From Iningainema tapete BLCC-T55 (GTDB lineage Bacteria; Cyanobacteriota; Cyanobacteriia; Cyanobacteriales; Nostocaceae), in contig NZ_JACXAE010000086.1 in assembly GCF_014698965.1 (NCBI RefSeq), positions 248,001 to 312,000 of the forward strand: a stretch of 64,000 nt of DNA, read 5' to 3'. A program made the translations under genes and the position numbers. Positions 1 to 64,000 of the stretch are shown piece by piece (positions within the stretch are counted from its first letter, which is position 1; each line of letters begins with the position of its first letter). A model generated the notes under the pieces. That model did not search any database and had not been told where the DNA came from. It was given only the letters and a program-made list of their open reading frames with translations.

Positions 1-2376
1 ACATTAGAACATTCAGAAACAGAAGGGGCGTCAATTGAAAAACCGACAAGTACTGATACAATCACAGTATTAACTGACCTGCTTACAAATGCAAGCAATA
101 ATCCTGAGTCACAAGCATTAGTAAATCAAGCTCCACAATACCCACAAGAAATAGTTCCCGATCTTGAGGAGAGTGGTAATTTAGTTGCGATTGCCCCAAC
201 TCCAGAAATCATCGATGATTATGATGATTTGGAACGATCTTTAAATAATTACGTACCCGCTTCTGCAACTGAAAATTTACTAGATTATCAGGAGAATTCA
301 GAAGAAGCCTTCTCCGCCATTTCTCTGGAACAAGAACAGTTACAACAATTAGAACAAGATTTAGCTGACTTTGATCGCCAGCTAAATTCTTTACTGCAAC
401 CTGTAAGTAACACTCAACCTCAAGAAAATACTGCAACTGCAACAAACGAAGTAATCTTAGAAGGAATAGATTCGTCTGTTCAGAACGAAACTAATCACAC
501 AGAAAAAGAAAATACTGTTGACTCAGTTTGGTATTTGGGATTAGATTTGGGTACAACAGGAATTTCTGCAGCACTACTCAATCGCTCGACAATTGAATTA
601 TATCCTGTGTACTGGTCAGCCGAAAATCTTTCAGTTACATCTAGTTCTACACAATCTCAACGTTTACCAGCAGAAGTTTATCTACCCGCAGAAGCGATAA
701 CCGAAACAGAACAGATCCCAGTTATTGCACCTGTTGCAGTTCAACCGCATCATCTCTTCTCAGCCCAATTAAAGCCGTATTTACAAATTTGTCTTCCTTA
801 CAAAGATCAAGGGCAATGGACACCAGTGTTACAATTAAACGAACTTTCTACAGTTCCGTTAGTTTGGGTTGTGCGATCGCTCGCCAAATTGCTCTTGACA
901 TTGAAGTCAGATCGTAGTAGTACAACCTTAGGCTTAACGGCGGCGGCAATTGGTTTAGACCAAAAAACCTTCCATACTATTATTAATAACATTGCTGGTG
1001 TCATCTGTACTTGCCCGTCTAATTGGTCGGAACAATATCGTTTCAATGTGCGCGAAGCAATACTTACAAGTATGTTAGTGCAGCATCCACAACAAGTGTT
1101 TTTTGTCGAAGAAGCCATCGCCAGCTTACTACCAGAACTTGATGGCGCTAACGGTGAGCAAGTAAAATTAAGCGCTCATCAAGGAAACTTTTCCGTCAAA
1201 ACTAGCGATCATTCTCTATTAGGCAACACTCTCATCGTTAGTATTGGCGCTAACACAACAGAAATGGCGCTAGTCGATGTGCCAGAAATCTTAGAAGATT
1301 TAACACACAGTGATTTCATGCTCCACGGTTTTGCTTATGCCGGAGCGGGAATAGAGCAAGACATTATTTGCCAATTGCTGCTTCCACCTAAATGGCGACA
1401 ACCGCGAACCTTTGTTGAGGATGAGAACAAAAATGAACAGAGCCTAAGACACTGGAGTCCGGCGATCGCTGGTTTAGATCAAATGCTCCTATCAAGTTTA
1501 AAATGGGAAGAGCTAAACTTACCTCGACCCGGAGAACCAGATATTATAGATCGCATTCGCCTCCAGCAGCGTTTAGAAAGTTCTCTGCTTGGCAAGGGTG
1601 TGCAAGAGGCAGCGATCGCACTCAAACTCATCTTACAACACCAAGACTCTTTTACCTTAGAATTAGCAGATCAACAGTGGGTATTACAGCGGCGAGACTT
1701 AGAAAGCCAAGTATTTGTCCCATTTGTACGTCGCTTAAATCGAGAACTCAACAGATTGCTCATCGCTAAAGGCATCCCCACCGAAGCAATTAATCAAGCA
1801 ATTTTGACTGGTGGAGTAGGTTCCGTAGGCGCAGTCAGCCGTTGGTTACGGCAAAAACTGCCCAATGCTAAGATGATTCAAAACCCTAACAAAAGTGATA
1901 GCGCTCCTACTTGTAGTCGGGTAGCCTACGGATTGGCTTTGTTGCCACTACATCCCCAAGTTTTAGAGGTTCCCCGACAACAATATACTGACTATTTCTT
2001 GTTTAGCGAATTACTACAGCTTTTACCCGAGCGAACTATTTCCTTCAGCGAAATTGTGCAATTATTTGAGAATCGTGGGATCAACACTCGTAGCTGTCAG
2101 CAACGCCTACTAGCTTTCTTAGAAGGTGAGCTACCTCCAGGTTTAATTCCATCAGCTACAGATTTTACCTGGCTTACTCAAAGTTCAAAGGAAAATTCTG
2201 ACTATCAGGCAATTTCTGCTGCACCACTGTTTGAAAAACAAGGAAGTCTCAACTACCGTCCCAATTCCCACCAACGACAACACGTACTGCGCTATTTGGA
2301 TGCAATCAAAGCTAGTACTCAGCAATCACTCTCTGAACCTTATACAGTTAATTTTGCTGTAGGAGTTGTTCAATGA
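1..2376 (+). CDS. Hsp70/actin-fold (ASKHA) ATPase-like protein, 5' partial
   Basis: The reading frame is open from the first base of the window, so the gene starts upstream; at least 791 residues are visible. The first ~175 visible residues are acidic and Gln/Ser/Thr rich, and probably disordered. An actin/Hsp70-type ATPase core follows: a phosphate-1 motif (LGLDLGTTGIS, bases ~535-567), a phosphate-2-like motif (IVSIGANTTEMALVDV, ~1234-1281) and an adenosine motif (AILTGGVGSVGAV, ~1798-1836). The region after the adenosine motif is not a recognisable peptide-binding domain, so this is Hsp70-like rather than DnaK. The fold assignment is firm from the three motifs; the cellular role is unknown. 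A strong hairpin follows the stop codon. Confidence 0.8.
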   Translation, partial: TLEHSETEGASIEKPTSTDTITVLTDLLTNASNNPESQALVNQAPQYPQEIVPDLEESGNLVAIAPTPEIIDDYDDLERSLNNYVPASATENLLDYQENSEEAFSAISLEQEQLQQLEQDLADFDRQLNSLLQPVSNTQPQENTATATNEVILEGIDSSVQNETNHTEKENTVDSVWYLGLDLGTTGISAALLNRSTIELYPVYWSAENLSVTSSSTQSQRLPAEVYLPAEAITETEQIPVIAPVAVQPHHLFSAQLKPYLQICLPYKDQGQWTPVLQLNELSTVPLVWVVRSLAKLLLTLKSDRSSTTLGLTAAAIGLDQKTFHTIINNIAGVICTCPSNWSEQYRFNVREAILTSMLVQHPQQVFFVEEAIASLLPELDGANGEQVKLSAHQGNFSVKTSDHSLLGNTLIVSIGANTTEMALVDVPEILEDLTHSDFMLHGFAYAGAGIEQDIICQLLLPPKWRQPRTFVEDENKNEQSLRHWSPAIAGLDQMLLSSLKWEELNLPRPGEPDIIDRIRLQQRLESSLLGKGVQEAAIALKLILQHQDSFTLELADQQWVLQRRDLESQVFVPFVRRLNRELNRLLIAKGIPTEAINQAILTGGVGSVGAVSRWLRQKLPNAKMIQNPNKSDSAPTCSRVAYGLALLPLHPQVLEVPRQQYTDYFLFSELLQLLPERTISFSEIVQLFENRGINTRSCQQRLLAFLEGELPPGLIPSATDFTWLTQSSKENSDYQAISAAPLFEKQGSLNYRPNSHQRQHVLRYLDAIKASTQQSLSEPYTVNFAVGVVQ

Positions 2377-2404
2377 CAATTTAGATTGCCCACCCAAGAT
2401 CCCT

Positions 2405-2437
2405 AGATACCCGACTTCTTAAAGAAGTCGGGTATCT
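2405..2437. terminator. 16-bp perfect hairpin between convergent genes
   Basis: Arms AGATACCCGACTTCTT (2405-2420) and its exact complement (2422-2437) lie between the stop codons of the Hsp70-like gene (+) and the XRE gene (-). It can act as a bidirectional terminator. The same core palindrome recurs at 52023-52055, also between convergent genes. Confidence 0.7.
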
Positions 2438-2444
2438 TGTTTAC

Positions 2445-2981
2445 TCAAGAGACTTTAGTTTTAACATTCATTTTTTCAGAGCGCCATTTGCGCCATTTTT
2501 CTGCGCTTTGTTTACCTGCTTCTATTTCCTCAAAATCTACTTGTACAGTTGCAGTTTCAAATTCTATCCCCAAAGCAGCACTAACTTCGAGGATTTCTAC
2601 AAAACTGGCACATTGATAATCAGTTTTTTCGTATTCCTGAACTCGTTGTTCTTCGATTCCTAATATATCAGCAAGTTCTTTCCGACTCATTTTTGCTGCT
2701 ATTCGAGCTTTAATTAAAGCATCTGGTAACTTGTGTAAAGATTCAACTTTAATGTTAATTTGCTGGCTATTATCACAATTTATAAGTCTTTCATATTCTG
2801 CTATTTCTTCTTGTAATTTATCTAAGTGACATTGTAATGCGCTTCTATTCAGTTCCCAGCGCTCAGGATCATTTCTTTTTCTTTCTTCATCTTTTTCCAT
2901 TACGGCTATTGATTTTTTAAACTTCTCTACCCATTCTTGAGAAACTTGATACTCTAATTCATCTTTAATCATGGTTCCCAC
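2445..2981 (-). CDS. XRE-family helix-turn-helix protein (probable antitoxin/regulator)
   Basis: 178 residues. The N-terminal ~80 residues are charged and probably coiled-coil. A Cro/C1-type helix-turn-helix lies at about residues 84-135 (pattern ALIKARIAAKMSRKELADIL followed by an IEEQRVQEYE recognition segment). Its start overlaps the end of the upstream nucleotidyltransferase-like gene by 13 bases, so the two are translationally coupled. This arrangement suggests a DNA-binding partner that represses the operon and may neutralise the other protein, as in two-gene toxin-antitoxin modules. The DNA-binding fold is clear; the antitoxin role is inferred from context only. Confidence 0.7.
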   Translation of the reverse strand: MGTMIKDELEYQVSQEWVEKFKKSIAVMEKDEERKRNDPERWELNRSALQCHLDKLQEEIAEYERLINCDNSQQINIKVESLHKLPDALIKARIAAKMSRKELADILGIEEQRVQEYEKTDYQCASFVEILEVSAALGIEFETATVQVDFEEIEAGKQSAEKWRKWRSEKMNVKTKVS

Positions 2982-3415
2982 CTCATTAAATCTATAGCAA
3001 TAATGCCTTTCCTATTTCCCCGTCTATCACTTTGAAAAAACTCAAACGAATTGTCTCCATAACTACCAACAGGTTGGTTAGAAGGAAAAATCTCACCTTT
3101 ATACTTGGCTTTCTGCCCAGCACGGTCATAATGATTGAGCAATCGAGGTGCATTAATTCTGAGATAATCGATATCGACAGTTTCGTTATCGTAACAGGCA
3201 TCAAAATCACCAGGGTTAGGTTCAATGGTAACAAAACTACCATTGATATAAATAGTTCTACAGCCTGCTGCTTTTAATTGTGTCATGGTCAGAAACAAAC
3301 CATCTATCATCTGTTGTCTTTTGAAATTAGTACTGAATCTTTCTACAAACTCCTCCCATTCCGCCCAATGTACCCCTGGTGGTAAATTACCGTTTTCATC
3401 GAATTCTGGAATCAC
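2969..3415 (-). CDS. DUF6932-like nucleotidyltransferase-fold protein
   Basis: 148 residues. It opens with a segment rich in Pro and Gly (EFDENGNLPPGVHW) and carries GSFVT (G59-S60) followed by PGDFDACYD with D70 and D72. This is the Gly-Ser plus Asp-x-Asp arrangement of minimal nucleotidyltransferases. I recall this pattern from proteins annotated DUF6932. The C-terminal half (residues ~90-148) has no motif I recognise apart from a final IDL that could supply a third acidic residue. It is the first gene of a two-gene operon with an XRE protein, so it may be the effector of a toxin-antitoxin-like pair; no activity can be assigned from sequence. Confidence 0.65.
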   Translation of the reverse strand: MIPEFDENGNLPPGVHWAEWEEFVERFSTNFKRQQMIDGLFLTMTQLKAAGCRTIYINGSFVTIEPNPGDFDACYDNETVDIDYLRINAPRLLNHYDRAGQKAKYKGEIFPSNQPVGSYGDNSFEFFQSDRRGNRKGIIAIDLMRWEP

Positions 3416-3568
3416 TTCTCACAACACGAGTTAATTAACTAGTTAAAAATATAACACAGTAGTACATACTTGAAAACGGATTGTAAGCTTCCTGAAGCGG
3501 CGATCGCACTATCTAAGTACTCCAGCCGAATTAATTACACAAACTTTTCTCCTGACTCATGTCTCCCA

Positions 3569-3672
3569 GGGCTATTTCATTCTTCCGCCATCCGCCTAGA
3601 ACTGAAGTTCTAGGCTAACAGTTTAGTCGGTTAAAACCGACTAAACTGTTGATTTACAGTCCGTTTTAACGG
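3569..3672. repeat. Cluster of palindromes, MITE-like
   Basis: Three adjacent palindromes: 3594-3615 (10-bp arms around GA), 3617-3650 (16-bp arms around AA, reading AACAGTTTAGTCGGTT) and 3661-3672. The left flank (GGGCTATTTCATTCT) and the phrase ACTGAAGTTCTAGGCT recur together at 41620-41688, so this is a dispersed family. No coding capacity is present. Confidence 0.7.
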
Positions 3673-3741
3673 TTTGGGAGCGCTACTCGCGCCATGAACT
3701 GAAGTACATGACATGGCGAACTTACCTGATTCTAATTTCGG

Positions 3742-3832
3742 TATAGCAGTCCTAAATGATTTGTAAACACAACAACTTCTTCTTGACGCTCTTGGCGTCT
3801 TGGCGGTTCATAACTCAATTAGGATTGCTATA
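3742..3832. repeat. Small element bounded by inverted repeats
   Basis: TATAGCAGTCCTAAAT (3742-3757) and the near-complement ending TTAGGATTGCTATA (3817-3832) bound a 91-base element with one mismatch between the arms. The interior contains a Gly-Cys-Gly-rich phrase (CTTGGCGTCTTGGCG) seen in other cyanobacterial spacers. It looks like a non-autonomous miniature element. Confidence 0.6.
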
Positions 3833-4283
3833 GCCATGATTGAGGACTACTATAGATTTTTATTAATAGTTATTATAAACTAATCTTCAATTTATCTATG
3901 AATCATCAATAAACGTCAATAAATATCATAGATTCTATTCTAAATAATAGAGTGAACAGCTAATTTACTTCAGATATATAAAGTTTTTCTTATAGTTCCA
4001 ATCTAATATTTATTTAAGAATTAGGGGATCAAAGTTAACCATTGGGGCAAAAAAAGCTGTAAGCTATTTTCAACAACATAAATAAAGGTCTTGAAAAACA
4101 CTCCAAATAAACGTAAGTGAAATGACATATTTTTTATAAGTCCTTCACTCTTGCCTTCTCTGTTAGAGACAGGTTAACCACTTGTAACTATATAGAGAAT
4201 CTCATTACACATTTTATAGCGCAGGAAATAACAGTTTCTCTGCCAGAATTGTCATGCCATAAATTTCATTTTTAGGAGATCTT

Positions 4284-5642
4284 ATGACTTCACGACGTAA
4301 ATTTTTGTTAACAGCAGGAGTATCTGCCAGTGCTGTATTACTCAAAGGCTGTTTGGGAAACCCCCCCGATAGCTTAACTGGCGGTAGTGTTCAAGCACAG
4401 CAATCAGCACAACAAGCTGCAGCGAACCTAAGCCCTGAACAAAAACCAGAAACTCCCAAAGTAAAACTAGGATATATACCAATTGTTGAAGCAGCTCCTT
4501 TTATCATTGCAAAAGAAAAAGGCTTCTTCGCCAAGTACGGTATGACAGAAGTTGAACTCTTAAAACAAGCTTCTTGGGGTTCAATGCGGGATAACACAGA
4601 AATTGGATCCTCTGGTGGTGGAGTTGATGGAGGGCAATATCAAATGCCCATGCCCCATTTGATTACAGAAGGCTTAATCACCAAGGGCAATGCCAAAATT
4701 CCCATGTACGTGCTGGCACAATTAATTACTCAAGGAAATGGGATTGCAGTTGCCAGTAAACACCAAGGAAAAGGTATTGAACTCAACTTAGCTAAAGCAG
4801 GAAAACCCATTTTCGATCAGTTAAAATCTGCAAAAACACCCTTTACCGCTGCCTTTACCTTTGCTCAAGTTAACCAAGATTTCTGGATTCGATACTGGTT
4901 AGCAGCAGGCGGTATTAACCCTGATACTGATGTGAAATTAATTCCAGTGCCAGCAGCGCAAACAGTCGCCAACATGAAAACGGGTACGATGGACGCTTTC
5001 AGTACTGGAGATCCCTGGCCCTTTAGAATTGTGAAAGATAAGATCGGCTACATGGCAATGTTGACAGCCGAAATGTGGAAGAATCACCCCGAAGAATACT
5101 TTGCCATGAGAGCAGATTGGGTTGACAAAAATCCCAAAGCAACCAAAGCAATTTTAAAAGGCATTATGGAGGCTCAACAGTGGTTGGATAATTTTGACAA
5201 CCGCAAAGAAGCAGCAAAAATCCTGGCGGGACGGAATTATTTCCAAGTGCCAGTAGACGTTTTACTCGAACCATTCCAAGGGAAGTATGACATGGGAGAT
5301 GGACGGGTTATTAATGATAAATCAATGGCTGCTTACTATTGGAAAGATGAAAAAGGTAGCGTTTCCTATCCCTACAAGAGCCATGATATGTGGTTTATCA
5401 CCGAAAGTGTCCGTTGGGGCTTTTTACCAAAAGATTACTTGACAAAAGCTAAGGCATTAATTGATAAAGTTAACCGCGAAGATATTTGGAAACAAGCGGC
5501 TAAAGAAGCCGGAATTACTGCTGCAGACATTCCCACAAGTACATCCCGTGGAGTAGAAGAATTTTTTGATGGAGTCAAGTTTGATCCAGAAAAACCAGAA
5601 GAATACCTCAAGAGTCTCAAAATCAAAAAAGTCAGCGTTTAA
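4284..5642 (+). CDS. nrtA: Nitrate-type ABC transporter substrate-binding protein NrtA
   Basis: 452 residues. The N-terminus (TSRRKFLLT... then LLKGC at residues 19-23) combines a twin-arginine signal with a lipobox-like Cys, so the protein is exported and probably lipid-anchored in the plasma membrane. The mature part is the NrtA/CmpA fold ([64 protein letters not shown]). W98, Q150 and a Lys at ~266 (MWKNHPEE) sit close to positions that I recall contacting nitrate in the Synechocystis protein. This favours nitrate over bicarbonate, but CmpA is closely similar and cannot be excluded. First gene of nrtABCD. No nirA or narB is next to it in this window. Confidence 0.8.
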
Positions 5643-5669
5643 CGTTTGCTAATGGCTAAGAGCAATCAG

Positions 5670-5714
5670 CAATTAACAATTAACAATCAGCAATTAACAA
5701 TTAACAATTAACAA
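5670..5714 (+). repeat. Heptamer tandem repeat (CAATTAA)
   Basis: Imperfect tandem copies of CAATTAA/CAATCAG fill most of the nrtA-nrtB gap and end just before the AAGGAG ribosome site of nrtB. The same heptamer occupies the nrtB-nrtC and nrtC-nrtD gaps. Confidence 0.85.
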
Positions 5715-5729
5715 ATTAAGGAGAATAAA

Positions 5730-6569
5730 ATGACAACCGTACAAAGACGCGCAACAATGCCCAGTTTTGACAATAGCTTAATTGCCCGTCTACAAAAGCA
5801 ATTTCCCAATATTGTGCCGCCTGCTATTGCTTTAATTATCTTCTTAATTTTGTGGCAACTATTTTCTTGGCTTCCCGGAGCTACATTACCAGGTCCAATT
5901 CAAGTGATCCAAGATACCTGGATACTAATCTTCTGGCCCTTTTATGACAGGGGTGGGATCGATAAAGGTTTATTTTGGCAAATTTGGGCAAGTTTACAGC
6001 GGGTAGCTATCAGTTATACATTGGCAGCAATTGTTGGTATTGGCTTGGGCATTTTGATTGGTGTGAACAAAACAATGTCCAAAGCTTTAGATCCCCTGTT
6101 TCAGTTACTGCGTACCGTACCACCTTTGGCTTGGGTGCCTATTTCTCTAGCAGCTTTGCGTCAAAACGAACCAGCAGCTTTGTTCGTAATTTTCATCACG
6201 GCAATTTGGCCCATCTTAATCAACACTGCTGTGGGAGTTACTCAAATCCCTCAAGACTACAACAACGTTGCTAAAGTTCTGCAACTGAGCAAAAAAGAAT
6301 ATTTCTTCAATATCCTCATACCTGCTGCCCTTCCCTACATTTTTACTGGCTTAAGAATAGCGATCGGTTTGGCTTGGTTGGCAATTATCGCAGCAGAAAT
6401 CGTGATGTCAGGTATTGTCGGAATTGGCTTTTTCATCTGGAATGCCTACCAGAATAACGCGATTAGTGAGGTGATATTAGCTCTAGTCTACATCGGTGTT
6501 GTCGGTCTGATACTAGACAAATTGATGGCTTGGGTACAAACTTTAATTCTGCCAGCAGAACAAAAATAG
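5730..6569 (+). CDS. nrtB: ABC transporter permease NrtB
   Basis: 279 residues with about six hydrophobic segments. It carries the cytoplasmic EAA-type loop (AALPYIFTGLRIAIGLAWLAII, residues ~202-223) that docks on the ATPases. Family: NrtB/CmpB/SsuC permeases, which form a homodimer in the plasma membrane. The length is normal for the family. A strong AAGGAG lies upstream of the ATG. It sits 87 bases after nrtA and ~100 bases before nrtC, and the gaps are filled by repeats rather than promoters, so it is presumably co-transcribed with its neighbours. Confidence 0.85.
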   Translation: MTTVQRRATMPSFDNSLIARLQKQFPNIVPPAIALIIFLILWQLFSWLPGATLPGPIQVIQDTWILIFWPFYDRGGIDKGLFWQIWASLQRVAISYTLAAIVGIGLGILIGVNKTMSKALDPLFQLLRTVPPLAWVPISLAALRQNEPAALFVIFITAIWPILINTAVGVTQIPQDYNNVAKVLQLSKKEYFFNILIPAALPYIFTGLRIAIGLAWLAIIAAEIVMSGIVGIGFFIWNAYQNNAISEVILALVYIGVVGLILDKLMAWVQTLILPAEQK

Positions 6570-6570
6570 C

Positions 6571-6660
6571 CAATAGCTAACGGCTAATTGTTAATAGTAA
6601 AAGTTCAATTAGCCATTAGCCATCAGCAATTAGCAATTAGCAATTAACAATTAACAAACA
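6571..6660 (+). repeat. Heptamer tandem repeat in nrtB-nrtC gap
   Basis: CAATTAG/CAATTAA heptamers, clearest at 6627-6659, preceded by a related inverted run (TAGCTAACGGCTAATTGTTAATAG). It leaves no recognisable Shine-Dalgarno ahead of nrtC. Confidence 0.8.
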
Positions 6661-6670
6661 TCAAACTACT

Positions 6671-8674
6671 ATGTCTGTATTCGTTGCTGTTGACCAAATT
6701 GATAAGGTTTTTGAATTAACTGGTGGTGGTAAATACGTTGCCCTCAAAGGAATCGACCTCCAGATTAAGAAGGGAGAATTTGTTTCACTGATTGGTCACT
6801 CCGGTTGTGGCAAATCCACATTATTAAATATGATTGCCGGATTGGATCTACCTTCAGAAGGAGTTGTAACACTGGAAGGAAAAAGAATCACCAAACCAGG
6901 CCCAGATCGGATGGTGGTATTCCAGAATTATTCTCTCTTACCTTGGCGGACAGTACGGGAAAATATTGCCCTAGCTGTGGATTCAGTAGTCAAGGATTTA
7001 CCAGCAGGAGAACGCCGCGCAATTGTCGAAAAACACATTGATATGGTGGGTTTACGTCCCCATGCTGACAAACAACCAGGAATGTTATCTGGTGGACAAA
7101 AACAGCGGGTGGCGATCGCTCGTGCTTTAGCAATTCGTCCCAAGTTGCTACTCCTTGACGAACCATTTGGGGCATTAGACGCACTCACACGGGGTAACTT
7201 GCAAGAACAGTTGATGCAAATCTGTCAAGAAAACCAAGTTACTGCCGTAATGGTGACACATGACGTAGACGAAGCAGTGCTACTATCTGATCGAATTGTC
7301 ATGCTCACCAACGGACCAGAATCGAAAATTGGTAGCATCTTAGAAGTAGACATTCCTCGACCCCGCAAGCGGATGGAAGTAGTAGAACATCCCAGCTACT
7401 ACAGCTTGCGCAGTGAAATGATTTACTTCCTCAACCAGCAAAAACGCATCAAGAAACTCAGAGCGAGAAAAACAGCAAACATCTCCCGTCATGGCTTAGA
7501 AAAAATTAACCTTGACATTGGCTTTGTGCCCTTGACAGCTTGCGCACCTCTTGCTGTAGCAAAAGAAAAAGGTTTCTTTACCAAACATGGATTAGATGAA
7601 GTCAACCTTGTGCGGGAAACTAGCTGGCGGGGCATTGTCGATGGTATCGCAGGAGGGTACTTAGATGCAGCACAAATGCCATCAGGAATGCCCATATGGT
7701 TAACCTTGGGTGGAAATGAAAACCAACCCCTGCCCGTAGTTACAGCCCTTACCATGACTCGCAATGGTAATGCCATCACTTTATCTAGGCGTTTCTACGA
7801 TCAAGGAGTGCAAAACGTTTCCGACTTTAAATACTACCTGAGAAGCACCGAAAACTTACGGCATACAATGGGCGTAGTGCATCCCAGTTCCATGCACAAC
7901 TTACTGTTACGCTACTGGTTAGCAGCAGGTGGTATAGATCCCGACATCGATGTTGACATTAAAACCATCCCGCCTGCCCAGATGGTAGCTGACTTGAAAG
8001 CCGGAAGTATTGATGGTTACTGTGTAGGCGAACCTTGGAACTATCGTGCCGCCTTGGAAGGTATAGGCTTTACAATTGCCACCGATTTAGAAGTATGGCT
8101 CGGACACCCAGGTAAAGTTCTTGGTGTCAGAGAAGATTGGGCAGCAGCTTATCCTAATACTCATATTGCCTTAACCAAAGCTCTGCTAGAAGCTTGCTAT
8201 TACTGTTCACTTCCAGAAAATGCAGAAGAAATTCGGCAAATTTTGGCACGGGCAGAATACGTAAGCACTGATATAAGTTACATCCAAATCGAAGATCCAA
8301 ATTATAACAGTTGTAGCTTAGACCATCCCATGCAAGAGTACGCCCACCACCAGTTTTATGCCCAATCAGCCATCAACCGCCCCAGTAGAACTGAGCAAAT
8401 TTGGATTATGACTCAATTAGCGCGTTGGGGTGATACTCCCTTCCCCAGAAACTGGGTGGAAATCGTCGAAAGAGTGTGCCGAGTAGGTGTATTTAGCACC
8501 GCCGCACGAGAACTAGGATTAGACATTAGTTACACTCGTCAGCCAATCCAACTATTTGATGGTACACCCTTCAATGCTGATGACCCCATCGCATATCTCA
8601 ACAGCTTAAATATCAAACGCGATTTTTCAGTCGCAGAAGTAGTCATCGATCAACCAACCAGAAAAGTAGCGTAA
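6671..8674 (+). CDS. nrtC: ABC transporter ATPase fused to NrtA-like domain, NrtC
   Basis: 667 residues in two parts. Residues 1-~260 are an ABC ATPase: Walker A GHSGCGKST (42-50), signature LSGGQKQR (139-146), Walker B LLLLDEP (159-165). Residues ~275-660 are a cytoplasmic copy of the NrtA solute-binding fold ([44 protein letters not shown]). In NrtC this domain has a regulatory rather than ligand-delivery role. The ATPase-plus-binding-domain architecture is diagnostic of NrtC/CmpC. No clear ribosome site precedes the ATG; heptamer repeats fill the upstream gap. Confidence 0.88.
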   Translation: MSVFVAVDQIDKVFELTGGGKYVALKGIDLQIKKGEFVSLIGHSGCGKSTLLNMIAGLDLPSEGVVTLEGKRITKPGPDRMVVFQNYSLLPWRTVRENIALAVDSVVKDLPAGERRAIVEKHIDMVGLRPHADKQPGMLSGGQKQRVAIARALAIRPKLLLLDEPFGALDALTRGNLQEQLMQICQENQVTAVMVTHDVDEAVLLSDRIVMLTNGPESKIGSILEVDIPRPRKRMEVVEHPSYYSLRSEMIYFLNQQKRIKKLRARKTANISRHGLEKINLDIGFVPLTACAPLAVAKEKGFFTKHGLDEVNLVRETSWRGIVDGIAGGYLDAAQMPSGMPIWLTLGGNENQPLPVVTALTMTRNGNAITLSRRFYDQGVQNVSDFKYYLRSTENLRHTMGVVHPSSMHNLLLRYWLAAGGIDPDIDVDIKTIPPAQMVADLKAGSIDGYCVGEPWNYRAALEGIGFTIATDLEVWLGHPGKVLGVREDWAAAYPNTHIALTKALLEACYYCSLPENAEEIRQILARAEYVSTDISYIQIEDPNYNSCSLDHPMQEYAHHQFYAQSAINRPSRTEQIWIMTQLARWGDTPFPRNWVEIVERVCRVGVFSTAARELGLDISYTRQPIQLFDGTPFNADDPIAYLNSLNIKRDFSVAEVVIDQPTRKVA

Positions 8675-8675
8675 T

Positions 8676-8752
8676 GAGCGCTAATAGCTAATAGCTAATG
8701 GTTAATAGAGCAATTAGCTATTAACAATAAACAATTAACAATTAACAAATCA
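8676..8752 (+). repeat. Heptamer tandem repeat in nrtC-nrtD gap
   Basis: An inverted run of TAATAGC-type heptamers is followed by CAATTAG/CAATTAA copies up to the nrtD ATG. Same family as at 5670 and 6627. Confidence 0.8.
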
Positions 8753-8754
8753 CC

Positions 8755-9621
8755 ATGAACACAAACTCTTTTACTCAAACCAGTAGACAGCAATTAGGAC
8801 AACCATTGACAGCAGCTACAAAACGCCGTCAAGAGCCATTCTTAGAAATCAAGAACGTTACCAAAGTTTATCCAACAAAAAAAGGACCTTTTACCGTACT
8901 TGATGGCGTTAACCTTAATGTAGACCAAGGTGAATTTATCTGCGTTATCGGTCACTCTGGTTGTGGTAAATCAACGCTGCTAAATATGGTTTCTGGTTTT
9001 AACTTTCCTACTTCCGGACAAGTACTCCTAGAAGGAAAGCCAATCACCAAACCAGGTCCAGATCGGATGGTAGTATTCCAAAACTACGCTTTACTACCTT
9101 GGCGCACTGCTTATGAAAATATCTACTTAGCAGTTAACGCTGTTCATTCTGACAAGTCACTAGCTGATAAAAGGTCGATTGTCTGGGAACATTTGACAAT
9201 GGTAGGATTGGCGGATGCTGCTCATAAAAAGCCACCTCAAATGTCTGGCGGTATGAGACAGCGGGTTTCCATCGCCCGTGCTTTGGCAATTCGTCCCAAA
9301 GTTTTGATTTTAGATGAACCTTTCGGAGCGTTGGATGCTATTACTAAGGAGGAGTTGCAGGAAGAACTATTAAAAATTTGGAACGAGAACCGCTGCACAG
9401 TGCTAATGATTACCCATGATATTGATGAAGCACTGTTTTTAGCAGACAAATTAGTGATGATGACTAACGGTCCCCACGCTAAAATTGGCGAAGTCATGGA
9501 GATTCCGTTCTCTCGTCCTCGCGATCGCGCCCGCATTATGGAAGATCCGCAATACTACCAATTGCGTAACTACGCCTTAGATTTCCTCTTCAATCGCTTT
9601 GCTCATGATGATGTAGGCTAA
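8755..9621 (+). CDS. nrtD: ABC transporter ATPase NrtD
   Basis: 288 residues: Walker A GHSGCGKST (66-74), signature MSGGMRQR (163-170), Walker B VLILDEP (183-189), H-loop near MITHDIDEA. A ~30-residue N-terminal extension precedes the ATPase domain. NrtD pairs with NrtC to drive the NrtB permease; it lacks the NrtC-type binding domain. Last gene of the operon; the next gene is on the other strand and no narB follows. The 3' flank is a palindromic AATTACGAATT-type repeat (9622-9680). Confidence 0.88.
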   Translation: MNTNSFTQTSRQQLGQPLTAATKRRQEPFLEIKNVTKVYPTKKGPFTVLDGVNLNVDQGEFICVIGHSGCGKSTLLNMVSGFNFPTSGQVLLEGKPITKPGPDRMVVFQNYALLPWRTAYENIYLAVNAVHSDKSLADKRSIVWEHLTMVGLADAAHKKPPQMSGGMRQRVSIARALAIRPKVLILDEPFGALDAITKEELQEELLKIWNENRCTVLMITHDIDEALFLADKLVMMTNGPHAKIGEVMEIPFSRPRDRARIMEDPQYYQLRNYALDFLFNRFAHDDVG

Positions 9622-9676
9622 ATTCGTAATTGCTAATTCGTAATTCATAATTATCAATTAAATTACGAATTACGAA

Positions 9677-10423
9677 TTATTCACATCCACTGCGCAATTG
9701 CCACATAATGGGGTATGAAAATCCATCCCACACGGGGGTATTGATGTCGGCTTCTCTTAATCCTTCCGCTGTCCAGGAATTACAATTTCTCAAGATCGAG
9801 TAGCTGCCAATTGCGGTATAAAAACCAGCGTTTTCTGTGTGTCCATTAGCTATGCGAATTTGTCTACCCTTTGCATCGACTTGAAAAGAAGTTTGGATAT
9901 AATTTATTAATTTTAAATAATTTTTATTACTAATATTAACACATTTTACTTCTAAATCATCTGGGATTAATTGATATCCTTTAATATAGATTACAGAGGG
10001 AGTAGGCAGAAATAAAGCTTTAAGGGTAGTAGAAAGTTGGAGATCGGCGAGAGTAGGCGTGGACAGATAAAAGTCGCGATCGCCCCAACCAAAACTCAAA
10101 TAATTGTAATCTTTAACATTATCAACACCAATTTTTTTTATAGTTAAATACCCATGCCAATCAAAAACTTGATTTTTGGTTGGCACGATAATGTTGGTAT
10201 GAATGCCTGTATTGGCAACACAAATCTTTAAATTACAGTCACGTTTTGATTCCTGACTCCATTTTCTAGGTAGCAGCGCACCGATAGCTGCTAAAACCAA
10301 ACATGCTAAAATGGCAGCGAAAAAATAACGATAAAAAAAATACAATGTTCTAGAAAACACCTTATTATAAGTAAATATTTTAACAAAAAGCACGGTTTGA
10401 TAGTAAATTAAGGTACTACCCAT
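9677..10423 (-). CDS. DUF2459 family membrane-anchored protein
   Basis: Up to 248 residues. One N-terminal membrane segment (FFAAILACLVLAAIGALL) is followed by a soluble domain with the conserved pattern VANTGIHTNIIVP, YLSFGWGDRDFYLSTPT, and a C-terminal NCNSWTAEGLREAD. I recognise this as DUF2459, of unknown function; the conserved His and Cys suggest a papain/NlpC-like catalytic site, which is inference. The ATG at 10423 shares its bases with the ATG of the divergent kinase gene. Initiation at a downstream GTG (10360) is therefore plausible and would still keep the membrane segment. Confidence 0.75.
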   Translation of the reverse strand: MGSTLIYYQTVLFVKIFTYNKVFSRTLYFFYRYFFAAILACLVLAAIGALLPRKWSQESKRDCNLKICVANTGIHTNIIVPTKNQVFDWHGYLTIKKIGVDNVKDYNYLSFGWGDRDFYLSTPTLADLQLSTTLKALFLPTPSVIYIKGYQLIPDDLEVKCVNISNKNYLKLINYIQTSFQVDAKGRQIRIANGHTENAGFYTAIGSYSILRNCNSWTAEGLREADINTPVWDGFSYPIMWQLRSGCE

Positions 10424-11297
10424 GAGCCGCCGCGCACTGCTGTTAGTGAATCACCATGCACGCCTTGGACAAAAGAGTTTATCAGAAGCAATCGAATGTC
10501 TGGAGAAACAAGGCTTTGATTTAATTGAAAGATCTACAGAACACCCCCAACACTTACCTGAACTGATTGAACATTACCAGCACCAAGTTGATTTAGTCAT
10601 CGTTGGTGGTGGCGATGGCACTCTCAATGCTGCGGTAGATGCTTTAGTGAAAACCCACTTGCCTTTGGGGATATTGCCTTTAGGAACAGCCAATGACTTA
10701 GCGAGAACTTTAGGAATTCCTAACTCTCTTGCCAAAGCTTGCGAGATTATCGCTAAAGGTGAAGTCAGACGTATTGACTTAGGATGGGTAAACGAAAAGC
10801 ACTTTTTCAATGTTGCTAGTTTAGGGCTAAGTGTGAAAATTACCCAGCGACTCACCAAACAAGCCAAGCGGCGTTGGGGAATATTTGCTTACATCATCAC
10901 TGCATTGCAAGTAATTTGGGAATCTCGACCTTTTAGTGCCCAGATTCATCTTCATGGTAAATCAGTTAACGTGAAAACAGTGCAAATTGCTGTGGGTAAT
11001 GGTCGATACTACGGTGGCGGTATGACTGTAGTTCATGATGCCAGTATCGAAGACCAAAGGCTGGATTTGTATAGCTTGGAGATTAAACACTGGTGGCAAA
11101 TTATTCCTATACTTCCGGCGATGCGACGAGGACGACATATTAACTCCAAGAATGTTCGCGCTTTTCATGGGGAAGAAATAGAAGTGTCTACGCGCAAACC
11201 ACGCCCAATCAATACTGATGGAGAAATTACTACTTACACTCCTGCTAAATTTCGTGTAATTCCTCAAGCTTTAGCAGTTTTTGTGCCACCACAATAA
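10422..11297 (+). CDS. Diacylglycerol/lipid kinase-like protein (YegS/DgkB family)
   Basis: 291 residues. The catalytic domain shows the family glycine-rich loop VIVGGGDGTLNAAVDAL (~residues 60-76) and LPLGTANDLARTLGIP (~85-100). The C-terminal beta-sandwich ends with the INTDGEITTYTPAKF element typical of YegS/DgkB lipid kinases. It phosphorylates a lipid head-group hydroxyl (diacylglycerol or similar) with ATP; the exact lipid is unknown. An AAGG ribosome site lies ~9 bases before the ATG. The N-terminus RRALLLVNHHARLG matches the usual start, so this start is the reliable one of the overlapping divergent pair. Confidence 0.85.
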   Translation: MSRRALLLVNHHARLGQKSLSEAIECLEKQGFDLIERSTEHPQHLPELIEHYQHQVDLVIVGGGDGTLNAAVDALVKTHLPLGILPLGTANDLARTLGIPNSLAKACEIIAKGEVRRIDLGWVNEKHFFNVASLGLSVKITQRLTKQAKRRWGIFAYIITALQVIWESRPFSAQIHLHGKSVNVKTVQIAVGNGRYYGGGMTVVHDASIEDQRLDLYSLEIKHWWQIIPILPAMRRGRHINSKNVRAFHGEEIEVSTRKPRPINTDGEITTYTPAKFRVIPQALAVFVPPQ

Positions 11298-11384
11298 AAA
11301 ATACCCCCAGCCATAGACTGAGGGCGGCAATTAGGGTGCATCTACCATCCCTTTATCCACGATGCGCGGTACTAAATCCGGAAG
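11296..11384 (-). terminator. Repeated 3' element with intrinsic terminator, copy A
   Basis: Read on the minus strand, downstream of the response-regulator gene: a TTCCGGAT box, a ~17-base variable stretch, a conserved ~40-base block containing GGTAGATGCACCCTAATTGC, a CCCTCAG...CTGGGGG hairpin and a T-run. A second copy (12358-12445) lies behind aroB. The hairpin plus T-run is a standard rho-independent terminator on this strand only. Confidence 0.75.
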
Positions 11385-11417
11385 AAATCATAGTTATTTT
11401 CTCTTTTCGAGATGGTT

Positions 11418-11798
11418 TTATTGCCCTTGTGTTTGCCGTGCCAGTAGCAACTGAATTTTCTGCAAAAGTTGAGTTAAGTCAATTGGCTTGGTTTCATACT
11501 CATCGCATCCCGATTCAAGAGCCTTTTCGCGATCTCCTGCCATTGCATAAGCAGTCAAAGCAATCACCGGAATCGATTCGGTATCTGATGACTGTTTGAT
11601 CAATTTTGTTGCCTCCCATCCATTCAGCACAGGTAAACCCATATCCATCAGGATTAAATCGGGCGCTTCTGAGTGAGCCATTGCCACTCCCTGCTCACCA
11701 TTAATAGCCAGGATTACCTCAAAGTTTTTTCCCTGTAAGTTATGGGACAGTATATCCCGATTTATTTCGTTATCTTCAACTAAAAGTATTTTAGGCAT
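11418..11798 (-). CDS. Single-domain response regulator (CheY-like)
   Basis: 126 residues, a receiver domain with nothing attached. Acidic pocket E8/D9, phosphoacceptor D52 (LILMDMGLP), T82 (ALTAYAM) and K104 (ETKPID) are all present, so it should be phosphorylatable. The sequence (ILLVEDNEINRDILSHNL) is of the type found in multi-step phosphorelays with hybrid kinases. No kinase gene is adjacent; the hybrid kinases at 56-61 kb are possible but unproven partners. Its 3' end carries the repeated terminator element shared with aroB. Confidence 0.88.
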   Translation of the reverse strand: MPKILLVEDNEINRDILSHNLQGKNFEVILAINGEQGVAMAHSEAPDLILMDMGLPVLNGWEATKLIKQSSDTESIPVIALTAYAMAGDREKALESGCDEYETKPIDLTQLLQKIQLLLARQTQGQ

Positions 11799-12357
11799 GT
11801 ATTTTTAAACCTTTTACCAGAAAAAGGCAAAAGTCAAAAGGCACTCATCAAAAATTTTTCGCTGTTAGTTAAAATTTTAACTAACTATAAATTCACTTAT
11901 TTTCGGATCTAATTACTCTCCCTATTTAGGTACTATACACAATTTTATCAAACAAATATGTTTACCTCCCAAAACTTTATACTTTATGTATTAGTGTTTA
12001 AATTATCATAGCTAATTTATTTTTGTCGTAAAGGAAGTAATAAACCCTGATTATCAAAAAGTTAAAAAATCAGATATGGCTACTATATTGATTCTTGAAA
12101 TACATGTAGGCAATGCCACCAAAAACTGGATTTAGTCAACATTGCCCACCCTACTTAAATTTGTTCAAAAATCAAACCGGATACCGATAAGAAAACTTTT
12201 AGTATTTAAATAATTATCAAAAAAAGTGATAGCTTTGAAGCAAAATTATACATTGAAAAATCTTATTTTATTAAAAACAAAATTATTCATAAACTTCTAC
12301 TATCTAAATGTATTTTTACATCTCACAATCATTGGCATCCAAAAGATATAGCTAATC
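11799..12357. other. Gene-free A+T-rich stretch
   Basis: About 560 bases between the response regulator start and the aroB 3' element. I see no coding frame; the promoter of the response regulator should lie at its left end. A degenerate GGCAATGCC/CATTGCCCACC inverted repeat lies near 12110-12152, typical of dispersed cyanobacterial palindromes. Confidence 0.5.
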
Positions 12358-12445
12358 AAAAAAAACCCCCAGCTATTGACTGAGGGCAGCAATTAGGGTG
12401 CATCTACCATACCTTTATCCTGCATAAAACTTGATAGATCCGGAA
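12358..12445 (-). terminator. Repeated 3' element with intrinsic terminator, copy B
   Basis: Near-copy of 11296-11384: same TTCCGGAT box, 17-base spacer, conserved block, CCCTCAG/CTGGGGG hairpin and an eight-T run on the minus strand. It sits 28 bases after the aroB stop codon and should terminate aroB transcription. Confidence 0.78.
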
Positions 12446-12473
12446 TAATTTAAAACCATCGCAATTAACCTAA

Positions 12474-13583
12474 TTACGAATCGCTTTGCATCCCCTGTAA
12501 CACCTGCCGAATGGTATCCGTTGGCACAGAATCAGTAATTGTCACTACACCAATCTGGGTGGGCAAAATAAAACGTACTTTGCCTGCTTCAACTTTCTTA
12601 TCTAGTTGCAAAGCTTCAATAATTGCTTCGATATCTACCCCAGCAGGTAACTTAGTCGGTAAACCTGCTTTTTCAATCAAGGCGTACTGACGTTGAGTAT
12701 CTTCCTTTTGCCACATTCCCAATTCCACAGCAATCTGCCCTGCGGCTACCATCCCAATCGCGACAGCTTCCCCATGATTCACCACACGATATCCAGTCAA
12801 ACTTTCCACTGCATGAGCGATGGTATGTCCATAATTAAGTATCGCCCGCAATCCAGCTTCTTTCTCATCTTTGCTGACTACATCAGCTTTTGCTTGACAA
12901 GAGCGAGTTAGTATGCTATCAATAAATTCTGGTTTAACGTAGCGAATTTGATTCAGGTGTTTGCTTTCTTCAATCTCGGCAAACAACTTGGCATCCCAAA
13001 TCACACCATACTTAATCACTTCTGCCATTCCCGCCCGAAACTCACGCATCGGCAAAGTTTTCAACACATCTGGATCGATTAACACTAGTCGCGGCTGATG
13101 GAATGCGCCAATTAAATTTTTGCCTTGGGGATGGTTTACACCTGTTTTCCCGCCAATCGCCGCATCTACCATAGCTAAAAGTGTGGTAGGCACTTGCACA
13201 AAATTAATACCCCGCAACCAAGTTGCAGCAGCAAAGCCAGTCATATCGCCAATCACACCTCCGCCCAAAGCCACCATAGTAGAGGAGCGCTCTATACGGT
13301 TTTCTAAGGCGGTATCATAAATTTTTTGCACAGAGTTGGGAGTTTTGTAGCGTTCCCCTGGTGGTAAAGTTAACTCGCTCACTTCAAACCCAGCAGCTTT
13401 GAGAGATGCGCTTGCCCTTTCCCCATAATGCTTATAAATCATAGGGTTAGAAACCAGCAACACTTTTTTGCCTAACTTCAAACCACTCATGTACTCACCT
13501 AGTTTATCGATGCCGCTAGGTGCGATCGCAATCTCGTAAGACTGCTGCGGTAAATTTACATTAATAACAGAAGCCATTCCCAA
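12474..13583 (-). CDS. aroB: 3-dehydroquinate synthase
   Basis: 369 residues, full length for the family. It converts DAHP to 3-dehydroquinate, step two of the shikimate pathway, using NAD+ and a divalent metal. The signature [19 protein letters not shown], the stretch [20 protein letters not shown], and the metal-ligand region ([21 protein letters not shown]) are intact. It appears monocistronic. The start gives [11 protein letters not shown]; a start at the second Met is equally possible. Confidence 0.95.
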
Positions 13584-13778
13584 ACCCTTTCAAGCGCCCG
13601 TGTGCCGTATTCTATCGCAATCAAGCTGTCTGGAAACCCCATAACGAAAAAAGTTGAAGAAATAGGGAAAAAAAGAACAGATGTTTTTATCTTTCAACTT
13701 TTCTTACCAAATCCCCGATCCCCAAGCCCCCAAGTAAATGATTCAATAGACTTAATGAACTATTGTGGAGAAACATAA

Positions 13779-13874
13779 ATGTCTGCCGTAATCGCTTACA
13801 TTGTCTTCTTAGGTCTATTTTTTGGCATCGCTGTCGGATTGCTGTTTGGTTTGCGTGCCGCGAAGATACTCTAA
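13779..13874 (+). CDS. petL: Cytochrome b6-f complex subunit PetL
   Basis: A 31-residue single-span membrane peptide: [20 protein letters not shown] then [11 protein letters not shown]. Length, the AYI(V/G)FL pattern and the LLFGLR(S/A)AKIL end match cyanobacterial PetL, a small peripheral subunit that stabilises the cytochrome b6-f dimer in the thylakoid membrane. A GGAG ribosome site (13767-13770) has good spacing to the ATG. It is isolated from other pet genes, divergent from aroB, and followed by a perfect palindrome that may terminate it. Confidence 0.85.
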
Positions 13875-13900
13875 TTAATCCTCACGCAAAGGCGCAATAA

Positions 13901-13930
13901 TGTAGAGACGCGAAATTTCGCGTCTCTACA
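13901..13930. repeat. GTAGAGACG palindrome
   Basis: Perfect 30-base palindrome with arms TGTAGAGACGCGAAA. It is one of a dispersed family in this window (34152-34180, 46339-46366, 49594-49614 in part, 53091-53119, 56262-56291). Half of another unit (GGAACGTCTCTAC) lies at ~13993-14005 inside the 3' flank of bioB. Confidence 0.8.
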
Positions 13931-14028
13931 TATTAGACATCTCCAAAAATTAGTTATGCGTTGTCTACAACCCTTGTTGAGACTTTCCGCCGGAACGTCT
14001 CTACGTTATTTGTTGGATATATATTTGA

Positions 14029-15012
14029 TCAATTAGTGGCAGTATACGGTGAACGCATGGATAAACCGAGTAGATTGAGCATTTCGCGATCGGCGTCGTA
14101 TCCTGGACAAGGAGTGGTGACGGTTAACATATGCCCGTCGTCGCTAGAAAAGATGGAATTTGCTCCCGCCATAAAGCACAAAGCTTGCTCAACTTGGGAA
14201 AGTTTAGCTCTGCCTGCTGTAAGACGAACATCAGAAGAAGGCATGACAATGCGTGCTGTAGCAATCATTCGCACTACATCCCAAATAGGCACTTCTGGTT
14301 GATTTTCTAGAGGTGTACCAGTTACTTGTGAGAGAATATTAATCGGGACTGACTCTGGATGAGGGTTTAGTGTTGCCAGAGTGTGCAACATGGATAAGCG
14401 ATCGCCTACGCTTTCTCCTAAGCCAAGTATACCGCCGGAACATACGGTTACATTTGTTTGACGGATATTGTTGATGGTGTTGAGGCGATCTTCGTAAGTT
14501 CTGGTGGTAATGATGGTATTGTAGTAGTCTCGTGAAGTGTCTAAGTTATGATTGTAGGCGTAAAGTCCTGCATCTTCTAGGCGCTGAGCTTGAGATGGGC
14601 TTAACATCCCTAAGGTACAGCATACTTCTAATCCTAACGCAGTTACTTCTTTGACCATTTCTAGCACTTGCTCAAATTGCGAGTTGTCGCGCACTTCTCG
14701 CCAAGCAGCTCCCATGCAAACTCGACTTATACCGTTTTGTTTTGCTTGTTGTGCAATATTAAGTACAGTTTCTTTTTCTAAGAGTGCTTGTGCTTTGACT
14801 TCTGTTTTGTAGCGGGAAGATTGAGCGCAGTAGCTGCAATCTTCTGGGCAACCACCTGTTTTAATAGATATTAGTTTACAAACTTGTATTTTGGTTGGGT
14901 CATGATATTGACGATGTACACTAGCTGCTTGATAAATTAGCTCTAACAATGGTGTATTGTAGATTGCACCAATTTCTGAAACTTGCCAATTGTGGCGTAT
15001 TCCTACTGACAT
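14029..15012 (-). CDS. bioB: Biotin synthase
   Basis: 327 residues, a radical-SAM enzyme that inserts sulfur into dethiobiotin. The cluster motif CPEDCSYC gives C55, C59 and C62 for the [4Fe-4S] cluster. The downstream family features [18 protein letters not shown] and the C-terminal [19 protein letters not shown] are intact. Length is normal. It stands alone and diverges from the acetyltransferase gene. Confidence 0.95.
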
Positions 15013-15033
15013 CCCTGTCCTTCCTTATTGTCT

Positions 15034-15597
15034 ATGAAGTGTGATTTGCCGCTGATTGAAAGCGATCGCCTTTTTCTTCGCTTGGCTACTCAAGAGGATA
15101 TACCATTAATTCTCAAATACTACACAGAAAATCAAACCTATCTTACTCCGTTCTACCCTCTTTGGGCAGAAAATTTTTTTACACAAGAGTATTGGCAAAA
15201 TCAGGTAGAGATAGATTTGTATGAATTTACCAATGATTTATCCTTAAAGCTATTTATTTTTACCAAAACAAATCCATCACAAATTATTGGCTCCATCAAT
15301 TTTAGAAATTTTGTCAGAAGTGCTGCTCAATTCTGTAATTTAGGCTACAGTTTAGCCGAAGCTGAACAAGGAAAAGGTTATATGACAGAAGCCCTCACTG
15401 TGGCAATCAAGTATGTATTTGATGAACTGAATATGCACCGCATTATGGCAAACTATATGCCGCACAACCAACGCAGTGGAAATTTGCTCAAAAGATTAGG
15501 ATTTGTTGTAGAAGGGTATGCTAGAGATTATTTATTAATTAACGGCACATGGCAAGACCATATTCTATCTAGTAAGACGAATCATCACTGGTCGTAA
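15034..15597 (+). CDS. GNAT-family N-acetyltransferase (RimJ/RimL type)
   Basis: 187 residues from the ATG. The fold opens with the RimJ/RimL-style LIESDRLFLRLATQEDIPLI. The acetyl-CoA loop is degenerate but recognisable (LAEAEQGKGYMTEAL; R/Q-x-x-G-x-G/A pattern), followed by HRIMANYMPHNQRSGNLLKRLGF. It probably acetylates a protein N-terminus or small amine; the substrate is unknown. A TTG two codons upstream (15028) could serve as start, but no ribosome site distinguishes the two. Confidence 0.8.
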   Translation: MKCDLPLIESDRLFLRLATQEDIPLILKYYTENQTYLTPFYPLWAENFFTQEYWQNQVEIDLYEFTNDLSLKLFIFTKTNPSQIIGSINFRNFVRSAAQFCNLGYSLAEAEQGKGYMTEALTVAIKYVFDELNMHRIMANYMPHNQRSGNLLKRLGFVVEGYARDYLLINGTWQDHILSSKTNHHWS

Positions 15598-15656
15598 ACG
15601 GGGCGAGTGTAGCAATTGTAATATAAAATTTGAGCAACCATAAAAAGCAAAAAAGC

Positions 15657-16583
15657 ATGAGATCACTTTCGTTTTTTGAAAAAAAAGAGAATTTGCCTAA
15701 AAATGAGCTTATTGAGGCTAAGGTAATCAAAGATTTTGTAGTAGAGAAATATGAGATAACGCTTCCATTTGAATGTACGTTGATAGGAGAAGACCGGGGA
15801 TATAATGATCATTACTTAATTAAGGGAGATAATTTTCATTACGTCTTTAGGGTATATCTGAATGGTAAATACTACGCTCCAGAATTTGAAAATTTCCAAT
15901 TTGAATTAGATTTATTGGAGTTTGTATTTTCTCAAGGTGTTCCTGTGTCGTACCCCATTCCTCAAAAACAAGAAGGAACTATGGCGGTAATACAAACAAG
16001 CGAAGGATTAAGAGCCTGCGCCTTGTTTTCTTATGCTGAAGGAAATGCAATTGAAGAGGACACAGATCCTACGCCATATCAGTGTTTTGAACTAGGCAAA
16101 GCTGTAGCATCTTTTCATTTGGCAGCAGATTTATTCCACAGCCAACATCATAGACATCATCTTAATGAAGATTATTTGGTAAAAATGCCGCTGAAGTTTA
16201 TTGAAGCCAATTGGTCTGTTGAACAAAAAGCTGAATTGCCCGAATTAGCTATAGTAGACGAGTTGTTAAAGTGTTTTTCTGAACTTAAGAAAGAGGCAAA
16301 TAACTACGGAATCATACACGGTGATATTAATACAGGCAATTTTCACTTCACGGAAGATAATCAAATCACACTTTTTGATTTTGATTATTGTGCCTATGGT
16401 TGGAGAGCTTATGATTTAACTCTTGCGAAGGAAATGGAGGAGCAGGCAAGTAAATCATTTTTAGACGGTTATCAATCTGTACGTAGTTTGTCTAGTGACG
16501 AGCTAGAAAGTATAAGTCTCTTGAGCCAGCTCGCGGCTATATGGGATTGGGGGGATGAGTTAGCAATTGACCTGGTAAGATAA
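15657..16583 (+). CDS. Aminoglycoside phosphotransferase/homoserine kinase II-like kinase
   Basis: 308 residues from the ATG (a TTG at 15630 would add nine). The small-molecule kinase core is clear: Brenner-type catalytic loop GIIHGDINTGNFHF and metal motif LFDFDYCAYGWRAYDL. The substrate may be an amino alcohol, choline-like or antibiotic molecule. The C-terminus (LAAIWDWGDELAIDLVR) ends earlier than the relatives I recall and lacks their usual long helix, so the tail may be truncated. It stands just before a ParD/ParE pair but shows no coupling to it. Confidence 0.7.
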   Translation: MRSLSFFEKKENLPKNELIEAKVIKDFVVEKYEITLPFECTLIGEDRGYNDHYLIKGDNFHYVFRVYLNGKYYAPEFENFQFELDLLEFVFSQGVPVSYPIPQKQEGTMAVIQTSEGLRACALFSYAEGNAIEEDTDPTPYQCFELGKAVASFHLAADLFHSQHHRHHLNEDYLVKMPLKFIEANWSVEQKAELPELAIVDELLKCFSELKKEANNYGIIHGDINTGNFHFTEDNQITLFDFDYCAYGWRAYDLTLAKEMEEQASKSFLDGYQSVRSLSSDELESISLLSQLAAIWDWGDELAIDLVR

Positions 16584-16657
16584 GGGGTAGGAGAATTATT
16601 GTCATAAAAAACCGGGGTTAGCCGGATTACAAAGAGTAGCATGAGAAAATAATAAGT

Positions 16658-16924
16658 ATGAGTATTACATTAAAACCAGAGCAAGAAAACTTCATACAAG
16701 CGAAGCTCCAAACAGGTAAATATCAAACGGCTGATGAGGTAATTCTTGAAGCCTTTCAATTGCTGGAGGAACGCGATCGGCAGTATGAACAGTGGGTTCA
16801 AGAAACTCGTATAAAAGTTGAGGAGGCGATCGCCGCCTCAGATAGAGGTGAGCGATTAAACGGGGAAGAAGTGATTAGCCAGATTTTAGAAAGGTTTCGT
16901 CAAGCGCGTGAGGCTCAAGGTTGA
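16658..16924 (+). CDS. ParD-like ribbon-helix-helix antitoxin
   Basis: 88 residues. The N-terminal ribbon-helix-helix (MSITLKPEQENFIQAKLQTG, then YQTADEVILEAFQLLEER) is the CopG/ParD DNA-binding type. The charged C-terminal tail (ISQILERFRQAREAQG) is expected to wrap the toxin. It is the first gene of a pair whose second gene starts inside its stop codon, and probably autorepresses the pair. Confidence 0.85.
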   Translation: MSITLKPEQENFIQAKLQTGKYQTADEVILEAFQLLEERDRQYEQWVQETRIKVEEAIAASDRGERLNGEEVISQILERFRQAREAQG

Positions 16925-17226
16925 ATAATCTTATTATCAATATTCTGGCAAGTCAAGACCTGAATGAAATTGCCGACTATTTCCTGGGAAAAAATATTGA
17001 GGCAGGTGAGCGTTTCTTTGCAGCGTTCAATCAAAAATGTCAGCAGTTAGTAAATTTTCCCAATATGGGACGAAGTTATTCAGAAATCAGTGCTTCCTTG
17101 CGAGGCGTTCCTTTACAAGGTTATGTGATCCTGTACAAGGTAATGGATGATGGCATCGAAATTCTCCGTGTTGTGAGTGGACGCCGAGATTTAGGCTCAT
17201 TATTTTCAGAGTCAGGTAGTGAATAG
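16921..17226 (+). CDS. ParE/RelE-superfamily toxin
   Basis: 101 residues starting with a TTG that overlaps the antitoxin stop (TTGA), so it is translationally coupled. Features of ParE: LNEIADYFLGKNIEAGERFFAAF, FPNMGRSYSEI, LRGVPLQGYVILYKV and a terminal VVSGRRDLGSLF. ParE homologues poison DNA gyrase; RelE homologues cleave mRNA. The ILRVVSGRRDL ending favours ParE. The reading frame is intact. Confidence 0.85.
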   Translation: MNNLIINILASQDLNEIADYFLGKNIEAGERFFAAFNQKCQQLVNFPNMGRSYSEISASLRGVPLQGYVILYKVMDDGIEILRVVSGRRDLGSLFSESGSE

Positions 17227-17367
17227 TGGCTCAGGAAATTTTACAAAGAGTTAAAATTTCTCTCGCTCAACTTAGCAAGATTTTGATATTCATGAGCAAG
17301 AATCGAGCCTGAATTGTTAGTCTGTCTCCTCTAATCTAGAAATAACAGCAGTTGGGGAGACACAAAC

Positions 17368-18276
17368 GTGACAGACACAAAAGCAAATAAAGGCTTATCC
17401 CGTCGAGGAATGCTAATTGGTGGTGCAGGAGTGGCGGGGGTGGCGGCGACTTTTTTAGCTGAACGTGCGCAAGCAAACACGCAGAAACCACCGGAACCTA
17501 AAGCCACTACAAATCGCAACGGCAAATTTGCAGGCAAAGTAGTACTTATTACCGGAGCAACATCAGGAATTGGCGAAGGAACGGCTTATGCTTTTGCCAA
17601 AGAAGGAGCAAAAGTCTTCTTCTGTGGACGACGTGAGAACATGGGTAAACAGGTGGAAGGTAAAATCAAAAGCTTTGGCGGCGAAGCAACCTATATGCGA
17701 GCCGATGTCAGAAATGAAGTTGATGTCAAAGCCTTTATTGATAACTGCGTCAAGAAATATGGACGCATCGACATTGCCTTTAACAACGCAGGCATTGTCA
17801 ACCCTGAATTTGTAAAAATACACGAACAAAAAACCGAGGACTTCCTCGACGTTATGAACACCAACGCCCTTGGCATCTTCCTTTCCATGAAATACGAAAT
17901 TCCGTACATGCTCAAGCAAGGCGCAGGTGTTATAATTAACACTGCCTCTGTATCCTCACATCGCGGTTTCAGTGAACTTTCACCGTACAGCGCCAGCAAA
18001 CACGCAGTAGCGTCACTTACCAAAGTGGCAGCGCTAGAGTATGCCCGCAACAATATTCGTGTATCTTCCATCTCACCTGGTGGAGTAGATACACCCATGC
18101 TACGCTATGCCCGTGCCAAACGTGGCGTTTCCTTCGAGGAAGGGTCAAAAGGAATACCAATTGGACGCACAAACACGGTTGAAGAAATGGCACGCGCCGT
18201 GATGTTCCTCGCATCTGATGATGCTACCGCATTTCAAGGTTCACTTGTAGATGTAACTGGCGGAATGCTCGATTAA
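17368..18276 (+). CDS. Short-chain dehydrogenase with twin-arginine-type signal
   Basis: 302 residues, GTG start with a GGGGAGA ribosome site. The N-terminus (LSRRGMLIGGAGVAGVAATFLAERAQA) looks like a Tat signal peptide. The rest is a classical SDR: cofactor loop TGATSGIG, NNAGI, and catalytic S...YSASK. It oxidises or reduces an unknown alcohol/carbonyl substrate with NAD(P)H. Periplasmic location is inferred; a dinucleotide cofactor outside the cytoplasm fits Tat export of a folded holoenzyme. A close paralogue with the same layout is at 52067-53008. Confidence 0.85.
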   Translation: MTDTKANKGLSRRGMLIGGAGVAGVAATFLAERAQANTQKPPEPKATTNRNGKFAGKVVLITGATSGIGEGTAYAFAKEGAKVFFCGRRENMGKQVEGKIKSFGGEATYMRADVRNEVDVKAFIDNCVKKYGRIDIAFNNAGIVNPEFVKIHEQKTEDFLDVMNTNALGIFLSMKYEIPYMLKQGAGVIINTASVSSHRGFSELSPYSASKHAVASLTKVAALEYARNNIRVSSISPGGVDTPMLRYARAKRGVSFEEGSKGIPIGRTNTVEEMARAVMFLASDDATAFQGSLVDVTGGMLD

Positions 18277-18290
18277 TCAAGTTATTAGCA

Positions 18291-18362
18291 ATGAAAATTT
18301 CACGGCGGCAAATATTTACGAGTAGTCTAATAACAATTGGCGCGTCAGCAAAATGCAAATGA
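18291..18362 (+). pseudogene. Remnant of a Tat-exported protein gene
   Basis: Directly after the SDR gene a 23-codon frame reads MKISRRQIFTSSLITIGASA and stops. This is a complete Tat signal (SRRQIF plus hydrophobic stretch ending ASA) with no mature protein. The DNA beyond (to ~18400) has only short, broken frames. I read it as the 5' stump of a deleted gene once in the same operon. Confidence 0.5.
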
Positions 18363-18558
18363 AATGGACATGGGAAGAAGGCATTAGACCATCTTAAACC
18401 ACCCATCAATCTCTTCACCCACTATTCTTTAGCGCTCTTCTTTGCGTCTTCGCGCCTTTGCGTGAGATAAAAATAGCTGTAAACAACACAAGGAAATCTC
18501 CTTAACTTTCTCGCCTCCGTCTTGACAATGGAGGCGGAGCCTGGGAACGAGTGAGTAA

Positions 18559-19194
18559 CTACTGCAACACCACCTGTGCTAAATGCTTAACAATCTGTAA
18601 AACCTCACCTAACTCATGTCGGCGAGGAAACAGCGAAAATGTCCGTGATGAGTCATATTGTGGAGTATCTCCCAGGCTCAGCTTCAGAAAAACAAACTCG
18701 TCACCATTAGTTGCCATTCCGAATACTGGGCTACTGCTTTGTGGCACCGTCAACATATAAGCTAACAACTGAGGCAATGCTGCAGGAACTGGAATGCTTG
18801 TTCGCTTCGACTCAACAACCAAAATCCACAGTCGCTCTTGCACAACTAAAGTGTCAATAAAACCGCGAATTGTTTCTTCAGGATCATCAAGTTCTAGCGC
18901 TACACCGTAAGGAGAACGAATACGAAACGGTGGATCGAGAAAACCTGCAAGTTTCAACAGTGGTGAAACTACCAGTAAGTTAATTGTACCTTCCAACAGC
19001 AGACCATCAACCCGATGGTAGTCATAACGCTGCTTAATCCGCGCAATACCTGCAAGTTCTTGCTGATTAAGTTCGGGTAAGTTTTCCACCCACTCATAAA
19101 AGAACTGTTTGTCATCAGCTTGTCGCAAATTGCAACGAGTTTGAAGATCGCTAAAGCTTTTTATAATGTCTGTAATTCCTACACCGGTAGTCAT
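18559..19194 (-). CDS. PD-(D/E)XK nuclease-fold protein (HsdR N-terminal-like)
   Basis: 211 residues. The motif IDTLVVQERLWILVVESKRT, with D and ESK spaced as in PD-(D/E)XK enzymes, followed by ALPQLLAYML, matches the nuclease half of type I restriction HsdR subunits. No helicase, HsdM or HsdS is nearby, so this is a solo protein of a class that is common in cyanobacteria and usually annotated as restriction subunit R-like. A restriction role is not supported by context. It lies 45 bases after the hydrolase gene on the opposite-strand coordinates and may be independent. Confidence 0.65.
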   Translation of the reverse strand: MTTGVGITDIIKSFSDLQTRCNLRQADDKQFFYEWVENLPELNQQELAGIARIKQRYDYHRVDGLLLEGTINLLVVSPLLKLAGFLDPPFRIRSPYGVALELDDPEETIRGFIDTLVVQERLWILVVESKRTSIPVPAALPQLLAYMLTVPQSSSPVFGMATNGDEFVFLKLSLGDTPQYDSSRTFSLFPRRHELGEVLQIVKHLAQVVLQ

Positions 19195-19239
19195 CTGCTG
19201 TTGTTTAATAGTTGCTTCTACTTTAGCAATAAAGGTTTC

Positions 19240-20154
19240 TTAAGTCGATGATTTATTAACAAATGGTGAAATTGCCTTGACAAATTCCGCCGTTGACTCA
19301 TATGGCAAAACATTCCGCCCAGTAATTTTGACTCCACTACCTTGAGGTAAATAAGCAAGATAATCCGCTAAACGTTCATCGGGTGTTTCTTGTTTACCTG
19401 CTTGACTAATACTCGATGCAGTTTCCCCCACCACTACTAATGTAGGTTGCTTAATTTTGGCGATCGCACTACTATAATCCTGACGCCAAAACCCTGCTAA
19501 AAAAGAGAAAACCGCATAGCGACTAGCAGTATTTTCTGCCCCCGCCTGCAAAGTATTCAACCATTCAGCATCAACAGCATCATTGCTATCAAATAATTGA
19601 CGTGTCGAGAAATTACGCAAAAACTGTTCGCGTCTAGCATAACGATAAAAAGCATTTCCCAAGGGCGAATCCAAAATATTCCATACCACTTTTTGCCGCC
19701 ATTTTGGTGTTTGTTTCGTAATCACTGCCCAGGCTGGAGGACCTGCCAAAATAAGTTTCGCAATTAAATCAGTTTCTTTTTGAACTAATTCAATTGCCAC
19801 TGGAAGTAAAGCACCTTGCACTACCACAATCACAGGTTTTTGCACCACTGTTTTGACAAAATGTTGCAATTGCTCTGCCCAGTCACTAGGATTCCAAGCT
19901 ACATGCGGCATCTCACTTTCACCACATCCGAGTAAATCTGGGTTATAAATTAAATTACGATTTCCCTGATTGTACCATTCTTGACAAAATCGCCGCCAAA
20001 ATTGCCGAGATAAGCCTACACCAATCGGATGAATTAACACTAGAGGAATTCCTTCTGCCTGAACGTTTGTTGGCGTATGAACTTCATAGGCGCAGCGATA
20101 ATTTTTCCAGGTATAATACTGGGTAGGAGATGCTGTTTGAGCTTGCGTAATCAT
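19240..20154 (-). CDS. Alpha/beta-hydrolase-fold protein lacking the usual nucleophile motif
   Basis: 304 residues. The fold is indicated by IPLVLIHPIGVGLSRQFW (oxyanion region), NPDLLGCGESEMPH and a late ISPFV. At the expected nucleophile elbow the sequence is VVVQGALLPVA instead of G-x-S-x-G, so the catalytic Ser is missing. It may be a haloperoxidase-like relative with a different mechanism or a non-catalytic protein. Its ATG follows immediately after the stop codon of the epimerase-like gene, so the two are one operon. Confidence 0.75.
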   Translation of the reverse strand: MITQAQTASPTQYYTWKNYRCAYEVHTPTNVQAEGIPLVLIHPIGVGLSRQFWRRFCQEWYNQGNRNLIYNPDLLGCGESEMPHVAWNPSDWAEQLQHFVKTVVQKPVIVVVQGALLPVAIELVQKETDLIAKLILAGPPAWAVITKQTPKWRQKVVWNILDSPLGNAFYRYARREQFLRNFSTRQLFDSNDAVDAEWLNTLQAGAENTASRYAVFSFLAGFWRQDYSSAIAKIKQPTLVVVGETASSISQAGKQETPDERLADYLAYLPQGSGVKITGRNVLPYESTAEFVKAISPFVNKSST

Positions 20155-20976
20155 TTAAAATCTCATTTGTGGGTGAATCAATTTGTATCCTGCGTCTTTG
20201 ATTTTTTGGTTAGATACTAAGGCATTATATGGTCGAATACTCTTTTGGGTAGCATCCCAACTAACCTTAGGTAGATGATGTTTTTCACATAATCTATCAA
20301 GCAATTCTCGACTGGGGAGATGGGCATCATCTACTAGGTTATAAATACCTTGTAAGACGTGACGTCTGGCAAATTCTATCGCAGCAACAATATCATCTAA
20401 GTGAATCCAATTAGTTACATCTTCTCCATTACCAGGGCGGGTTGTGCCTGCTACTGAGCCAAATATTTTCACAAGTTCCCTCCCTGTACCATAAATTCCT
20501 CCCAATCGTAAGATGCAAACTTTGAGATTTACACTTGATGCTTGAAGCAGCAATTGCTCAGTATCGCTCAAAATTTGCCCATTTTTAGTGACTGGTGCTA
20601 CGGTTGAATCTTCATCTACCAATGCTCCGTTTTGATCGCCATATACAGAATAACTTCCTGTATATATCAGGTGTCTTACACTCGGCGTCTGCTTTAAGGC
20701 GGAAACCAGGTTTTGGGCTGTATGTAGATAAGTTTCTTCATAAACATCAGCAGCTTTTGCACCAATGCTTAAAAGCACAACATCTTGATTTTTCAACACT
20801 GATTTTAGCCCTTCGAGATCGTTACCTTGCACTACCACAACTCTTTGTGCTACTGCTTGCAACGTGGGAACTCGCGACTGAGTAGTTGTGGTAGCGGTGA
20901 TGGTAAATGTCTTTTGCTGCCAATATTTAGCAACTGCACAACCTACGTATCCGCACCCAATAATAGCAATGTTCAT
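20155..20976 (-). CDS. NAD(P)-dependent epimerase/dehydratase-like protein (atypical SDR)
   Basis: 273 residues. The N-terminal Rossmann motif IAIIGCGYVGCAVAKYW (GxGxxG) is followed by HLIYTGSYSVYGDQNG, RLGGIYGTGRELV and TNWIHLDDIVAAIEFA. This is the extended/atypical SDR layout of YeeZ-type proteins. The usual YxxxK is not conserved in the expected place, so catalysis is uncertain. It abuts the alpha/beta-hydrolase-like gene with no spacer, suggesting a shared pathway that I cannot name. Confidence 0.75.
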   Translation of the reverse strand: MNIAIIGCGYVGCAVAKYWQQKTFTITATTTTQSRVPTLQAVAQRVVVVQGNDLEGLKSVLKNQDVVLLSIGAKAADVYEETYLHTAQNLVSALKQTPSVRHLIYTGSYSVYGDQNGALVDEDSTVAPVTKNGQILSDTEQLLLQASSVNLKVCILRLGGIYGTGRELVKIFGSVAGTTRPGNGEDVTNWIHLDDIVAAIEFARRHVLQGIYNLVDDAHLPSRELLDRLCEKHHLPKVSWDATQKSIRPYNALVSNQKIKDAGYKLIHPQMRF

Positions 20977-20994
20977 GACGACACAAATTAGGAG

Positions 20995-21648
20995 TTATTC
21001 GTATATTGTGCCATCAGGCATGATTGCTCCAGTTAAGTTAGCACCAATTAATTTTACGAGTAAGCGATCGCCTGACATAATTCGCGCTCCTGTGAAGTTT
21101 GCTTCTCGCAAATCCGAGCCACTCAAATCTGCTCCAATTAAATTAGCACCGCGCAAATTTGCTTCTCTCAAATCTGATAAAAGTAAATTTGCCCTAAATA
21201 AATTGGCATCTGACAAATTTGCCCCTCTGAGATTAACTTTATGCATAAAAGCATCAGAGAGATTAGCACCGCTCAAGTTAGCATAACTCAAGTTTCTGCC
21301 CGATAAATCTCTTCCCTTCAAGTTGGCTCGACTGTAGTCTTTTCCACTCAAATCTGGTGAGGAAGGTGCTGGTGGTTCAGCGGTTTTTTGTGCTGGTTTT
21401 TTACTTGGTGGTGGTGATTGGTAGTTGAATTTTAATGAACGCAATTTCTCCCTAGCTTCATTAATATCTTGTAACTTTTTCTGCGCTTTTTCTTGCAAGC
21501 GCTCATTGTCTTTTGGCATTCGATCTGGATGCCATACAAACGCCAAGTCTTTGTAAGCCTGGTTCACTTCGTCAAGTGTTGCTCCTGGCTCTAACTCCAA
21601 TATTTGATAGTACAAATTCATCTCTCTCATAAGACTTTTGACAGACAA
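20995..21648 (-). CDS. DnaJ-domain protein with pentapeptide repeats
   Basis: 217 residues. Residues ~10-75 are a J domain with the HPD motif (FVWHPDRMPKDN), which would stimulate an Hsp70 ATPase. A Pro-rich linker (PPPSKKPAQKTAEPPAP) leads to about 18 pentapeptide repeats of A(D/N)LxX type (LSGANLSDA, LRGANLIGA), forming a right-handed quadrilateral beta-helix. The fusion suggests a co-chaperone with a scaffold domain. No signal peptide. A nearer ATG at codon 10 (MNLYYQIL) is also a plausible start. Confidence 0.85.
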   Translation of the reverse strand: MSVKSLMREMNLYYQILELEPGATLDEVNQAYKDLAFVWHPDRMPKDNERLQEKAQKKLQDINEAREKLRSLKFNYQSPPPSKKPAQKTAEPPAPSSPDLSGKDYSRANLKGRDLSGRNLSYANLSGANLSDAFMHKVNLRGANLSDANLFRANLLLSDLREANLRGANLIGADLSGSDLREANFTGARIMSGDRLLVKLIGANLTGAIMPDGTIYE

Positions 21649-21807
21649 TCAACGCAAATTATGAGTAATGATGTTTCACATGGTGATTTTAGGTAATTTT
21701 GCCTATAATCATAGTATTGGTTCCATGTGTCCGCGCTACGGCAACAGAAATAGTTTGTTGCCAGTAAATACATACTTGTATGCTAACTGACAAAAGAAGA
21801 CAATGTA

Positions 21808-22293
21808 TCAATGTGGTAAACGCTGTTGAATGGCTCTCCAGTAGGCTCTCACGGGAATTTGATAAACTTCTACTAATAACCAAACAATTATTGATAAGTG
21901 AGACAAAAAAGTTAACAATGTCCAAATGTATGGCATCCAAGATAAGGGCAAATCTGGATGAGGAGGGAAATTGTAAGCCACAAACCCAATTAAACTTGTC
22001 GGCAGGAGTATAAAGGCGATCGCCACCAGTAGGTAAGTCCAACCAAATTCCACACCTTCTAAATGGGCTTCTGTCCAATTAAAACCATTCCAACGCCAAA
22101 TTAGCGGTGGTTGCCGAGAAGGCATCTTGAGTTGCTGTTGTTCTAAGTTGACAGTAAAGATTTGTTGGCAAAAGTCACAAGCCATTGCCTCCATCATGGG
22201 CATATGAGTAATCTTACCGACCCTACATACCGGACAAGGATAGACTCCTTGATAATCAAAAGATGTAGCTAAGATTTTGTTCCGGGAAATCAT
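21808..22293 (-). CDS. Zinc-ribbon membrane protein, conserved in cyanobacteria, unknown function
   Basis: 161 residues from the preferred start (MISRNKILATSFDYQG); an in-frame ATG at 22392 would add 33 poorly family-like residues. A CPVC...CDFC zinc-ribbon lies near the N-terminus. Two membrane spans follow (WTYLLVAIAFILLPTSLIGFVAY and WTLLTFLSHLSIIVWLLVEV). I do not recognise a function. The ribbon would face the cytoplasm if the N-terminus is inside. Confidence 0.65.
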   Translation of the reverse strand: MISRNKILATSFDYQGVYPCPVCRVGKITHMPMMEAMACDFCQQIFTVNLEQQQLKMPSRQPPLIWRWNGFNWTEAHLEGVEFGWTYLLVAIAFILLPTSLIGFVAYNFPPHPDLPLSWMPYIWTLLTFLSHLSIIVWLLVEVYQIPVRAYWRAIQQRLPH

Positions 22294-22452
22294 AAAATGT
22301 ATGGTATTGACGCGGCTCGTTCTCTCTGCTACCTTAACGAAATATAAGCCTACCTTAAAACAGTTAAAGCATTCAGTGAGAAAAATAACCATTGTTAATT
22401 GGGCAAACTTCTCTGGTTGAAGTTTTGTGGCGATTGTGGTTTAGAAGGCATC

Positions 22453-22501
22453 GTCAACTACCTACATTATACTGCCTAAGCGGTTGGTGTAGGTAGTTGA
22501 C
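22453..22501. repeat. 14-bp inverted repeat upstream of the LysR gene
   Basis: GTCAACTACCTACA (22453-22466) and its exact complement (22488-22501) enclose 21 bases. It lies ~110 bases before the LysR-family start codon. It is too long and too regular for a LysR operator and resembles a structured leader or dispersed palindrome. Confidence 0.6.
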
Positions 22502-22611
22502 TATTGCTAAAATGTTCGGCTAATAAAACAAATGTAACAAAGTCTACCAAATTATGTCAGGAAATCCTTTAACCTAAATGATGCCATAGGTGTGTATCAG
22601 GCTACAGCAAA

Positions 22612-23556
22612 ATGCGACTAGAACAGTTGCAAGCCTTTCTGGCGATCGCAGAATCCGGCAGCTTTCAAGGGGCGGCGCAAAAATGCGGCGTCACTCAATC
22701 GACTATCAGTAGGCAAATCCAAGCATTAGAAGCAGATTTGGGGTTAGAACTGTTTCACAGAAGCAGTCAGGCAAAGCTCACATTGGCAGGTGAACGCTTG
22801 CTACCCCGTGTGAGGAAAATTTGTCTTGAGTGGGAAACAGCTACTCAAGAAATGGCAGATTTACTCGCAGGAAGGCAACCAGAATTATGTGTAGCGGCAA
22901 TTCACTCACTATGCGCCTACTACCTGCCACCCGTTTTACAAAAATTCTGTCGCGATTACCCGGATGTACAATTACGGGTGACATCCTTGGGTAGCGATCG
23001 CGCATTAAAAGTCCTCAAAGATGGACTAGTAGATCTAGCAATTGTGATGAACAATCGTCTTTTAACCACCAGTAAAGAAATGGTGGTATTCGTGCTATAC
23101 GATGAACCTATAGAAGTTTTAACAGCAGCTAATCACCCCTTAGCACAATATGAACGTATCCCTTGGTCAGAGTTAATTCGTTATCCACAAGTGGTTTTTA
23201 AGGATGGTTATGGGATGCAACGCTTGGTACAAGATCGATTTGATCAGCTCGAAGCAACACTACAAGCAGCTTTAGAGGTAAACACCCTAGATGCCTTTCG
23301 CGGAGTGGTGCGCCAAGGAGAATTAGTAGCTTTGCTACCTCAGTCGGCATTAGTTGAAGCACGCAATGATCCCGGACTGGCAACTCGTCCTCTCGCTAAT
23401 TATAGTAATGGTTCTGGTAATAGCGATTCTAGTTTAACTCGCCAAGTAGTAATGGTAACAACTCAAGATCGTCTCCAGATTCCTCCTATCAAGCACTTTT
23501 GGCAACTGGTACAGGAAACAGTACCACCACAGTTTAAGGAAATAGCTAATGGCTAA
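22612..23556 (+). CDS. ntcB: LysR-family regulator, NtcB-like
   Basis: 314 residues. The winged helix-turn-helix occupies residues 1-60 (MRLEQLQAFLAIAESGSF, QSTISRQIQALE), and the effector domain the remainder (DLAIVMNN, ALEVNTLDAFRGVVRQGELVALLPQSAL). The sequence strongly recalls cyanobacterial NtcB, which activates nitrate-assimilation genes in response to nitrite. The relevant target in this window would be nrtABCD, 13 kb away. CmpR-type LysR proteins are the alternative. It is followed, after a repeat-filled gap, by a TrpD-family gene, a pairing I recall from nitrate-assimilation regions. Confidence 0.75.
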   Translation: MRLEQLQAFLAIAESGSFQGAAQKCGVTQSTISRQIQALEADLGLELFHRSSQAKLTLAGERLLPRVRKICLEWETATQEMADLLAGRQPELCVAAIHSLCAYYLPPVLQKFCRDYPDVQLRVTSLGSDRALKVLKDGLVDLAIVMNNRLLTTSKEMVVFVLYDEPIEVLTAANHPLAQYERIPWSELIRYPQVVFKDGYGMQRLVQDRFDQLEATLQAALEVNTLDAFRGVVRQGELVALLPQSALVEARNDPGLATRPLANYSNGSGNSDSSLTRQVVMVTTQDRLQIPPIKHFWQLVQETVPPQFKEIANG

Positions 23557-23618
23557 TAGCTAATAGCTAATCGGAGCAAATTTAGCAGTTAGCAATTAAC
23601 AATCAACAATTAACAATT
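23557..23618 (+). repeat. Heptamer tandem repeat between ntcB-like and TrpD-family genes
   Basis: TAATAGC heptamers, then CAATTAA/CAATCAA heptamers, reach to the next ATG. Same family as inside nrtABCD. Confidence 0.8.
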
Positions 23619-24689
23619 ATGAGCTATATATTTAGAGAATTATTGAAAAAAATAGGTAGTGGTGAGCATACAGCAGAGAATTTAACTCGTGCTGAAGCTT
23701 GCCAAGCAACAAAGATGATGTTGCTGGGACAAGCAAAACCAGCACAAATTGGGGCGTTTTTGATTGCGCACAGAATTAAACGTCCCACAGGGGAAGAGTT
23801 GGCGGGAATGTTAGATGCTTATGCTGAACTGGGACCACAACTGCAACCAATCTCTTGGGAACGACCTGTGATAGTCTTAGGTATACCGTATGATGGGAGA
23901 ACGCGCACTGCGACCGTGAGTCCGTTGACGGCGTTGTTACTAGCAACAGTCGGGCAACCAGTGGTGATGCACGGTGGCGATCGCTTACCTACCAAATATG
24001 GGCTGCCACTCGTAGAAATTTGGCAGTCTTTGGGGGTAGATTGGACTAAACTTCCACTGGAACAAACCCAGCAGGTGTTGGAAAAAACGGGAATAGGTTT
24101 TGTCTATACACCCAAACATTTTCCTTTAACTAAAACTATTTGGGAGTACCGCGATCAATTGGGCAAACGTCCACCTTTAGCAACAATGGAGCTAATTTGG
24201 TGTCCTTATCAAGGCGATGCTCATATAATTGCTGGGTTTGTTCATCCTCCCACAGAAGCTATGTTCACTGAAGCTTTAGCGTTAAGAGGTGTAACTCATT
24301 TTACCACAGTTAAGGGCTTGGAAGGAAGTTGCGATTTACCACGCGATCGGACTGCGATTATTGGCTTAGTCCAAGCTAACAAACCTATAGAACGTTTGCT
24401 CCTCGTACCACGGGATCATGAGATTACTACTCATAATGTCCCTCTTGGTACAAAAGAAGAATTAATTGCTGATATGTGGGCAGTGTTGCAAGGTTCACAA
24501 ACAGATTTAATGCAAACTGCCATATGGAATGGTGGGTTTTACCTGTGGCGTTGTGGGATTTGCTCAGATGTGCAAACTGGTATAGCCGCATCTGAGGAGT
24601 TACTAATTAGCGGTGCGGTAGAACGAAAACTGCTTGAACTCACTCAGGTGGTAAATTCGGTGTCTCAAGTAGTCTTTGAGTCAGTTTGA
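23619..24689 (+). CDS. Anthranilate phosphoribosyltransferase-family protein (TrpD2-like)
   Basis: 356 residues with the two-domain nucleoside-phosphorylase/TrpD fold (ENLTRAEACQATKMMLLGQAKPAQIGAFLIAHRIK at the N-terminus). The PRPP loop is altered: GIPYDGRTRT replaces GTGGD, and MHGGDRLPTKYG takes the place of KHGNR. This argues against a tryptophan-pathway enzyme and for the divergent TrpD2 group. Adjacent to an ntcB-like gene; relatives near nitrate genes have been linked to nitrite-reductase activity (NirB of Synechococcus), but that function here is inference. Confidence 0.75.
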   Translation: MSYIFRELLKKIGSGEHTAENLTRAEACQATKMMLLGQAKPAQIGAFLIAHRIKRPTGEELAGMLDAYAELGPQLQPISWERPVIVLGIPYDGRTRTATVSPLTALLLATVGQPVVMHGGDRLPTKYGLPLVEIWQSLGVDWTKLPLEQTQQVLEKTGIGFVYTPKHFPLTKTIWEYRDQLGKRPPLATMELIWCPYQGDAHIIAGFVHPPTEAMFTEALALRGVTHFTTVKGLEGSCDLPRDRTAIIGLVQANKPIERLLLVPRDHEITTHNVPLGTKEELIADMWAVLQGSQTDLMQTAIWNGGFYLWRCGICSDVQTGIAASEELLISGAVERKLLELTQVVNSVSQVVFESV

Positions 24690-24770
24690 ACTAGAACGAA
24701 CAGCATTGATCTCATCCTTGAGTACCCCCCAAGGCATCGGGGGGTTGGGGGGATCAAATCTGCTCATTAG

Positions 24771-25682
24771 CTATGATGAATGGTGATTTGGAATAGGTAG
24801 AGTTAAGCCTTCGTGAGCTAGTAATGTTTTGGGAGAGACGGATTTGACTTCAGCTTGAACAGAGTCAAGAAAGTCATCGTCGTCGTCGGGGTGGTGGAGA
24901 GAAATGACTAGCTGTTTGACATTAGTAGCATGAGCTAACTCTACTGCTGTCTCCCAGTATAAATTAGTATCATGATAATTAAGTGCTGTTTCGGTCGTGT
25001 AGCCGGCATTTGTAATGAGTAAATCAACTCTATTAATAAGTTGTATAATATTTTCTCGCTCTGATTCATCAGCTATATTTTGCAAATCTGTTACATAAGC
25101 AACGTTATATCCCTGCCAAGTAACTCGATAACCAATTGACTTTTGAGTACGATTAATTAACGCTGTTGTGATGTTGATATTATCTAACTTTACTATCTTA
25201 CCTGGAGTCAAATTGTGAAATCGCAATTCCGACTGCATAACTTGTAAAGGGTAAGGGAAGTGCGGCTGAAGCATTTGATCGCATAAGGATTGTTTGATCG
25301 AGGCTCCATTAGAAGCGGCTGAGCCGTAGATGTGAAGGCAATTTTGGGCAACAAACGCGGGAGCAAAAAACGGAAACCCTTGGATGCGATTTGATTGTGA
25401 ATTGGTAAAAAATAAATGCGCTTCTACTGACTGTTGCCGTTCCTGCCAATATTTTCCTAAGGCACGTAAGCCAGTACCACCATCAAAAATTAAATGTTTT
25501 CCACCTAAGATCATCTCTAAGCAAGGAGTATTACCGCCATAACGGCAATTAATACCCGGCGTGGGAGTCAAACCTCGCACTCCCCAAAATTTCACAACAA
25601 ATTCTTCCTCTTGGCTGTTGGCAACAGAGGTGTTTTTTTCATTTACGCAGTTCTGGGGAGGCGACAGTTTAAAATTTGACAT
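24771..25682 (-). CDS. Metallo-beta-lactamase-fold pseudoenzyme
   Basis: 303 residues. The fold is unmistakable: VKFWGVRGLTPTPGINCRYGGNTPCLEM, IFDGGTGLRALG and, after the key motif, RIQGFPFFAPAF. Where active relatives have HxHxDH the protein has N94-S-Q-S-N-R99. The later metal ligands also appear lost (NRTQKSIGYR, where I expect NHP; YHDTNLYW, where I expect GHST), though VTDL keeps an Asp. It cannot hold the usual two metals. The frame is intact and well conserved elsewhere, so it is likely a functional non-hydrolytic protein. It is 11 bases downstream of panD on the same strand, so may share its transcript. Confidence 0.85.
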   Translation of the reverse strand: MSNFKLSPPQNCVNEKNTSVANSQEEEFVVKFWGVRGLTPTPGINCRYGGNTPCLEMILGGKHLIFDGGTGLRALGKYWQERQQSVEAHLFFTNSQSNRIQGFPFFAPAFVAQNCLHIYGSAASNGASIKQSLCDQMLQPHFPYPLQVMQSELRFHNLTPGKIVKLDNINITTALINRTQKSIGYRVTWQGYNVAYVTDLQNIADESERENIIQLINRVDLLITNAGYTTETALNYHDTNLYWETAVELAHATNVKQLVISLHHPDDDDDFLDSVQAEVKSVSPKTLLAHEGLTLPIPNHHSS

Positions 25683-25693
25683 TTTCCATGCAT

Positions 25694-26077
25694 TTAGGTC
25701 TTACCGAGCAGGTCATCGTAGCGCCGCACTTCCAACAGTTGGTTGTTCTTGTCTACAATGACAACAGTGGGAGAGTATGTTTTTAACTCTTCCCCAGAGA
25801 ACTGCCCGTAAGACATTATAATCAACCGATCGCCTGTAATGCCTAGACGTGCTGCTCCCCCATTTAGCTCGATTGTTCCTGAGTTGGCTGTAGCCGGGAT
25901 CGCATAAGTAATAAAGCGCTCCCCATTGGTAACGTTCACTACTTGCACTTGCTCATAGGGCAAGATGCCTGCTTGATCTAGAAGGATTCGATCAATGCTG
26001 ATACTACCTACATAGTTAAGATTTGTTGCTGTGAGAGTGCAGTTGTGAATTTTTGCCAAAAGGAGCGTGCGCTGCAT
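25694..26077 (-). CDS. panD: Aspartate 1-decarboxylase (pro-enzyme)
   Basis: 127 residues from the Met that gives the family start [14 protein letters not shown]; an upstream ATG at 26095 adds six atypical residues. Self-cleavage occurs at G24-S25 in NYVGSISID, creating the pyruvoyl group. It makes beta-alanine for pantothenate and coenzyme A. The remaining family features ([30 protein letters not shown]) are complete. It lies between ppa and the metallo-beta-lactamase-fold gene, all on the minus strand with short gaps. Confidence 0.95.
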
Positions 26078-26108
26078 ATAATTATCAGTTAACAATGATC
26101 AGTTTCTT

Positions 26109-26651
26109 TCAAGTTGTTTCCGAATCAGAATCCCGACCTTTTTCGCTACCAGCTTTAATGCACTTTTCTACTAAAGGCATCACTTGATCGACATCTTGCC
26201 ATCCGCGAATTTCCGTCACCTTTTTTTCTAAATTTTTGTAAGTGCGGAAAAACTCGGCTATTTCTTGCAGTCGGTGTGGTGCGATGTCTTTGAGAGATTT
26301 GACATTGTGGTAGCGCGGATCTTTGTCAGGAACGCAAAGAATTTTTTCATCGCGATCGCCACCGTCAATCATTTCCAACATCCCAATTGGTCTGGCAGCA
26401 ATTATACACCCTGGAAATGTTGGCTCATCAATAATTACCATTCCATCTAAGGGATCGCCATCATCGGCTAGAGTGTTGGGTACAAAGCCGTAGTCATATG
26501 GGTATTGTACTGATGAGTAAAGTACTCTGTCTAGGGCAAAAGCTTGTATATCCTTATCGTATTCGTATTTATTTTTACTTCCCCCTGGGATTTCTATGAG
26601 TACGTTGATTAAACCCGGTTTAGGTTGAGCTGGAATACGGGATAAGTCCAC
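26109..26651 (-). CDS. ppa: Inorganic pyrophosphatase (family I)
   Basis: 180 residues, soluble hexameric-type enzyme that hydrolyses pyrophosphate. The active-site block [12 protein letters not shown] carries the Asp residues that bind Mg2+, preceded by the conserved [12 protein letters not shown]. The C-terminal tail ([13 protein letters not shown]) is acidic and variable. It is probably the first gene of a short minus-strand group with panD and the metallo-beta-lactamase-fold gene. Confidence 0.95.
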
Positions 26652-26794
26652 AATAAAACTCCTAAGCTAACAGTGATTCACAGGGATACAAGCATTGTTC
26701 CCCGTGTTAGATTTTAGGCTAATTGTGGACTATTCCCAAACTCCAAAGCCAAAATTTCCCTCCTGCCAGACGCAATATACCGCGTCTGGTACGT

Positions 26795-26980
26795 CTAATC
26801 TTCGCTGATTCGCAAGCTGTAAGTCACAGGTTGGTGATTACTCTGCACATTGCTTGGAGAATAGTGAGCGATGATTAACACCGGTAGTATCAGAGTTAAA
26901 AGCGCGATCGCAGTTCCCACAATGTCTGCCAATCGATGGGTATTTCGCTCGTCATTGGCAGTAGTGGTATGTGAATTCAT
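26795..26980 (-). CDS. Small single-span membrane protein, unknown function
   Basis: 61 residues: a polar N-terminus ([18 protein letters not shown]), one hydrophobic segment ([21 protein letters not shown]) and a short polar tail. It looks like a small cyanobacterial membrane peptide. No family name can be given. The upstream region has no clear ribosome site (ATAAGAAGTT nearby), so the start is moderately sure. Confidence 0.55.
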
Positions 26981-27240
26981 ATATAACTTCTTATTGTTAA
27001 ATCACTGACTATTGTCACTCTCTGAGCGAGAGTCTTCTTATTATTTTAACTATTTTTTTGATTTCTAGATGTTTATTTTGTAACATTTTACCTCATTCTT
27101 GTAGTTTAATTAACAATATTTTTTGACTTAAAATTTTTGCCTCTTGTGACTAACTAAGCTAGGTACTTCATTTGATATTGTAATAGAGACACGACGCGCA
27201 AGCACACATAACAGTACAAAAATTGAACAAAAAGCCTCAA

Positions 27241-27277
27241 TCAGAAACCCGGTTTATTCAATAAACCGGGTTTCTGA
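27241..27277. repeat. 17-bp perfect hairpin
   Basis: Arms TCAGAAACCCGGTTTAT (27241-27257) and exact complement (27261-27277) with a 3-base loop. Core CCGG-containing palindrome related in style to 31072-31107 and 61256-61293. It may be a terminator or a dispersed element. Confidence 0.65.
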
Positions 27278-27463
27278 TTCCTCATCTACTTCCGAGTACA
27301 AACTAAAATTCCTTTTCATGATCTTTGTTGCTGTTTATTATTAAATACCTTAAATGCCTACAGAATAATTACTGAATAATCATCAGTATTTTGAAGTATT
27401 TATCAGTAGTTATACACAAAGATACACGACTGCGCAGAAGTTATCGGGTATCTTATAAATAAC

Positions 27464-27494
27464 GAAAAAACCGCCTCTAGGTTAGGGCGGTCTG
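27464..27494 (-). terminator. Rho-independent terminator (minus strand)
   Basis: On the minus strand ACCGCCC, a short loop, GAGGCGGT and a run of six T. It lies 200 bases beyond the DUF362 gene stop, so either that transcript has a long 3' region or an independent small RNA ends here. Confidence 0.65.
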
Positions 27495-27697
27495 GTTAAG
27501 CAATCGGAGGGTATTTACAAGCTTACTCTGTCAATTTGGGAATAGTTGTAGCAAAGTTTGCACTTATTGGCAAATAAAAGAGACAAAATGCAACTCGTAC
27601 ATTGGGCGCGGAAATAAAATTACCATTTCAAATAGGCAAAAGCCTTGATAGATAATACTTTTGAATGCGTGAATGCGTGAATGTACGCGCAGCGGTG

Positions 27698-28669
27698 CTA
27701 GCGTCTGGCGTAGACACTCATTGGTTCCTTAATAAATCTTATGTAAAGATGTTTGAAAGTAGATTTAATGACGCGGGGCATCCCAAAATCAATGGGGACA
27801 AACTTGTCTGGTAGTCGCCAATCATGAATTCGTAGTGCTTCTGGATGTAACAGAGAAAACTGGATAGCTTTTAATTCTGGGCAAACTCCTAACCTAACTG
27901 ATGCAGCAACTGTAGGAACTTGGTCGTATGGTACATTGAGAATCTCTACCATTGCTCGATCTAAAGCAAAAACATCAGCTGATGCAGCTAAAACGCCCAA
28001 CTCACGAGGTTCACCACCACTAGGACCGTTACCTTCATGACCGATGATCCCATCTAATATAGTTAAGTTGGGATTAATTGCTCTGGCTGTTTCCACCAAC
28101 ATTTCCCCAAATCGGTTAGCATCTTTCCCTGCTTCCATGTGCCACCAAGCCTTCATTTTGCCTGGTACACAACCAAACAAGTTTTTTACCCCTAACGTGA
28201 GTACCAGTTGAACATGGGACTTCACTTTTGGTAGATTAATCACTACGTCAGCCTCTATCGCTTCTTTACACAACAGCAAGTGGTTAAACTCTTCGCTAAT
28301 GGTTTGGTAGCGATGCCCGTGAAAATCGATAATCGGTAAATTCAATTCTTCTAAAACAGGTAAGTAGCCATTTGCTACTGCTACTCCCCTAGCGCTACCA
28401 AAAGCGGGGCTATCTCCCAAAAATGGTTTACCGCCAGCCTCAATTACCATAGAGGCAACTGCGTAAACTAATTCTGGGCGAGTGGTGCATTCTTTACCTG
28501 GGCGTGCGCCAGTGAGTAAGTTGGGTTTGAGTAAAACGCGATTTCCTGGCTTGACAAACGCCGCCATTCCCCCTATGGGTTCTAGCAGTGTTTCTAAAGA
28601 TTCCCGTAGAACCTCTTTTGCGTAAGAATTTGCACGAATTATGCTGACGGATGAATTTGGAGGAAGCAT
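27698..28669 (-). CDS. DUF362 domain protein
   Basis: 323 residues from the second in-frame ATG (MLPPNSSVSIIRA); the ATG at 28690 adds seven. DUF362 hallmarks: VKPGNRVLLKPNLL, GDSPAFGSARGVA, INLPKVKSHVQLVLTLGVKNLFGCVPGKMKAWWH and LDGIIGHEGNGPSGGEPRELGVLAAS. The ferredoxin half found in some relatives is absent. Function is unknown; family members are suspected iron-sulfur or redox-associated proteins. The 3' end of the gene lies within a dispersed repeat, so the last few codons (VYARR) may be repeat-derived. Confidence 0.8.
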   Translation of the reverse strand: MLPPNSSVSIIRANSYAKEVLRESLETLLEPIGGMAAFVKPGNRVLLKPNLLTGARPGKECTTRPELVYAVASMVIEAGGKPFLGDSPAFGSARGVAVANGYLPVLEELNLPIIDFHGHRYQTISEEFNHLLLCKEAIEADVVINLPKVKSHVQLVLTLGVKNLFGCVPGKMKAWWHMEAGKDANRFGEMLVETARAINPNLTILDGIIGHEGNGPSGGEPRELGVLAASADVFALDRAMVEILNVPYDQVPTVAASVRLGVCPELKAIQFSLLHPEALRIHDWRLPDKFVPIDFGMPRVIKSTFKHLYIRFIKEPMSVYARR

Positions 28670-28743
28670 AGTTAAATAATGAACAAACAAGAAAGAATTG
28701 GGAAGGAAGAAATTGTTATAGTTCTATCTTCCTTCTTTCTTCT

Positions 28744-30180
28744 TTAATCCGATTCGCCGTCTTGGTATTTTAGAGGTACGATCGCACTCATTTGTTCCAA
28801 GTTTAGTACTTCGGCTAATTCGGCTTCATTCATTAGTCCCTTTTCCAGTACAATCTGTCGCAGCGACTTACCAGTTTCCAATGATTCTTTTGCCACAGCA
28901 GCTGCATTGAGATAACCGATGTGTGGATTTAATGCCGTTACCAAAGCTAAACTGCCTTCGGCAAAAGCTAAACACCGTTCTTGATTTGCAGTAATTCCAG
29001 TTAAGCAGCGTTCGGTGAGCGCGGCAATGGTGTTACCGAGAATTTCAATGCTGTGAATTAGGTTGTAAGCTATCAGAGGCATCATCACATTCAGTTCTAA
29101 TTGTCCTGCAAGTGATGCAAGTGCGATCGCACTATCGTAACCCATTACCTGAAAACATACCATTGATGTCATTTCTGCCATAACTGGGTTATACTTACCA
29201 GGCATAATTGAGGAACCTGGTTGCACTGGGGGTAATTGAATTTCTTTGAAACCAGTTTTTGGTCCTGAATCCATGAGGCGCAAATCATGAGATATTTTAG
29301 CTAGGTCAGTTGCTAAGTTACGTAAAGCACCGGAAACATTTACAAATGGTGCCATACTTTGCATTGCTGCCATTAGATGAGGTGCAGGTTCTAAAGGACA
29401 ATCGATTAACTCCGAAAGAACTGTTACTACTCGCCCACGATATTGAGGATGAGTATTCATACCCGTTCCAGCAGCACTACCACCTAAACCCAGCACCATC
29501 AAATCCCCACTATTGGTGTATATCCGGTTTTGATGTTCGCTCAGAATGTGCGCCCAAGCACGAAAGTTTTCTCCCAACCTTACAGGTACGGCATCTTGCA
29601 TGTGAGTTCTACCGGATCTAACTGTATCTTGAAATTGGACAGCTTTTTCTTCAAGTGCTTGTATTGCCCCTTCTAATGCTGGGTGTAGTGTTTTTGATAA
29701 TGCCAGCAAACCGCCAATGCGAATTGCGGTGGGGATGACATCATTGGTAGACTGCCCATAATTGACGTGATCGTTGGGACTAACTAGTTTGTAATTACCT
29801 TTTTCATCACCAAGAATTTCTAGCGCCCGATTTGCCAGTACTTCATTTACGTTCATATGGTGAGAAGTACCAGCACCTGCTTGATAAACATCTACCACAA
29901 ACTGATCGCGAAATTTCCCAGCAAGTACTTCATCAGCCGCTTGCACAATCGCTTTACTTACGTCTTGGGGAATGCAGCTAAGTTCTCCATTAACAATTGC
30001 TGTAGCTTTTTTAATCAAGATACAAGCATCTACGTAAGTATGAAGAGGCTTAATACCACTGATGGGGAAATTTTCTGTTGCCCGCAGCGTTTGAATACCG
30101 TAATAAGCGCTACTAGGGATAAGGCGATCGCCCATTGAATCGCGTTCGATGCGTACTGAGGAATCTGGTTGTTGATTCAT
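28744..30180 (-). CDS. aspA: Aspartate ammonia-lyase (aspartase/fumarase superfamily)
   Basis: 478 residues. Superfamily signature GSSIMPGKYNPVMAEM and the catalytic stretches SGRTHMQDAVPVRLG and YGQSTNDVIPTAIR are intact. The N-terminus (RIERDSMGDRLIPSSAYYGIQTLRATENFPISG) is of the aspartase type; fumarase C is the main alternative. It deaminates L-aspartate to fumarate and ammonia. The C-terminal aspartase/fumarase C domain is present (SLETGKSLRQIVLEKGLMNE). Monocistronic, divergent from pgsA across heptamer repeats. Confidence 0.85.
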   Translation of the reverse strand: MNQQPDSSVRIERDSMGDRLIPSSAYYGIQTLRATENFPISGIKPLHTYVDACILIKKATAIVNGELSCIPQDVSKAIVQAADEVLAGKFRDQFVVDVYQAGAGTSHHMNVNEVLANRALEILGDEKGNYKLVSPNDHVNYGQSTNDVIPTAIRIGGLLALSKTLHPALEGAIQALEEKAVQFQDTVRSGRTHMQDAVPVRLGENFRAWAHILSEHQNRIYTNSGDLMVLGLGGSAAGTGMNTHPQYRGRVVTVLSELIDCPLEPAPHLMAAMQSMAPFVNVSGALRNLATDLAKISHDLRLMDSGPKTGFKEIQLPPVQPGSSIMPGKYNPVMAEMTSMVCFQVMGYDSAIALASLAGQLELNVMMPLIAYNLIHSIEILGNTIAALTERCLTGITANQERCLAFAEGSLALVTALNPHIGYLNAAAVAKESLETGKSLRQIVLEKGLMNEAELAEVLNLEQMSAIVPLKYQDGESD

Positions 30181-30204
30181 ATTGATTTTGGACTTTAGAT
30201 TAGG

Positions 30205-30256
30205 AATTGCTAACTGTTAACTGTTGACTGTTAACCGTCAACTGTCAACTGTCATC
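30205..30256. repeat. Heptamer tandem repeat (TTAACTG/CAACTGT)
   Basis: A run of TTAACTG, TTGACTG and TCAACTG heptamers fills the aspA-pgsA divergent gap. It may displace or overlap both promoters. Confidence 0.75.
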
Positions 30257-30266
30257 CAAAATAGAC

Positions 30267-30794
30267 ATGACTATACCCAACTGGATTACTTTTTCTCGCT
30301 TATTAGCGTTACCTTTTCTGCTTTACGGGTTACGTAACCCTACACCCCAAGCGCGGTGGGTGTGTTTGGCAATTTTTCTCGTTGCCGCTCTGACTGATTG
30401 GTTGGATGGGTATTTGGCGCGGAAACTCAATCAAATTAGTGAATTAGGTAAGTTTCTCGATCCTTTAGTTGATAAACTACTGGTACTTGCGCCGTTACTA
30501 GCTTTAATTGAACTAGGGCAAGTTCCTGCTTGGGGTGTGTTTCTCATCCTAGCACGGGAGTTGGCGATCGCTGGTTGGCGGGTGAGCCAAACTACGATTA
30601 CCGGAGCCAATATTTGGGGTAAGCTGAAAACTGTCAGTCAAATAGTGGCGATCGTACTTTTAATCGCTCCCCTACCTGAAGTGTGGCAAATCCCCTCTGT
30701 TATAGCTTTCTGGATTTCTGTTGTTCTCACGTTAATTTCTGGGGCAATTTATATTTTTCCGCAAAAAGACGGTATCAGCACCGTAAAAAACTAA
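30267..30794 (+). CDS. pgsA: CDP-diacylglycerol-glycerol-3-phosphate 3-phosphatidyltransferase
   Basis: 175 residues with four or more hydrophobic segments. The CDP-alcohol phosphotransferase motif D-x2-DG-x2-AR-x8-G-x3-D-x3-D is complete: D44, D47, G48, A51, R52, G61, D65, D69. It makes phosphatidylglycerol phosphate, precursor of the only thylakoid phospholipid, phosphatidylglycerol. Its stop codon overlaps the start of the HicB-like gene by one base (TAATG). Confidence 0.93.
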   Translation: MTIPNWITFSRLLALPFLLYGLRNPTPQARWVCLAIFLVAALTDWLDGYLARKLNQISELGKFLDPLVDKLLVLAPLLALIELGQVPAWGVFLILARELAIAGWRVSQTTITGANIWGKLKTVSQIVAIVLLIAPLPEVWQIPSVIAFWISVVLTLISGAIYIFPQKDGISTVKN

Positions 30795-31018
30795 TGAAAC
30801 CCCAGTATAGCATTCTTATTCAGTGGTCAAACGAAGATCGCAAGTACATTGTCAGTTTACCTGAGTTTGGACCTTATGCACACACTCATGGAGATACCTA
30901 TGCGGATGCTCTCAAGAATGGAGAGGAAGTACTAGAGCTTTTGATTGAAGATTACCAAGCACAAGGAAAACCACTACCAGAACCTCTAACTACAAACGTT
31001 TGTTTTGAGTTCGTCTAA
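30794..31018 (+). CDS. HicB-like (UPF0150) protein
   Basis: 74 residues: YSILIQWSNEDRKYIVSLPEFGPYAHTHGDTYADALKNGEEVLELLIEDY is the partial RNase-H-like HicB fold. HicB proteins neutralise HicA mRNA interferases, but no HicA is beside it and no DNA-binding tail is present. It is probably an orphan antitoxin-like protein. The start was set by the ATG that overlaps the pgsA stop, which gives a full-length HicB domain. Confidence 0.75.
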   Translation: MKPQYSILIQWSNEDRKYIVSLPEFGPYAHTHGDTYADALKNGEEVLELLIEDYQAQGKPLPEPLTTNVCFEFV

Positions 31019-31847
31019 TCATCGGTAACGTAGTACATAGCAATCCTTCCCAAGTAACAATTACGTATCCCAAGAAGCCCGGTTTCGTTAAAGTTATCGG
31101 GCTTCTTAGTTATGACTAATTGTTTAGAACTGGTATAGAAAGAAATAAGTATCAATGAAGATTGTTCTTTACGAACAACTTTTTGATATTAGTACTAATA
31201 CGTGTAATCCGAGCCGAGTAAAAGAACTTACTCTTTATTACTACGTTCTGCTTTCATGTTTCATGAAAAACCTCTTTTTGCAACAAATCTATTGAGCTTT
31301 TTTAAGTTGGCTACTTAATTTTATTTATAAATTTGACTAATATACGTAAACTATTTTTCATTTATTGTTTATTTTAATATAATTAACCTACTTAAAGTAT
31401 TAAAAAAAATACATCTAAAGATAGATGTCAGTAATTTTTTTTGTAATGAATATGAATATTCTATGTATATTATTTTGTATAAGTGTTCATATATACATAT
31501 AAATTAAAGTATAATTGCAATGTCTATAATCTGTGTTAACTTACTTTTTATACTGTCTGTTACACGACTTTGTATTTAGTTGCAACAAAGTTTTATGGCA
31601 AAGTTGTAAGACAAAAGTTATATTTGGTAAATACTATAGACTTTTACAAAAATTTACTTTTAAATTCAAATTGCAATTGTGATTGCCATTTCTCAACAAA
31701 AAACAAGTATTTTTTTCTACACATGCGAAATAATACAAGAAAAATTAATGTGTATTATTTTTTGATTGAAAAATAATACCTCTAAAGAGATACAAAGGTG
31801 AGTGTGTAGTTACTATAAATTTTATTTAGGTATATGAGGAAACGTCT
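31019..31847. other. Long A+T-rich leader before the polysaccharide locus
   Basis: 829 bases. A terminator-like hairpin (31072-31107) closes the upstream operon; the rest is extremely A+T rich (31260-31800) without a trusted coding frame. It should hold the promoter of the exopolysaccharide genes. The end carries a GAGGAA ribosome site for the GTG at 31848. Confidence 0.5.
31072..31107 (+). terminator. Hairpin after the HicB-like gene
   Basis: 10-bp arms AAGAAGCCCG/CGGGCTTCTT with a 16-base loop, 53 bases after the stop codon; the following bases are TAGTTATG, so the T-run is weak. Confidence 0.6.
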
Positions 31848-33047
31848 GTGGAGCAAATACAAGAACCCACAGCTGTTTCTAACAATTTACACATGCAGGT
31901 GCGGTATTCTAAAGTTGATGCGTCTAACAGCAACAGAGGCAAAAAGCTTACCAGAATACCTAATCTTCACCAGGTGCAAAAACTACCAAATCTAGACGTA
32001 TACCTGTTAGAACGCCGCATTACCTGCATGACTGTCCCAGCCATTGTAGAAGCTATATATAAAGCTTCGATTGAGGGGAGAAAGATAACTGTAGCTAACT
32101 ACAATGTGCACAGTTTTAATCTTTCAATGCAACTACCTTGGTATTATCAATTTCTTCAGAGTGCGGAAATTACGCATTGTGACAGCGTAGGCATGTTAAA
32201 AGCGATTAGTTGGATGGGGCTAAAGTTACCCAGAGACTATCAATCTTCCTACACAATGTTGATGCCAAAAGTTTTAGAAAAATGCAATGAGCAGAGATTG
32301 TCTGTATTTTTGCTGGGAGCAAAACCTAATTGTTTAGAAACGGCTCTTAATCGCTTAAGAGAAGAATACCCGCGTGTAAATTTTTTTGGATACCACGGAT
32401 ATTTTGACAAAGAAGATACACAACAAAATGAAGCTGTGATTGAAAAAATAAATCAGGCAAAACCTCATGTATTAATAGTAGGCATGGGGATGCCAGTTCA
32501 AGAAAATTGGATTAGAAGATATGGCGATCACTTGCATGTTAATGCAATCATGTTAGGTGGAGCGATTATTGATCGCCTAGCGGGTGTTGTGCCAGACTGT
32601 CCAAGATTTGTTTCTCATATGGGTTTAGAATGGTTATATCGTTTGTACCGTGAACCCAAACGCCTAGCGGCTCGTTATTTACTGGGAAATCCCGCCTTTG
32701 TACTACATATTGCTTTAGCAAAGTTTTACGCCTCTCCATTACGCGTACAAGCTATGCAATCAATTGATAGCAATAGATTAGAAGCTGATGCCAACAAGAA
32801 CAAACACTTAAATTCAACCAATCAAAATCAGGAATCACTTGCAAACATTTACACGAGAGTCAAACAGATTGCTGATTATTTTGTGGAAGCAAACCTTTTG
32901 ACTAAAACACAAGTTGAAACTGCCTTATCTGAGCAAAAACTAACCGGAATGCTTTTAGGTGAAGTCCTAGAACGCAAGGGAGCAATTCAACAACAGACTA
33001 TCGATAAGATAGTTAAAAACATGAGCGCTGATGTAGCTAATAACTAA
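31848..33047 (+). CDS. WecG/TagA/CpsF glycosyltransferase with MshEN-like C-terminal domain
   Basis: 399 residues, GTG start with GAGGAA upstream. Residues ~45-300 are the GT26 fold (VANYNVHSFNLSMQ, ITHCDSVGMLKAISWMG, HVLIVGMGMPVQENWI, GLEWLYRLYREPKRLAARYL), which transfers a sugar to a lipid-linked acceptor. After a polar linker, residues ~338-392 (IADYFVEANLLTKTQVETAL then LLGEVLERKGAIQQQTIDKI) show two units of the type II secretion E N-terminal/MshEN pattern, a class that can bind cyclic di-GMP. The first gene of the locus. Transferase assignment is firm; the tail and its ligand are inference. Confidence 0.8.
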   Translation: MEQIQEPTAVSNNLHMQVRYSKVDASNSNRGKKLTRIPNLHQVQKLPNLDVYLLERRITCMTVPAIVEAIYKASIEGRKITVANYNVHSFNLSMQLPWYYQFLQSAEITHCDSVGMLKAISWMGLKLPRDYQSSYTMLMPKVLEKCNEQRLSVFLLGAKPNCLETALNRLREEYPRVNFFGYHGYFDKEDTQQNEAVIEKINQAKPHVLIVGMGMPVQENWIRRYGDHLHVNAIMLGGAIIDRLAGVVPDCPRFVSHMGLEWLYRLYREPKRLAARYLLGNPAFVLHIALAKFYASPLRVQAMQSIDSNRLEADANKNKHLNSTNQNQESLANIYTRVKQIADYFVEANLLTKTQVETALSEQKLTGMLLGEVLERKGAIQQQTIDKIVKNMSADVANN

Positions 33048-33187
33048 TAGCTCCGCAGCCTTTCTCTCTGAAATAGGGTGCATTCACAATGTAGTCCTTG
33101 TGGGGGCCGGTAGTATTGCCCGCTTTGATATCGAATAGAGAGCCACATCCGACAAAAAGCAGAATGCACAATTGCTGGAGTTATTAA

Positions 33188-34141
33188 ATGATTATTACCC
33201 CAAAAGTTAGTGTTATAGTCCCTGCCTATAACGTGAAATCGTACATCCACGATGCATTGGGTTCTCTAGAACGTCAAACTTTGTCAGAATTTGAGGCAAT
33301 TATTGTTGATGATGGTTCTTGTGATGGTACGGATGATGTGGTAAAACCTTTTTTAAAGCGCGATGCACGCTTTAAGTTGTTACAAAAACAAAATGGTGGT
33401 CTTTCTTCAGCACGCAACTATGGAATTCGTCATGCTTGCGGTAAGTATATTGCATTATTAGACGGCGATGATGTTTATCATTCAGATAAATTAGCTAATC
33501 ATGTAGCTCAACTTGAGCGTAATGCTGAGGTAGGAGTGGTTTACAGTGCTTCTAGGGCAATTCGCGATGATGGGAGATTAACTTTTATTACTTTGAGTGG
33601 CAAACCCATTCACGTCAACCCAATACTAGCTTTGTTGTGCAAAAACTTTGTCGGACACGGTTCTAATGCAGTATTCCGGCGCTGTTTGGTGGATGAGATT
33701 GGCGAGTTTGATGAAGAATTACGCAGTTGGGAAGATATTGATTTTTGGTTACGAATTGCGGTAACGCAAAAGTGGCGTTTTTACAGAGAGAAGCGTCTTT
33801 TGTCTTACTATCGTGTCCGCCCTTCTGGACTCTCTTTCAATCTTGTTCAAATGCGGATTAGTGGTGAACAAGTAATTCAGGCAGCTTACCGACGTTCTCC
33901 TGACTTAATAGAGCCAATGTTGCCAACTGCCTACGCCTACATGTACCGCTATTTAGCGCGATTGTGTCTCCAAGGTGGTGATACTCAAACAGCCCGTGAT
34001 TTTGTCGATCAAGCTTTTATTTGCGACAAGTCAATTTTTTATCAGGATATGCGTTCGCTTCTGACTTTAATTGCTTCGCGTCTAGCACCACTTAGTCAGG
34101 TAGTGATTGGGCGATCGCTTGGCAAGGCAAATGCCAGGTAA
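33188..34141 (+). CDS. Family 2 glycosyltransferase
   Basis: 317 residues. GT-A fold with VSVIVPAYNVKSYIHDALGS, IVDDGSCDGT and the metal-binding LLDGDD. The acceptor side has a RSWEDIDFWLRIA motif typical of polysaccharide GT2 enzymes. Cytoplasmic; adds a sugar from a nucleotide donor during repeat-unit assembly. It is followed by a GTAGAGACG palindrome (34152-34180). Confidence 0.88.
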   Translation: MIITPKVSVIVPAYNVKSYIHDALGSLERQTLSEFEAIIVDDGSCDGTDDVVKPFLKRDARFKLLQKQNGGLSSARNYGIRHACGKYIALLDGDDVYHSDKLANHVAQLERNAEVGVVYSASRAIRDDGRLTFITLSGKPIHVNPILALLCKNFVGHGSNAVFRRCLVDEIGEFDEELRSWEDIDFWLRIAVTQKWRFYREKRLLSYYRVRPSGLSFNLVQMRISGEQVIQAAYRRSPDLIEPMLPTAYAYMYRYLARLCLQGGDTQTARDFVDQAFICDKSIFYQDMRSLLTLIASRLAPLSQVVIGRSLGKANAR

Positions 34142-34151
34142 CCATGACACG

Positions 34152-34180
34152 GTAGAGACGTTCCGGCGGAACGTCTCTAC
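34152..34180. repeat. GTAGAGACG palindrome between GT2 and flippase genes
   Basis: Arms GTAGAGACGTTCCG and complement around a GC spacer. Same family as 53091-53119, to which it is almost identical. Confidence 0.8.
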
Positions 34181-34212
34181 AACGACGACACAAAACAGAT
34201 TTGCTGACAAAC

Positions 34213-35643
34213 ATGAAACAAATTTCATTGATTAAGAGTGGGTTTTGGATTACTTACAGTACCTTTATTACACGATTTTTTGCTTTATTAAGTAATTTAG
34301 TTTTAGCAAGGTTACTACAACCATCTGAGTTTGGTGTTATTGGCGTAGCCTACGTTTTCTGGTCTTTTTTTACACTTTTTACCCAAAGTACAACAGGGTC
34401 ATTTATCATTTACAAAGGTACTGAAGATCAACGCTACTTAAACACTACTTATACAATAAGTCTTGGCATTGGACTAACTTTTTCCTTGGCAATGATAGCT
34501 AGTTCACCATTGATAGCTAGTTTTTTCAATCAGCCAAACTTAACTTGGATCTTAATAGTATTTGCAGGTAATCTACTATTATCTTCTGTCTTCTGTATTT
34601 ATTCTGCAATTATGACCAGACAGTTACAATATCGAGAATTAGCAAATATAAATTTCATCAGTTGCATGACTCGATTGTTATCTACTATTGGTTCTGCTTT
34701 GCTCGGGTTGAGTTATTGGTCATTTGTGATTGGAGATACTGCTTCTTGGATCATAGGCTGCATTTTGACACGCTATAAATCTGGTCATAATTTACGTTTA
34801 GAAATTAACCCTCTTGTTAAATCGGAAGTTTTATCTTTCTGTCTTGGCTCTACTGGCTCTAGTTTTGGTTTTTATATGAATGCAAACCTAGATAATTTCG
34901 TTGTCGGTAAAGTGTTAGGTAGTACTAGCTTGGGTTACTACAACCTTGCTTATCAATTAACTATGGCATTATCTACTATTTTCAATTCAGTAATTGGTCA
35001 ACTGGGAATGCCAATCTTTGCTCAAATAGATGAGCAACAACAAGAAGATACGCTTTTTAAAGTTGTTGAGCAAGTTGCTTTTATAACCGCTCCTATCTAC
35101 GCTTTAATTTTTTTAGTAACTGATAAAGAATTTATATCTTTAGTATTTGGCTCTCAATGGACACCTTTATGCATTGTTATTCCTTGGTTGTTAATTTTTG
35201 CCTATTTTCGTGTTATAAATAATCCTCTAGATTCTATGCTATCTGCAAAGGGACGCCCAGACATTAATGCGAAAGTGAACCTTTATATTGCACCGCTTGC
35301 CGTTCTGAGTTTTTTTATTGGGGCTATATATAAAGGAATTCTTGGAGTGAGTATTGCGGTTGCTTTCATCTTGGGATTATTTTGGACATTTGCCTGGTGG
35401 TGGGCAGGCTGTAAACAATTTGGTTGGTCAATGCGAAAGTTTTTCATGTATGCTTTTACCCCGATTTTTCTAGTTATTTCACCTTTAGTTGTATCGATAA
35501 ATCTACCAATAGGTATTAAAGAAATTGTCTTTATTTTACTTTATGCTTTTAATATTAGATTTTTCTTTCCTCAACAATTCACTAAGTACAAAAATATTGC
35601 TGATAAATCTGTAAATTGGTTGAAAGCAAGATATGCACGCTAA
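34213..35643 (+). CDS. Wzx-type polysaccharide flippase
   Basis: 476 residues from the ATG; a TTG at 34201 would add four. About 12-14 hydrophobic segments spread along the chain, with the N-terminal MATE/Wzx pattern FITRFFALLSNLVLARLLQPSEFGVIG and the middle YNLAYQLTMALSTIFNSVIGQ typical of the lipopolysaccharide biosynthesis/oligosaccharide flippase family. It moves undecaprenyl-linked repeat units across the plasma membrane. Its 3' end overlaps the next gene only if that gene uses its upstream start. Confidence 0.85.
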   Translation: MKQISLIKSGFWITYSTFITRFFALLSNLVLARLLQPSEFGVIGVAYVFWSFFTLFTQSTTGSFIIYKGTEDQRYLNTTYTISLGIGLTFSLAMIASSPLIASFFNQPNLTWILIVFAGNLLLSSVFCIYSAIMTRQLQYRELANINFISCMTRLLSTIGSALLGLSYWSFVIGDTASWIIGCILTRYKSGHNLRLEINPLVKSEVLSFCLGSTGSSFGFYMNANLDNFVVGKVLGSTSLGYYNLAYQLTMALSTIFNSVIGQLGMPIFAQIDEQQQEDTLFKVVEQVAFITAPIYALIFLVTDKEFISLVFGSQWTPLCIVIPWLLIFAYFRVINNPLDSMLSAKGRPDINAKVNLYIAPLAVLSFFIGAIYKGILGVSIAVAFILGLFWTFAWWWAGCKQFGWSMRKFFMYAFTPIFLVISPLVVSINLPIGIKEIVFILLYAFNIRFFFPQQFTKYKNIADKSVNWLKARYAR

Positions 35644-35662
35644 TAATTTAGATAGGATTACT

Positions 35663-36766
35663 ATGATATACAAAAAAATATTAGTGACAGGAGAAGCGTT
35701 ATTTCTTGAGAGACATCAATTTCTTTTTCAAGCAATGTCTACACATATTAATAATCTACAGTTTCTCCCTAGAAGTAATGAATGGTATGAAACACAAATA
35801 CCGCGAATTACTTTGAAAAGTATTCTTACCCTTCTTACAGGTTCTTTACGTAAAGCCAATGCATTATTTCAAAAAAATAAACTGGCATTCATTTTGAAAT
35901 CAAAACGTGCAGAGTATGAAATTCACAAAATGAAATCTAAACCAGATCTTGTCTTTCATCTTTTTGGTACATACAGTCCCTTTTGGGACAAATTTGATAT
36001 TCCTTATGTGATGTACTTAGACTATACTGTAGCTTTGGCAGAGAGAAATTGGTCAGAATGGGCTAATTTTATTAATCATCAACAACGTCAGTCTTGGCTA
36101 GACTGCGAAAACCTAGTTTATCAAAGAGCCAAGCATATTTTTTGTATGAGTAATATAGTAAAGCAATCTTTAATTCAAGATTATGAGCTAGACTCTCAAA
36201 AAATCACTGTTGTAGGTTCTTCGGGCGATTTTATAGAAAATTACAACGGAGAAAAAACACTTGGAACGAAAAGAATACTATTTAATGGATCAGATTTTAA
36301 GAGAAAGGGTGGAGATTTAGTTTTAAATGCTTTCCAGAAGGTAAAACAAGTAATTCCTGAAGCGAAATTAGTTATAATAGGTAAAAGAATATCAGTAAAT
36401 GAAGACGGGGTTGAAAATCCAGGACATATTTCTCGTTCAGATATTCATAATCTTTTTCTCACAACAGATTTAGTTGTTGCACCTGCATTTTGCGATCCTT
36501 TTCCAACTTTTCTTTTGGAGGCAATGAATTATGGAATTCCCTGCATTGTCTCCGCTAATGATGGGATGCCAGAAATTATTGAGCATGAGGTGAATGGGAT
36601 TGTTATTGAACAACTAACAGCTGATATGTTAGCTAGTCACATAATTAATTTGTTAAGCAATCCTTTGAGATTAGAATCCATGTCTCAAGCAGCACGCTCC
36701 AAGGTGAAAACTAAATTTAACTGGAACAATATAGCTCAGCAAATAGTCAAAACTTTATCTAATTAA
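35663..36766 (+). CDS. Family 4 glycosyltransferase, first of a tandem pair
   Basis: 367 residues from ATG 35663, chosen because MIYKKILVTGEALFLERHQFLFQAMS lines up with the start of the next gene and follows an ATAGG ribosome site. An ATG at 35633 overlapping the flippase gene would add ten. The GT-B donor half has GSDFKRKGGDLVLNAF and the E-x7-E type element DPFPTFLLEAMNYGIPCIVSANDGMPEIIEHEVNG. It is strikingly similar to 36803-37912 along the entire length. Retaining transferase, donor unknown. Confidence 0.87.
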   Translation: MIYKKILVTGEALFLERHQFLFQAMSTHINNLQFLPRSNEWYETQIPRITLKSILTLLTGSLRKANALFQKNKLAFILKSKRAEYEIHKMKSKPDLVFHLFGTYSPFWDKFDIPYVMYLDYTVALAERNWSEWANFINHQQRQSWLDCENLVYQRAKHIFCMSNIVKQSLIQDYELDSQKITVVGSSGDFIENYNGEKTLGTKRILFNGSDFKRKGGDLVLNAFQKVKQVIPEAKLVIIGKRISVNEDGVENPGHISRSDIHNLFLTTDLVVAPAFCDPFPTFLLEAMNYGIPCIVSANDGMPEIIEHEVNGIVIEQLTADMLASHIINLLSNPLRLESMSQAARSKVKTKFNWNNIAQQIVKTLSN

Positions 36767-36802
36767 GTCATATTTAAGTAAAAATTAATTTCCGCTCAAG
36801 TT

Positions 36803-37912
36803 ATGAAAATAAAAAATATTGTGGTAACGGGAGAGTCACCGTATTTATTTCGGCATGAGTTTCTTTTTCAAGCAATGTCTTCTTATTGTGAAAACTTACA
36901 AATTATCCAAAGAAAACAGGAGTGGTATGAACAAAAAATGACAAGACGTTTACTGAAATACCTTTATGCTCTGCGGGTGTTTTCGGTGAGTAAAGCAGAT
37001 ACATTATTTCAAAAGAATCAACGAGAGTTTATTGCCAAATCACAAAGAATAGAGCAAGAAATTAGGCAAATGCCATCTCCTCCTGAATTGGTATTTCATA
37101 TTTTTAATACATATAGTCCAATTTGGAATAAATACGATATACCATACGTTGTCTATCTAGATTATACAATGGTTCTGTCTGAGAAAAAACAATTGCCCTG
37201 GGCTTACTTTATTAATCGTAGCGATCGCAATGGTTGGTTTGAGTGTGAACGTCAACTTTTTCAACGAGCTACCCATCTTTTTGCACAAAGTAATTGCGTC
37301 AAAACTTCTTTGTTACAAGATTATGGCATCGAGCCTAAAAAAGTAACTGTGGTTGGGGCTTCTGGAGATTTTCAAGCACCTTATGAGGGAGAAAAAAACT
37401 TTGGTAGTCAGCAAATATTATTTAACGGTTCCGACTTCAAAAGAAAGGGAGGAGATTTAGTTTTAGCTGCTTTTAAAAAGGTAAGACAGATACTTCCTGA
37501 AGCTAAATTAGTCATTATTGGCAGGAAGCTACCTTTTCATGAGGATGGTATTGATAATCCAGGACATATTTCTCGTTCACAACTACAAAATCTTTTTCTC
37601 AACACAGACTTAGTTCTAGCACCTGCTTATTGCGATCCTTTTCCTAGATTTGTGATGGAGGCAATGAATTATGGAATTCCTTGTATTGTCTCAGCTAATG
37701 ACGGAATGCCAGAAATTGTTGAACATAAAGTGAATGGGATTGTAATTGAACAACCAACATCTGAATTATTAGCTAACCAAATTGTCGATTTGATAAGTAA
37801 CCCTTCTGTATTAGCATCCATGTCTCAAGCAGCACGCTTTCAAGTGAGAACTAAACTTAACTGGAACAATATAGCCAACAATATAGTACAGGTATTGTCC
37901 ACTATTAAGTAA
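36803..37912 (+). CDS. Family 4 glycosyltransferase, second of a tandem pair
   Basis: 369 residues. Same layout as the previous gene: KNIVVTGESPYLFRHEFLFQAMS at the start, GSDFKRKGGDLVLAAF and DPFPRFVMEAMNYGIPCIVSANDGMPEIVEHKVNG in the donor half. The two clearly arose by tandem duplication and have since diverged most in the acceptor half (residues ~30-110). They may add the same or related sugars in succession. No signal or membrane span. Confidence 0.87.
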   Translation: MKIKNIVVTGESPYLFRHEFLFQAMSSYCENLQIIQRKQEWYEQKMTRRLLKYLYALRVFSVSKADTLFQKNQREFIAKSQRIEQEIRQMPSPPELVFHIFNTYSPIWNKYDIPYVVYLDYTMVLSEKKQLPWAYFINRSDRNGWFECERQLFQRATHLFAQSNCVKTSLLQDYGIEPKKVTVVGASGDFQAPYEGEKNFGSQQILFNGSDFKRKGGDLVLAAFKKVRQILPEAKLVIIGRKLPFHEDGIDNPGHISRSQLQNLFLNTDLVLAPAYCDPFPRFVMEAMNYGIPCIVSANDGMPEIVEHKVNGIVIEQPTSELLANQIVDLISNPSVLASMSQAARFQVRTKLNWNNIANNIVQVLSTIK

Positions 37913-37987
37913 AGCGTAGATGTAAGAACATACTTATTATTTAATTTTCTCGCCTCTTACCTCTGTGTACTCTTTAAAAGTGAAAAG

Positions 37988-39070
37988 ATGAAATTTAATA
38001 GTGAAATATACCAAAAAACAGCCCGACTGATTCACGTATTGCCTAAAGGTAGAGAAAAGGCAAGAAATATTTTGTTTTCGTGGTGGAACAGTTATCCTAG
38101 TTGGGATCCTTGGATTTTAAAAGATGGCGATGTCTACCGTCTCTTCTATTTGGTAGGACCAAGGGGATCTAACATTTGGTGGATACAAGGTAAGATATGT
38201 GGTGCAATTTCACATGATATGAAATTCTGGGAAGATATTGGAGTTTTACTTGATGTAAACCCAGATAATGCATGGGAGTCGGGAAGAATGCTAGCTGGCT
38301 GTACTCACAAAGAGGATGATATTTACTACCTCTTTTACTCAGCAGCAGGTGAGGGTGCAGAAATCATGAATGAAGGAATTGGTATAGCAACATCTGTGGA
38401 TGGGTTGCATTGGCAAAGATCCTTAACTAATCAACTTGTAAAACCAGATAATAACTATCGCTGGTACGGACGTTTCAAACGCCAAATGGGTGATGATGAA
38501 TACGATCATTATCAATGGCGCGATCCTTATGTCGTTAAGGATCATCAGACTGGAAAGTATTACATGTTCATCTGTGCTTATTTAAAGGAAGGAGGAGAGG
38601 GAAAATTTCGGGGATGTGTTGGGGTGGCGGTAGCAGACAAAATTACTGGACCTTACCAACTACTACCCCCGGCTGCTATACCTGTTATTGAAGGTACAAA
38701 TGAGTCACCTTACTATGAAATGGAAAGACCACAGGTGATTTATAAAAATGGTCAATATCATTTGTTTTTCTCCTGTTGGACTACCTGGTTAAACCCCAAA
38801 TGGATAGAGAAAGTCGGTAAAGATCAAATCACTGATTCATCTTTGTACTGGTATGTTTCTGATTGCATTACTGGTCCTTTTAAACCTGTGAGTGAAAAAC
38901 CAGTTGTTCAAGGTAGCGAGAAAACTGGAATGTATGGAACAAACTTTTTTCCTTCTCCGGATAATCCAGATGAATTCATAGCGTATGGATGGTATTACAA
39001 ACGAATGACATTAGCACTTTCACCGCTGCATCGAGTTTGCTGGAATAATCACTCTATATCAATTAATTAG
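37988..39070 (+). CDS. GH68-like five-bladed beta-propeller glycosidase, no signal peptide
   Basis: 360 residues. The three acidic signatures of clan GH-J/GH43 enzymes are present: D40 in SWDPWILKDG (nucleophile), D179 in WRDPYVVKD (stabiliser) and E246 in YEMERPQV (acid/base). The ERP form of the third motif is closest to GH68 levansucrase-type enzymes. There is no signal peptide, so it would act in the cytoplasm unless secreted otherwise. It lies within the polysaccharide locus, between glycosyltransferases, and may trim or transfer fructose or arabinose-type residues; the substrate is unknown. Confidence 0.75.
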   Translation: MKFNSEIYQKTARLIHVLPKGREKARNILFSWWNSYPSWDPWILKDGDVYRLFYLVGPRGSNIWWIQGKICGAISHDMKFWEDIGVLLDVNPDNAWESGRMLAGCTHKEDDIYYLFYSAAGEGAEIMNEGIGIATSVDGLHWQRSLTNQLVKPDNNYRWYGRFKRQMGDDEYDHYQWRDPYVVKDHQTGKYYMFICAYLKEGGEGKFRGCVGVAVADKITGPYQLLPPAAIPVIEGTNESPYYEMERPQVIYKNGQYHLFFSCWTTWLNPKWIEKVGKDQITDSSLYWYVSDCITGPFKPVSEKPVVQGSEKTGMYGTNFFPSPDNPDEFIAYGWYYKRMTLALSPLHRVCWNNHSISIN

Positions 39071-39084
39071 GATCAAAGTATAGT

Positions 39085-40236
39085 ATGTCTAAATCACCTG
39101 ATATTGCAATTTTTCTGCGTGAACTTTATGGCGGCGGAGCGGAAAGAACAATACTTAACTTAGCTGGAGCTTTCCTAAAACAAGATTTAAATGTTGATTT
39201 AGTGGTAGCTAGAGCAAAAGGCTCTTTTTTGGAGCGAGTTCCACCAGAAATTCGACTGGTAGATTTAAAATCTCAATGGGTACTAAACAGTCTTCCTAAG
39301 TTAGTGGAATACCTACGACGCGATCGCCCTACAACTCTGTTAGCTGCACTACATTACCCTTGCGAAATAGCTTTATGGGCAAAACGTCTGTCTGGGGTAT
39401 CGACAAGAGTAGTTGTATGCGAACAAAATACTCTTTCTGTCGAAGCGCAACGCATACCACAAATCTCCGTGCGTCTAACTCCCTTAGCGGCAAGGCTTTT
39501 CTATCCTTGGGCAGATGGTATTGTCGCTGTTTCTCATGGGGTAGCGCAAGATTTAGCCAACATAACTTACTTACCACAGAAGCGCATTCAAGTAATTCAT
39601 AATCCAGTAGTAGTTCCTGAGATATTTACCCGTGCTCAAGAGTCTGTAGATCATCCTTGGTTTCAGCCTGGAGAACCGCCTGTTATTTTAGCAGTAGGAA
39701 GATTATATCTACAAAAAGATTTCCCTACCCTCATCCGTGCATTTGCCCAAGTACGCCAATTGCTACCAGCAAGGTTGGTAATTTTGGGAGATGGACCAGA
39801 AAAACCACAACTCGAAACTTTAATACGTGAGTTGGGTTTAGACGAGGAGGTAGCGCTACTGGGTTTTGTACAAAATCCTTATGCTTACATGGCGCAAGCT
39901 AAGGTGTTTGTATTATCTTCTGCTTGGGAAGGTTTGCCTACTGTACTCATAGAAGCAATGGCTGTGGGAACTCCTGTTGTGTCTACAAACTGCCCAAGTG
40001 GTCCTAGTGAAATTCTTGCTGAGGGCAAGTATGGTTTGTTAACACCAGTCGGTGACAGTAAAGCTATGGCGCAAGCAATTTTAAGCGTATTATCTGGTAA
40101 TGCAAAGAGAGTTGATCCAAGTTGGCTGCACCAATTTTCTCTGGAAGCTTGTGCAGAAAAGTATTTGAATGTATTGGGTTTTAATTATTTAAATTCAGAT
40201 AACTGTTCCCAACTAGATACAGTCAAATTATCTTGA
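39085..40236 (+). CDS. Family 4 glycosyltransferase
   Basis: 383 residues. N-terminal acceptor motif FLRELYGGGAERTILNLAGAF, donor motif VILAVGRLYLQKDFPTLIRAFAQV and GLPTVLIEAMAVGTPVVSTNCPSGPSEIL. It is a retaining GT-B enzyme typical of capsule and O-antigen assembly and not closely related to the tandem pair upstream. Its last 52 bases overlap the end of the convergent polymerase gene. An AGGA ribosome site precedes the ATG. Confidence 0.9.
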   Translation: MSKSPDIAIFLRELYGGGAERTILNLAGAFLKQDLNVDLVVARAKGSFLERVPPEIRLVDLKSQWVLNSLPKLVEYLRRDRPTTLLAALHYPCEIALWAKRLSGVSTRVVVCEQNTLSVEAQRIPQISVRLTPLAARLFYPWADGIVAVSHGVAQDLANITYLPQKRIQVIHNPVVVPEIFTRAQESVDHPWFQPGEPPVILAVGRLYLQKDFPTLIRAFAQVRQLLPARLVILGDGPEKPQLETLIRELGLDEEVALLGFVQNPYAYMAQAKVFVLSSAWEGLPTVLIEAMAVGTPVVSTNCPSGPSEILAEGKYGLLTPVGDSKAMAQAILSVLSGNAKRVDPSWLHQFSLEACAEKYLNVLGFNYLNSDNCSQLDTVKLS

Positions 40237-41510
40237 TGTATTGTTTGAATAACTGTACCTAACCAGAGGAAAAAGAACCACATATATACTGCCATCCAAC
40301 TTAAAGGTGTGGCGTTCATCTGTAAATACAGTACAGCTAAGCAAGCAAATGCCCGTTTACTTAAAGTGTTACCCTGCACGGCGGGCGTATAGAAAAAGAA
40401 TAGTGTCAGTAGCAATGCTAACACAAAACAAACCATCCCGACTATTCCATGTAAATAAAGTACTGCAGCATATGTTGAAAAAGAACCAAGACTGATATAA
40501 ACATCTTCATATAAGTGAGCTTTACCTTGTATTACTCCCCAGCCCAACCAAAGTTTTTCTTGCCAAGCTTCAAGGGTTTTGCTCACAACTAATGCTCTTT
40601 CTGCTGATGAACTAGAGCGAGCACTATCAAATATTTCCAGTGGTTTATCTAATAATTGTCCTACTGATAGCCCTAGAAATGAACAGATTAAAAATGTCAA
40701 AGATGCTAACCAAAGATAAGTTTGACGCATTTTGGAACTTTGAAAACAGGCAACAATTAAAAGCGCTAGTGGTAAGCACATCCAAGCTAGACGACTAAAA
40801 CTAACTAGTAAACCACACAATGAACCAGCTAATGCCCAGTTACGCAAGCGATGATTTTTTTCATTAAGACAAATGAGAAAACATAATACAGAAGAAATTC
40901 CTAAAATTGGTGGATCTGGAGTGTAAAGTACTGTTCTTGGTAAAGGGATACCAAAAAATGACTGTATACTAGCAAGCACGATTTGCAAACTGGATTTATC
41001 TCCAGGAATTAAGCGTGCAAGTACAGGTGTATAAACTGCATTGCGAATCCCAATTACAAGTAAAAGCATTTGAATACCAGTATTGATTAAATAGCTAGTT
41101 GCCATCCAAGCAACTGCACGAGTGATTACAAATACTCGTACTTTTGTCCAAAATGGTAAGGCTAAGGAGGCAAAAATGAAGAAGTAACTTTTTAAGAAGG
41201 TGACTAAACCCGCAGCGGTTTCTTGTAAGGGGAAACCCATGCTGTAAAGTCCAAGTATTGCAGTCCAAAGCATTACCAGTGCCATGATTAACCAAGCCCA
41301 AATACAAGCTGGTAGTGAGGATTTAATCACGCGATCGAGACTGAAGGCAACTGCTAATAAAGTAATCACCACTGCTGGATATAACAGCGGTTGTATGCCT
41401 AAAAGCCACCAAACTGGTGTTAAAATTATTCCCCAATAAATCACTCTTTCGGTAGATGACAAATCACCTATTTGCAAATTTTTAGTGATGTTAATGAAAG
41501 CTTTAAACAT
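40185..41510 (-). CDS. O-antigen ligase/Wzy-like polymerase
   Basis: 441 residues with about 10-12 membrane segments and one large periplasmic loop with the Wzy/WaaL pattern (SARSSSSAERALVVSKTLEAWQEKLWLGWGVIQGKAHLYEDVYISLGSFSTYAAVLYLHG). It probably joins lipid-linked repeat units into polymer at the outer face of the plasma membrane. It is on the minus strand within an otherwise plus-strand run. Its 3' end overlaps the GT4 gene by 52 bases. Ligase versus polymerase cannot be told from sequence. Confidence 0.8.
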   Translation of the reverse strand: MFKAFINITKNLQIGDLSSTERVIYWGIILTPVWWLLGIQPLLYPAVVITLLAVAFSLDRVIKSSLPACIWAWLIMALVMLWTAILGLYSMGFPLQETAAGLVTFLKSYFFIFASLALPFWTKVRVFVITRAVAWMATSYLINTGIQMLLLVIGIRNAVYTPVLARLIPGDKSSLQIVLASIQSFFGIPLPRTVLYTPDPPILGISSVLCFLICLNEKNHRLRNWALAGSLCGLLVSFSRLAWMCLPLALLIVACFQSSKMRQTYLWLASLTFLICSFLGLSVGQLLDKPLEIFDSARSSSSAERALVVSKTLEAWQEKLWLGWGVIQGKAHLYEDVYISLGSFSTYAAVLYLHGIVGMVCFVLALLLTLFFFYTPAVQGNTLSKRAFACLAVLYLQMNATPLSWMAVYMWFFFLWLGTVIQTIHQDNLTVSSWEQLSEFK

Positions 41511-41619
41511 TCACGGTTATTTGGGATGTTACTTGTATTAAGTAAATATTTCCTACTTTTTTTAGCTTTATCAGTACTATTAGCAAGAAAGGCAAAAGGG
41601 TTTTATGTATATCAATATA

Positions 41620-41688
41620 GGGCTATTTCATTCTATACACGAACGCTAGGTCTATGTTTCCATGTTTCCATGTACTGAAGTTCTAGGC
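41620..41688. repeat. Second copy of the 3569-3672 repeat family, partial
   Basis: Carries GGGCTATTTCATTCTA and, 45 bases on, ACTGAAGTTCTAGGCT, as at 3569 and 3601. The palindromes are degenerate here. It lies in the divergent gap between the polymerase and chain-length genes. Confidence 0.6.
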
Positions 41689-41761
41689 TTGCGGAGATTT
41701 TCATACATTAGCAGACAGCAATTTTACATAATCAATTTTGTGATTTGATAAGGGAAATAAC

Positions 41762-43786
41762 ATGAATAGACTACTTGCAATTACGGCAAGACATTGGCAA
41801 TATCTACTAGGCTTAAATGTCATATTGATGACAGGCGCAGTTGCATCTGTAAAATATTCCCAAAAAGTATGGACTGCTACTACACAGTTTATTCTGCCTG
41901 ATTCTACTAGTAATTTAGATGCCAGTTTAGGAACTCTTGGTTCAATTAGAAACAGCGATCCCGGTTTTTCTGCTCAGGTTAATCCTTTGAAGATACAAGC
42001 ATCAATTCTTACTAGTGATGCTTTAATAGAACAGGTGCTAGCTTCCGATTTAGAGAAAAGCCAATTTAAGGGAATTGCTAGCTATAAAGGACTATTTAAG
42101 GTATCACCCCAAGAGCAGTCTACAATTATATCAGTGAGTGTGAGTGGTTCCTCACCAGAAATAGCGCGATCGCGTGCTCTAACACTCACCAGCGCTTATC
42201 AAAAACGCTTGAACGAACTACGACAAGCAAACTCCGAAGCACGGTTACAGTTTTCCCAAAAAGAACTACGTCTTGCCAAAGAAAGATTAACTGAAGCACA
42301 AACTAGACTAGCAGGTTTTAGGCAATCTACTGGTTTAGCAAACGTTGAAGAACAAACGAAAGGAATTGTCAGCACAATTAATACTTTAACTACTGCTAGA
42401 GCCACTGCTTTAGCACAAGCTGCTGCAAGTCAAAATCGCGCTCAAATAATATCACAACGCTTGAATCTTATGCCAACTCAGGCAGTACAATCTTTGAGTT
42501 TAGGTGAAAATCAAGACTACCAATTTGTACGCAACAAATTAGCTGAAGTGGAAGCTGCTTTGGTGCAAAAGCGTGCCACTTTGACAGAAAATCACCCACA
42601 GGTTCAAAGCCTGATTACTCAAAGTCAACAATTGCAAAGCTTACTTCAGGAGTATATCAATAGTGCAGGTAATGGTAATCGAATAGACACTACAGTAACT
42701 ACTGATGCACAAGGACGTTCCACTCTCATCCAACAATTGATCTTAGCAGATAGCGAAGCCACTGCCCAAAAACAACAAGCAGAAAAACTGGATAATCAGA
42801 TTCTACAACTTAACGCTACTTTAAAGTCTCTACCAGCAAGTCAGCAGAAACTTACAGACTTACAGCGACAAGTTGATGTTGCCGAAGGTGTTTATAAAGG
42901 CTTGGTAGCTCAAGTGCAGCAGAACAATATTGATGCCTTTAATGCTTATCCTAATGTACAGGTATTCGATCCTCCCAGGGTAGAACCAAAACCTACCAGT
43001 CCCAAAATGTCTTTAGCTTTAATCAATGCTGTTCTCGCATCCATTATTGGTAGCATTGCTCTATTGTTACTCTTAGAAAAGCGCAATCCACTATTAAGTC
43101 CAAAAGATTTAGAAGCAGTAAAATTCCGCTTTGTGGCACGAATTCCCAAGCTCAAGAATTCTACAATTCCTAGTCAACTAGGTCAAGAAAGAGAAATCGA
43201 GTTTCAACGGTTAGCATCAACAATTAGCTTACAACCACTAGAAAACCATCGCCTGTTAATTACCAGTGCCATGATGGGAGAAGGAAAAACCACTGTTACT
43301 ATAGGATTAGCTATAGCTTTAGTAGATTTGGGTTTTCGGGTACTGTTAGTAGATGGAGATGTACGACAGGCACAATTAAGCAAGCGCTTGGGTTTCTCTG
43401 TTGAATCAATCCCAAACTTACAATTAATGCCAATACAACCAAATCTTGATTTGTTACCTATGCCTCAACAAGGCACAAAAGTACAACTTTTGAGACGAGG
43501 ACGTTTTGAACAACTATTAGCTACAGCAGAGTCTACAAATAACTATGATTATGTTCTGATTGACAGCGCTCCTGTCAGTTTAACTAGTGAAACAGCCATG
43601 ATGGCTGCTCACGCTAATAACGTGTTATTTGTTGTTCGCCCTGGTGTGAGCCACAGTCATTCAGTGAATGAAAGTATTGAACAATTGATTCAGCACAAAG
43701 CCCAAATGTTGGCTTTGGTAGTTAATGGTGAGGAAACAAAAACTAAAACATATCCAAATCGTTTAAATACTTCTGTATTAGAGTAA
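41762..43786 (+). CDS. Polysaccharide chain-length regulator/BY-kinase (Wzc/GumC type)
   Basis: 674 residues. N-terminal Wzz domain between two membrane spans (LLGLNVILMTGAVASV near residue 20 and ALINAVLASIIGSIALLLLLE near 425), with a long coiled-coil (residues ~150-380). The cytoplasmic C-terminal half is a bacterial tyrosine-kinase domain: Walker A SAMMGEGKTT (~501-510), Walker A' VLLVDGDVR, Walker B YVLIDSAPV. The C-terminal tail has only one Tyr, not the usual cluster, so autophosphorylation may be limited. It controls chain length and export with an outer-membrane Wza-type channel, which is not in the window. Confidence 0.9.
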   Translation: MNRLLAITARHWQYLLGLNVILMTGAVASVKYSQKVWTATTQFILPDSTSNLDASLGTLGSIRNSDPGFSAQVNPLKIQASILTSDALIEQVLASDLEKSQFKGIASYKGLFKVSPQEQSTIISVSVSGSSPEIARSRALTLTSAYQKRLNELRQANSEARLQFSQKELRLAKERLTEAQTRLAGFRQSTGLANVEEQTKGIVSTINTLTTARATALAQAAASQNRAQIISQRLNLMPTQAVQSLSLGENQDYQFVRNKLAEVEAALVQKRATLTENHPQVQSLITQSQQLQSLLQEYINSAGNGNRIDTTVTTDAQGRSTLIQQLILADSEATAQKQQAEKLDNQILQLNATLKSLPASQQKLTDLQRQVDVAEGVYKGLVAQVQQNNIDAFNAYPNVQVFDPPRVEPKPTSPKMSLALINAVLASIIGSIALLLLLEKRNPLLSPKDLEAVKFRFVARIPKLKNSTIPSQLGQEREIEFQRLASTISLQPLENHRLLITSAMMGEGKTTVTIGLAIALVDLGFRVLLVDGDVRQAQLSKRLGFSVESIPNLQLMPIQPNLDLLPMPQQGTKVQLLRRGRFEQLLATAESTNNYDYVLIDSAPVSLTSETAMMAAHANNVLFVVRPGVSHSHSVNESIEQLIQHKAQMLALVVNGEETKTKTYPNRLNTSVLE

Positions 43787-43791
43787 TCTCT

Positions 43792-45126
43792 ATGCGTCGG
43801 CGGGACACAATTAAGTTAGCAGTATCTAGCTTTGCCTCTTTGAAGCTGATAGAAATGGGCTTCTCTACAGCGGCTTCAAATACTGCCAAGATTACCATAG
43901 ATTGGACAAGGTCACAAGCTCAAACTACTTCTTTTACCTTTGGCTCCAATGATTATGAAATAACTATTCCCGATCGCGCTGCTGATAAGATATATCAAAA
44001 GCGTCTCGCTGGATTAGGTGTTGGTTTAATTAGAGTTCATCATGCTGGATTGTGCGAGCGCTGGACTAATCCTCAAAAAAAAACTTGGGATGAGGCAAAA
44101 ATCAAAGCAGGTTATAATGTCTCTTATCCTCAACGACCAATCATCATCCAAAATATTCCTGGTTGGCCTATATGGATGAAGAATCAAAACGGTATACTTG
44201 ACGGTTCAGAACATGATAATTATGCCGCATTTTGTGCTGAACTAGTAAAAATCATCACTCGCCGTTTAGGTTTGCGACAAGTTACTTACTGGGAACCTTT
44301 TAATGAAAAAGATATGCTTTACCAAAAAGCAGGTAAGTTAGACGAGCTTTGGCAAATCTATAATAAAGTCGCAAAAGCAATGAAGGCAGTAAACCCCCAG
44401 ATTAAAGTGGGCGGTCCTGCCTTAAACTGGGGTGATACAGGTAAACTCGCGCCTTTTCTCCGAGCCTGTAGAGCAAATGTAGATTTTATTTCCTGGCATA
44501 GTTACGCTAGTGGTGATGCTCAAGAGCCTACACAAAAGTTAATGTCCCGTACATCTGATTATGCCCATCAGGTTTATGAGTTTCGCAAATTAGCTCGGCA
44601 ATATATTCCGCACCGAAAAGTGCCTTTGTTGTTGGGGGAATATAATATTAACTATTCTTGGGATTCTGGAGAAAATCGTCAAAATACCCACATTGGAGCA
44701 GTTTGGTTTGCTTCCGTGTTGAAACATCTGGCTGATGCGGGAATTGATATGGCGACTTCCTGGCATCTTAAGGATGGTATTTACGGTATGATTGATCCAC
44801 AAAATCATTTACGACAAGTTGCCATTGTCTTTTCCTGGGGAATTAAGTACTTGACAGGAAGAGTAATGTATGCATCAAGTACTCATCCTTTGATTGAAGC
44901 GATGGCAGTTCGTCAGAAAAATGGGAAGCGATCGCTCTTGCTGATTAATAAATCGAGCGATCGTACCCAAGTTCGCCTAGAGGCAAAAAATTTAACTACC
45001 AATAGCAACGTGTCGGTATTCTACCTTGATGGTAATGGTACTAGGACTAGCAAATTGGCGGCGATAGGGTTAAAAAACAAACCTCTTTCCTTGCCTCCCT
45101 ATTCTCTTGCCTTGCTGCGACTTTAA
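43792..45126 (+). CDS. GH39-like glycoside hydrolase with secretion signal
   Basis: 444 residues, five bases after the chain-length gene and thus co-transcribed. The N-terminus MRRRDTIKLAVSSFASLKLI resembles a twin-arginine/Sec signal. The (beta/alpha)8 domain shows the clan GH-A pattern: acid/base E172 in YWEPFNE and nucleophile E283 in LLLGEYN. A beta-sandwich of ~90 residues closes the protein, as in GH39 beta-xylosidases. It probably cuts or edits the polymer during export; similar glycosidases are common next to Wzc genes. The family number is my best judgement. Confidence 0.8.
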   Translation: MRRRDTIKLAVSSFASLKLIEMGFSTAASNTAKITIDWTRSQAQTTSFTFGSNDYEITIPDRAADKIYQKRLAGLGVGLIRVHHAGLCERWTNPQKKTWDEAKIKAGYNVSYPQRPIIIQNIPGWPIWMKNQNGILDGSEHDNYAAFCAELVKIITRRLGLRQVTYWEPFNEKDMLYQKAGKLDELWQIYNKVAKAMKAVNPQIKVGGPALNWGDTGKLAPFLRACRANVDFISWHSYASGDAQEPTQKLMSRTSDYAHQVYEFRKLARQYIPHRKVPLLLGEYNINYSWDSGENRQNTHIGAVWFASVLKHLADAGIDMATSWHLKDGIYGMIDPQNHLRQVAIVFSWGIKYLTGRVMYASSTHPLIEAMAVRQKNGKRSLLLINKSSDRTQVRLEAKNLTTNSNVSVFYLDGNGTRTSKLAAIGLKNKPLSLPPYSLALLRL

Positions 45127-45175
45127 AACTTCCGGATGCGCATGATCATTTAAGTATGAATTTTTGCCTATTTTT

Positions 45176-45204
45176 TTGCTAATGTAAGCTTTAGCACATA
45201 TAAT
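45176..45204 (+). promoter_or_regulatory. Candidate sigma-70-type promoter
   Basis: TTGCTA (45176-45181), 17-base spacer, TATAAT (45199-45204). It would start a transcript with a ~165-base leader before the GT2 gene; a CCACAT/ATGTGG hairpin (45237-45254) lies in this leader. Confidence 0.35.
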
Positions 45205-45376
45205 ACTGTAGGTAAAATACCACCTAGACATTAATTCCACATTATTCAATGTGGATATTGTGCTGGGTATTGAGTTTTTTATTGGTGTTTAACCAACATG
45301 TAGCAATTAATCTGTGAATTCGTTGATGAGTTTACAGAAGGGTAAATAATCTTTACTACTTAAATGCAGCAATAAT

Positions 45377-46339
45377 ATGCCATTGATATCTGTAATTATC
45401 CCCGTCTACAATGGTGAAAAAACTATTCGAGAAACAATCGAATCGGTTTTAAATCAAACATGGACTGACTTTGAAGTATTAGTGATCAATGACGGTTCAA
45501 AAGACTCGACTTTAAATATCGTTTCTAGTATAAAAGATTCCAGGTTAAGAGTATTTAATTATACTAATGCTGGTGTATCCGTCAGTCGCAACCGAGGAAT
45601 TGCCCAAGCTGCTGGCGAATACATATCCTTTATAGATGCTGATGATTTGTGGACTCCAGATAAGCTAGAAGCACAATTGAAGGCATTGCAAGCAAATCAT
45701 TCTGCGGCAGTTGCTTATAGCTGGGTAAATTACATTGATGAAAGGGGAGAATTTATTCGTTCTGGTCAACACAGAAATATGAATGGAGATTTATATGAAG
45801 AGTTTTTGCTTTACAATCTTTTAGAAAGCGGTTCTAATCCTCTCATCCGCAAGCAGGCTTTAACCGAAGTAGGTGGTTTTGATCAGGAATTAACACATGC
45901 TGAAGATTGGGATATGTGGTTACGTCTGGCGGCTCGTTATCATTTTGTAGTTGTTCCATTTCCCCAAATTTTATATCGCATATCTGCTAATTCAGCGACT
46001 GCTAATATTTTGAAAATGGAAATAGCCTCCTTGCGCATGATTGAAAAAACTTTTTATCAAGCTCCTACATCTTTACAGTATTTGAAGAAGAAGACCCTTG
46101 CTAATTTTTATTATTACCTGATCATTAAATCACTAGAGTCACCTAATAATCAGCAAAATGCTATTACTGCCTTGCGATATTTCTGGAGTGTCTTCAAAAA
46201 CAACCCTTCTGTGCTTTGGCAGCGCACTACATTGAAAATTTTATTGAAAATTTTTACTATCGCTACTCTACCTTTTCCTCAGTCTCTAGCGTTAATAAGT
46301 TCAGCGAAAAAGGTGCTTGTCAAGCCATCATCAAATTAG
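45377..46339 (+). CDS. Family 2 glycosyltransferase
   Basis: 320 residues. GT-A fold: ISVIIPVYNGEKTIRETIESVLNQT, VINDGSKDST, metal motif IDADDLWTPDKL and acceptor-side THAEDWDMWLRLA. It belongs to the same broad GT2 group as 33188-34141 but is not its close duplicate. It is separated from the upstream genes by a probable promoter, so it may be expressed independently. The stop codon is immediately followed by a GTAGAGACG palindrome. Confidence 0.88.
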   Translation: MPLISVIIPVYNGEKTIRETIESVLNQTWTDFEVLVINDGSKDSTLNIVSSIKDSRLRVFNYTNAGVSVSRNRGIAQAAGEYISFIDADDLWTPDKLEAQLKALQANHSAAVAYSWVNYIDERGEFIRSGQHRNMNGDLYEEFLLYNLLESGSNPLIRKQALTEVGGFDQELTHAEDWDMWLRLAARYHFVVVPFPQILYRISANSATANILKMEIASLRMIEKTFYQAPTSLQYLKKKTLANFYYYLIIKSLESPNNQQNAITALRYFWSVFKNNPSVLWQRTTLKILLKIFTIATLPFPQSLALISSAKKVLVKPSSN

Positions 46340-46366
46340 TAGAGACGTTAAATGTAACGTCTCTAC
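46339..46366. repeat. GTAGAGACG palindrome
   Basis: Arms GTAGAGACGTTA and complement around AATG, between the convergent GT2 and epimerase genes; possible bidirectional terminator. Confidence 0.75.
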
Positions 46367-46375
46367 ACGGAAAAT

Positions 46376-47311
46376 TTACAAAGATTTTAAAATCTCTTCA
46401 TCTACAGAGAAATCAACGTCTGATTTATCTCTGCCCGATACAAGGTAATCATTTTCAAATGAGTCTTTTAGCCCAGAAATGAGATCAAACTCAGGTTGCC
46501 AGCCTAATTCTGTCATGGCTTTATTTATAGAAGCAAAAAAGTGTTGAGTGCGTAAGGGGAAAGCTTTGCGCTTGCCGAAATCAAATTTTTTCGGATCGTA
46601 ATGCACTATTTTGATTTCATCGGGTGATTTGCCTGCAGCAGCAGCGCAAGCGTGGGCTAAACCATCAAATGTGACAAAGCGATCGCCTGACACGTTGTAA
46701 ATTTGTTTTACTGCCAAAGCATTACCTAAAACCTTACTCATTGCCCGAGCTAAATCTTTAACATGACCTAACTGGGTAATGTGTAATCCATTACCAGGGA
46801 TAGGAATAGGGCGAGCGCGTACAATGCGGTCAAAAAACCAAGCTTCCAAATCATTGTAGTTTTGCGGACCGTAAATGTATGTAGGACGAATGGAAGTAAA
46901 AGGTAATCCTTGTTGCTCAAGATAAGCTTCCGTATCATGCTTACCCTTATGACGACTTTTGGGATCAACAGTATCCCCTTCAACATGAGGCATTTGGTCA
47001 GATTTGAGGTATACTCCAGCAGAACTCATGTAGACAAAATGTTGCACATGGTCTGGAAAAATTTCGCATAGTGGTTGAGTATCAGTAAGTTCTCGCCCAT
47101 TATTATCAAAAATGGCATGAAAACTTTCTGATGATAATTTTTCTTTTAAAGTCGCAGTGTCCGTGCGATCGCCTGTAATTGTTTTTACACCTTCCACAGG
47201 AGTTGGTCGATTCCCACGGTTGAAAAGTACTACATCATGTCCTTGTGCTACCAGTATTTGAGTCAGGTAGACACCAATGAACCGGGTACCACCCATAACT
47301 AAAATTCGCAT
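46376..47311 (-). CDS. NAD-dependent epimerase/dehydratase, CSP41-like
   Basis: 311 residues. Rossmann motif MRILVMGGTRFIGVYL, FVYMSSAGVYLKSDQMPH and RPTYIYGPQNYNDLEAWFFDRI place it in the atypical SDR group that includes plastid CSP41 RNA-binding proteins. The YxxxK active site is not evident. In cyanobacteria these proteins may act on nucleotide sugars or bind RNA; the position inside a polysaccharide locus favours a sugar role, but that is inference. Minus strand, with repeats upstream (47360-47410). Confidence 0.8.
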   Translation of the reverse strand: MRILVMGGTRFIGVYLTQILVAQGHDVVLFNRGNRPTPVEGVKTITGDRTDTATLKEKLSSESFHAIFDNNGRELTDTQPLCEIFPDHVQHFVYMSSAGVYLKSDQMPHVEGDTVDPKSRHKGKHDTEAYLEQQGLPFTSIRPTYIYGPQNYNDLEAWFFDRIVRARPIPIPGNGLHITQLGHVKDLARAMSKVLGNALAVKQIYNVSGDRFVTFDGLAHACAAAAGKSPDEIKIVHYDPKKFDFGKRKAFPLRTQHFFASINKAMTELGWQPEFDLISGLKDSFENDYLVSGRDKSDVDFSVDEEILKSL

Positions 47312-47363
47312 AAATTAAGAGTTTCCTATCTCCGTTGCTCCCTTAGGGCATGGCTAACGGCTA

Positions 47364-47410
47364 ATTGTTACAATTAACAATTAACAATTAACAATTAGCA
47401 ATTAACAATC
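47364..47410 (+). repeat. Heptamer tandem repeat (CAATTAA)
   Basis: Five or six imperfect CAATTAA units upstream of the epimerase start, the same family as in the nrt operon. Confidence 0.8.
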
Positions 47411-47575
47411 CCCAATTTGAGGTTATCAGGTTGCGGCATCAGTTAGGAACCTCTTTTACTGAGATTACGTCTGTTGTGTCAATGTGGGGCGTTTCCCACA
47501 AATTAAATAAAATGGGAAACTTTTCAGAGTTAACCGATCCTATGCCAATGTGTTCTCTACCAACTAAAGTTAGCT

Positions 47576-48718
47576 GTGCCCTTGAAATATGCTCTGGTAC
47601 ATGAATGGCTTACACCTAAAGCAACTGGTGGTTCAGAACTCGTTGTTCGGGAAATTCTGAATCACATTGATGCTGACTTGTACGCCCTGATCGATTTTGA
47701 ATCCAGCAATCCGTCGAGTTATTTATACAAACGTCAGATTGGCACGACGTTTCTCCAGCACCTACCTTTTGCTCGCAACGGTGTACAAAAATACCTCCCT
47801 TTGTTACCACTGGCAATTGAACAACTGGATTTACGTCAATATGACGTAATTCTGTCATCATCTCATGCTGTTGCCAAAGGAGTCTTGACCACTGGCGATC
47901 AGTTACACATTTGTTACTGTCACAGCCCAATGCGCTATCTGTGGGAATTAACCTTTGATTATTTAAGGCAAAGCAAAGTGGGTAGTGGTTTATCTGGATG
48001 GGCGACAAAGTACTTATTGCATCGTTTGCGTCAATGGGATGTATTGACGGCAAATCGTGTCGATCACTTTATTGCCAATTCCCAATATACAGCTCGTCGT
48101 ATTTGGCGTTGCTACCGTCGAGAAGCAACAGTCATCTATCCGCCAGTTAATACCGAGGGTTTTTCTTTTTTGGCTGATAAAGAGGACTTTTACCTAACTG
48201 TTTCCCGGTTAGTGAGTTACAAGCAAGTATCTTTAATAGTCAAGGCTTTTAATGAATTGCAACGACCTTTAGTAGTAATAGGTACTGGACCTGAAATGAA
48301 AAAAATTCGTCAACTAGCAAATTCTAATATAAAAATAATGGGATGGCAACCAGATGATGTAGTAAAAAAATATATGGCGTATGCTAAAGGGTTTGTATAT
48401 GCAGCTTGTGAAGATTTTGGCATTGCCCCTGTGGAGGCACAGGCTTGCGGTACTCCTGTAATTGCCTATGGTGGTGGTGGTGCATTGGAAACAGTGCGGG
48501 ATATTCGCTGTTGCCCAGATACAGGAACAGGAATATTATTCCACCAACAAACAGAAGCAGCTTTGGTAGCAGCGGTAGAAAACTTTGAAGCGCTGCAAGG
48601 AAAGTTTAATCCTGAGAATGCCCTCAAGCACGCTGCCCGATTTTCCCCGCAAATATTCATGCAGCACTACCTGGAATTTGTCAATACTACATGTAGCAAA
48701 AGACTGTCTCCCAATTGA
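47576..48718 (+). CDS. Family 4 glycosyltransferase
   Basis: 380 residues from a GTG (the ATG codons upstream are out of frame). N-terminus MPLKYALVHEWLTPKATGGSELVV and the motif ICYCHSPMRYLWELTFDYL are typical of mannosyl/fucosyl-type GT4 enzymes of cyanobacterial polysaccharide loci. The donor half has DFYLTVSRLVSYKQVSLIVKAF and the E-x7-E element EDFGIAPVEAQACGTPVIAYGGGGALETV. It precedes the initiating transferase and the GDP-fucose genes, so a GDP-sugar donor is plausible. Confidence 0.87.
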   Translation: MPLKYALVHEWLTPKATGGSELVVREILNHIDADLYALIDFESSNPSSYLYKRQIGTTFLQHLPFARNGVQKYLPLLPLAIEQLDLRQYDVILSSSHAVAKGVLTTGDQLHICYCHSPMRYLWELTFDYLRQSKVGSGLSGWATKYLLHRLRQWDVLTANRVDHFIANSQYTARRIWRCYRREATVIYPPVNTEGFSFLADKEDFYLTVSRLVSYKQVSLIVKAFNELQRPLVVIGTGPEMKKIRQLANSNIKIMGWQPDDVVKKYMAYAKGFVYAACEDFGIAPVEAQACGTPVIAYGGGGALETVRDIRCCPDTGTGILFHQQTEAALVAAVENFEALQGKFNPENALKHAARFSPQIFMQHYLEFVNTTCSKRLSPN

Positions 48719-48827
48719 TAGTCTTGTTATTTTCGTGAGTTTTTCCGGCTTTTGGAAATTTGCCTCCAGAAGAACCTCCTTTTAGCTTTAAGATTGGGAC
48801 TATGTGTGGTGTGGATTGTTAAGGAGT

Positions 48828-49586
48828 ATGATGACTGCCCAGAGCTCACTCCTCTCCGGCAAGCGAAGCCTACGGCAAGCGAAGAGCGTGTCTACGCGTA
48901 CTTTCTTAAAACGTGGTCAACCGAAAAAGACGCCTAGATATAAAGCCAGTTTGTCTTTTCGGGCTTTACACGGAGAGTTTGCCAAACGACTGTTCGATAT
49001 TGTGTTTTCACTGTTGGTACTAATCTTGTTTTCTCCGGTTTATTTAATTTTGGCTCTCCTAATTGCTTTTAGCTCAGAGGGTCCAATTTTTTATATCCAA
49101 GAAAGAGTCGGTAAAAATTACAAACCCTTTAATTGTATTAAATTCCGGACAATGGTTAGAAATGCCGACGAAGTTCTCATGCTTTTGATGGAAAGAGAGC
49201 CTGCTCTGCGGCAAGAATTCGAGCATAATTTTAAGCTCAAAAAAGATCCTAGAATTACAACTATAGGTCGATTTTTGCGCATCACTAGCTTGGATGAGTT
49301 TCCTCAATTTTGGAATGTGTTAAAAGGAGACATGAGTGTTGTCGGTCCGCGACCTTTGGTAGCTGAAGAACTACCGAAGTATGGTTGTTATATTGACGAC
49401 ATTCTAACTATTCGCCCAGGAATCACTGGGTTATGGCAAGTGTCTGGACGTAACGACATTCCATATCCTCGCCGAGTACAAATAGACCTGCATTATGTCA
49501 AATTCAGAAATTTTTTACTGGATTTATGGATAATCGTCAAAACAATAGGTGTTGTGATGATTCCCAAAGATAACGGCGCATATTAA
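48828..49586 (+). CDS. Initiating sugar-phosphate transferase (WcaJ/RfbP type)
   Basis: 252 residues; ATGATG at 48828/48831 after AAGGAG. The bacterial-sugar-transferase domain is complete: one membrane segment (RLFDIVFSLLVLILFSPVYLILALL), FNCIKFRTMVRNADEVL, SLDEFPQFWNVLKGDMSVVGPRPL and ITGLWQVSGRND. It moves a hexose-1-phosphate onto undecaprenyl phosphate to start repeat-unit synthesis. It lacks the extra N-terminal membrane spans of long WbaP proteins. The first ~45 residues are basic and repeat-derived (see 48849-48900). Confidence 0.9.
   Translation: MMTAQSSLLSGKRSLRQAKSVSTRTFLKRGQPKKTPRYKASLSFRALHGEFAKRLFDIVFSLLVLILFSPVYLILALLIAFSSEGPIFYIQERVGKNYKPFNCIKFRTMVRNADEVLMLLMEREPALRQEFEHNFKLKKDPRITTIGRFLRITSLDEFPQFWNVLKGDMSVVGPRPLVAEELPKYGCYIDDILTIRPGITGLWQVSGRNDIPYPRRVQIDLHYVKFRNFLLDLWIIVKTIGVVMIPKDNGAY
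48849..48900. repeat. Repeat inside the start of the sugar-transferase gene
   Basis: Two copies of GGCAAGCGAAG (48859 and 48874) followed by GAGCGTGTCTACGC, a dispersed cyanobacterial repeat, here read in frame as part of a basic N-terminal tail. A related sequence (GCGTAGACA) is at 27705-27713. Confidence 0.6.
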
Positions 49587-49593
49587 TCTGTAG

Positions 49594-49614
49594 AGACGCC
49601 CCGTTGGGGCGTCT
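49594..49614 (+). terminator. Hairpin after the sugar-transferase gene
   Basis: Arms AGACGCCCC/GGGGCGTCT with a 3-base loop, eight bases after the stop codon; T-rich sequence follows (GTTCTTAGGTT). Likely terminator and a variant of the GTAGAGACG family. Confidence 0.65.
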
Positions 49615-49973
49615 GTTCTTAGGTTAGAAAAAAATAAATTTGATTTAAGTAACAGAAAAAGTAAAATAAGTTGAAATCTTTTAAATCAGAGCCTTCAAGA
49701 GCGATCGCCTAAATTAAAACTTGACAAAGAACACAAATATATTGAATTATTATTTGTAAAGATTAAAAACTTTATATCTTGCCAGTCCAAAATACTTAAA
49801 TAAGAGGAGTTTACTATAAACATCCCTTTCTATCAGCATATCCACTTACAAAATCTAGTAAAGTTGTAAGTGATAACCGTGTGTTTACCATTGGGCAATT
49901 TAGCAAATAGCTGCTAGATTGTACCAAGTCATCCTGTATAAATGTGATCATAACAGACAAGGGATAATTGAGC
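49615..49973. other. Gene-free region upstream of gmd
   Basis: About 360 bases, A+T rich, no trusted coding frame. It holds one HIP1 octamer and the AAGGGAT ribosome site of gmd at its right end. Confidence 0.5.
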
Positions 49974-51053
49974 ATGACGCATTCTAAGCGAGCCCTAATT
50001 ACTGGTATTACTGGTCAAGATGGTTCTTATCTAAGTGAGTTTTTACTCAAGCAAGGTTATGAGGTTCATGGTATAATTCGCCGAACTTCTACCTTCAACA
50101 CTGATCGCATCGATCACATATACGAAGATCCTCACAAAGAGGGAGCAAGGCTAAAACTTCATTACGGTGACTTAACAGACGGAACCACATTGCGCCGCAT
50201 CTTAGAAGAAGTTCAGCCAGTAGAAATTTACAATCTGGGCGCTCAATCTCATGTAAGAGTAAGCTTTGATTCTCCAGAATATACAGTCGATGCAGTAGGA
50301 ATGGGAACCCTACGTTTATTAGAAGCAATCCGTGATTACCAACATCGCACTGGCATCCAAGTAAGATTCTACCAAGCTGGCTCTTCAGAAATGTATGGTT
50401 TGGTACAAGAAGTTCCCCAAAAGGAAACAACGCCTTTTTACCCCCGTAGCCCCTATGCCTGTGCGAAGGTTTATGCCCACTGGCAAACAGTAAATTACCG
50501 CGAATCTTACGGAATGTTTGCTTGTAATGGTATACTGTTTAACCATGAATCACCGCGACGGGGTGAAACGTTTGTCACACGCAAAGTTACTAGGGCAGTT
50601 GCCAGAATTGTTGCCGGGAAACAGGCAAAGCTCTACATGGGTAATCTTGATGCTAAACGTGATTGGGGCTATGCCAAAGATTACGTCAAAGCGATGTGGT
50701 TGATGCTACAACAATCTGAGCCAGACGATTACGTTGTTGCTACAGGTGAAACTCACTCAGTACGCGAGTTTTTAGAACTAGCGTTTGATTATGTCAACCT
50801 CAATTGGCAAGATTTTGTGGAGTTTGATGAGCGCTATCTCCGTCCGGCTGAGGTAGATTTATTAATCGGGGACTCTACAAAGGCACAGCAAAAGTTAGGC
50901 TGGAAACCTTCAGTCACATTTGAGCAATTAGTCGCCCTGATGGTAGAAGCGGACTTACAAGCGATAGGACTGACTTCACCAAATGGAAAAGTGGCAAAAG
51001 TAATTAAGGATAATGCCATGATTCGGCAAGAACTGGGCGTACTCCACTTCTGA
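49974..51053 (+). CDS. gmd: GDP-mannose 4,6-dehydratase
   Basis: 359 residues from the ATG (a TTG at 49968 would add two). Rossmann motif [19 protein letters not shown], then [23 protein letters not shown] and catalytic [15 protein letters not shown] with Y-x3-K. It converts GDP-mannose to GDP-4-keto-6-deoxymannose, the first step to GDP-L-fucose. Separated from fcl by only 21 bases, so they form an operon. Confidence 0.95.
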
Positions 51054-51074
51054 TCTACAAACTTTGACAAAAAT

Positions 51075-52019
51075 ATGAACGCCTTAGAACTAAAGAGCAA
51101 ACGCATCCTAGTTACCGGTGGGGCTGGTTTCCTGGGACGTCAGGTGATCAACCAACTGACACTAGCAGGCGCAGAGCAAGAGAAAATAACAGTAGTGCGA
51201 TCGCGTGACTGCAATTTGTGCGTCATGGAAAATTGCCAACGTGCAGTTGACCAACAAGATATTATCATCCACCTAGCAGCTCACGTTGGTGGCATTGGTC
51301 TAAATCGAGAAAAACCAGCCGAATTGTTCTACGACAATTTGATGATGGGGACACAGCTGATTCATGCAGCTTATCAAGCTGGAGTAGAAAAATTTGTCTG
51401 TGTTGGCACTATCTGTGCCTACCCCAAATTTACCCCAGTTCCATTCAAAGAAGATGACCTTTGGAATGGCTACCCAGAAGAAACCAACGCCCCTTATGGC
51501 ATCGCCAAAAAAGCCCTTCTCGTCCAACTCCAAGCTTATCGCCAGCAGTACGGTTTCAACGGTATTTATTTATTACCAGTAAACTTATACGGACCAGAAG
51601 ACAACTTCGATCCCAGAAGTTCCCATGTCATCCCCGCTTTGATTCGTAAAGTTCAGGAAGCACAACTGAAGGGAGAAAAGAAACTCCCAGTTTGGGGTGA
51701 TGGCAGTCCTACCCGTGAGTTCTTGTATTCCGAAGATGCCGCACGAGGCATTGTTATGGGTACTCAATTATACAACGATCCCGAACCAGTGAACTTGGGA
51801 ACAGGCTATGAAATCTCCATCCACGATTTGATTAATCTCATCTGCGAGTTAATGGAGTTTGATGGCGAAATTGTTTGGGAAACCGACAAACCCAATGGAC
51901 AACCCCGCCGTTGTTTGGATACCGAACGGGCAAAGCAGGCCTTTGGTTTTACCGCTCAAGTAGATTTCAAGCAAGGTTTGAAAAACACAATTGAGTGGTG
52001 GCGCAAAAACGCTGCATGA
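51075..52019 (+). CDS. fcl: GDP-L-fucose synthase
   Basis: 314 residues. Rossmann motif [52 protein letters not shown] and catalytic [13 protein letters not shown] (Y-x3-K). It epimerises and reduces the gmd product to GDP-L-fucose. With gmd it supplies fucose to the polysaccharide made by this locus. Followed by a strong hairpin. Confidence 0.95.
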
Positions 52020-52022
52020 TCG

Positions 52023-52055
52023 AGATCCCCGACTTCTTTAAGAAGTCGGGGATCT
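52023..52055. terminator. 16-bp perfect hairpin between convergent genes
   Basis: Arms AGATCCCCGACTTCTT (52023-52038) and exact complement (52040-52055) between fcl (+) and the SDR gene (-). It differs from 2405-2437 by one base pair. Likely bidirectional terminator. Confidence 0.75.
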
Positions 52056-52066
52056 GTTTCATTTAA

Positions 52067-53008
52067 CTACTTAGTTATATAACCACCTGTGGCATCAATA
52101 TCAGTGCCAACCATAATCGTGGCATCTTCAGAAGATAGCCACATGACAACTCGTGCCATTTCTTCTGCCGTTGCTAACCTGTTGATTGGATACTCTTTAG
52201 CAGTAGTTTCTATCGTAGTACCCCAAGAACTTAGTGCGCGGCGCAACATGGGCGTGTCAACAGCGCCAGGGGAAAAGGAGTTGACACGGATATTTTTGCT
52301 TGTAAGTTCCATTGCCCCAGTTCTTGTTAAAGACATGATTCCAGCCTTACTTGCCCCGTAAGGCGCAATATTTGGAAAGCCTTGATGTCCACCAACAGAA
52401 GCTGTGTTTACAATTATACCACCACCCAGCCTACTCATAACGGGAATCTCATACTTCATCGACAGAAAAACGCCTGTCGCATTTGTTGCTATAACGTTGT
52501 TCCACTCCTCCAATGACAATTCTGCGATACTTTTTGGTGGAGCTTCGATCCCAGCGTTGTTGAAGGCAATGTCTATACGGCGGTATTTCTGAACACAGCC
52601 ATTAATGAAATTTCTGACATCGCCTTCTTTTCTCACATCTGCTTGCATATAAGTCGCTTCACCACCAAAGGCTTGAATTTCGCGCACATTCGCTTCACCT
52701 AAATTTGTCCGACGACCACAGAAAAACACTTTGGCTCCTTCTTTGGTAAAAGCGTAAGCAGTAGCTTTACCGATACCAGATGTAGCTCCGGTAATCAGTA
52801 CAACTTTGTCTTTGAATCTGCCGTTAGGATTTGCTTTAGCAGTTTCTGGTTCTACTGGTTTTTGAGTGTTGGCAAAAGCACTTTTAGTTGTTGTGGCTGC
52901 TGCTAATCCCACTACTCCTGCACCAATAATTTCGCGCCGCGTAATTGGGGAATTTTTTCTTTTACTACTTTCGTCTGATTGTTGATTCGGATTTTTTGTG
53001 CTGCTCAT
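52067..53008 (-). CDS. Short-chain dehydrogenase with twin-arginine-type signal (paralogue)
   Basis: 313 residues from the Met giving MSSTKNPNQQSDESSKRK; an ATG at 53035 adds nine. The signal ITRREIIGAGVVGLAAATTTKSAFA is Tat-like. The SDR core shows TGATSGIGKATAYAF, NNAGIEAPPKS and YGASKAGI. It resembles 17368-18276 throughout, including the NTQKP linker after the signal. It lies 193 bases downstream of an AraC-family gene on the same strand, which probably controls it. Confidence 0.87.
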   Translation of the reverse strand: MSSTKNPNQQSDESSKRKNSPITRREIIGAGVVGLAAATTTKSAFANTQKPVEPETAKANPNGRFKDKVVLITGATSGIGKATAYAFTKEGAKVFFCGRRTNLGEANVREIQAFGGEATYMQADVRKEGDVRNFINGCVQKYRRIDIAFNNAGIEAPPKSIAELSLEEWNNVIATNATGVFLSMKYEIPVMSRLGGGIIVNTASVGGHQGFPNIAPYGASKAGIMSLTRTGAMELTSKNIRVNSFSPGAVDTPMLRRALSSWGTTIETTAKEYPINRLATAEEMARVVMWLSSEDATIMVGTDIDATGGYITK

Positions 53009-53090
53009 GGCAAGTTTCCAGCGGTGTACTCTCAAATCAAAGGAGGAAATAGAACAATAGACATCGACCGAATTTAATTGCGCATTATCT

Positions 53091-53119
53091 GTCGAGACGT
53101 TCCGCCGGAACGTCTCTAC
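53091..53119. repeat. GTAGAGACG palindrome
   Basis: Arms GTCGAGACGTTCC and GGAACGTCTCTAC around GCC, in the gap between the AraC and SDR genes; one arm has a point change. Confidence 0.75.
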
Positions 53120-53201
53120 TGTTTGCCATATTACAGAAATTTGTCAAGGCTGTCTTTTCAGTTCTTACGCTAAATGTTGTAATCTTACGAAAAATGTAGG
53201 T

Positions 53202-54101
53202 CTAAAATTTGGTTTGTTCTCGATACGCTCTTGGCGTTGTTCCCATTAACCTCCGAAACACTGTGGTAAAGTGGCTATGGTTCTGGAAACCCACGCGATC
53301 GCAAACCTCAATAATTGATAATTTATTCTCAGCTAGTAATGCCTTAGCCCACTCAATTCTGCACTTGAGTACGTACTGATGGGGAGACAAACCAGTTGAT
53401 CGTTTGAACAAACTGATAAAGTAATTTGGGCTTAACTTGACCACGGCAGCAAGTTCAGCTAAGGTTAAATCTCGTGATAAATTATCGTTTATATACTCAA
53501 TTGCTAGGCGTAACTTGGACGGCGGTAGACCATCAGTGTATTTTTTAATAGTTGGTAATGCTGAATAATGTCTAAGGAGATGAACAGCTAGCGTGGTTGC
53601 CATCGATTCCACGTAGAGACGACTCATGGCTACCCCATCTTTAACCTCTGCCAACAGTGCTAACCCCATCTGTTGGATGAGTGGATCGCGGATTCTTAAG
53701 TGTGGAATAATCTCAACATGGTTAGCTTCTAGGGATTGCTCTGTGGCTTTTACAACTAATTCCGGCTCTAAACGCAGAGCAATATATTCAGCTATTCCGT
53801 ACCAGCGCTCCCAGTTTGGCAGATGAGCTGGTATTACACTCAAATCACCACTGACTGAGTACCCGCTTTGAAATCGTCCATTCACCACATTTTCTACCTT
53901 GATAGGAGAACCAACTTGAATGGCAATTAGGTGTTGTGGCAGGCAATGTTCAGGAATTTCAAAGGAGGGTTGACGATGATGTTCTATGATAATGCCATTC
54001 CACGCTTGCGGCTTGCTGGAAAGAATAGGTAAATTGGGCAGAATATCTGGCAGAGTAACTTTATCAATGGAGTCTTCGGTTTTAGGCTTATCCTCAGGCA
54101 T
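53202..54101 (-). CDS. AraC-family transcriptional regulator
   Basis: 299 residues. A variable cupin-like sensing half is followed by the AraC DNA-binding domain with two helix-turn-helix units: NLSRDLTLAELAAVVKLSPNYFISLFKRSTGLSPHQYVLKCRI and LSIIEVCDRVGFQNHSHFTTVFRRLMGTTPRAYR. It probably controls the SDR gene downstream; the inducer is unknown. The start is placed at MPEDKPKTEDS. Confidence 0.9.
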   Translation of the reverse strand: MPEDKPKTEDSIDKVTLPDILPNLPILSSKPQAWNGIIIEHHRQPSFEIPEHCLPQHLIAIQVGSPIKVENVVNGRFQSGYSVSGDLSVIPAHLPNWERWYGIAEYIALRLEPELVVKATEQSLEANHVEIIPHLRIRDPLIQQMGLALLAEVKDGVAMSRLYVESMATTLAVHLLRHYSALPTIKKYTDGLPPSKLRLAIEYINDNLSRDLTLAELAAVVKLSPNYFISLFKRSTGLSPHQYVLKCRIEWAKALLAENKLSIIEVCDRVGFQNHSHFTTVFRRLMGTTPRAYREQTKF

Positions 54102-54110
54102 GATTTTGGA

Positions 54111-54290
54111 ATGGAAAAAGTAGAACTACGCAAATCGCTGCTCAAAACCCGTCAATTAATGACAGTAGCACAGTGGAGAGAAAAGAGCGATCGCTCTTGT
54201 GCCTATTTACCTCAGTTACCGATTGAACCGTGGGAAAAACTTTTACAAGCTATTTGCACAAAAACAGGGAAAATATCTTTCAGTTGGTAG
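54111..54290 (+). pseudogene. Internally deleted 5-formyltetrahydrofolate cyclo-ligase copy
   Basis: A 59-codon frame whose first ~28 codons (EKVELRKSLLKTRQLMTVAQ) nearly match the intact gene at 54912-55502. The remainder (AYLPQLPIEPWEKLL, then TKTGKISF) matches that gene's C-terminus. About 115 central codons, including the ATP site GYGGGYYDR, are missing. A HIP1 octamer (GCGATCGC, 54187-54194) sits exactly at the junction. It cannot be active. With the intact copy it brackets the RelE/Phd pair. Confidence 0.75.
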
Positions 54291-54341
54291 GGCAAATTCC
54301 CCTACTTATTGTTTTTAGCAGTACAATTATGCTTGTAAGGC

Positions 54342-54665
54342 ATGACACCACAGCAACCCTTTGAACTAATCTATGCTTCTGAAGTAGTGCAGCATCTCTT
54401 GGCAATTGAGCGCAAATATCATTCACAGATCCGTAGTATAATTGAGGAGCAGCTAAGCTATGAACCAGAAGTTGAGACACGTAACCGAAAACCATTGCTA
54501 CGACCATCGGAATTAGGCTTTACTTGGGAATTACGCTTTGGTTCCAATAATCGATTTCGGGTGTTTTATCGAACTGAGTTATCAGAAAAACAAGTTTATA
54601 TTCTAGCTATTGGTGTCAAAGATGGTAATACCTTATTTATAGGCGGCGAGGAATTTGAATTATGA
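54342..54665 (+). CDS. RelE/ParE-superfamily toxin
   Basis: 107 residues: FELIYASEVVQHLLAIERKYHSQIRSIIEEQL, LGFTWELRFGSNNRFRVFYRTELSEKQVYILAIGVK is the RelE fold of the Phd-associated (RelE-like, cytotoxic) group. It precedes its antitoxin, the reverse of most type II pairs. The antitoxin start overlaps its stop by four bases (ATGA). The frame is intact. Confidence 0.82.
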   Translation: MTPQQPFELIYASEVVQHLLAIERKYHSQIRSIIEEQLSYEPEVETRNRKPLLRPSELGFTWELRFGSNNRFRVFYRTELSEKQVYILAIGVKDGNTLFIGGEEFEL

Positions 54666-54919
54666 AAACTGTAACAATAGATGAAATCAAGGCAAATTTT
54701 AGTGAATACTTGAAACAATCTCAAAGTGAGCCGATTCTAATTATAGAAAATGGTCGCCCAGTAGCTGCAATTAATGTGGTTGTGGACGCAGAGGAATTAG
54801 AACGCCTGAGCTTAGCACATAATTCTCAATTCAATCAATTGTTGGAGACGGCTGAGCAAAGTATCCAAGAAACTGGCGGGATTAAGCATGATGACTTTTG
54901 GAAATTAGTAGATGGCTAG
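54662..54919 (+). CDS. Phd/YefM-family antitoxin
   Basis: 85 residues. MKTVTIDEIKANFSEYLKQ and PILIIENGRPVAAINVV is the Phd/YefM DNA-binding fold; the tail (ETGGIKHDDFWKLVDG) is the toxin-binding part. It is second in the operon, and its last eight bases overlap the start of the cyclo-ligase gene, so the metabolic gene is now tied to the toxin-antitoxin transcript. Confidence 0.85.
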   Translation: MKTVTIDEIKANFSEYLKQSQSEPILIIENGRPVAAINVVVDAEELERLSLAHNSQFNQLLETAEQSIQETGGIKHDDFWKLVDG

Positions 54920-55502
54920 TTACCATGAGAGTAGACGGATATGGGAAAAAGCAGAACTACGCAAATCGCTGCTCAAAACCCGTCAATCAATGACAGTAGC
55001 ACAGTGGAGGGAAAAGAGCGCGCGCCTCAGCACACACCTTCTATCCTCTCCCCTATTTACCTCAGCAAAAACAATACTTGCTTATTTCAGCTTTCGCCAA
55101 GAACCTGATTTAACTAACTTGTTTAGACAAACCCATTACTTTTGGGGATTTCCTCGTTGCGTGGGTAAATCGCTACATTGGCATCTTTGGAAAACCAACG
55201 ATTCTGTAATAACTGGGGCTTACGGTATAACTGAACCCCATCCCGATGCGCCTACTATAGATTCTGCCTTTGTCGATTTGATTCTCGTCCCTAGTGTTGC
55301 TTGCGACTATCAAGGTTATCGCTTAGGTTACGGCGGGGGATATTACGATCGCTTGCTGAGTTTACCTGAATGGGCATCAAAACCTACCATCGGTATTGTG
55401 TTTGATTTTGCCTATTTGCCCCAGTTACCTGTTGAACCGTGGGATCAACCATTGTCTGGTGTATGTACAGAAACAGGTTTGAAAATGATATCTATGTTGT
55501 AG
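54912..55502 (+). CDS. 5-formyltetrahydrofolate cyclo-ligase
   Basis: 196 residues. It converts 5-formyl-THF to 5,10-methenyl-THF with ATP. N-terminal EKAELRKSLLKTRQSM, substrate region ILAYFSFRQEPDL and the ATP-binding GYGGGYYDRLL are intact, as is the PVEPWDQPLSGVCTETG ending. The first 11 residues (MASYHESRRIW) come from the overlap with the antitoxin gene; an internal initiation near the pseudogene-like MEK start is not available here (the codon is TGG), so this start stands. Confidence 0.9.
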   Translation: MASYHESRRIWEKAELRKSLLKTRQSMTVAQWREKSARLSTHLLSSPLFTSAKTILAYFSFRQEPDLTNLFRQTHYFWGFPRCVGKSLHWHLWKTNDSVITGAYGITEPHPDAPTIDSAFVDLILVPSVACDYQGYRLGYGGGYYDRLLSLPEWASKPTIGIVFDFAYLPQLPVEPWDQPLSGVCTETGLKMISML

Positions 55503-55810
55503 AGACGTACATTGATATATCTGATGGATTATTTGATGAAAACAATTACGAATATATGCTTAATCTAAAGAATCTAAAACTTCTACAACGGCAATAATTT
55601 TAGTGAGTGCTATGTTTAAAAGTCCTTGTAATTGAGCATCTGCTAGTAGGCGTAGCATAGATGGTAGACCATTCATTTTTGTTTTGATTTAAGAAGTAAA
55701 CCAGGTATGGCATTGTGTTCTAAAGTAAAGAATCTTAAAAATAATCAGAACAAATATGTGTTAGAATAAGCGGGAAAGATTAAATTCGGTTGTGCAGTTT
55801 GTTTTTATCT
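55503..55810. other. Gene-free region before the RNA-binding protein
   Basis: About 310 bases with a half GTAGAGACG unit at the left edge. A minus-strand 38-codon frame at 55560-55676 (starting MNGLPSMLRLLADAQLQG, no ribosome site) is the only frame of note; it could be a gene remnant or a small protein, and I do not call it. Confidence 0.4.
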
Positions 55811-55894
55811 ATGTCTATCATTACAGACTTCTCCGGATCTAAATCTCAACGTCCTATGACTCTGGAGATGTTCTATGTCAATTTACATTGGTAA
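55811..55894 (+). CDS. Possible leader ORF overlapping the RRM gene start
   Basis: A 27-codon frame beginning MSIITDFSGSKSQRPMTLEM whose stop (TAA, 55892-55894) lies 20 bases inside the RRM gene, in another frame. It contains the GGAG ribosome site of the RRM gene. Translation of this frame could gate access to that site. It may be chance; no ribosome site of its own is evident. Confidence 0.3.
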   Translation: MSIITDFSGSKSQRPMTLEMFYVNLHW

Positions 55895-56213
55895 TTTATC
55901 TTACCAAGTTGGAGAAGAAGACCTTAAACGTGTGTTTTTAGAATATGGAACTGTTAAAAGCGTTCAAGTACCTATGGATCGCGAAAGTGGGCGGATGCGC
56001 GGTTTCGCCTTTGTAGAAATGGAAACGGAAGCAGAAGAAACTGCAGCGATCGAGTCTCTAGATGGCGCTGAGTGGATGGGGCGCAACCTCAAAGTTAACA
56101 AAGCTAAACCTAAGACTGACAACAGAGGTTCTTCATCTGGCGGCGGTAGATGGGGCGGCGGTAATAGAGATAGAGATAGAGATAGAGGAGGATACTCCCG
56201 AGGTGGTTACTAA
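55875..56213 (+). CDS. RRM RNA-binding protein, Gly/Arg-rich tail
   Basis: 112 residues. One RNA-recognition motif: RNP2 IYIGNLSY (residues 3-10) and RNP1 RMRGFAFVEM (about 41-50), then a flexible tail of Gly, Arg and Asp (GGRWGGGNRDRDRDRGGYSRGG). Cyanobacterial Rbp proteins of this type are cold- or stress-induced single-strand RNA binders acting in the cytoplasm. A GGAG ribosome site precedes the ATG. The tail contains a short RDRDRD tandem. Confidence 0.92.
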   Translation: MSIYIGNLSYQVGEEDLKRVFLEYGTVKSVQVPMDRESGRMRGFAFVEMETEAEETAAIESLDGAEWMGRNLKVNKAKPKTDNRGSSSGGGRWGGGNRDRDRDRGGYSRGGY

Positions 56214-56261
56214 GCTGTGACACATCTAATTTAAATTGGAAAAACCGGATACCAATTAAAA

Positions 56262-56291
56262 TGTAGAGACGTTCCATAAAACGTCTCTACA
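56262..56291. repeat. GTAGAGACG palindrome
   Basis: Arms TGTAGAGACGT/ACGTCTCTACA around TCCATAAA, between convergent RRM and histidine kinase genes; possible terminator. Confidence 0.75.
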
Positions 56292-56400
56292 ACTGATTGA
56301 CAGAGCTATCCTTTGGTTGAAAGTATACTGGCGTAGTTAGAGCGTAAAGAGGATTTCGTAAACGACTCCTTCAATGAATTTGGGACTACTTTTGATTTAG

Positions 56401-59400
56401 TTAAATGGGGATGGCGATCGCTAATTCTGTTCCGAATCCTACAACTGATTCACAATTCAAATAACCTCCATGTTTTTCTACTACTATTTGATGACTGATA
56501 GATAAACCTAAACCTGTACCTTTACCTACTGTTTTCGTAGTATATAAATGTTCAAATATATGTGATTTAACCTCTGATGACATACCTTTGCCATTATCTT
56601 TAATCTTAATTATAACCATTTGACCATCTGGAGATAATTCGGTTGTAATAGTAATCATATTAGGTAGTTTTTCAATATCAGTAAAACTGTGTCCTTGATT
56701 AGATTCTTCTAAAGCGTCAATCGCATTTGCTAAGATATTCATAAATACCTGATTGAGTTGTCCTAAATAGCATTTGACTAGAGGAATATTTCCATATTCC
56801 TTGATAACTTTAATTGCCGGACGAGTATTATTGGCTTTGAGGCGATGTTGTAAAATCATTAAGGTGCTATCAATTCCCTCATGAATATTAGCTAGCACTT
56901 TAGAAGTAGTATCTGCACGGGAGAAAGTTCGTAGAGAATCACTAATATCACCTATCCTAATTGTACCAACTTTAACAGAATTAATTATTTTTAGTAAGTC
57001 TTCCGTAAGAAAATCTAAGTCAATTTCTGCTGCATGAGCCTCAACTACTGGTGCAGGATTAGAAGTGTGTTGTTGGTATAGTTGTAAATGTTCTAGTAAA
57101 TTGTGAATATATTCTTCTATGTGTTTAATATTACCAGAAATAGAAGTGAGCGGATTACTAATTTCATGAGCAACACCGGCTACCAATTGCCCAAGAGTAG
57201 ACATCTTTTCACTCTGTACTAGTTGAATTTGAGTCTGTTGCAAATCGTGTAGGGATTTAGATAGTTGCGCTGTTCTCTCGTGTACTCGTAGCTCTAACTC
57301 TTCTTCTCTGTGCTTTAGTTTAACATTTTGTTCTTCTAGTTTCTTGGTTAAATTTCGTAGTTTTAACTGCAACCGGACGCGAGCTAACACTTCTTCTTCT
57401 TGAAAGGGCTTAGTGATATAATCTACTGCTCCCAGATTAAAACCTTTGATCTTATCTGCTGTTTCATTTAGAGCAGTCATAAAAATTATAGGAATGTCAT
57501 ACAATTGTGGATTATCCTTTATTTTCTTACAGGTTTCAAAGCCATCGATACCAGGCATTTGAATATCTAGTAAAATTATATCTGGAGGAGCATAAGTGCT
57601 TTGCTTGAGCGCATTTTCGCCACTTGTAGCTACAGCCACATCAAAACCTGCATGAGTTAAAGATTCCGAGCTCATTCCCACACCAGTGTCTTCAATTTGG
57701 AAGCGAATTTTGTGCAATGGGCAATGGGCAATGGGCAATGGGCAATGGGCATCACTAATTTCCCTTTGCCCCATGCCCCATGCCCTATTCCCTATTACCT
57801 CTACTTTAAAAGTCACCCCTCCAGTGTCAGTAAATTTGATGGCGTTACCGAGTAGGTTAATTAATACTTGTCGTAGGCGTTTTTCGTCAGCATGAATGCC
57901 TTGGGGAAGTGAGTTTGCTTGGTACGTAAAAGTAATACCTTTTTGTTCTACCCGGATGCGACAAATTTCTACAACTCCTTGAAGGAAGGTAGGAAAATGA
58001 AAATCTGTCGGGTAGAGTTCCATTTTCTGTGCTTCAATTTTAGAGAGATCTAAAATATCGTTGATTAAGGTTAATAAGTGAGAACCACATTGATAAATAA
58101 TGTTGATGCCATTACGTTCTTTTTCTGCTATGCTTTGAGAGCGTTGCAGGATTTGAGCATAACCTAAAATGCCGTTGAGTGGTGTTCTTAGTTCATGGCT
58201 CATGTTTGCTAAAAATTCGCTCTTAGCATGATTGGCAGTATCAGCAACTTTTTTAGCTTCTTTTAGTTCTGCTGTACGTTCTTCGACTCGGATTTCTAGT
58301 TCTTGATTGGTTTTTTCCAAAGCATTAAAAGATTCTCGTAACTGAATAGCCATGCGGTTGAATGATTGAGCGAGAACTCCTAATTCGTTGACGCTGGATG
58401 CTTGGACTTTTTGGTTTAATTTTCCAGATGCTATCGCCTCACTAGCAATACCGATCCGCAGTATAGGCTGGGTAATCCAACGTGATGTATATATTCCCAG
58501 TACCGTAGCAAGAACAAGAGCGCCGAGACACAGAAGAATTGTGGTACGGGTGTTGGCATTAATTTGTGCCATGAAGTCAGATTCTGGCACAGCAACGACT
58601 ACCAACCAATCTAAACCCCATTCATCGCGCCAAGGTGTGACTTGAACAAACTGCCGCTCACCTTTAAGCTGAAAGTCAAGCTGGTGGTTATTTTTAATTT
58701 GACTCAATCCATTAAAGTGATTTTTCAAATATTGTGCTGTCGCCTGAATTAAAGGATCGCGACTTTCTGAAACACTGAGTCGTTTCGGTTTCCCATTCAC
58801 TATAGTGAAGGGCTGCTCGGTACTAGAAGTAGCAACTATTAGTCCATCGCGTTCCAATATAAAGGTTTTGCTGTTGGGACTAACTTTTAACTTCCGCAAG
58901 AAATCACTAATTTGTGTCAAGCGTTGATCGATACCGACGACACCAAGCAAATTTTTGTTGTGATCGTACACAGGGCGGTTGGCGGAGATTGCTAAAGGAT
59001 AGGGCGGTATTTCCCACTGATAAATTGGACTCCAAATCGGTTTACCTGCTTCAATTGTCTGTGTATACCAAGCCTCTTTTTGAAATTGGTAATTGGGAAA
59101 AGTATCAATCAGCTTGAGCCGATTTCCTTGGTCATCTGTTTGGTAGTTGTAGCTATCATTGTTACCATAGCGCTTTAGAGAAACATCATTAACAATGAGG
59201 CGAGTACCCTCAAAATTGTATCCATAGCCAGAGCCAGCAAATTCACCTGCACTGCTACCAAAGCTAATATAACCAACGTCATACAACCGCATTTGCTTCC
59301 AGAAGTAATGCCCCAGCTTTTCTAAGTCTTTTGGATCTAACAATCCCAAGTCGATCGCATCTCCATTGATTTGAGCCAAATGACGAGCCGTTTCGAGATA

Positions 59401-59611
59401 ACTATTTAGGTGTTGATCGATACGCAAGCAAACCTCGCTACGTAGACGGGAAGCGAGGTTGTTGACAGTTTTCTGCCCATTGCGTAATGATAGGTATCCA
59501 GTCAGCCCCACGGCGGCAAAGATTTGCAGTACAAAGGGAAGGACAAGGATTAGGCGTAGTGGTATTTTTTTTATACCTATTACCTGAAAACGAGTCTGGT
59601 TTTAATCGCAT
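56401..59611 (-). CDS. Rearranged hybrid sensor histidine kinase, N-terminal frameshift
   Basis: The long frame runs from a GTG at 59511 (1036 residues), but that start falls inside a membrane segment. The natural start appears to be ATG 59611 ([15 protein letters not shown]), joined to [20 protein letters not shown] by a one-base slip in an A8 run (59565-59572). Order: membrane span, periplasmic Cache-like sensor, second span, HAMP, HisKA 1 (H~439, [11 protein letters not shown]), truncated HATPase (ends at DTGVGM), receiver lacking its start ([10 protein letters not shown]), coiled coil, HisKA 2 (H~782) and complete HATPase ([13 protein letters not shown]). A GGGCAAT-repeat insertion lies in HATPase 1 (residues ~572-600, counting from the GTG). 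Confidence 0.8.
57714..57797. repeat. Heptamer repeat inserted in-frame in kinase coding sequence
   Basis: Five GGGCAAT-type heptamers (57714-57750) and an inverted GCCCCAT run (57768-57797) lie inside the first HATPase domain. They add ~28 residues ([12 protein letters not shown]) between TFKVEV and IRFQIEDTG without breaking the frame. Confidence 0.85.
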
Positions 59612-59711
59612 TGTGACATCTGGGAAGCTTTCTATTTAAATAGTTCCCACATTTGAGTTGATAATTTACATTACTTAGAGGCGAACGCACTTGCAAAGCA
59701 TAGTCCGAAAA

Positions 59712-61079
59712 TTATTCTCTGATGGGAATTTGAATTGTAAACTCACATCCTTCTCCCAGTACAGAATTACAGTTCAACTCCCCTCCATGTTCCTCTACTA
59801 CAATTTGGTGGCTAATTGATAATCCTAAACCCGTGCCTTTACCTTCTGGCTTAGTGGTGAAGAAAGGATTGAATATTTGACTTTGTACTGATTCTGACAT
59901 TCCGAGTCCATTATCGGCAATCCGAATTGTCACTTTTTCGTTGTCTGCAACCGTGTAAATGCGTATGGTCGGGATAGTCATTTGTTCTTTGTCATTTGTC
60001 ATTGGTTGAGAATTGACGAATGACTCTTCTATGGCATCAATAGCATTAGCTAACAGATTCATAAACACTTGATTGAGTTGCCCTGGATAGCATTTAATCA
60101 AAGGCAAATTACCATAATCTTTGATTACTTTGATAGCAGGACGTTTAGGAACGGCTTTCAGACGATATTGCAAAATCATTAAAGTTGTTTCTAAGCCGTT
60201 ATGAATATTCACAGCTTTTTTTTGTACTCTATCTGCACGGGAAAAATTACGTAAAGATTGAATGATTTCTCTGAGGCGATCGCTACCTAATTTCATAGAC
60301 GAAATTAGCTTGGGCAAATCTTCCTGCACATGCTCTATGTCCATTGCTAAAATTTGCTCTTCTATCTCTGCTCCTGGATGAGGATATTTTTTTTGGTATA
60401 GTTGCACTAAATTAATCAAATCTTGAACGTAATTTGTAGCATGATGTAAATTACTAGAAATAAAATTAAGCGGATTATTAACTTCATGAGCAATTCCAGC
60501 CACTAACTGCCCTAAAGAAGAAATTTTCTCACTTTGTACCAATTGTAGTTGAGTTTTCTTTAATGCTTCGAGAGCTTGAAACAGTTCACCAGTTCGTTCC
60601 TGCACTCGTTGTTCTAGTTGTTGCTTTTGCTCACCTAGCTCTAAATTTAATCGCCGCAGTTTCAATTGTACTTGAATGCGGGCTAATACTTCTTCTTTTT
60701 GAAATGGCTTAGTAATATAATCTACTGCTCCTAAATTAAATCCTTTTACTTTTTGTTCCATATCTGTAAGAGCAGTCATAAAAATAATCGGAATATCTCT
60801 AGTTTCTGGAGCAGATTTTAAAAGTTTACATATTTCAAATCCATCTATTTTTGGCATAACAACGTCTAATAATATTAAATCTACAATGTTGGTTTTAACT
60901 TCATTAATAGCATTTTTACTATTTGTTTCAATTAAAACTTTATAACCAGCACTAGATAAAATAGAGGACAATAAACTTAAATTTACTAGACTATCATCTA
61001 TAACTAAAATTGTTTCGGCTAGATCTAAATCTGTAAATAGATGACTAATTTCGGTAGGAAATTGATGATGTTCTTGCAT
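59712..61079 (-). CDS. Receiver-histidine kinase hybrid
   Basis: 455 residues: an N-terminal receiver (acidic D28/D29, phosphoacceptor D72 in LILLDVVMP, K124 in ITKPF), a coiled coil (145-185), HisKA with H198 (LVAGIAHEVNNPLN) and a complete HATPase ([37 protein letters not shown]). No membrane segment, so cytoplasmic. It closely resembles the C-terminal half of the larger kinase downstream, so the two probably derive from duplication. A short repeat-like insertion (NSQPMTNDKEQMT) lies in the HATPase. Confidence 0.88.
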   Translation of the reverse strand: MQEHHQFPTEISHLFTDLDLAETILVIDDSLVNLSLLSSILSSAGYKVLIETNSKNAINEVKTNIVDLILLDVVMPKIDGFEICKLLKSAPETRDIPIIFMTALTDMEQKVKGFNLGAVDYITKPFQKEEVLARIQVQLKLRRLNLELGEQKQQLEQRVQERTGELFQALEALKKTQLQLVQSEKISSLGQLVAGIAHEVNNPLNFISSNLHHATNYVQDLINLVQLYQKKYPHPGAEIEEQILAMDIEHVQEDLPKLISSMKLGSDRLREIIQSLRNFSRADRVQKKAVNIHNGLETTLMILQYRLKAVPKRPAIKVIKDYGNLPLIKCYPGQLNQVFMNLLANAIDAIEESFVNSQPMTNDKEQMTIPTIRIYTVADNEKVTIRIADNGLGMSESVQSQIFNPFFTTKPEGKGTGLGLSISHQIVVEEHGGELNCNSVLGEGCEFTIQIPIRE

Positions 61080-61255
61080 ATTTAATAACTTTAAATCATT
61101 AAGGAATATTTGATTACCTGTAAACTGTAAACTAAGTTTGTATCTATTACGTCATTCAGTTTTTACATATTGGATATACTTATAGGTAGTTCCCTACCTA
61201 CATATTGCCCAAATCGCAGATCGGAATATAACATTCTCAAATCATTCCAAAGAAA

Positions 61256-61293
61256 CAACAAGCCCGGTTACATAAGAGTTACCGGGCTTGTTG
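61256..61293. repeat. 13-bp hairpin
   Basis: Arms CAACAAGCCCGGT/ACCGGGCTTGTTG with a 12-base loop, 48 bases before the small membrane-protein gene. Related in core (GCCCGG) to 31072-31107. Confidence 0.6.
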
Positions 61294-61340
61294 AGTTTGC
61301 GCTACTATATAATGGAGAAGTTTGTCCAGGGGATGGAAGG

Positions 61341-61580
61341 ATGAAGGTTTGGCTTGCCTGCTTTTTAGTACTGTTTGCCCTAGCGGAATTTTTTGATTGG
61401 TTGCAAGATTTTCGGTTTCCTCTACCCATTTACATTCTGGGTGGAGCGTTTTTGGCTGTAGCTTCAAATTATGACAAGTTTTTTGGCTATTACATCAGCA
61501 ATGTAACTGATGAAACAGTAGAATTACCTAAATTAGACTCATCACCTTCTGTTCCCGTCAATACAAAAAGTTCGCAGTAG
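61341..61580 (+). CDS. Small membrane protein, unknown function
   Basis: 79 residues from the ATG just after GGAAGG; longer frames upstream run through a hairpin and are not credible. Two hydrophobic segments (VWLACFLVLFALAEFF and LPIYILGGAFLAVAS) are followed by a polar tail with SSPSVPVNT. It looks like a conserved cyanobacterial protein, but I cannot name it. Confidence 0.6.
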   Translation: MKVWLACFLVLFALAEFFDWLQDFRFPLPIYILGGAFLAVASNYDKFFGYYISNVTDETVELPKLDSSPSVPVNTKSSQ

Positions 61581-61593
61581 TAGTTTTTCTTGA

Positions 61594-61861
61594 TCAACTA
61601 TCATCTTTATAAACTTCGTTTCGGTGTTTTACCTTAATCACAGTCACTAATAAAACATCATCTTCTATTTGATAAATAACGCGATAATCACCTACTCGAA
61701 TACGATATGAGTTATCATCACCTTGTAATTTTTTAACTCCGCGACTGACGTGGTTCTACTGCCAGTTCATCAATTTTATTTTGTATTCGGTATTGAAACT
61801 GGGGCGATAACTTTTTGAATTGTTTAGTTGCTTTCCTAGAGAATTCAACTCTGTATGTCAC
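61594..61861 (-). pseudogene. Frameshifted RelE-family toxin
   Basis: Starts at a GTG overlapping the antitoxin stop (GTGA). Frame 1 reads VTYRVEFSRKATKQFKKL and on to ELAVEPRQSRS, then stops. Frame 2 continues GVKKLQGDDNSYRIRVGDYR and VIYQIEDDVLLVTVIKVKHR to a stop at 61594. Removing one base near 61741-61745 restores a full RelE protein of ~88 residues. The RelE identity is firm from IRVGDYRVIYQI. Confidence 0.8.
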
Positions 61862-62085
61862 GCCACATCCTTTTTCATCTCATTTTTAATCTCTTCCCAA
61901 GATACAGTTCCGTTAATCGTTATATCTTCTCTAGCTTCTTTAATGTCTCTAAGGTCTTCTTCATCCTCTTCATCATCAATTTTTTTTAAGCGTGCAAAAA
62001 TTTCTTCTAATGTGCTGTCGTAAGCGCTGTGTAGTAGTACGTTGATATCCTTAATTAACTCTACTCTATTGATTTCGGTTTTCAT
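61858..62085 (-). CDS. RelB-like antitoxin (intact)
   Basis: 75 residues, very acidic in the middle (KKIDDEEDEEDLRDIKEARED) with a C-terminal TVSWEEIKNEMKKDVA typical of toxin-binding tails. Paired by a four-base overlap with the frameshifted RelE gene. The frame is intact, as expected if the antitoxin is retained after toxin loss. Confidence 0.75.
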   Translation of the reverse strand: MKTEINRVELIKDINVLLHSAYDSTLEEIFARLKKIDDEEDEEDLRDIKEAREDITINGTVSWEEIKNEMKKDVA

Positions 62086-62121
62086 AATTAAATTTTCCTC
62101 AAATTGTTCAAAACAGCTTTA

Positions 62122-62700
62122 CTAGCTCTGCCCCATGTTGCGCTTCATCCTTTGTAATTCGTCATCGGTTTCCCAACGACGGAATTTCTCTTCTAAATCA
62201 TCATAACTTTTAGAGTAGCTGCTAGTTTGATTTGACCAGCCTGCGGTTTCTAGACGCTGTTGGGCTTGAGCTTTGGAGCGGGCTGTTTGTGCTTCAGTTG
62301 CTTTGGCTTGCACTTCTTGTCGCCGTTGTTGAATTTTGCGGATTAGTTCTTTTGCTTGGGAGATGCGTTCTTTGATTCCTTGCATTTGTCCCCAGCGTTG
62401 GTTTCCTTCGCGTAGCAGTGCGGCTTCGCGCTCAGAAGCTGCTGCTGCTAAATCTTGTCTACCAGCAGCTTTCGCTTTTTCCACACGGATATGCCATCTT
62501 TGAATTTCTTGTGCAGTGGAGAGAATATCCTCTTGCGATCGCTTCTCTTGTAGTTGTAAATCTGCTATAAGTTTGAGAGTATCTTCTTCCTGCTCTCGCA
62601 GTTGCTCCAACAGCGCTTCTAACTCCAAGTGCGGATTATTACGCAAGAACTCTTCTAAACGGTTTTCCAGAAACCGACTCACATCATCAAATAAGCCCAC
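62122..62700 (-). CDS. Coiled-coil protein of the cyanobacterial TIGR04376 type
   Basis: 192 residues from a GTG with an AGGAG site upstream (MGLFDDVSRFLENRLEEFL); an ATG at 62763 would add 21 atypical residues. Most of the chain is helical coiled coil (ELEALLEQLREQEEDTLKLI, QAKELIRKIQQRRQEVQAKA), resembling PspA/IM30-like proteins in style. It ends with a basic tail (DELQRMKRNMGQS). Function unknown. Confidence 0.75.
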   Translation of the reverse strand: MGLFDDVSRFLENRLEEFLRNNPHLELEALLEQLREQEEDTLKLIADLQLQEKRSQEDILSTAQEIQRWHIRVEKAKAAGRQDLAAAASEREAALLREGNQRWGQMQGIKERISQAKELIRKIQQRRQEVQAKATEAQTARSKAQAQQRLETAGWSNQTSSYSKSYDDLEEKFRRWETDDELQRMKRNMGQS

Positions 62701-62805
62701 TGCCAGAACTCCTGATCTGCTGGTATTTAATTTTATTGTAGTAACAAGGCGCAAGGTATTCAATGGGGCAAGGACTCAGGAGTCACAAGTTAGAATATTT
62801 TATTC

Positions 62806-62842
62806 TTCTGCCCTCTGCCCTCTGCCCTCTGCCCTCTGCCTT
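62806..62842. repeat. Heptamer tandem repeat (CCCTCTG)
   Basis: Five tandem CCCTCTG units abut the stop codon of the chemoreceptor-like gene. Same class as the GGGCAAT and CAATTAA runs. Confidence 0.85.
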
Positions 62843-64000
62843 CTATTCGATTTTGAATGTATTGATACTCGTTTGCAATTTCTGGGAAATTTCCACTGTT
62901 TTTTCGACAGATGTGGAAACTTGCCAAGATGCAGAACTAGTTTCTTCACAGGCTTGAGCAATTTCTCGGATGATGTTAATAAGTGCTTGAGAAGTCTGCA
63001 CGTTTGCTAATGAAGTAACAGCAATTGACTGTACTAATTCATCTATTTGTTGAAAGTCTGAGAAAATTTGACTTAAACTTTGCTGAGCATGTTGTGCAAA
63101 ACGGGTTCCTTCAGTTAATAAATCTGTGTCCAAGTCTACAGCCTGGAGTGCAACGTTGGTATGAAGTTGAATGTTATTTGTAATTCCTTCAATTTCTTGT
63201 GTCACTTCGCTACACTTTGCTGCGAGTGTAGAAACTTCTTCAGCAATTACTACCAAAGCTGGATTTTCTTGAGCACGCGCCGCTTCTATTCCTGTATTAA
63301 TAGCGAGTAAGTTGCTTTGCATGGCAATTTGTTGAATCAACACCAATACACGCCCAATTTTTTGTGAAGATTCCTCAAGACGCTTGACTTTTTCATTAGT
63401 TTCCCCAACTGTTTCTTGCCAATTGATCATATTTTCGACTGTGAGATCTATTGCTGCACTGCCAACGTTGGCAGAATGAGAAGCAGTCTGTGCAACTAGT
63501 ACTGCTTTTCTGGCATTTTTTGCAACTTCGTTGATGGTAACTCTAATTTTCTCAATAGAGCTGATAATATGATTAATTTGATCGGTTTGTTGAAGTGCTT
63601 TAGTTGCTAGTTGACCGATCGCTTCTGAGTTTTGAGCAATCGCTTCATCTAATTGAGTTGCCCCCAGTTTTACCTCGTTAATCATCGAGCGCAAATTTTC
63701 CATGATGGAGTTAAAAAAGACGGCGATCGTACCGATTTCCCCATATGTTACCTCGCCACGCACTGTCAAGTCTCCTCTGGATGCTCCTTCAATATTATCA
63801 AGTAGTTGTAGTAGTTGTATTTGTAATTTTTCTTGTTGTTGATTTTGCTCATCTGTGACAAAGCGTTCTTTTTCGATTTGCTCTTTAAAATTAGTTCGTT
63901 CTATTGCCAATCCGACAATTTTAGCAAATTGCTCACACAAATAAATTTCCGACTGCTGCCAAATACGCGGTTGAGAACATTGATGAACAATTAATAAGCC
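62843..64000 (-). CDS. GAF/HAMP methyl-accepting chemotaxis-like protein, 5' partial
   Basis: The frame is open to the window edge, so the gene continues beyond base 64000; 385 residues are visible. The first ~35 are the end of a GAF domain (LLIVHQCSQPRIW, YLCEQFAKIVGLAIERTN). A coiled coil and a HAMP segment (EGASRGDLTVRGEVTYGEIG) follow. The rest is a methyl-accepting signalling domain whose hairpin tip reads IGRVLVLIQQIAMQSNLLAINTGIEAARA. This is the arrangement of PixJ/HmpD-type receptors that work in phototaxis or motility. No CheA/CheW gene is in view. Confidence 0.88.
   Translation of the reverse strand, partial: GLLIVHQCSQPRIWQQSEIYLCEQFAKIVGLAIERTNFKEQIEKERFVTDEQNQQQEKLQIQLLQLLDNIEGASRGDLTVRGEVTYGEIGTIAVFFNSIMENLRSMINEVKLGATQLDEAIAQNSEAIGQLATKALQQTDQINHIISSIEKIRVTINEVAKNARKAVLVAQTASHSANVGSAAIDLTVENMINWQETVGETNEKVKRLEESSQKIGRVLVLIQQIAMQSNLLAINTGIEAARAQENPALVVIAEEVSTLAAKCSEVTQEIEGITNNIQLHTNVALQAVDLDTDLLTEGTRFAQHAQQSLSQIFSDFQQIDELVQSIAVTSLANVQTSQALINIIREIAQACEETSSASWQVSTSVEKTVEISQKLQTSINTFKIE

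Follow-up and report, generated by a model that had tools for sequence, protein, structure and literature searches.

A RelE/Phd toxin-antitoxin module lodged between a remnant and the intact copy of a cyanobacterial 5-formyltetrahydrofolate cyclo-ligase gene

The 5-formyltetrahydrofolate cyclo-ligase (MTHFS) gene of a cyanobacterial relative of Nostoc and Scytonema, with a genome of 9.5 Mb, directly follows a RelE/Phd toxin-antitoxin (TA) module, which itself follows a remnant of the same cyclo-ligase gene. Our preferred explanation, to which we assign a probability of roughly 60%, is that a segment bearing the module was inserted at the start of the cyclo-ligase gene and left about 82 bp of its target duplicated. 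In the window (the whole 64-kb stretch of DNA that was analysed) the order of elements is: gmd and fucS, a block of an SDR and an AraC-type regulator gene, the cyclo-ligase remnant (54111-54290), the module (54342-54919), the intact cyclo-ligase gene (54912-55502), and what is left of two genes, for an AMP-ligase and a hydrolase; remnant, module and intact gene all lie on the forward strand. The preliminary description of this DNA had placed the TA pair between the two copies and had let the antitoxin gene overlap the start of the intact one. Both observations hold, and the overlap of the two reading frames amounts to 8 nt (ATGGCTAG, 54912-54919).

The gene order in related genomes shows what was separated here. 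The GDP-L-fucose synthase gene fucS (51075-52019, forward strand) lies directly upstream of the cyclo-ligase gene in relatives: it was found on the same strand in 61 of the 82 related loci whose upstream sequence was long enough, mostly at a gap of about 100 bp. These fucS-cyclo-ligase loci have neither the module nor a second cyclo-ligase 5' end; the genomes compared are of other genera, and the empty site (a single copy, without the module) is deduced from these. On the downstream side, genome G213 has gmd, fucS and the cyclo-ligase gene and then, about 7 kb further on, two genes of the opposite strand, for an AMP-ligase (adenylate-forming) and a hydrolase, and these two also occur downstream of the cyclo-ligase gene in G018, G065 and G066. 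In the window, directly after the intact copy, a relic of the AMP-ligase gene with one internal stop (55506-55665, reverse strand) is 62% identical over 53 codons to the gene downstream of the G018 cyclo-ligase, and a relic of the gene for the metallo-beta-lactamase-fold hydrolase (56290-56350, reverse strand) is 80% identical to G018 over 20 codons; the two relics stand in the same order as in G018. The fucS side thus adjoins the remnant and the relics of the ancestral downstream genes adjoin the intact copy, i.e. the ancestral flanks stand on opposite sides of the pair, which indicates that the module split a native locus. Together with the single 5' ends of the module-free relatives, this bears out the earlier proposal that the arrival of the module was linked to the duplication of the cyclo-ligase 5' end. 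No relative was found to carry both copies without a RelE module, apart from one parallel case (G018) in which a different selfish gene is involved.

Some further features of the neighbourhood deserve mention. The SDR and AraC-type genes (52062-54107, reverse strand) form a conserved pair, translocated together to their place between fucS and the remnant; at the DNA level the block is 84% and 80% identical to sequences at other places in two Scytonema-type genomes. This homology stops at 54107, 4 bp before the ATG of the remnant, so that two rearrangements with almost coincident end points must be accepted. A near-perfect palindrome with 23-nt arms (52016-52062) immediately follows fucS and marks the left edge of the block, and similar sequence also follows fucS in relatives. 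An RNA-binding protein gene (55875-56213) separates the AMP-ligase relic from the hydrolase relic. Further downstream, the first ATPase region of a histidine kinase ORF of 1036 aa (56401-59511) seems to be disturbed by a stretch of 23 residues, apparently the in-frame translation of a short dispersed repeat. Near the locus there are neither transposase genes nor Rfam elements, and PADLOC defence models gave no match.

Alignment of 54111-54290 with 54912-55502 verifies that the remnant, with its 59 open codons, corresponds to both ends of the cyclo-ligase gene and lacks the middle, about 380 bp. To say that it matches both ends, as had been done previously, is right in that both blocks are real, but it hides a clear difference in divergence between them (94-96% versus 71-75% identity). 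The 5' block (54113-54194 against 54944-55025, both on the forward strand) extends over 82 bp with 94% identity, and over its first 77 bp 74 positions are identical (96%). A scan of the 64-kb window for direct repeats (75 bp with at least 70 matches, spaced 0.1-3 kb apart) found this pair as the only one of such quality, and its high identity suggests that the repeat is young. The 3' block (54197-54268 against 55406-55477, 72 bp) is 75% identical in the alignment, and the similarity is real: its local alignment score of 38 compares with 9.5 +/- 1.3 and a maximum of 15 in 1000 shuffles. A terminator-like hairpin with a T-rich tail (54286-54306, forward strand; predicted fold -17.7 kcal/mol, z -1.7) follows the remnant.

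This unequal divergence is the key to the history of the locus. A comparison of 117 related cyclo-ligase genes gave 151 pairs with at least 94.5% identity at the 5' end, and in not one of them does 3' identity fall below 82%, compared to 71% over 72 positions for remnant and intact copy in the same comparison. Since the contrast between the two ends is absent among related genes, a single simple duplication is an insufficient explanation, and a lone tandem duplication as the sole cause can be ruled out. The remnant must instead be a mosaic, in which either the 5' ends have been homogenised or the 3' end has come from elsewhere. With maximum likelihood the 5' block is placed beside the intact copy as its sister, with a margin of 14 lnL units over the next branch, and the 3' block on a branch other than that of the intact copy, favoured by 7 lnL units (AU test p=0.10 with 72 nt). 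This placement suggests, and no more than suggests, that the 3' end came from a foreign or separate source. The intact copy itself branches with Scytonema/Rhizonema-like genes, as a native gene should, and this grouping lends no support to a foreign origin of that copy.

The mechanism that we prefer would account for the mosaic as follows. A segment with the toxin-first RelE/Phd module would have entered the start of a native, single-copy cyclo-ligase gene, for example as a circle integrated by a single crossover, and the first 82 bp or so of the gene would have been left on both sides of the insert. The left duplicate would be the present remnant, after its fusion to an older or foreign cyclo-ligase 3' end that the segment probably brought along; the right duplicate, continuous with the native gene body, would be the working gene. 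That the segment carries a cyclo-ligase 3' end and a hairpin suggests an entry by recombination with another cyclo-ligase gene, and a donor in which a cyclo-ligase 3' end adjoins relE was not found. A direct duplication of the target (82 bp, 94%) on both sides of the insert is what insertion with long target duplication leaves behind. In the simple form of that mechanism, by our own reading of it, the insert holds no other sequence of the target gene, whereas here the diverged cyclo-ligase 3' end lies between the repeats.

Alternatively, the cyclo-ligase gene could have been duplicated in tandem long ago, with the module inserted between the copies, the left copy decayed by internal deletion, and the 5' ends made alike by gene conversion. 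Such a course of events explains the diverged 3' end without any donor, a common origin of the 3' ends passes the AU test at the p-value given above, and a 14-bp repeat (CCTATTTACCTCAG at 55052 and CCTATTTGCCCCAG at 55411 in the intact gene, with CCTATTTACCTCAG at 54202 of the remnant) may have given rise to the deletion. We nevertheless regard it as rather unlikely, for it requires four events and a conversion tract confined to the first 82 bp, and an intermediate with two full copies was seen in no genome of the family.

The module itself consists of two genes on the forward strand: a relE/parE-type toxin gene (54342-54665, 107 aa) and a phd/yefM-type antitoxin gene (54662-54919, 85 aa), which overlap at an ATGA (54662-54665). 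The antitoxin belongs to its family by the cut-offs of both PF02604 (41.2 bits) and TIGR01552 (34.6 bits). The toxin taken alone has a match to PF05973 that stays below threshold, but 8 of the 11 members of its protein family match PF05016 (ParE_toxin), the profile of that family reaches YoeB/RelE structures, and the predicted structure (pLDDT 90.7) matches RelE of the Mycobacterium tuberculosis RelBE2 system with TM scores of 0.67-0.86. The assignment thus goes through the family members and the predicted fold, by which the protein is to be classed as a divergent member of the RelE/ParE group, weakly recognisable alone and clear as a family. Presumably it acts as an mRNA interferase that is neutralised by Phd. 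The cyclo-ligase, at any rate, shows no sign of being the biochemical target of this toxin; it is the site of insertion.

Homologs of the module occur in 15 of 210 genomes of the family (E up to 1e-3) and in 10 of 386 genomes of the phylum (E up to 1e-10), and the closest one, 62-63% identical, belongs to another family. Wherever the pair is visible the toxin gene comes first, and G337, G018 and other genomes carry the two overlapping genes as a conserved unit at unrelated sites. None of the 27 loci fetched has a homolog of the module beside a cyclo-ligase gene. At the DNA level the module region is left uncovered by all matches listed for 218 genomes of the family except the window's own, and searches of known plasmids, phages and IMG/VR contigs gave no match for it. 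Judged by this distribution, the module is a sporadic visitor.

The intact cyclo-ligase gene gives every appearance of a bona fide MTHFS gene: it scores 167.6 bits against TIGR02727, an equivalog model with a cut-off of 84.9, it retains all of the near-invariant residues (61 of 61), and its dN/dS of about 0.25, similar to that of its relatives, points to purifying selection. It is the sole PF01812 match in the genome, which by this model has no second cyclo-ligase, and a search with PF02971 for a glutamate formimidoyltransferase (FTCD) in the genome was negative as well.

The gene seems to have paid for the insertion with its own start. The former start codon (54941-54943, forward strand), compared with the starts of relatives, which coincide with the codon aligned to 54945 or precede it by about 11-14 codons, has been shifted +1 out of frame by a single extra G (ATGGGAAAAAG, versus ATGGAAAAAG in the remnant). 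Given that this ATG is out of frame, and with no in-frame ATG, GTG or TTG between 54912 and the conserved region, the sole in-frame start is the ATG at 54912, inside the 3'-terminal codons of phd. Both copies begin at the coding sequence itself, which means that neither has kept the native upstream region. Expression from the promoter of the module had been proposed in the preliminary description, and a weak consensus scan indeed found no separate promoter directly upstream of 54912, nor any promoter-like site on the forward strand from beyond 54551 (in the middle of relE) to the intact gene; the scan gave no excess over shuffles in this region. A TACAAT is present at 54322, upstream of relE. 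In the absence of an in-frame start of its own or an obvious promoter, reliance of the gene on the module transcript is plausible, and we infer that the module's promoter may drive it and that its translation may begin at the ATG at 54912, coupled to that of phd.

If the extra G were an error of the assembly, the old start would be restored: the gene would begin at 54941 and would overlap phd merely by chance. The difference is a single base in a short GGG-AAAAA run, and the remnant as well as the relatives have an in-frame ATG or GTG at or near the old start. On the other hand the G is present in the assembly, and the frame is open upstream as far as an ATG that overlaps the stop codon of phd, so that we consider an error unlikely.

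What the loss of the module would mean for the host differs from what had been expected. According to the preliminary description, it could cost the cell a folate enzyme. If the 82-bp repeats recombined, however, 831 bp with the entire module would be lost, leaving a complete cyclo-ligase gene of 186 codons that begins with the ATG at 54111 (MEKVELRKSLLK...), albeit one that, from what is visible upstream, would be without a promoter. As the likeliest loss of the module would thus repair the cyclo-ligase gene, the argument for addiction is weaker than was held. This bears on the idea that the coupling was selected, i.e. that the module gained from making the sole cyclo-ligase depend on it and so strengthened the addiction. 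The single-copy state of the gene, the missing second route (by PF02971) and the start inside phd all fit this idea, as do the TA genes within the metabolic transcription unit of the Synechocystis hox operon, for which a stabilising effect has been proposed (PMC4963859). Yet the arrangement is seen in one genome only, recombination of the repeats would excise the module, and Escherichia coli deletions of ygfA are viable, with lower persister levels (PMC6605009), from which it follows that a cyclo-ligase need not be essential; we hold such selection to be very improbable. A more elaborate picture, in which the sole cyclo-ligase is the third gene of a TA operon, its translation coupled to the antitoxin, folate interconversion also set by the autoregulation of the module and by release of the toxin under stress, and recombination of the repeats yielding occasional module-free cells with a free-standing gene, would be a quite speculative extension.

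The interval between fucS and the cyclo-ligase gene seems to take up mobile genes repeatedly. In G018 (L147:9151-11618) a selfish gene likewise lies between two cyclo-ligase copies of which one is truncated, with an order different from that in the window: the full copy comes first, an Rpn-type nuclease gene replaces RelE/Phd, and the second copy lacks the 5' end (about the first 42 codons). The two G018 copies are about 98% identical, and the case appears to be a separate duplication around another selfish gene. TnpB-like ORFs lie between fucS and the cyclo-ligase gene in G005 (L143:7766-8969) and an Rpn-type gene in the fucS/cyclo-ligase neighbourhood of G213, with all TnpB-like and Rpn-type names, including that in G018, read from the translations, not from a family search.

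Among known systems the closest parallel to insertion with duplication of about 82 bp comes from restriction-modification systems, for which insertion with long target duplication has been reported (Nobusato et al. 2000, as cited in PMC3031569). To the extent of that citation, the likeness is an addiction-type gene pair in a chromosome, flanked by a long direct duplication of its target; the differences are a type II TA pair, a duplication of 82 bp, and an inner side that carries a cyclo-ligase 3' end. With the hox operon the locus shares a TA module lodged in a cyanobacterial metabolic unit, but the modules differ, and the available part of PMC4963859 describes hox without a target duplication or a split gene. 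The same source presents ssl7038-ssl7039 of Synechocystis as a reverse-order RelE/HigB-type module with the toxin gene first. The toxin of the present module resembles it in belonging to the RelE superfamily, in its gp49 similarity and in the inverted gene order, whereas the antitoxin here is of the Phd/YefM type.

The locus is therefore not a new system but a tidy example of a selfish module that has settled beside a housekeeping gene. As a fossil it is rather complete, and it records how a small TA module can become fixed at a housekeeping locus without a transposase nearby: the target would have been duplicated, the host gene's own start lost, and the reading frame of the module put to use. 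The direct repeats, still retained, provide a handle on the question of whether such modules can go without harming the host gene.
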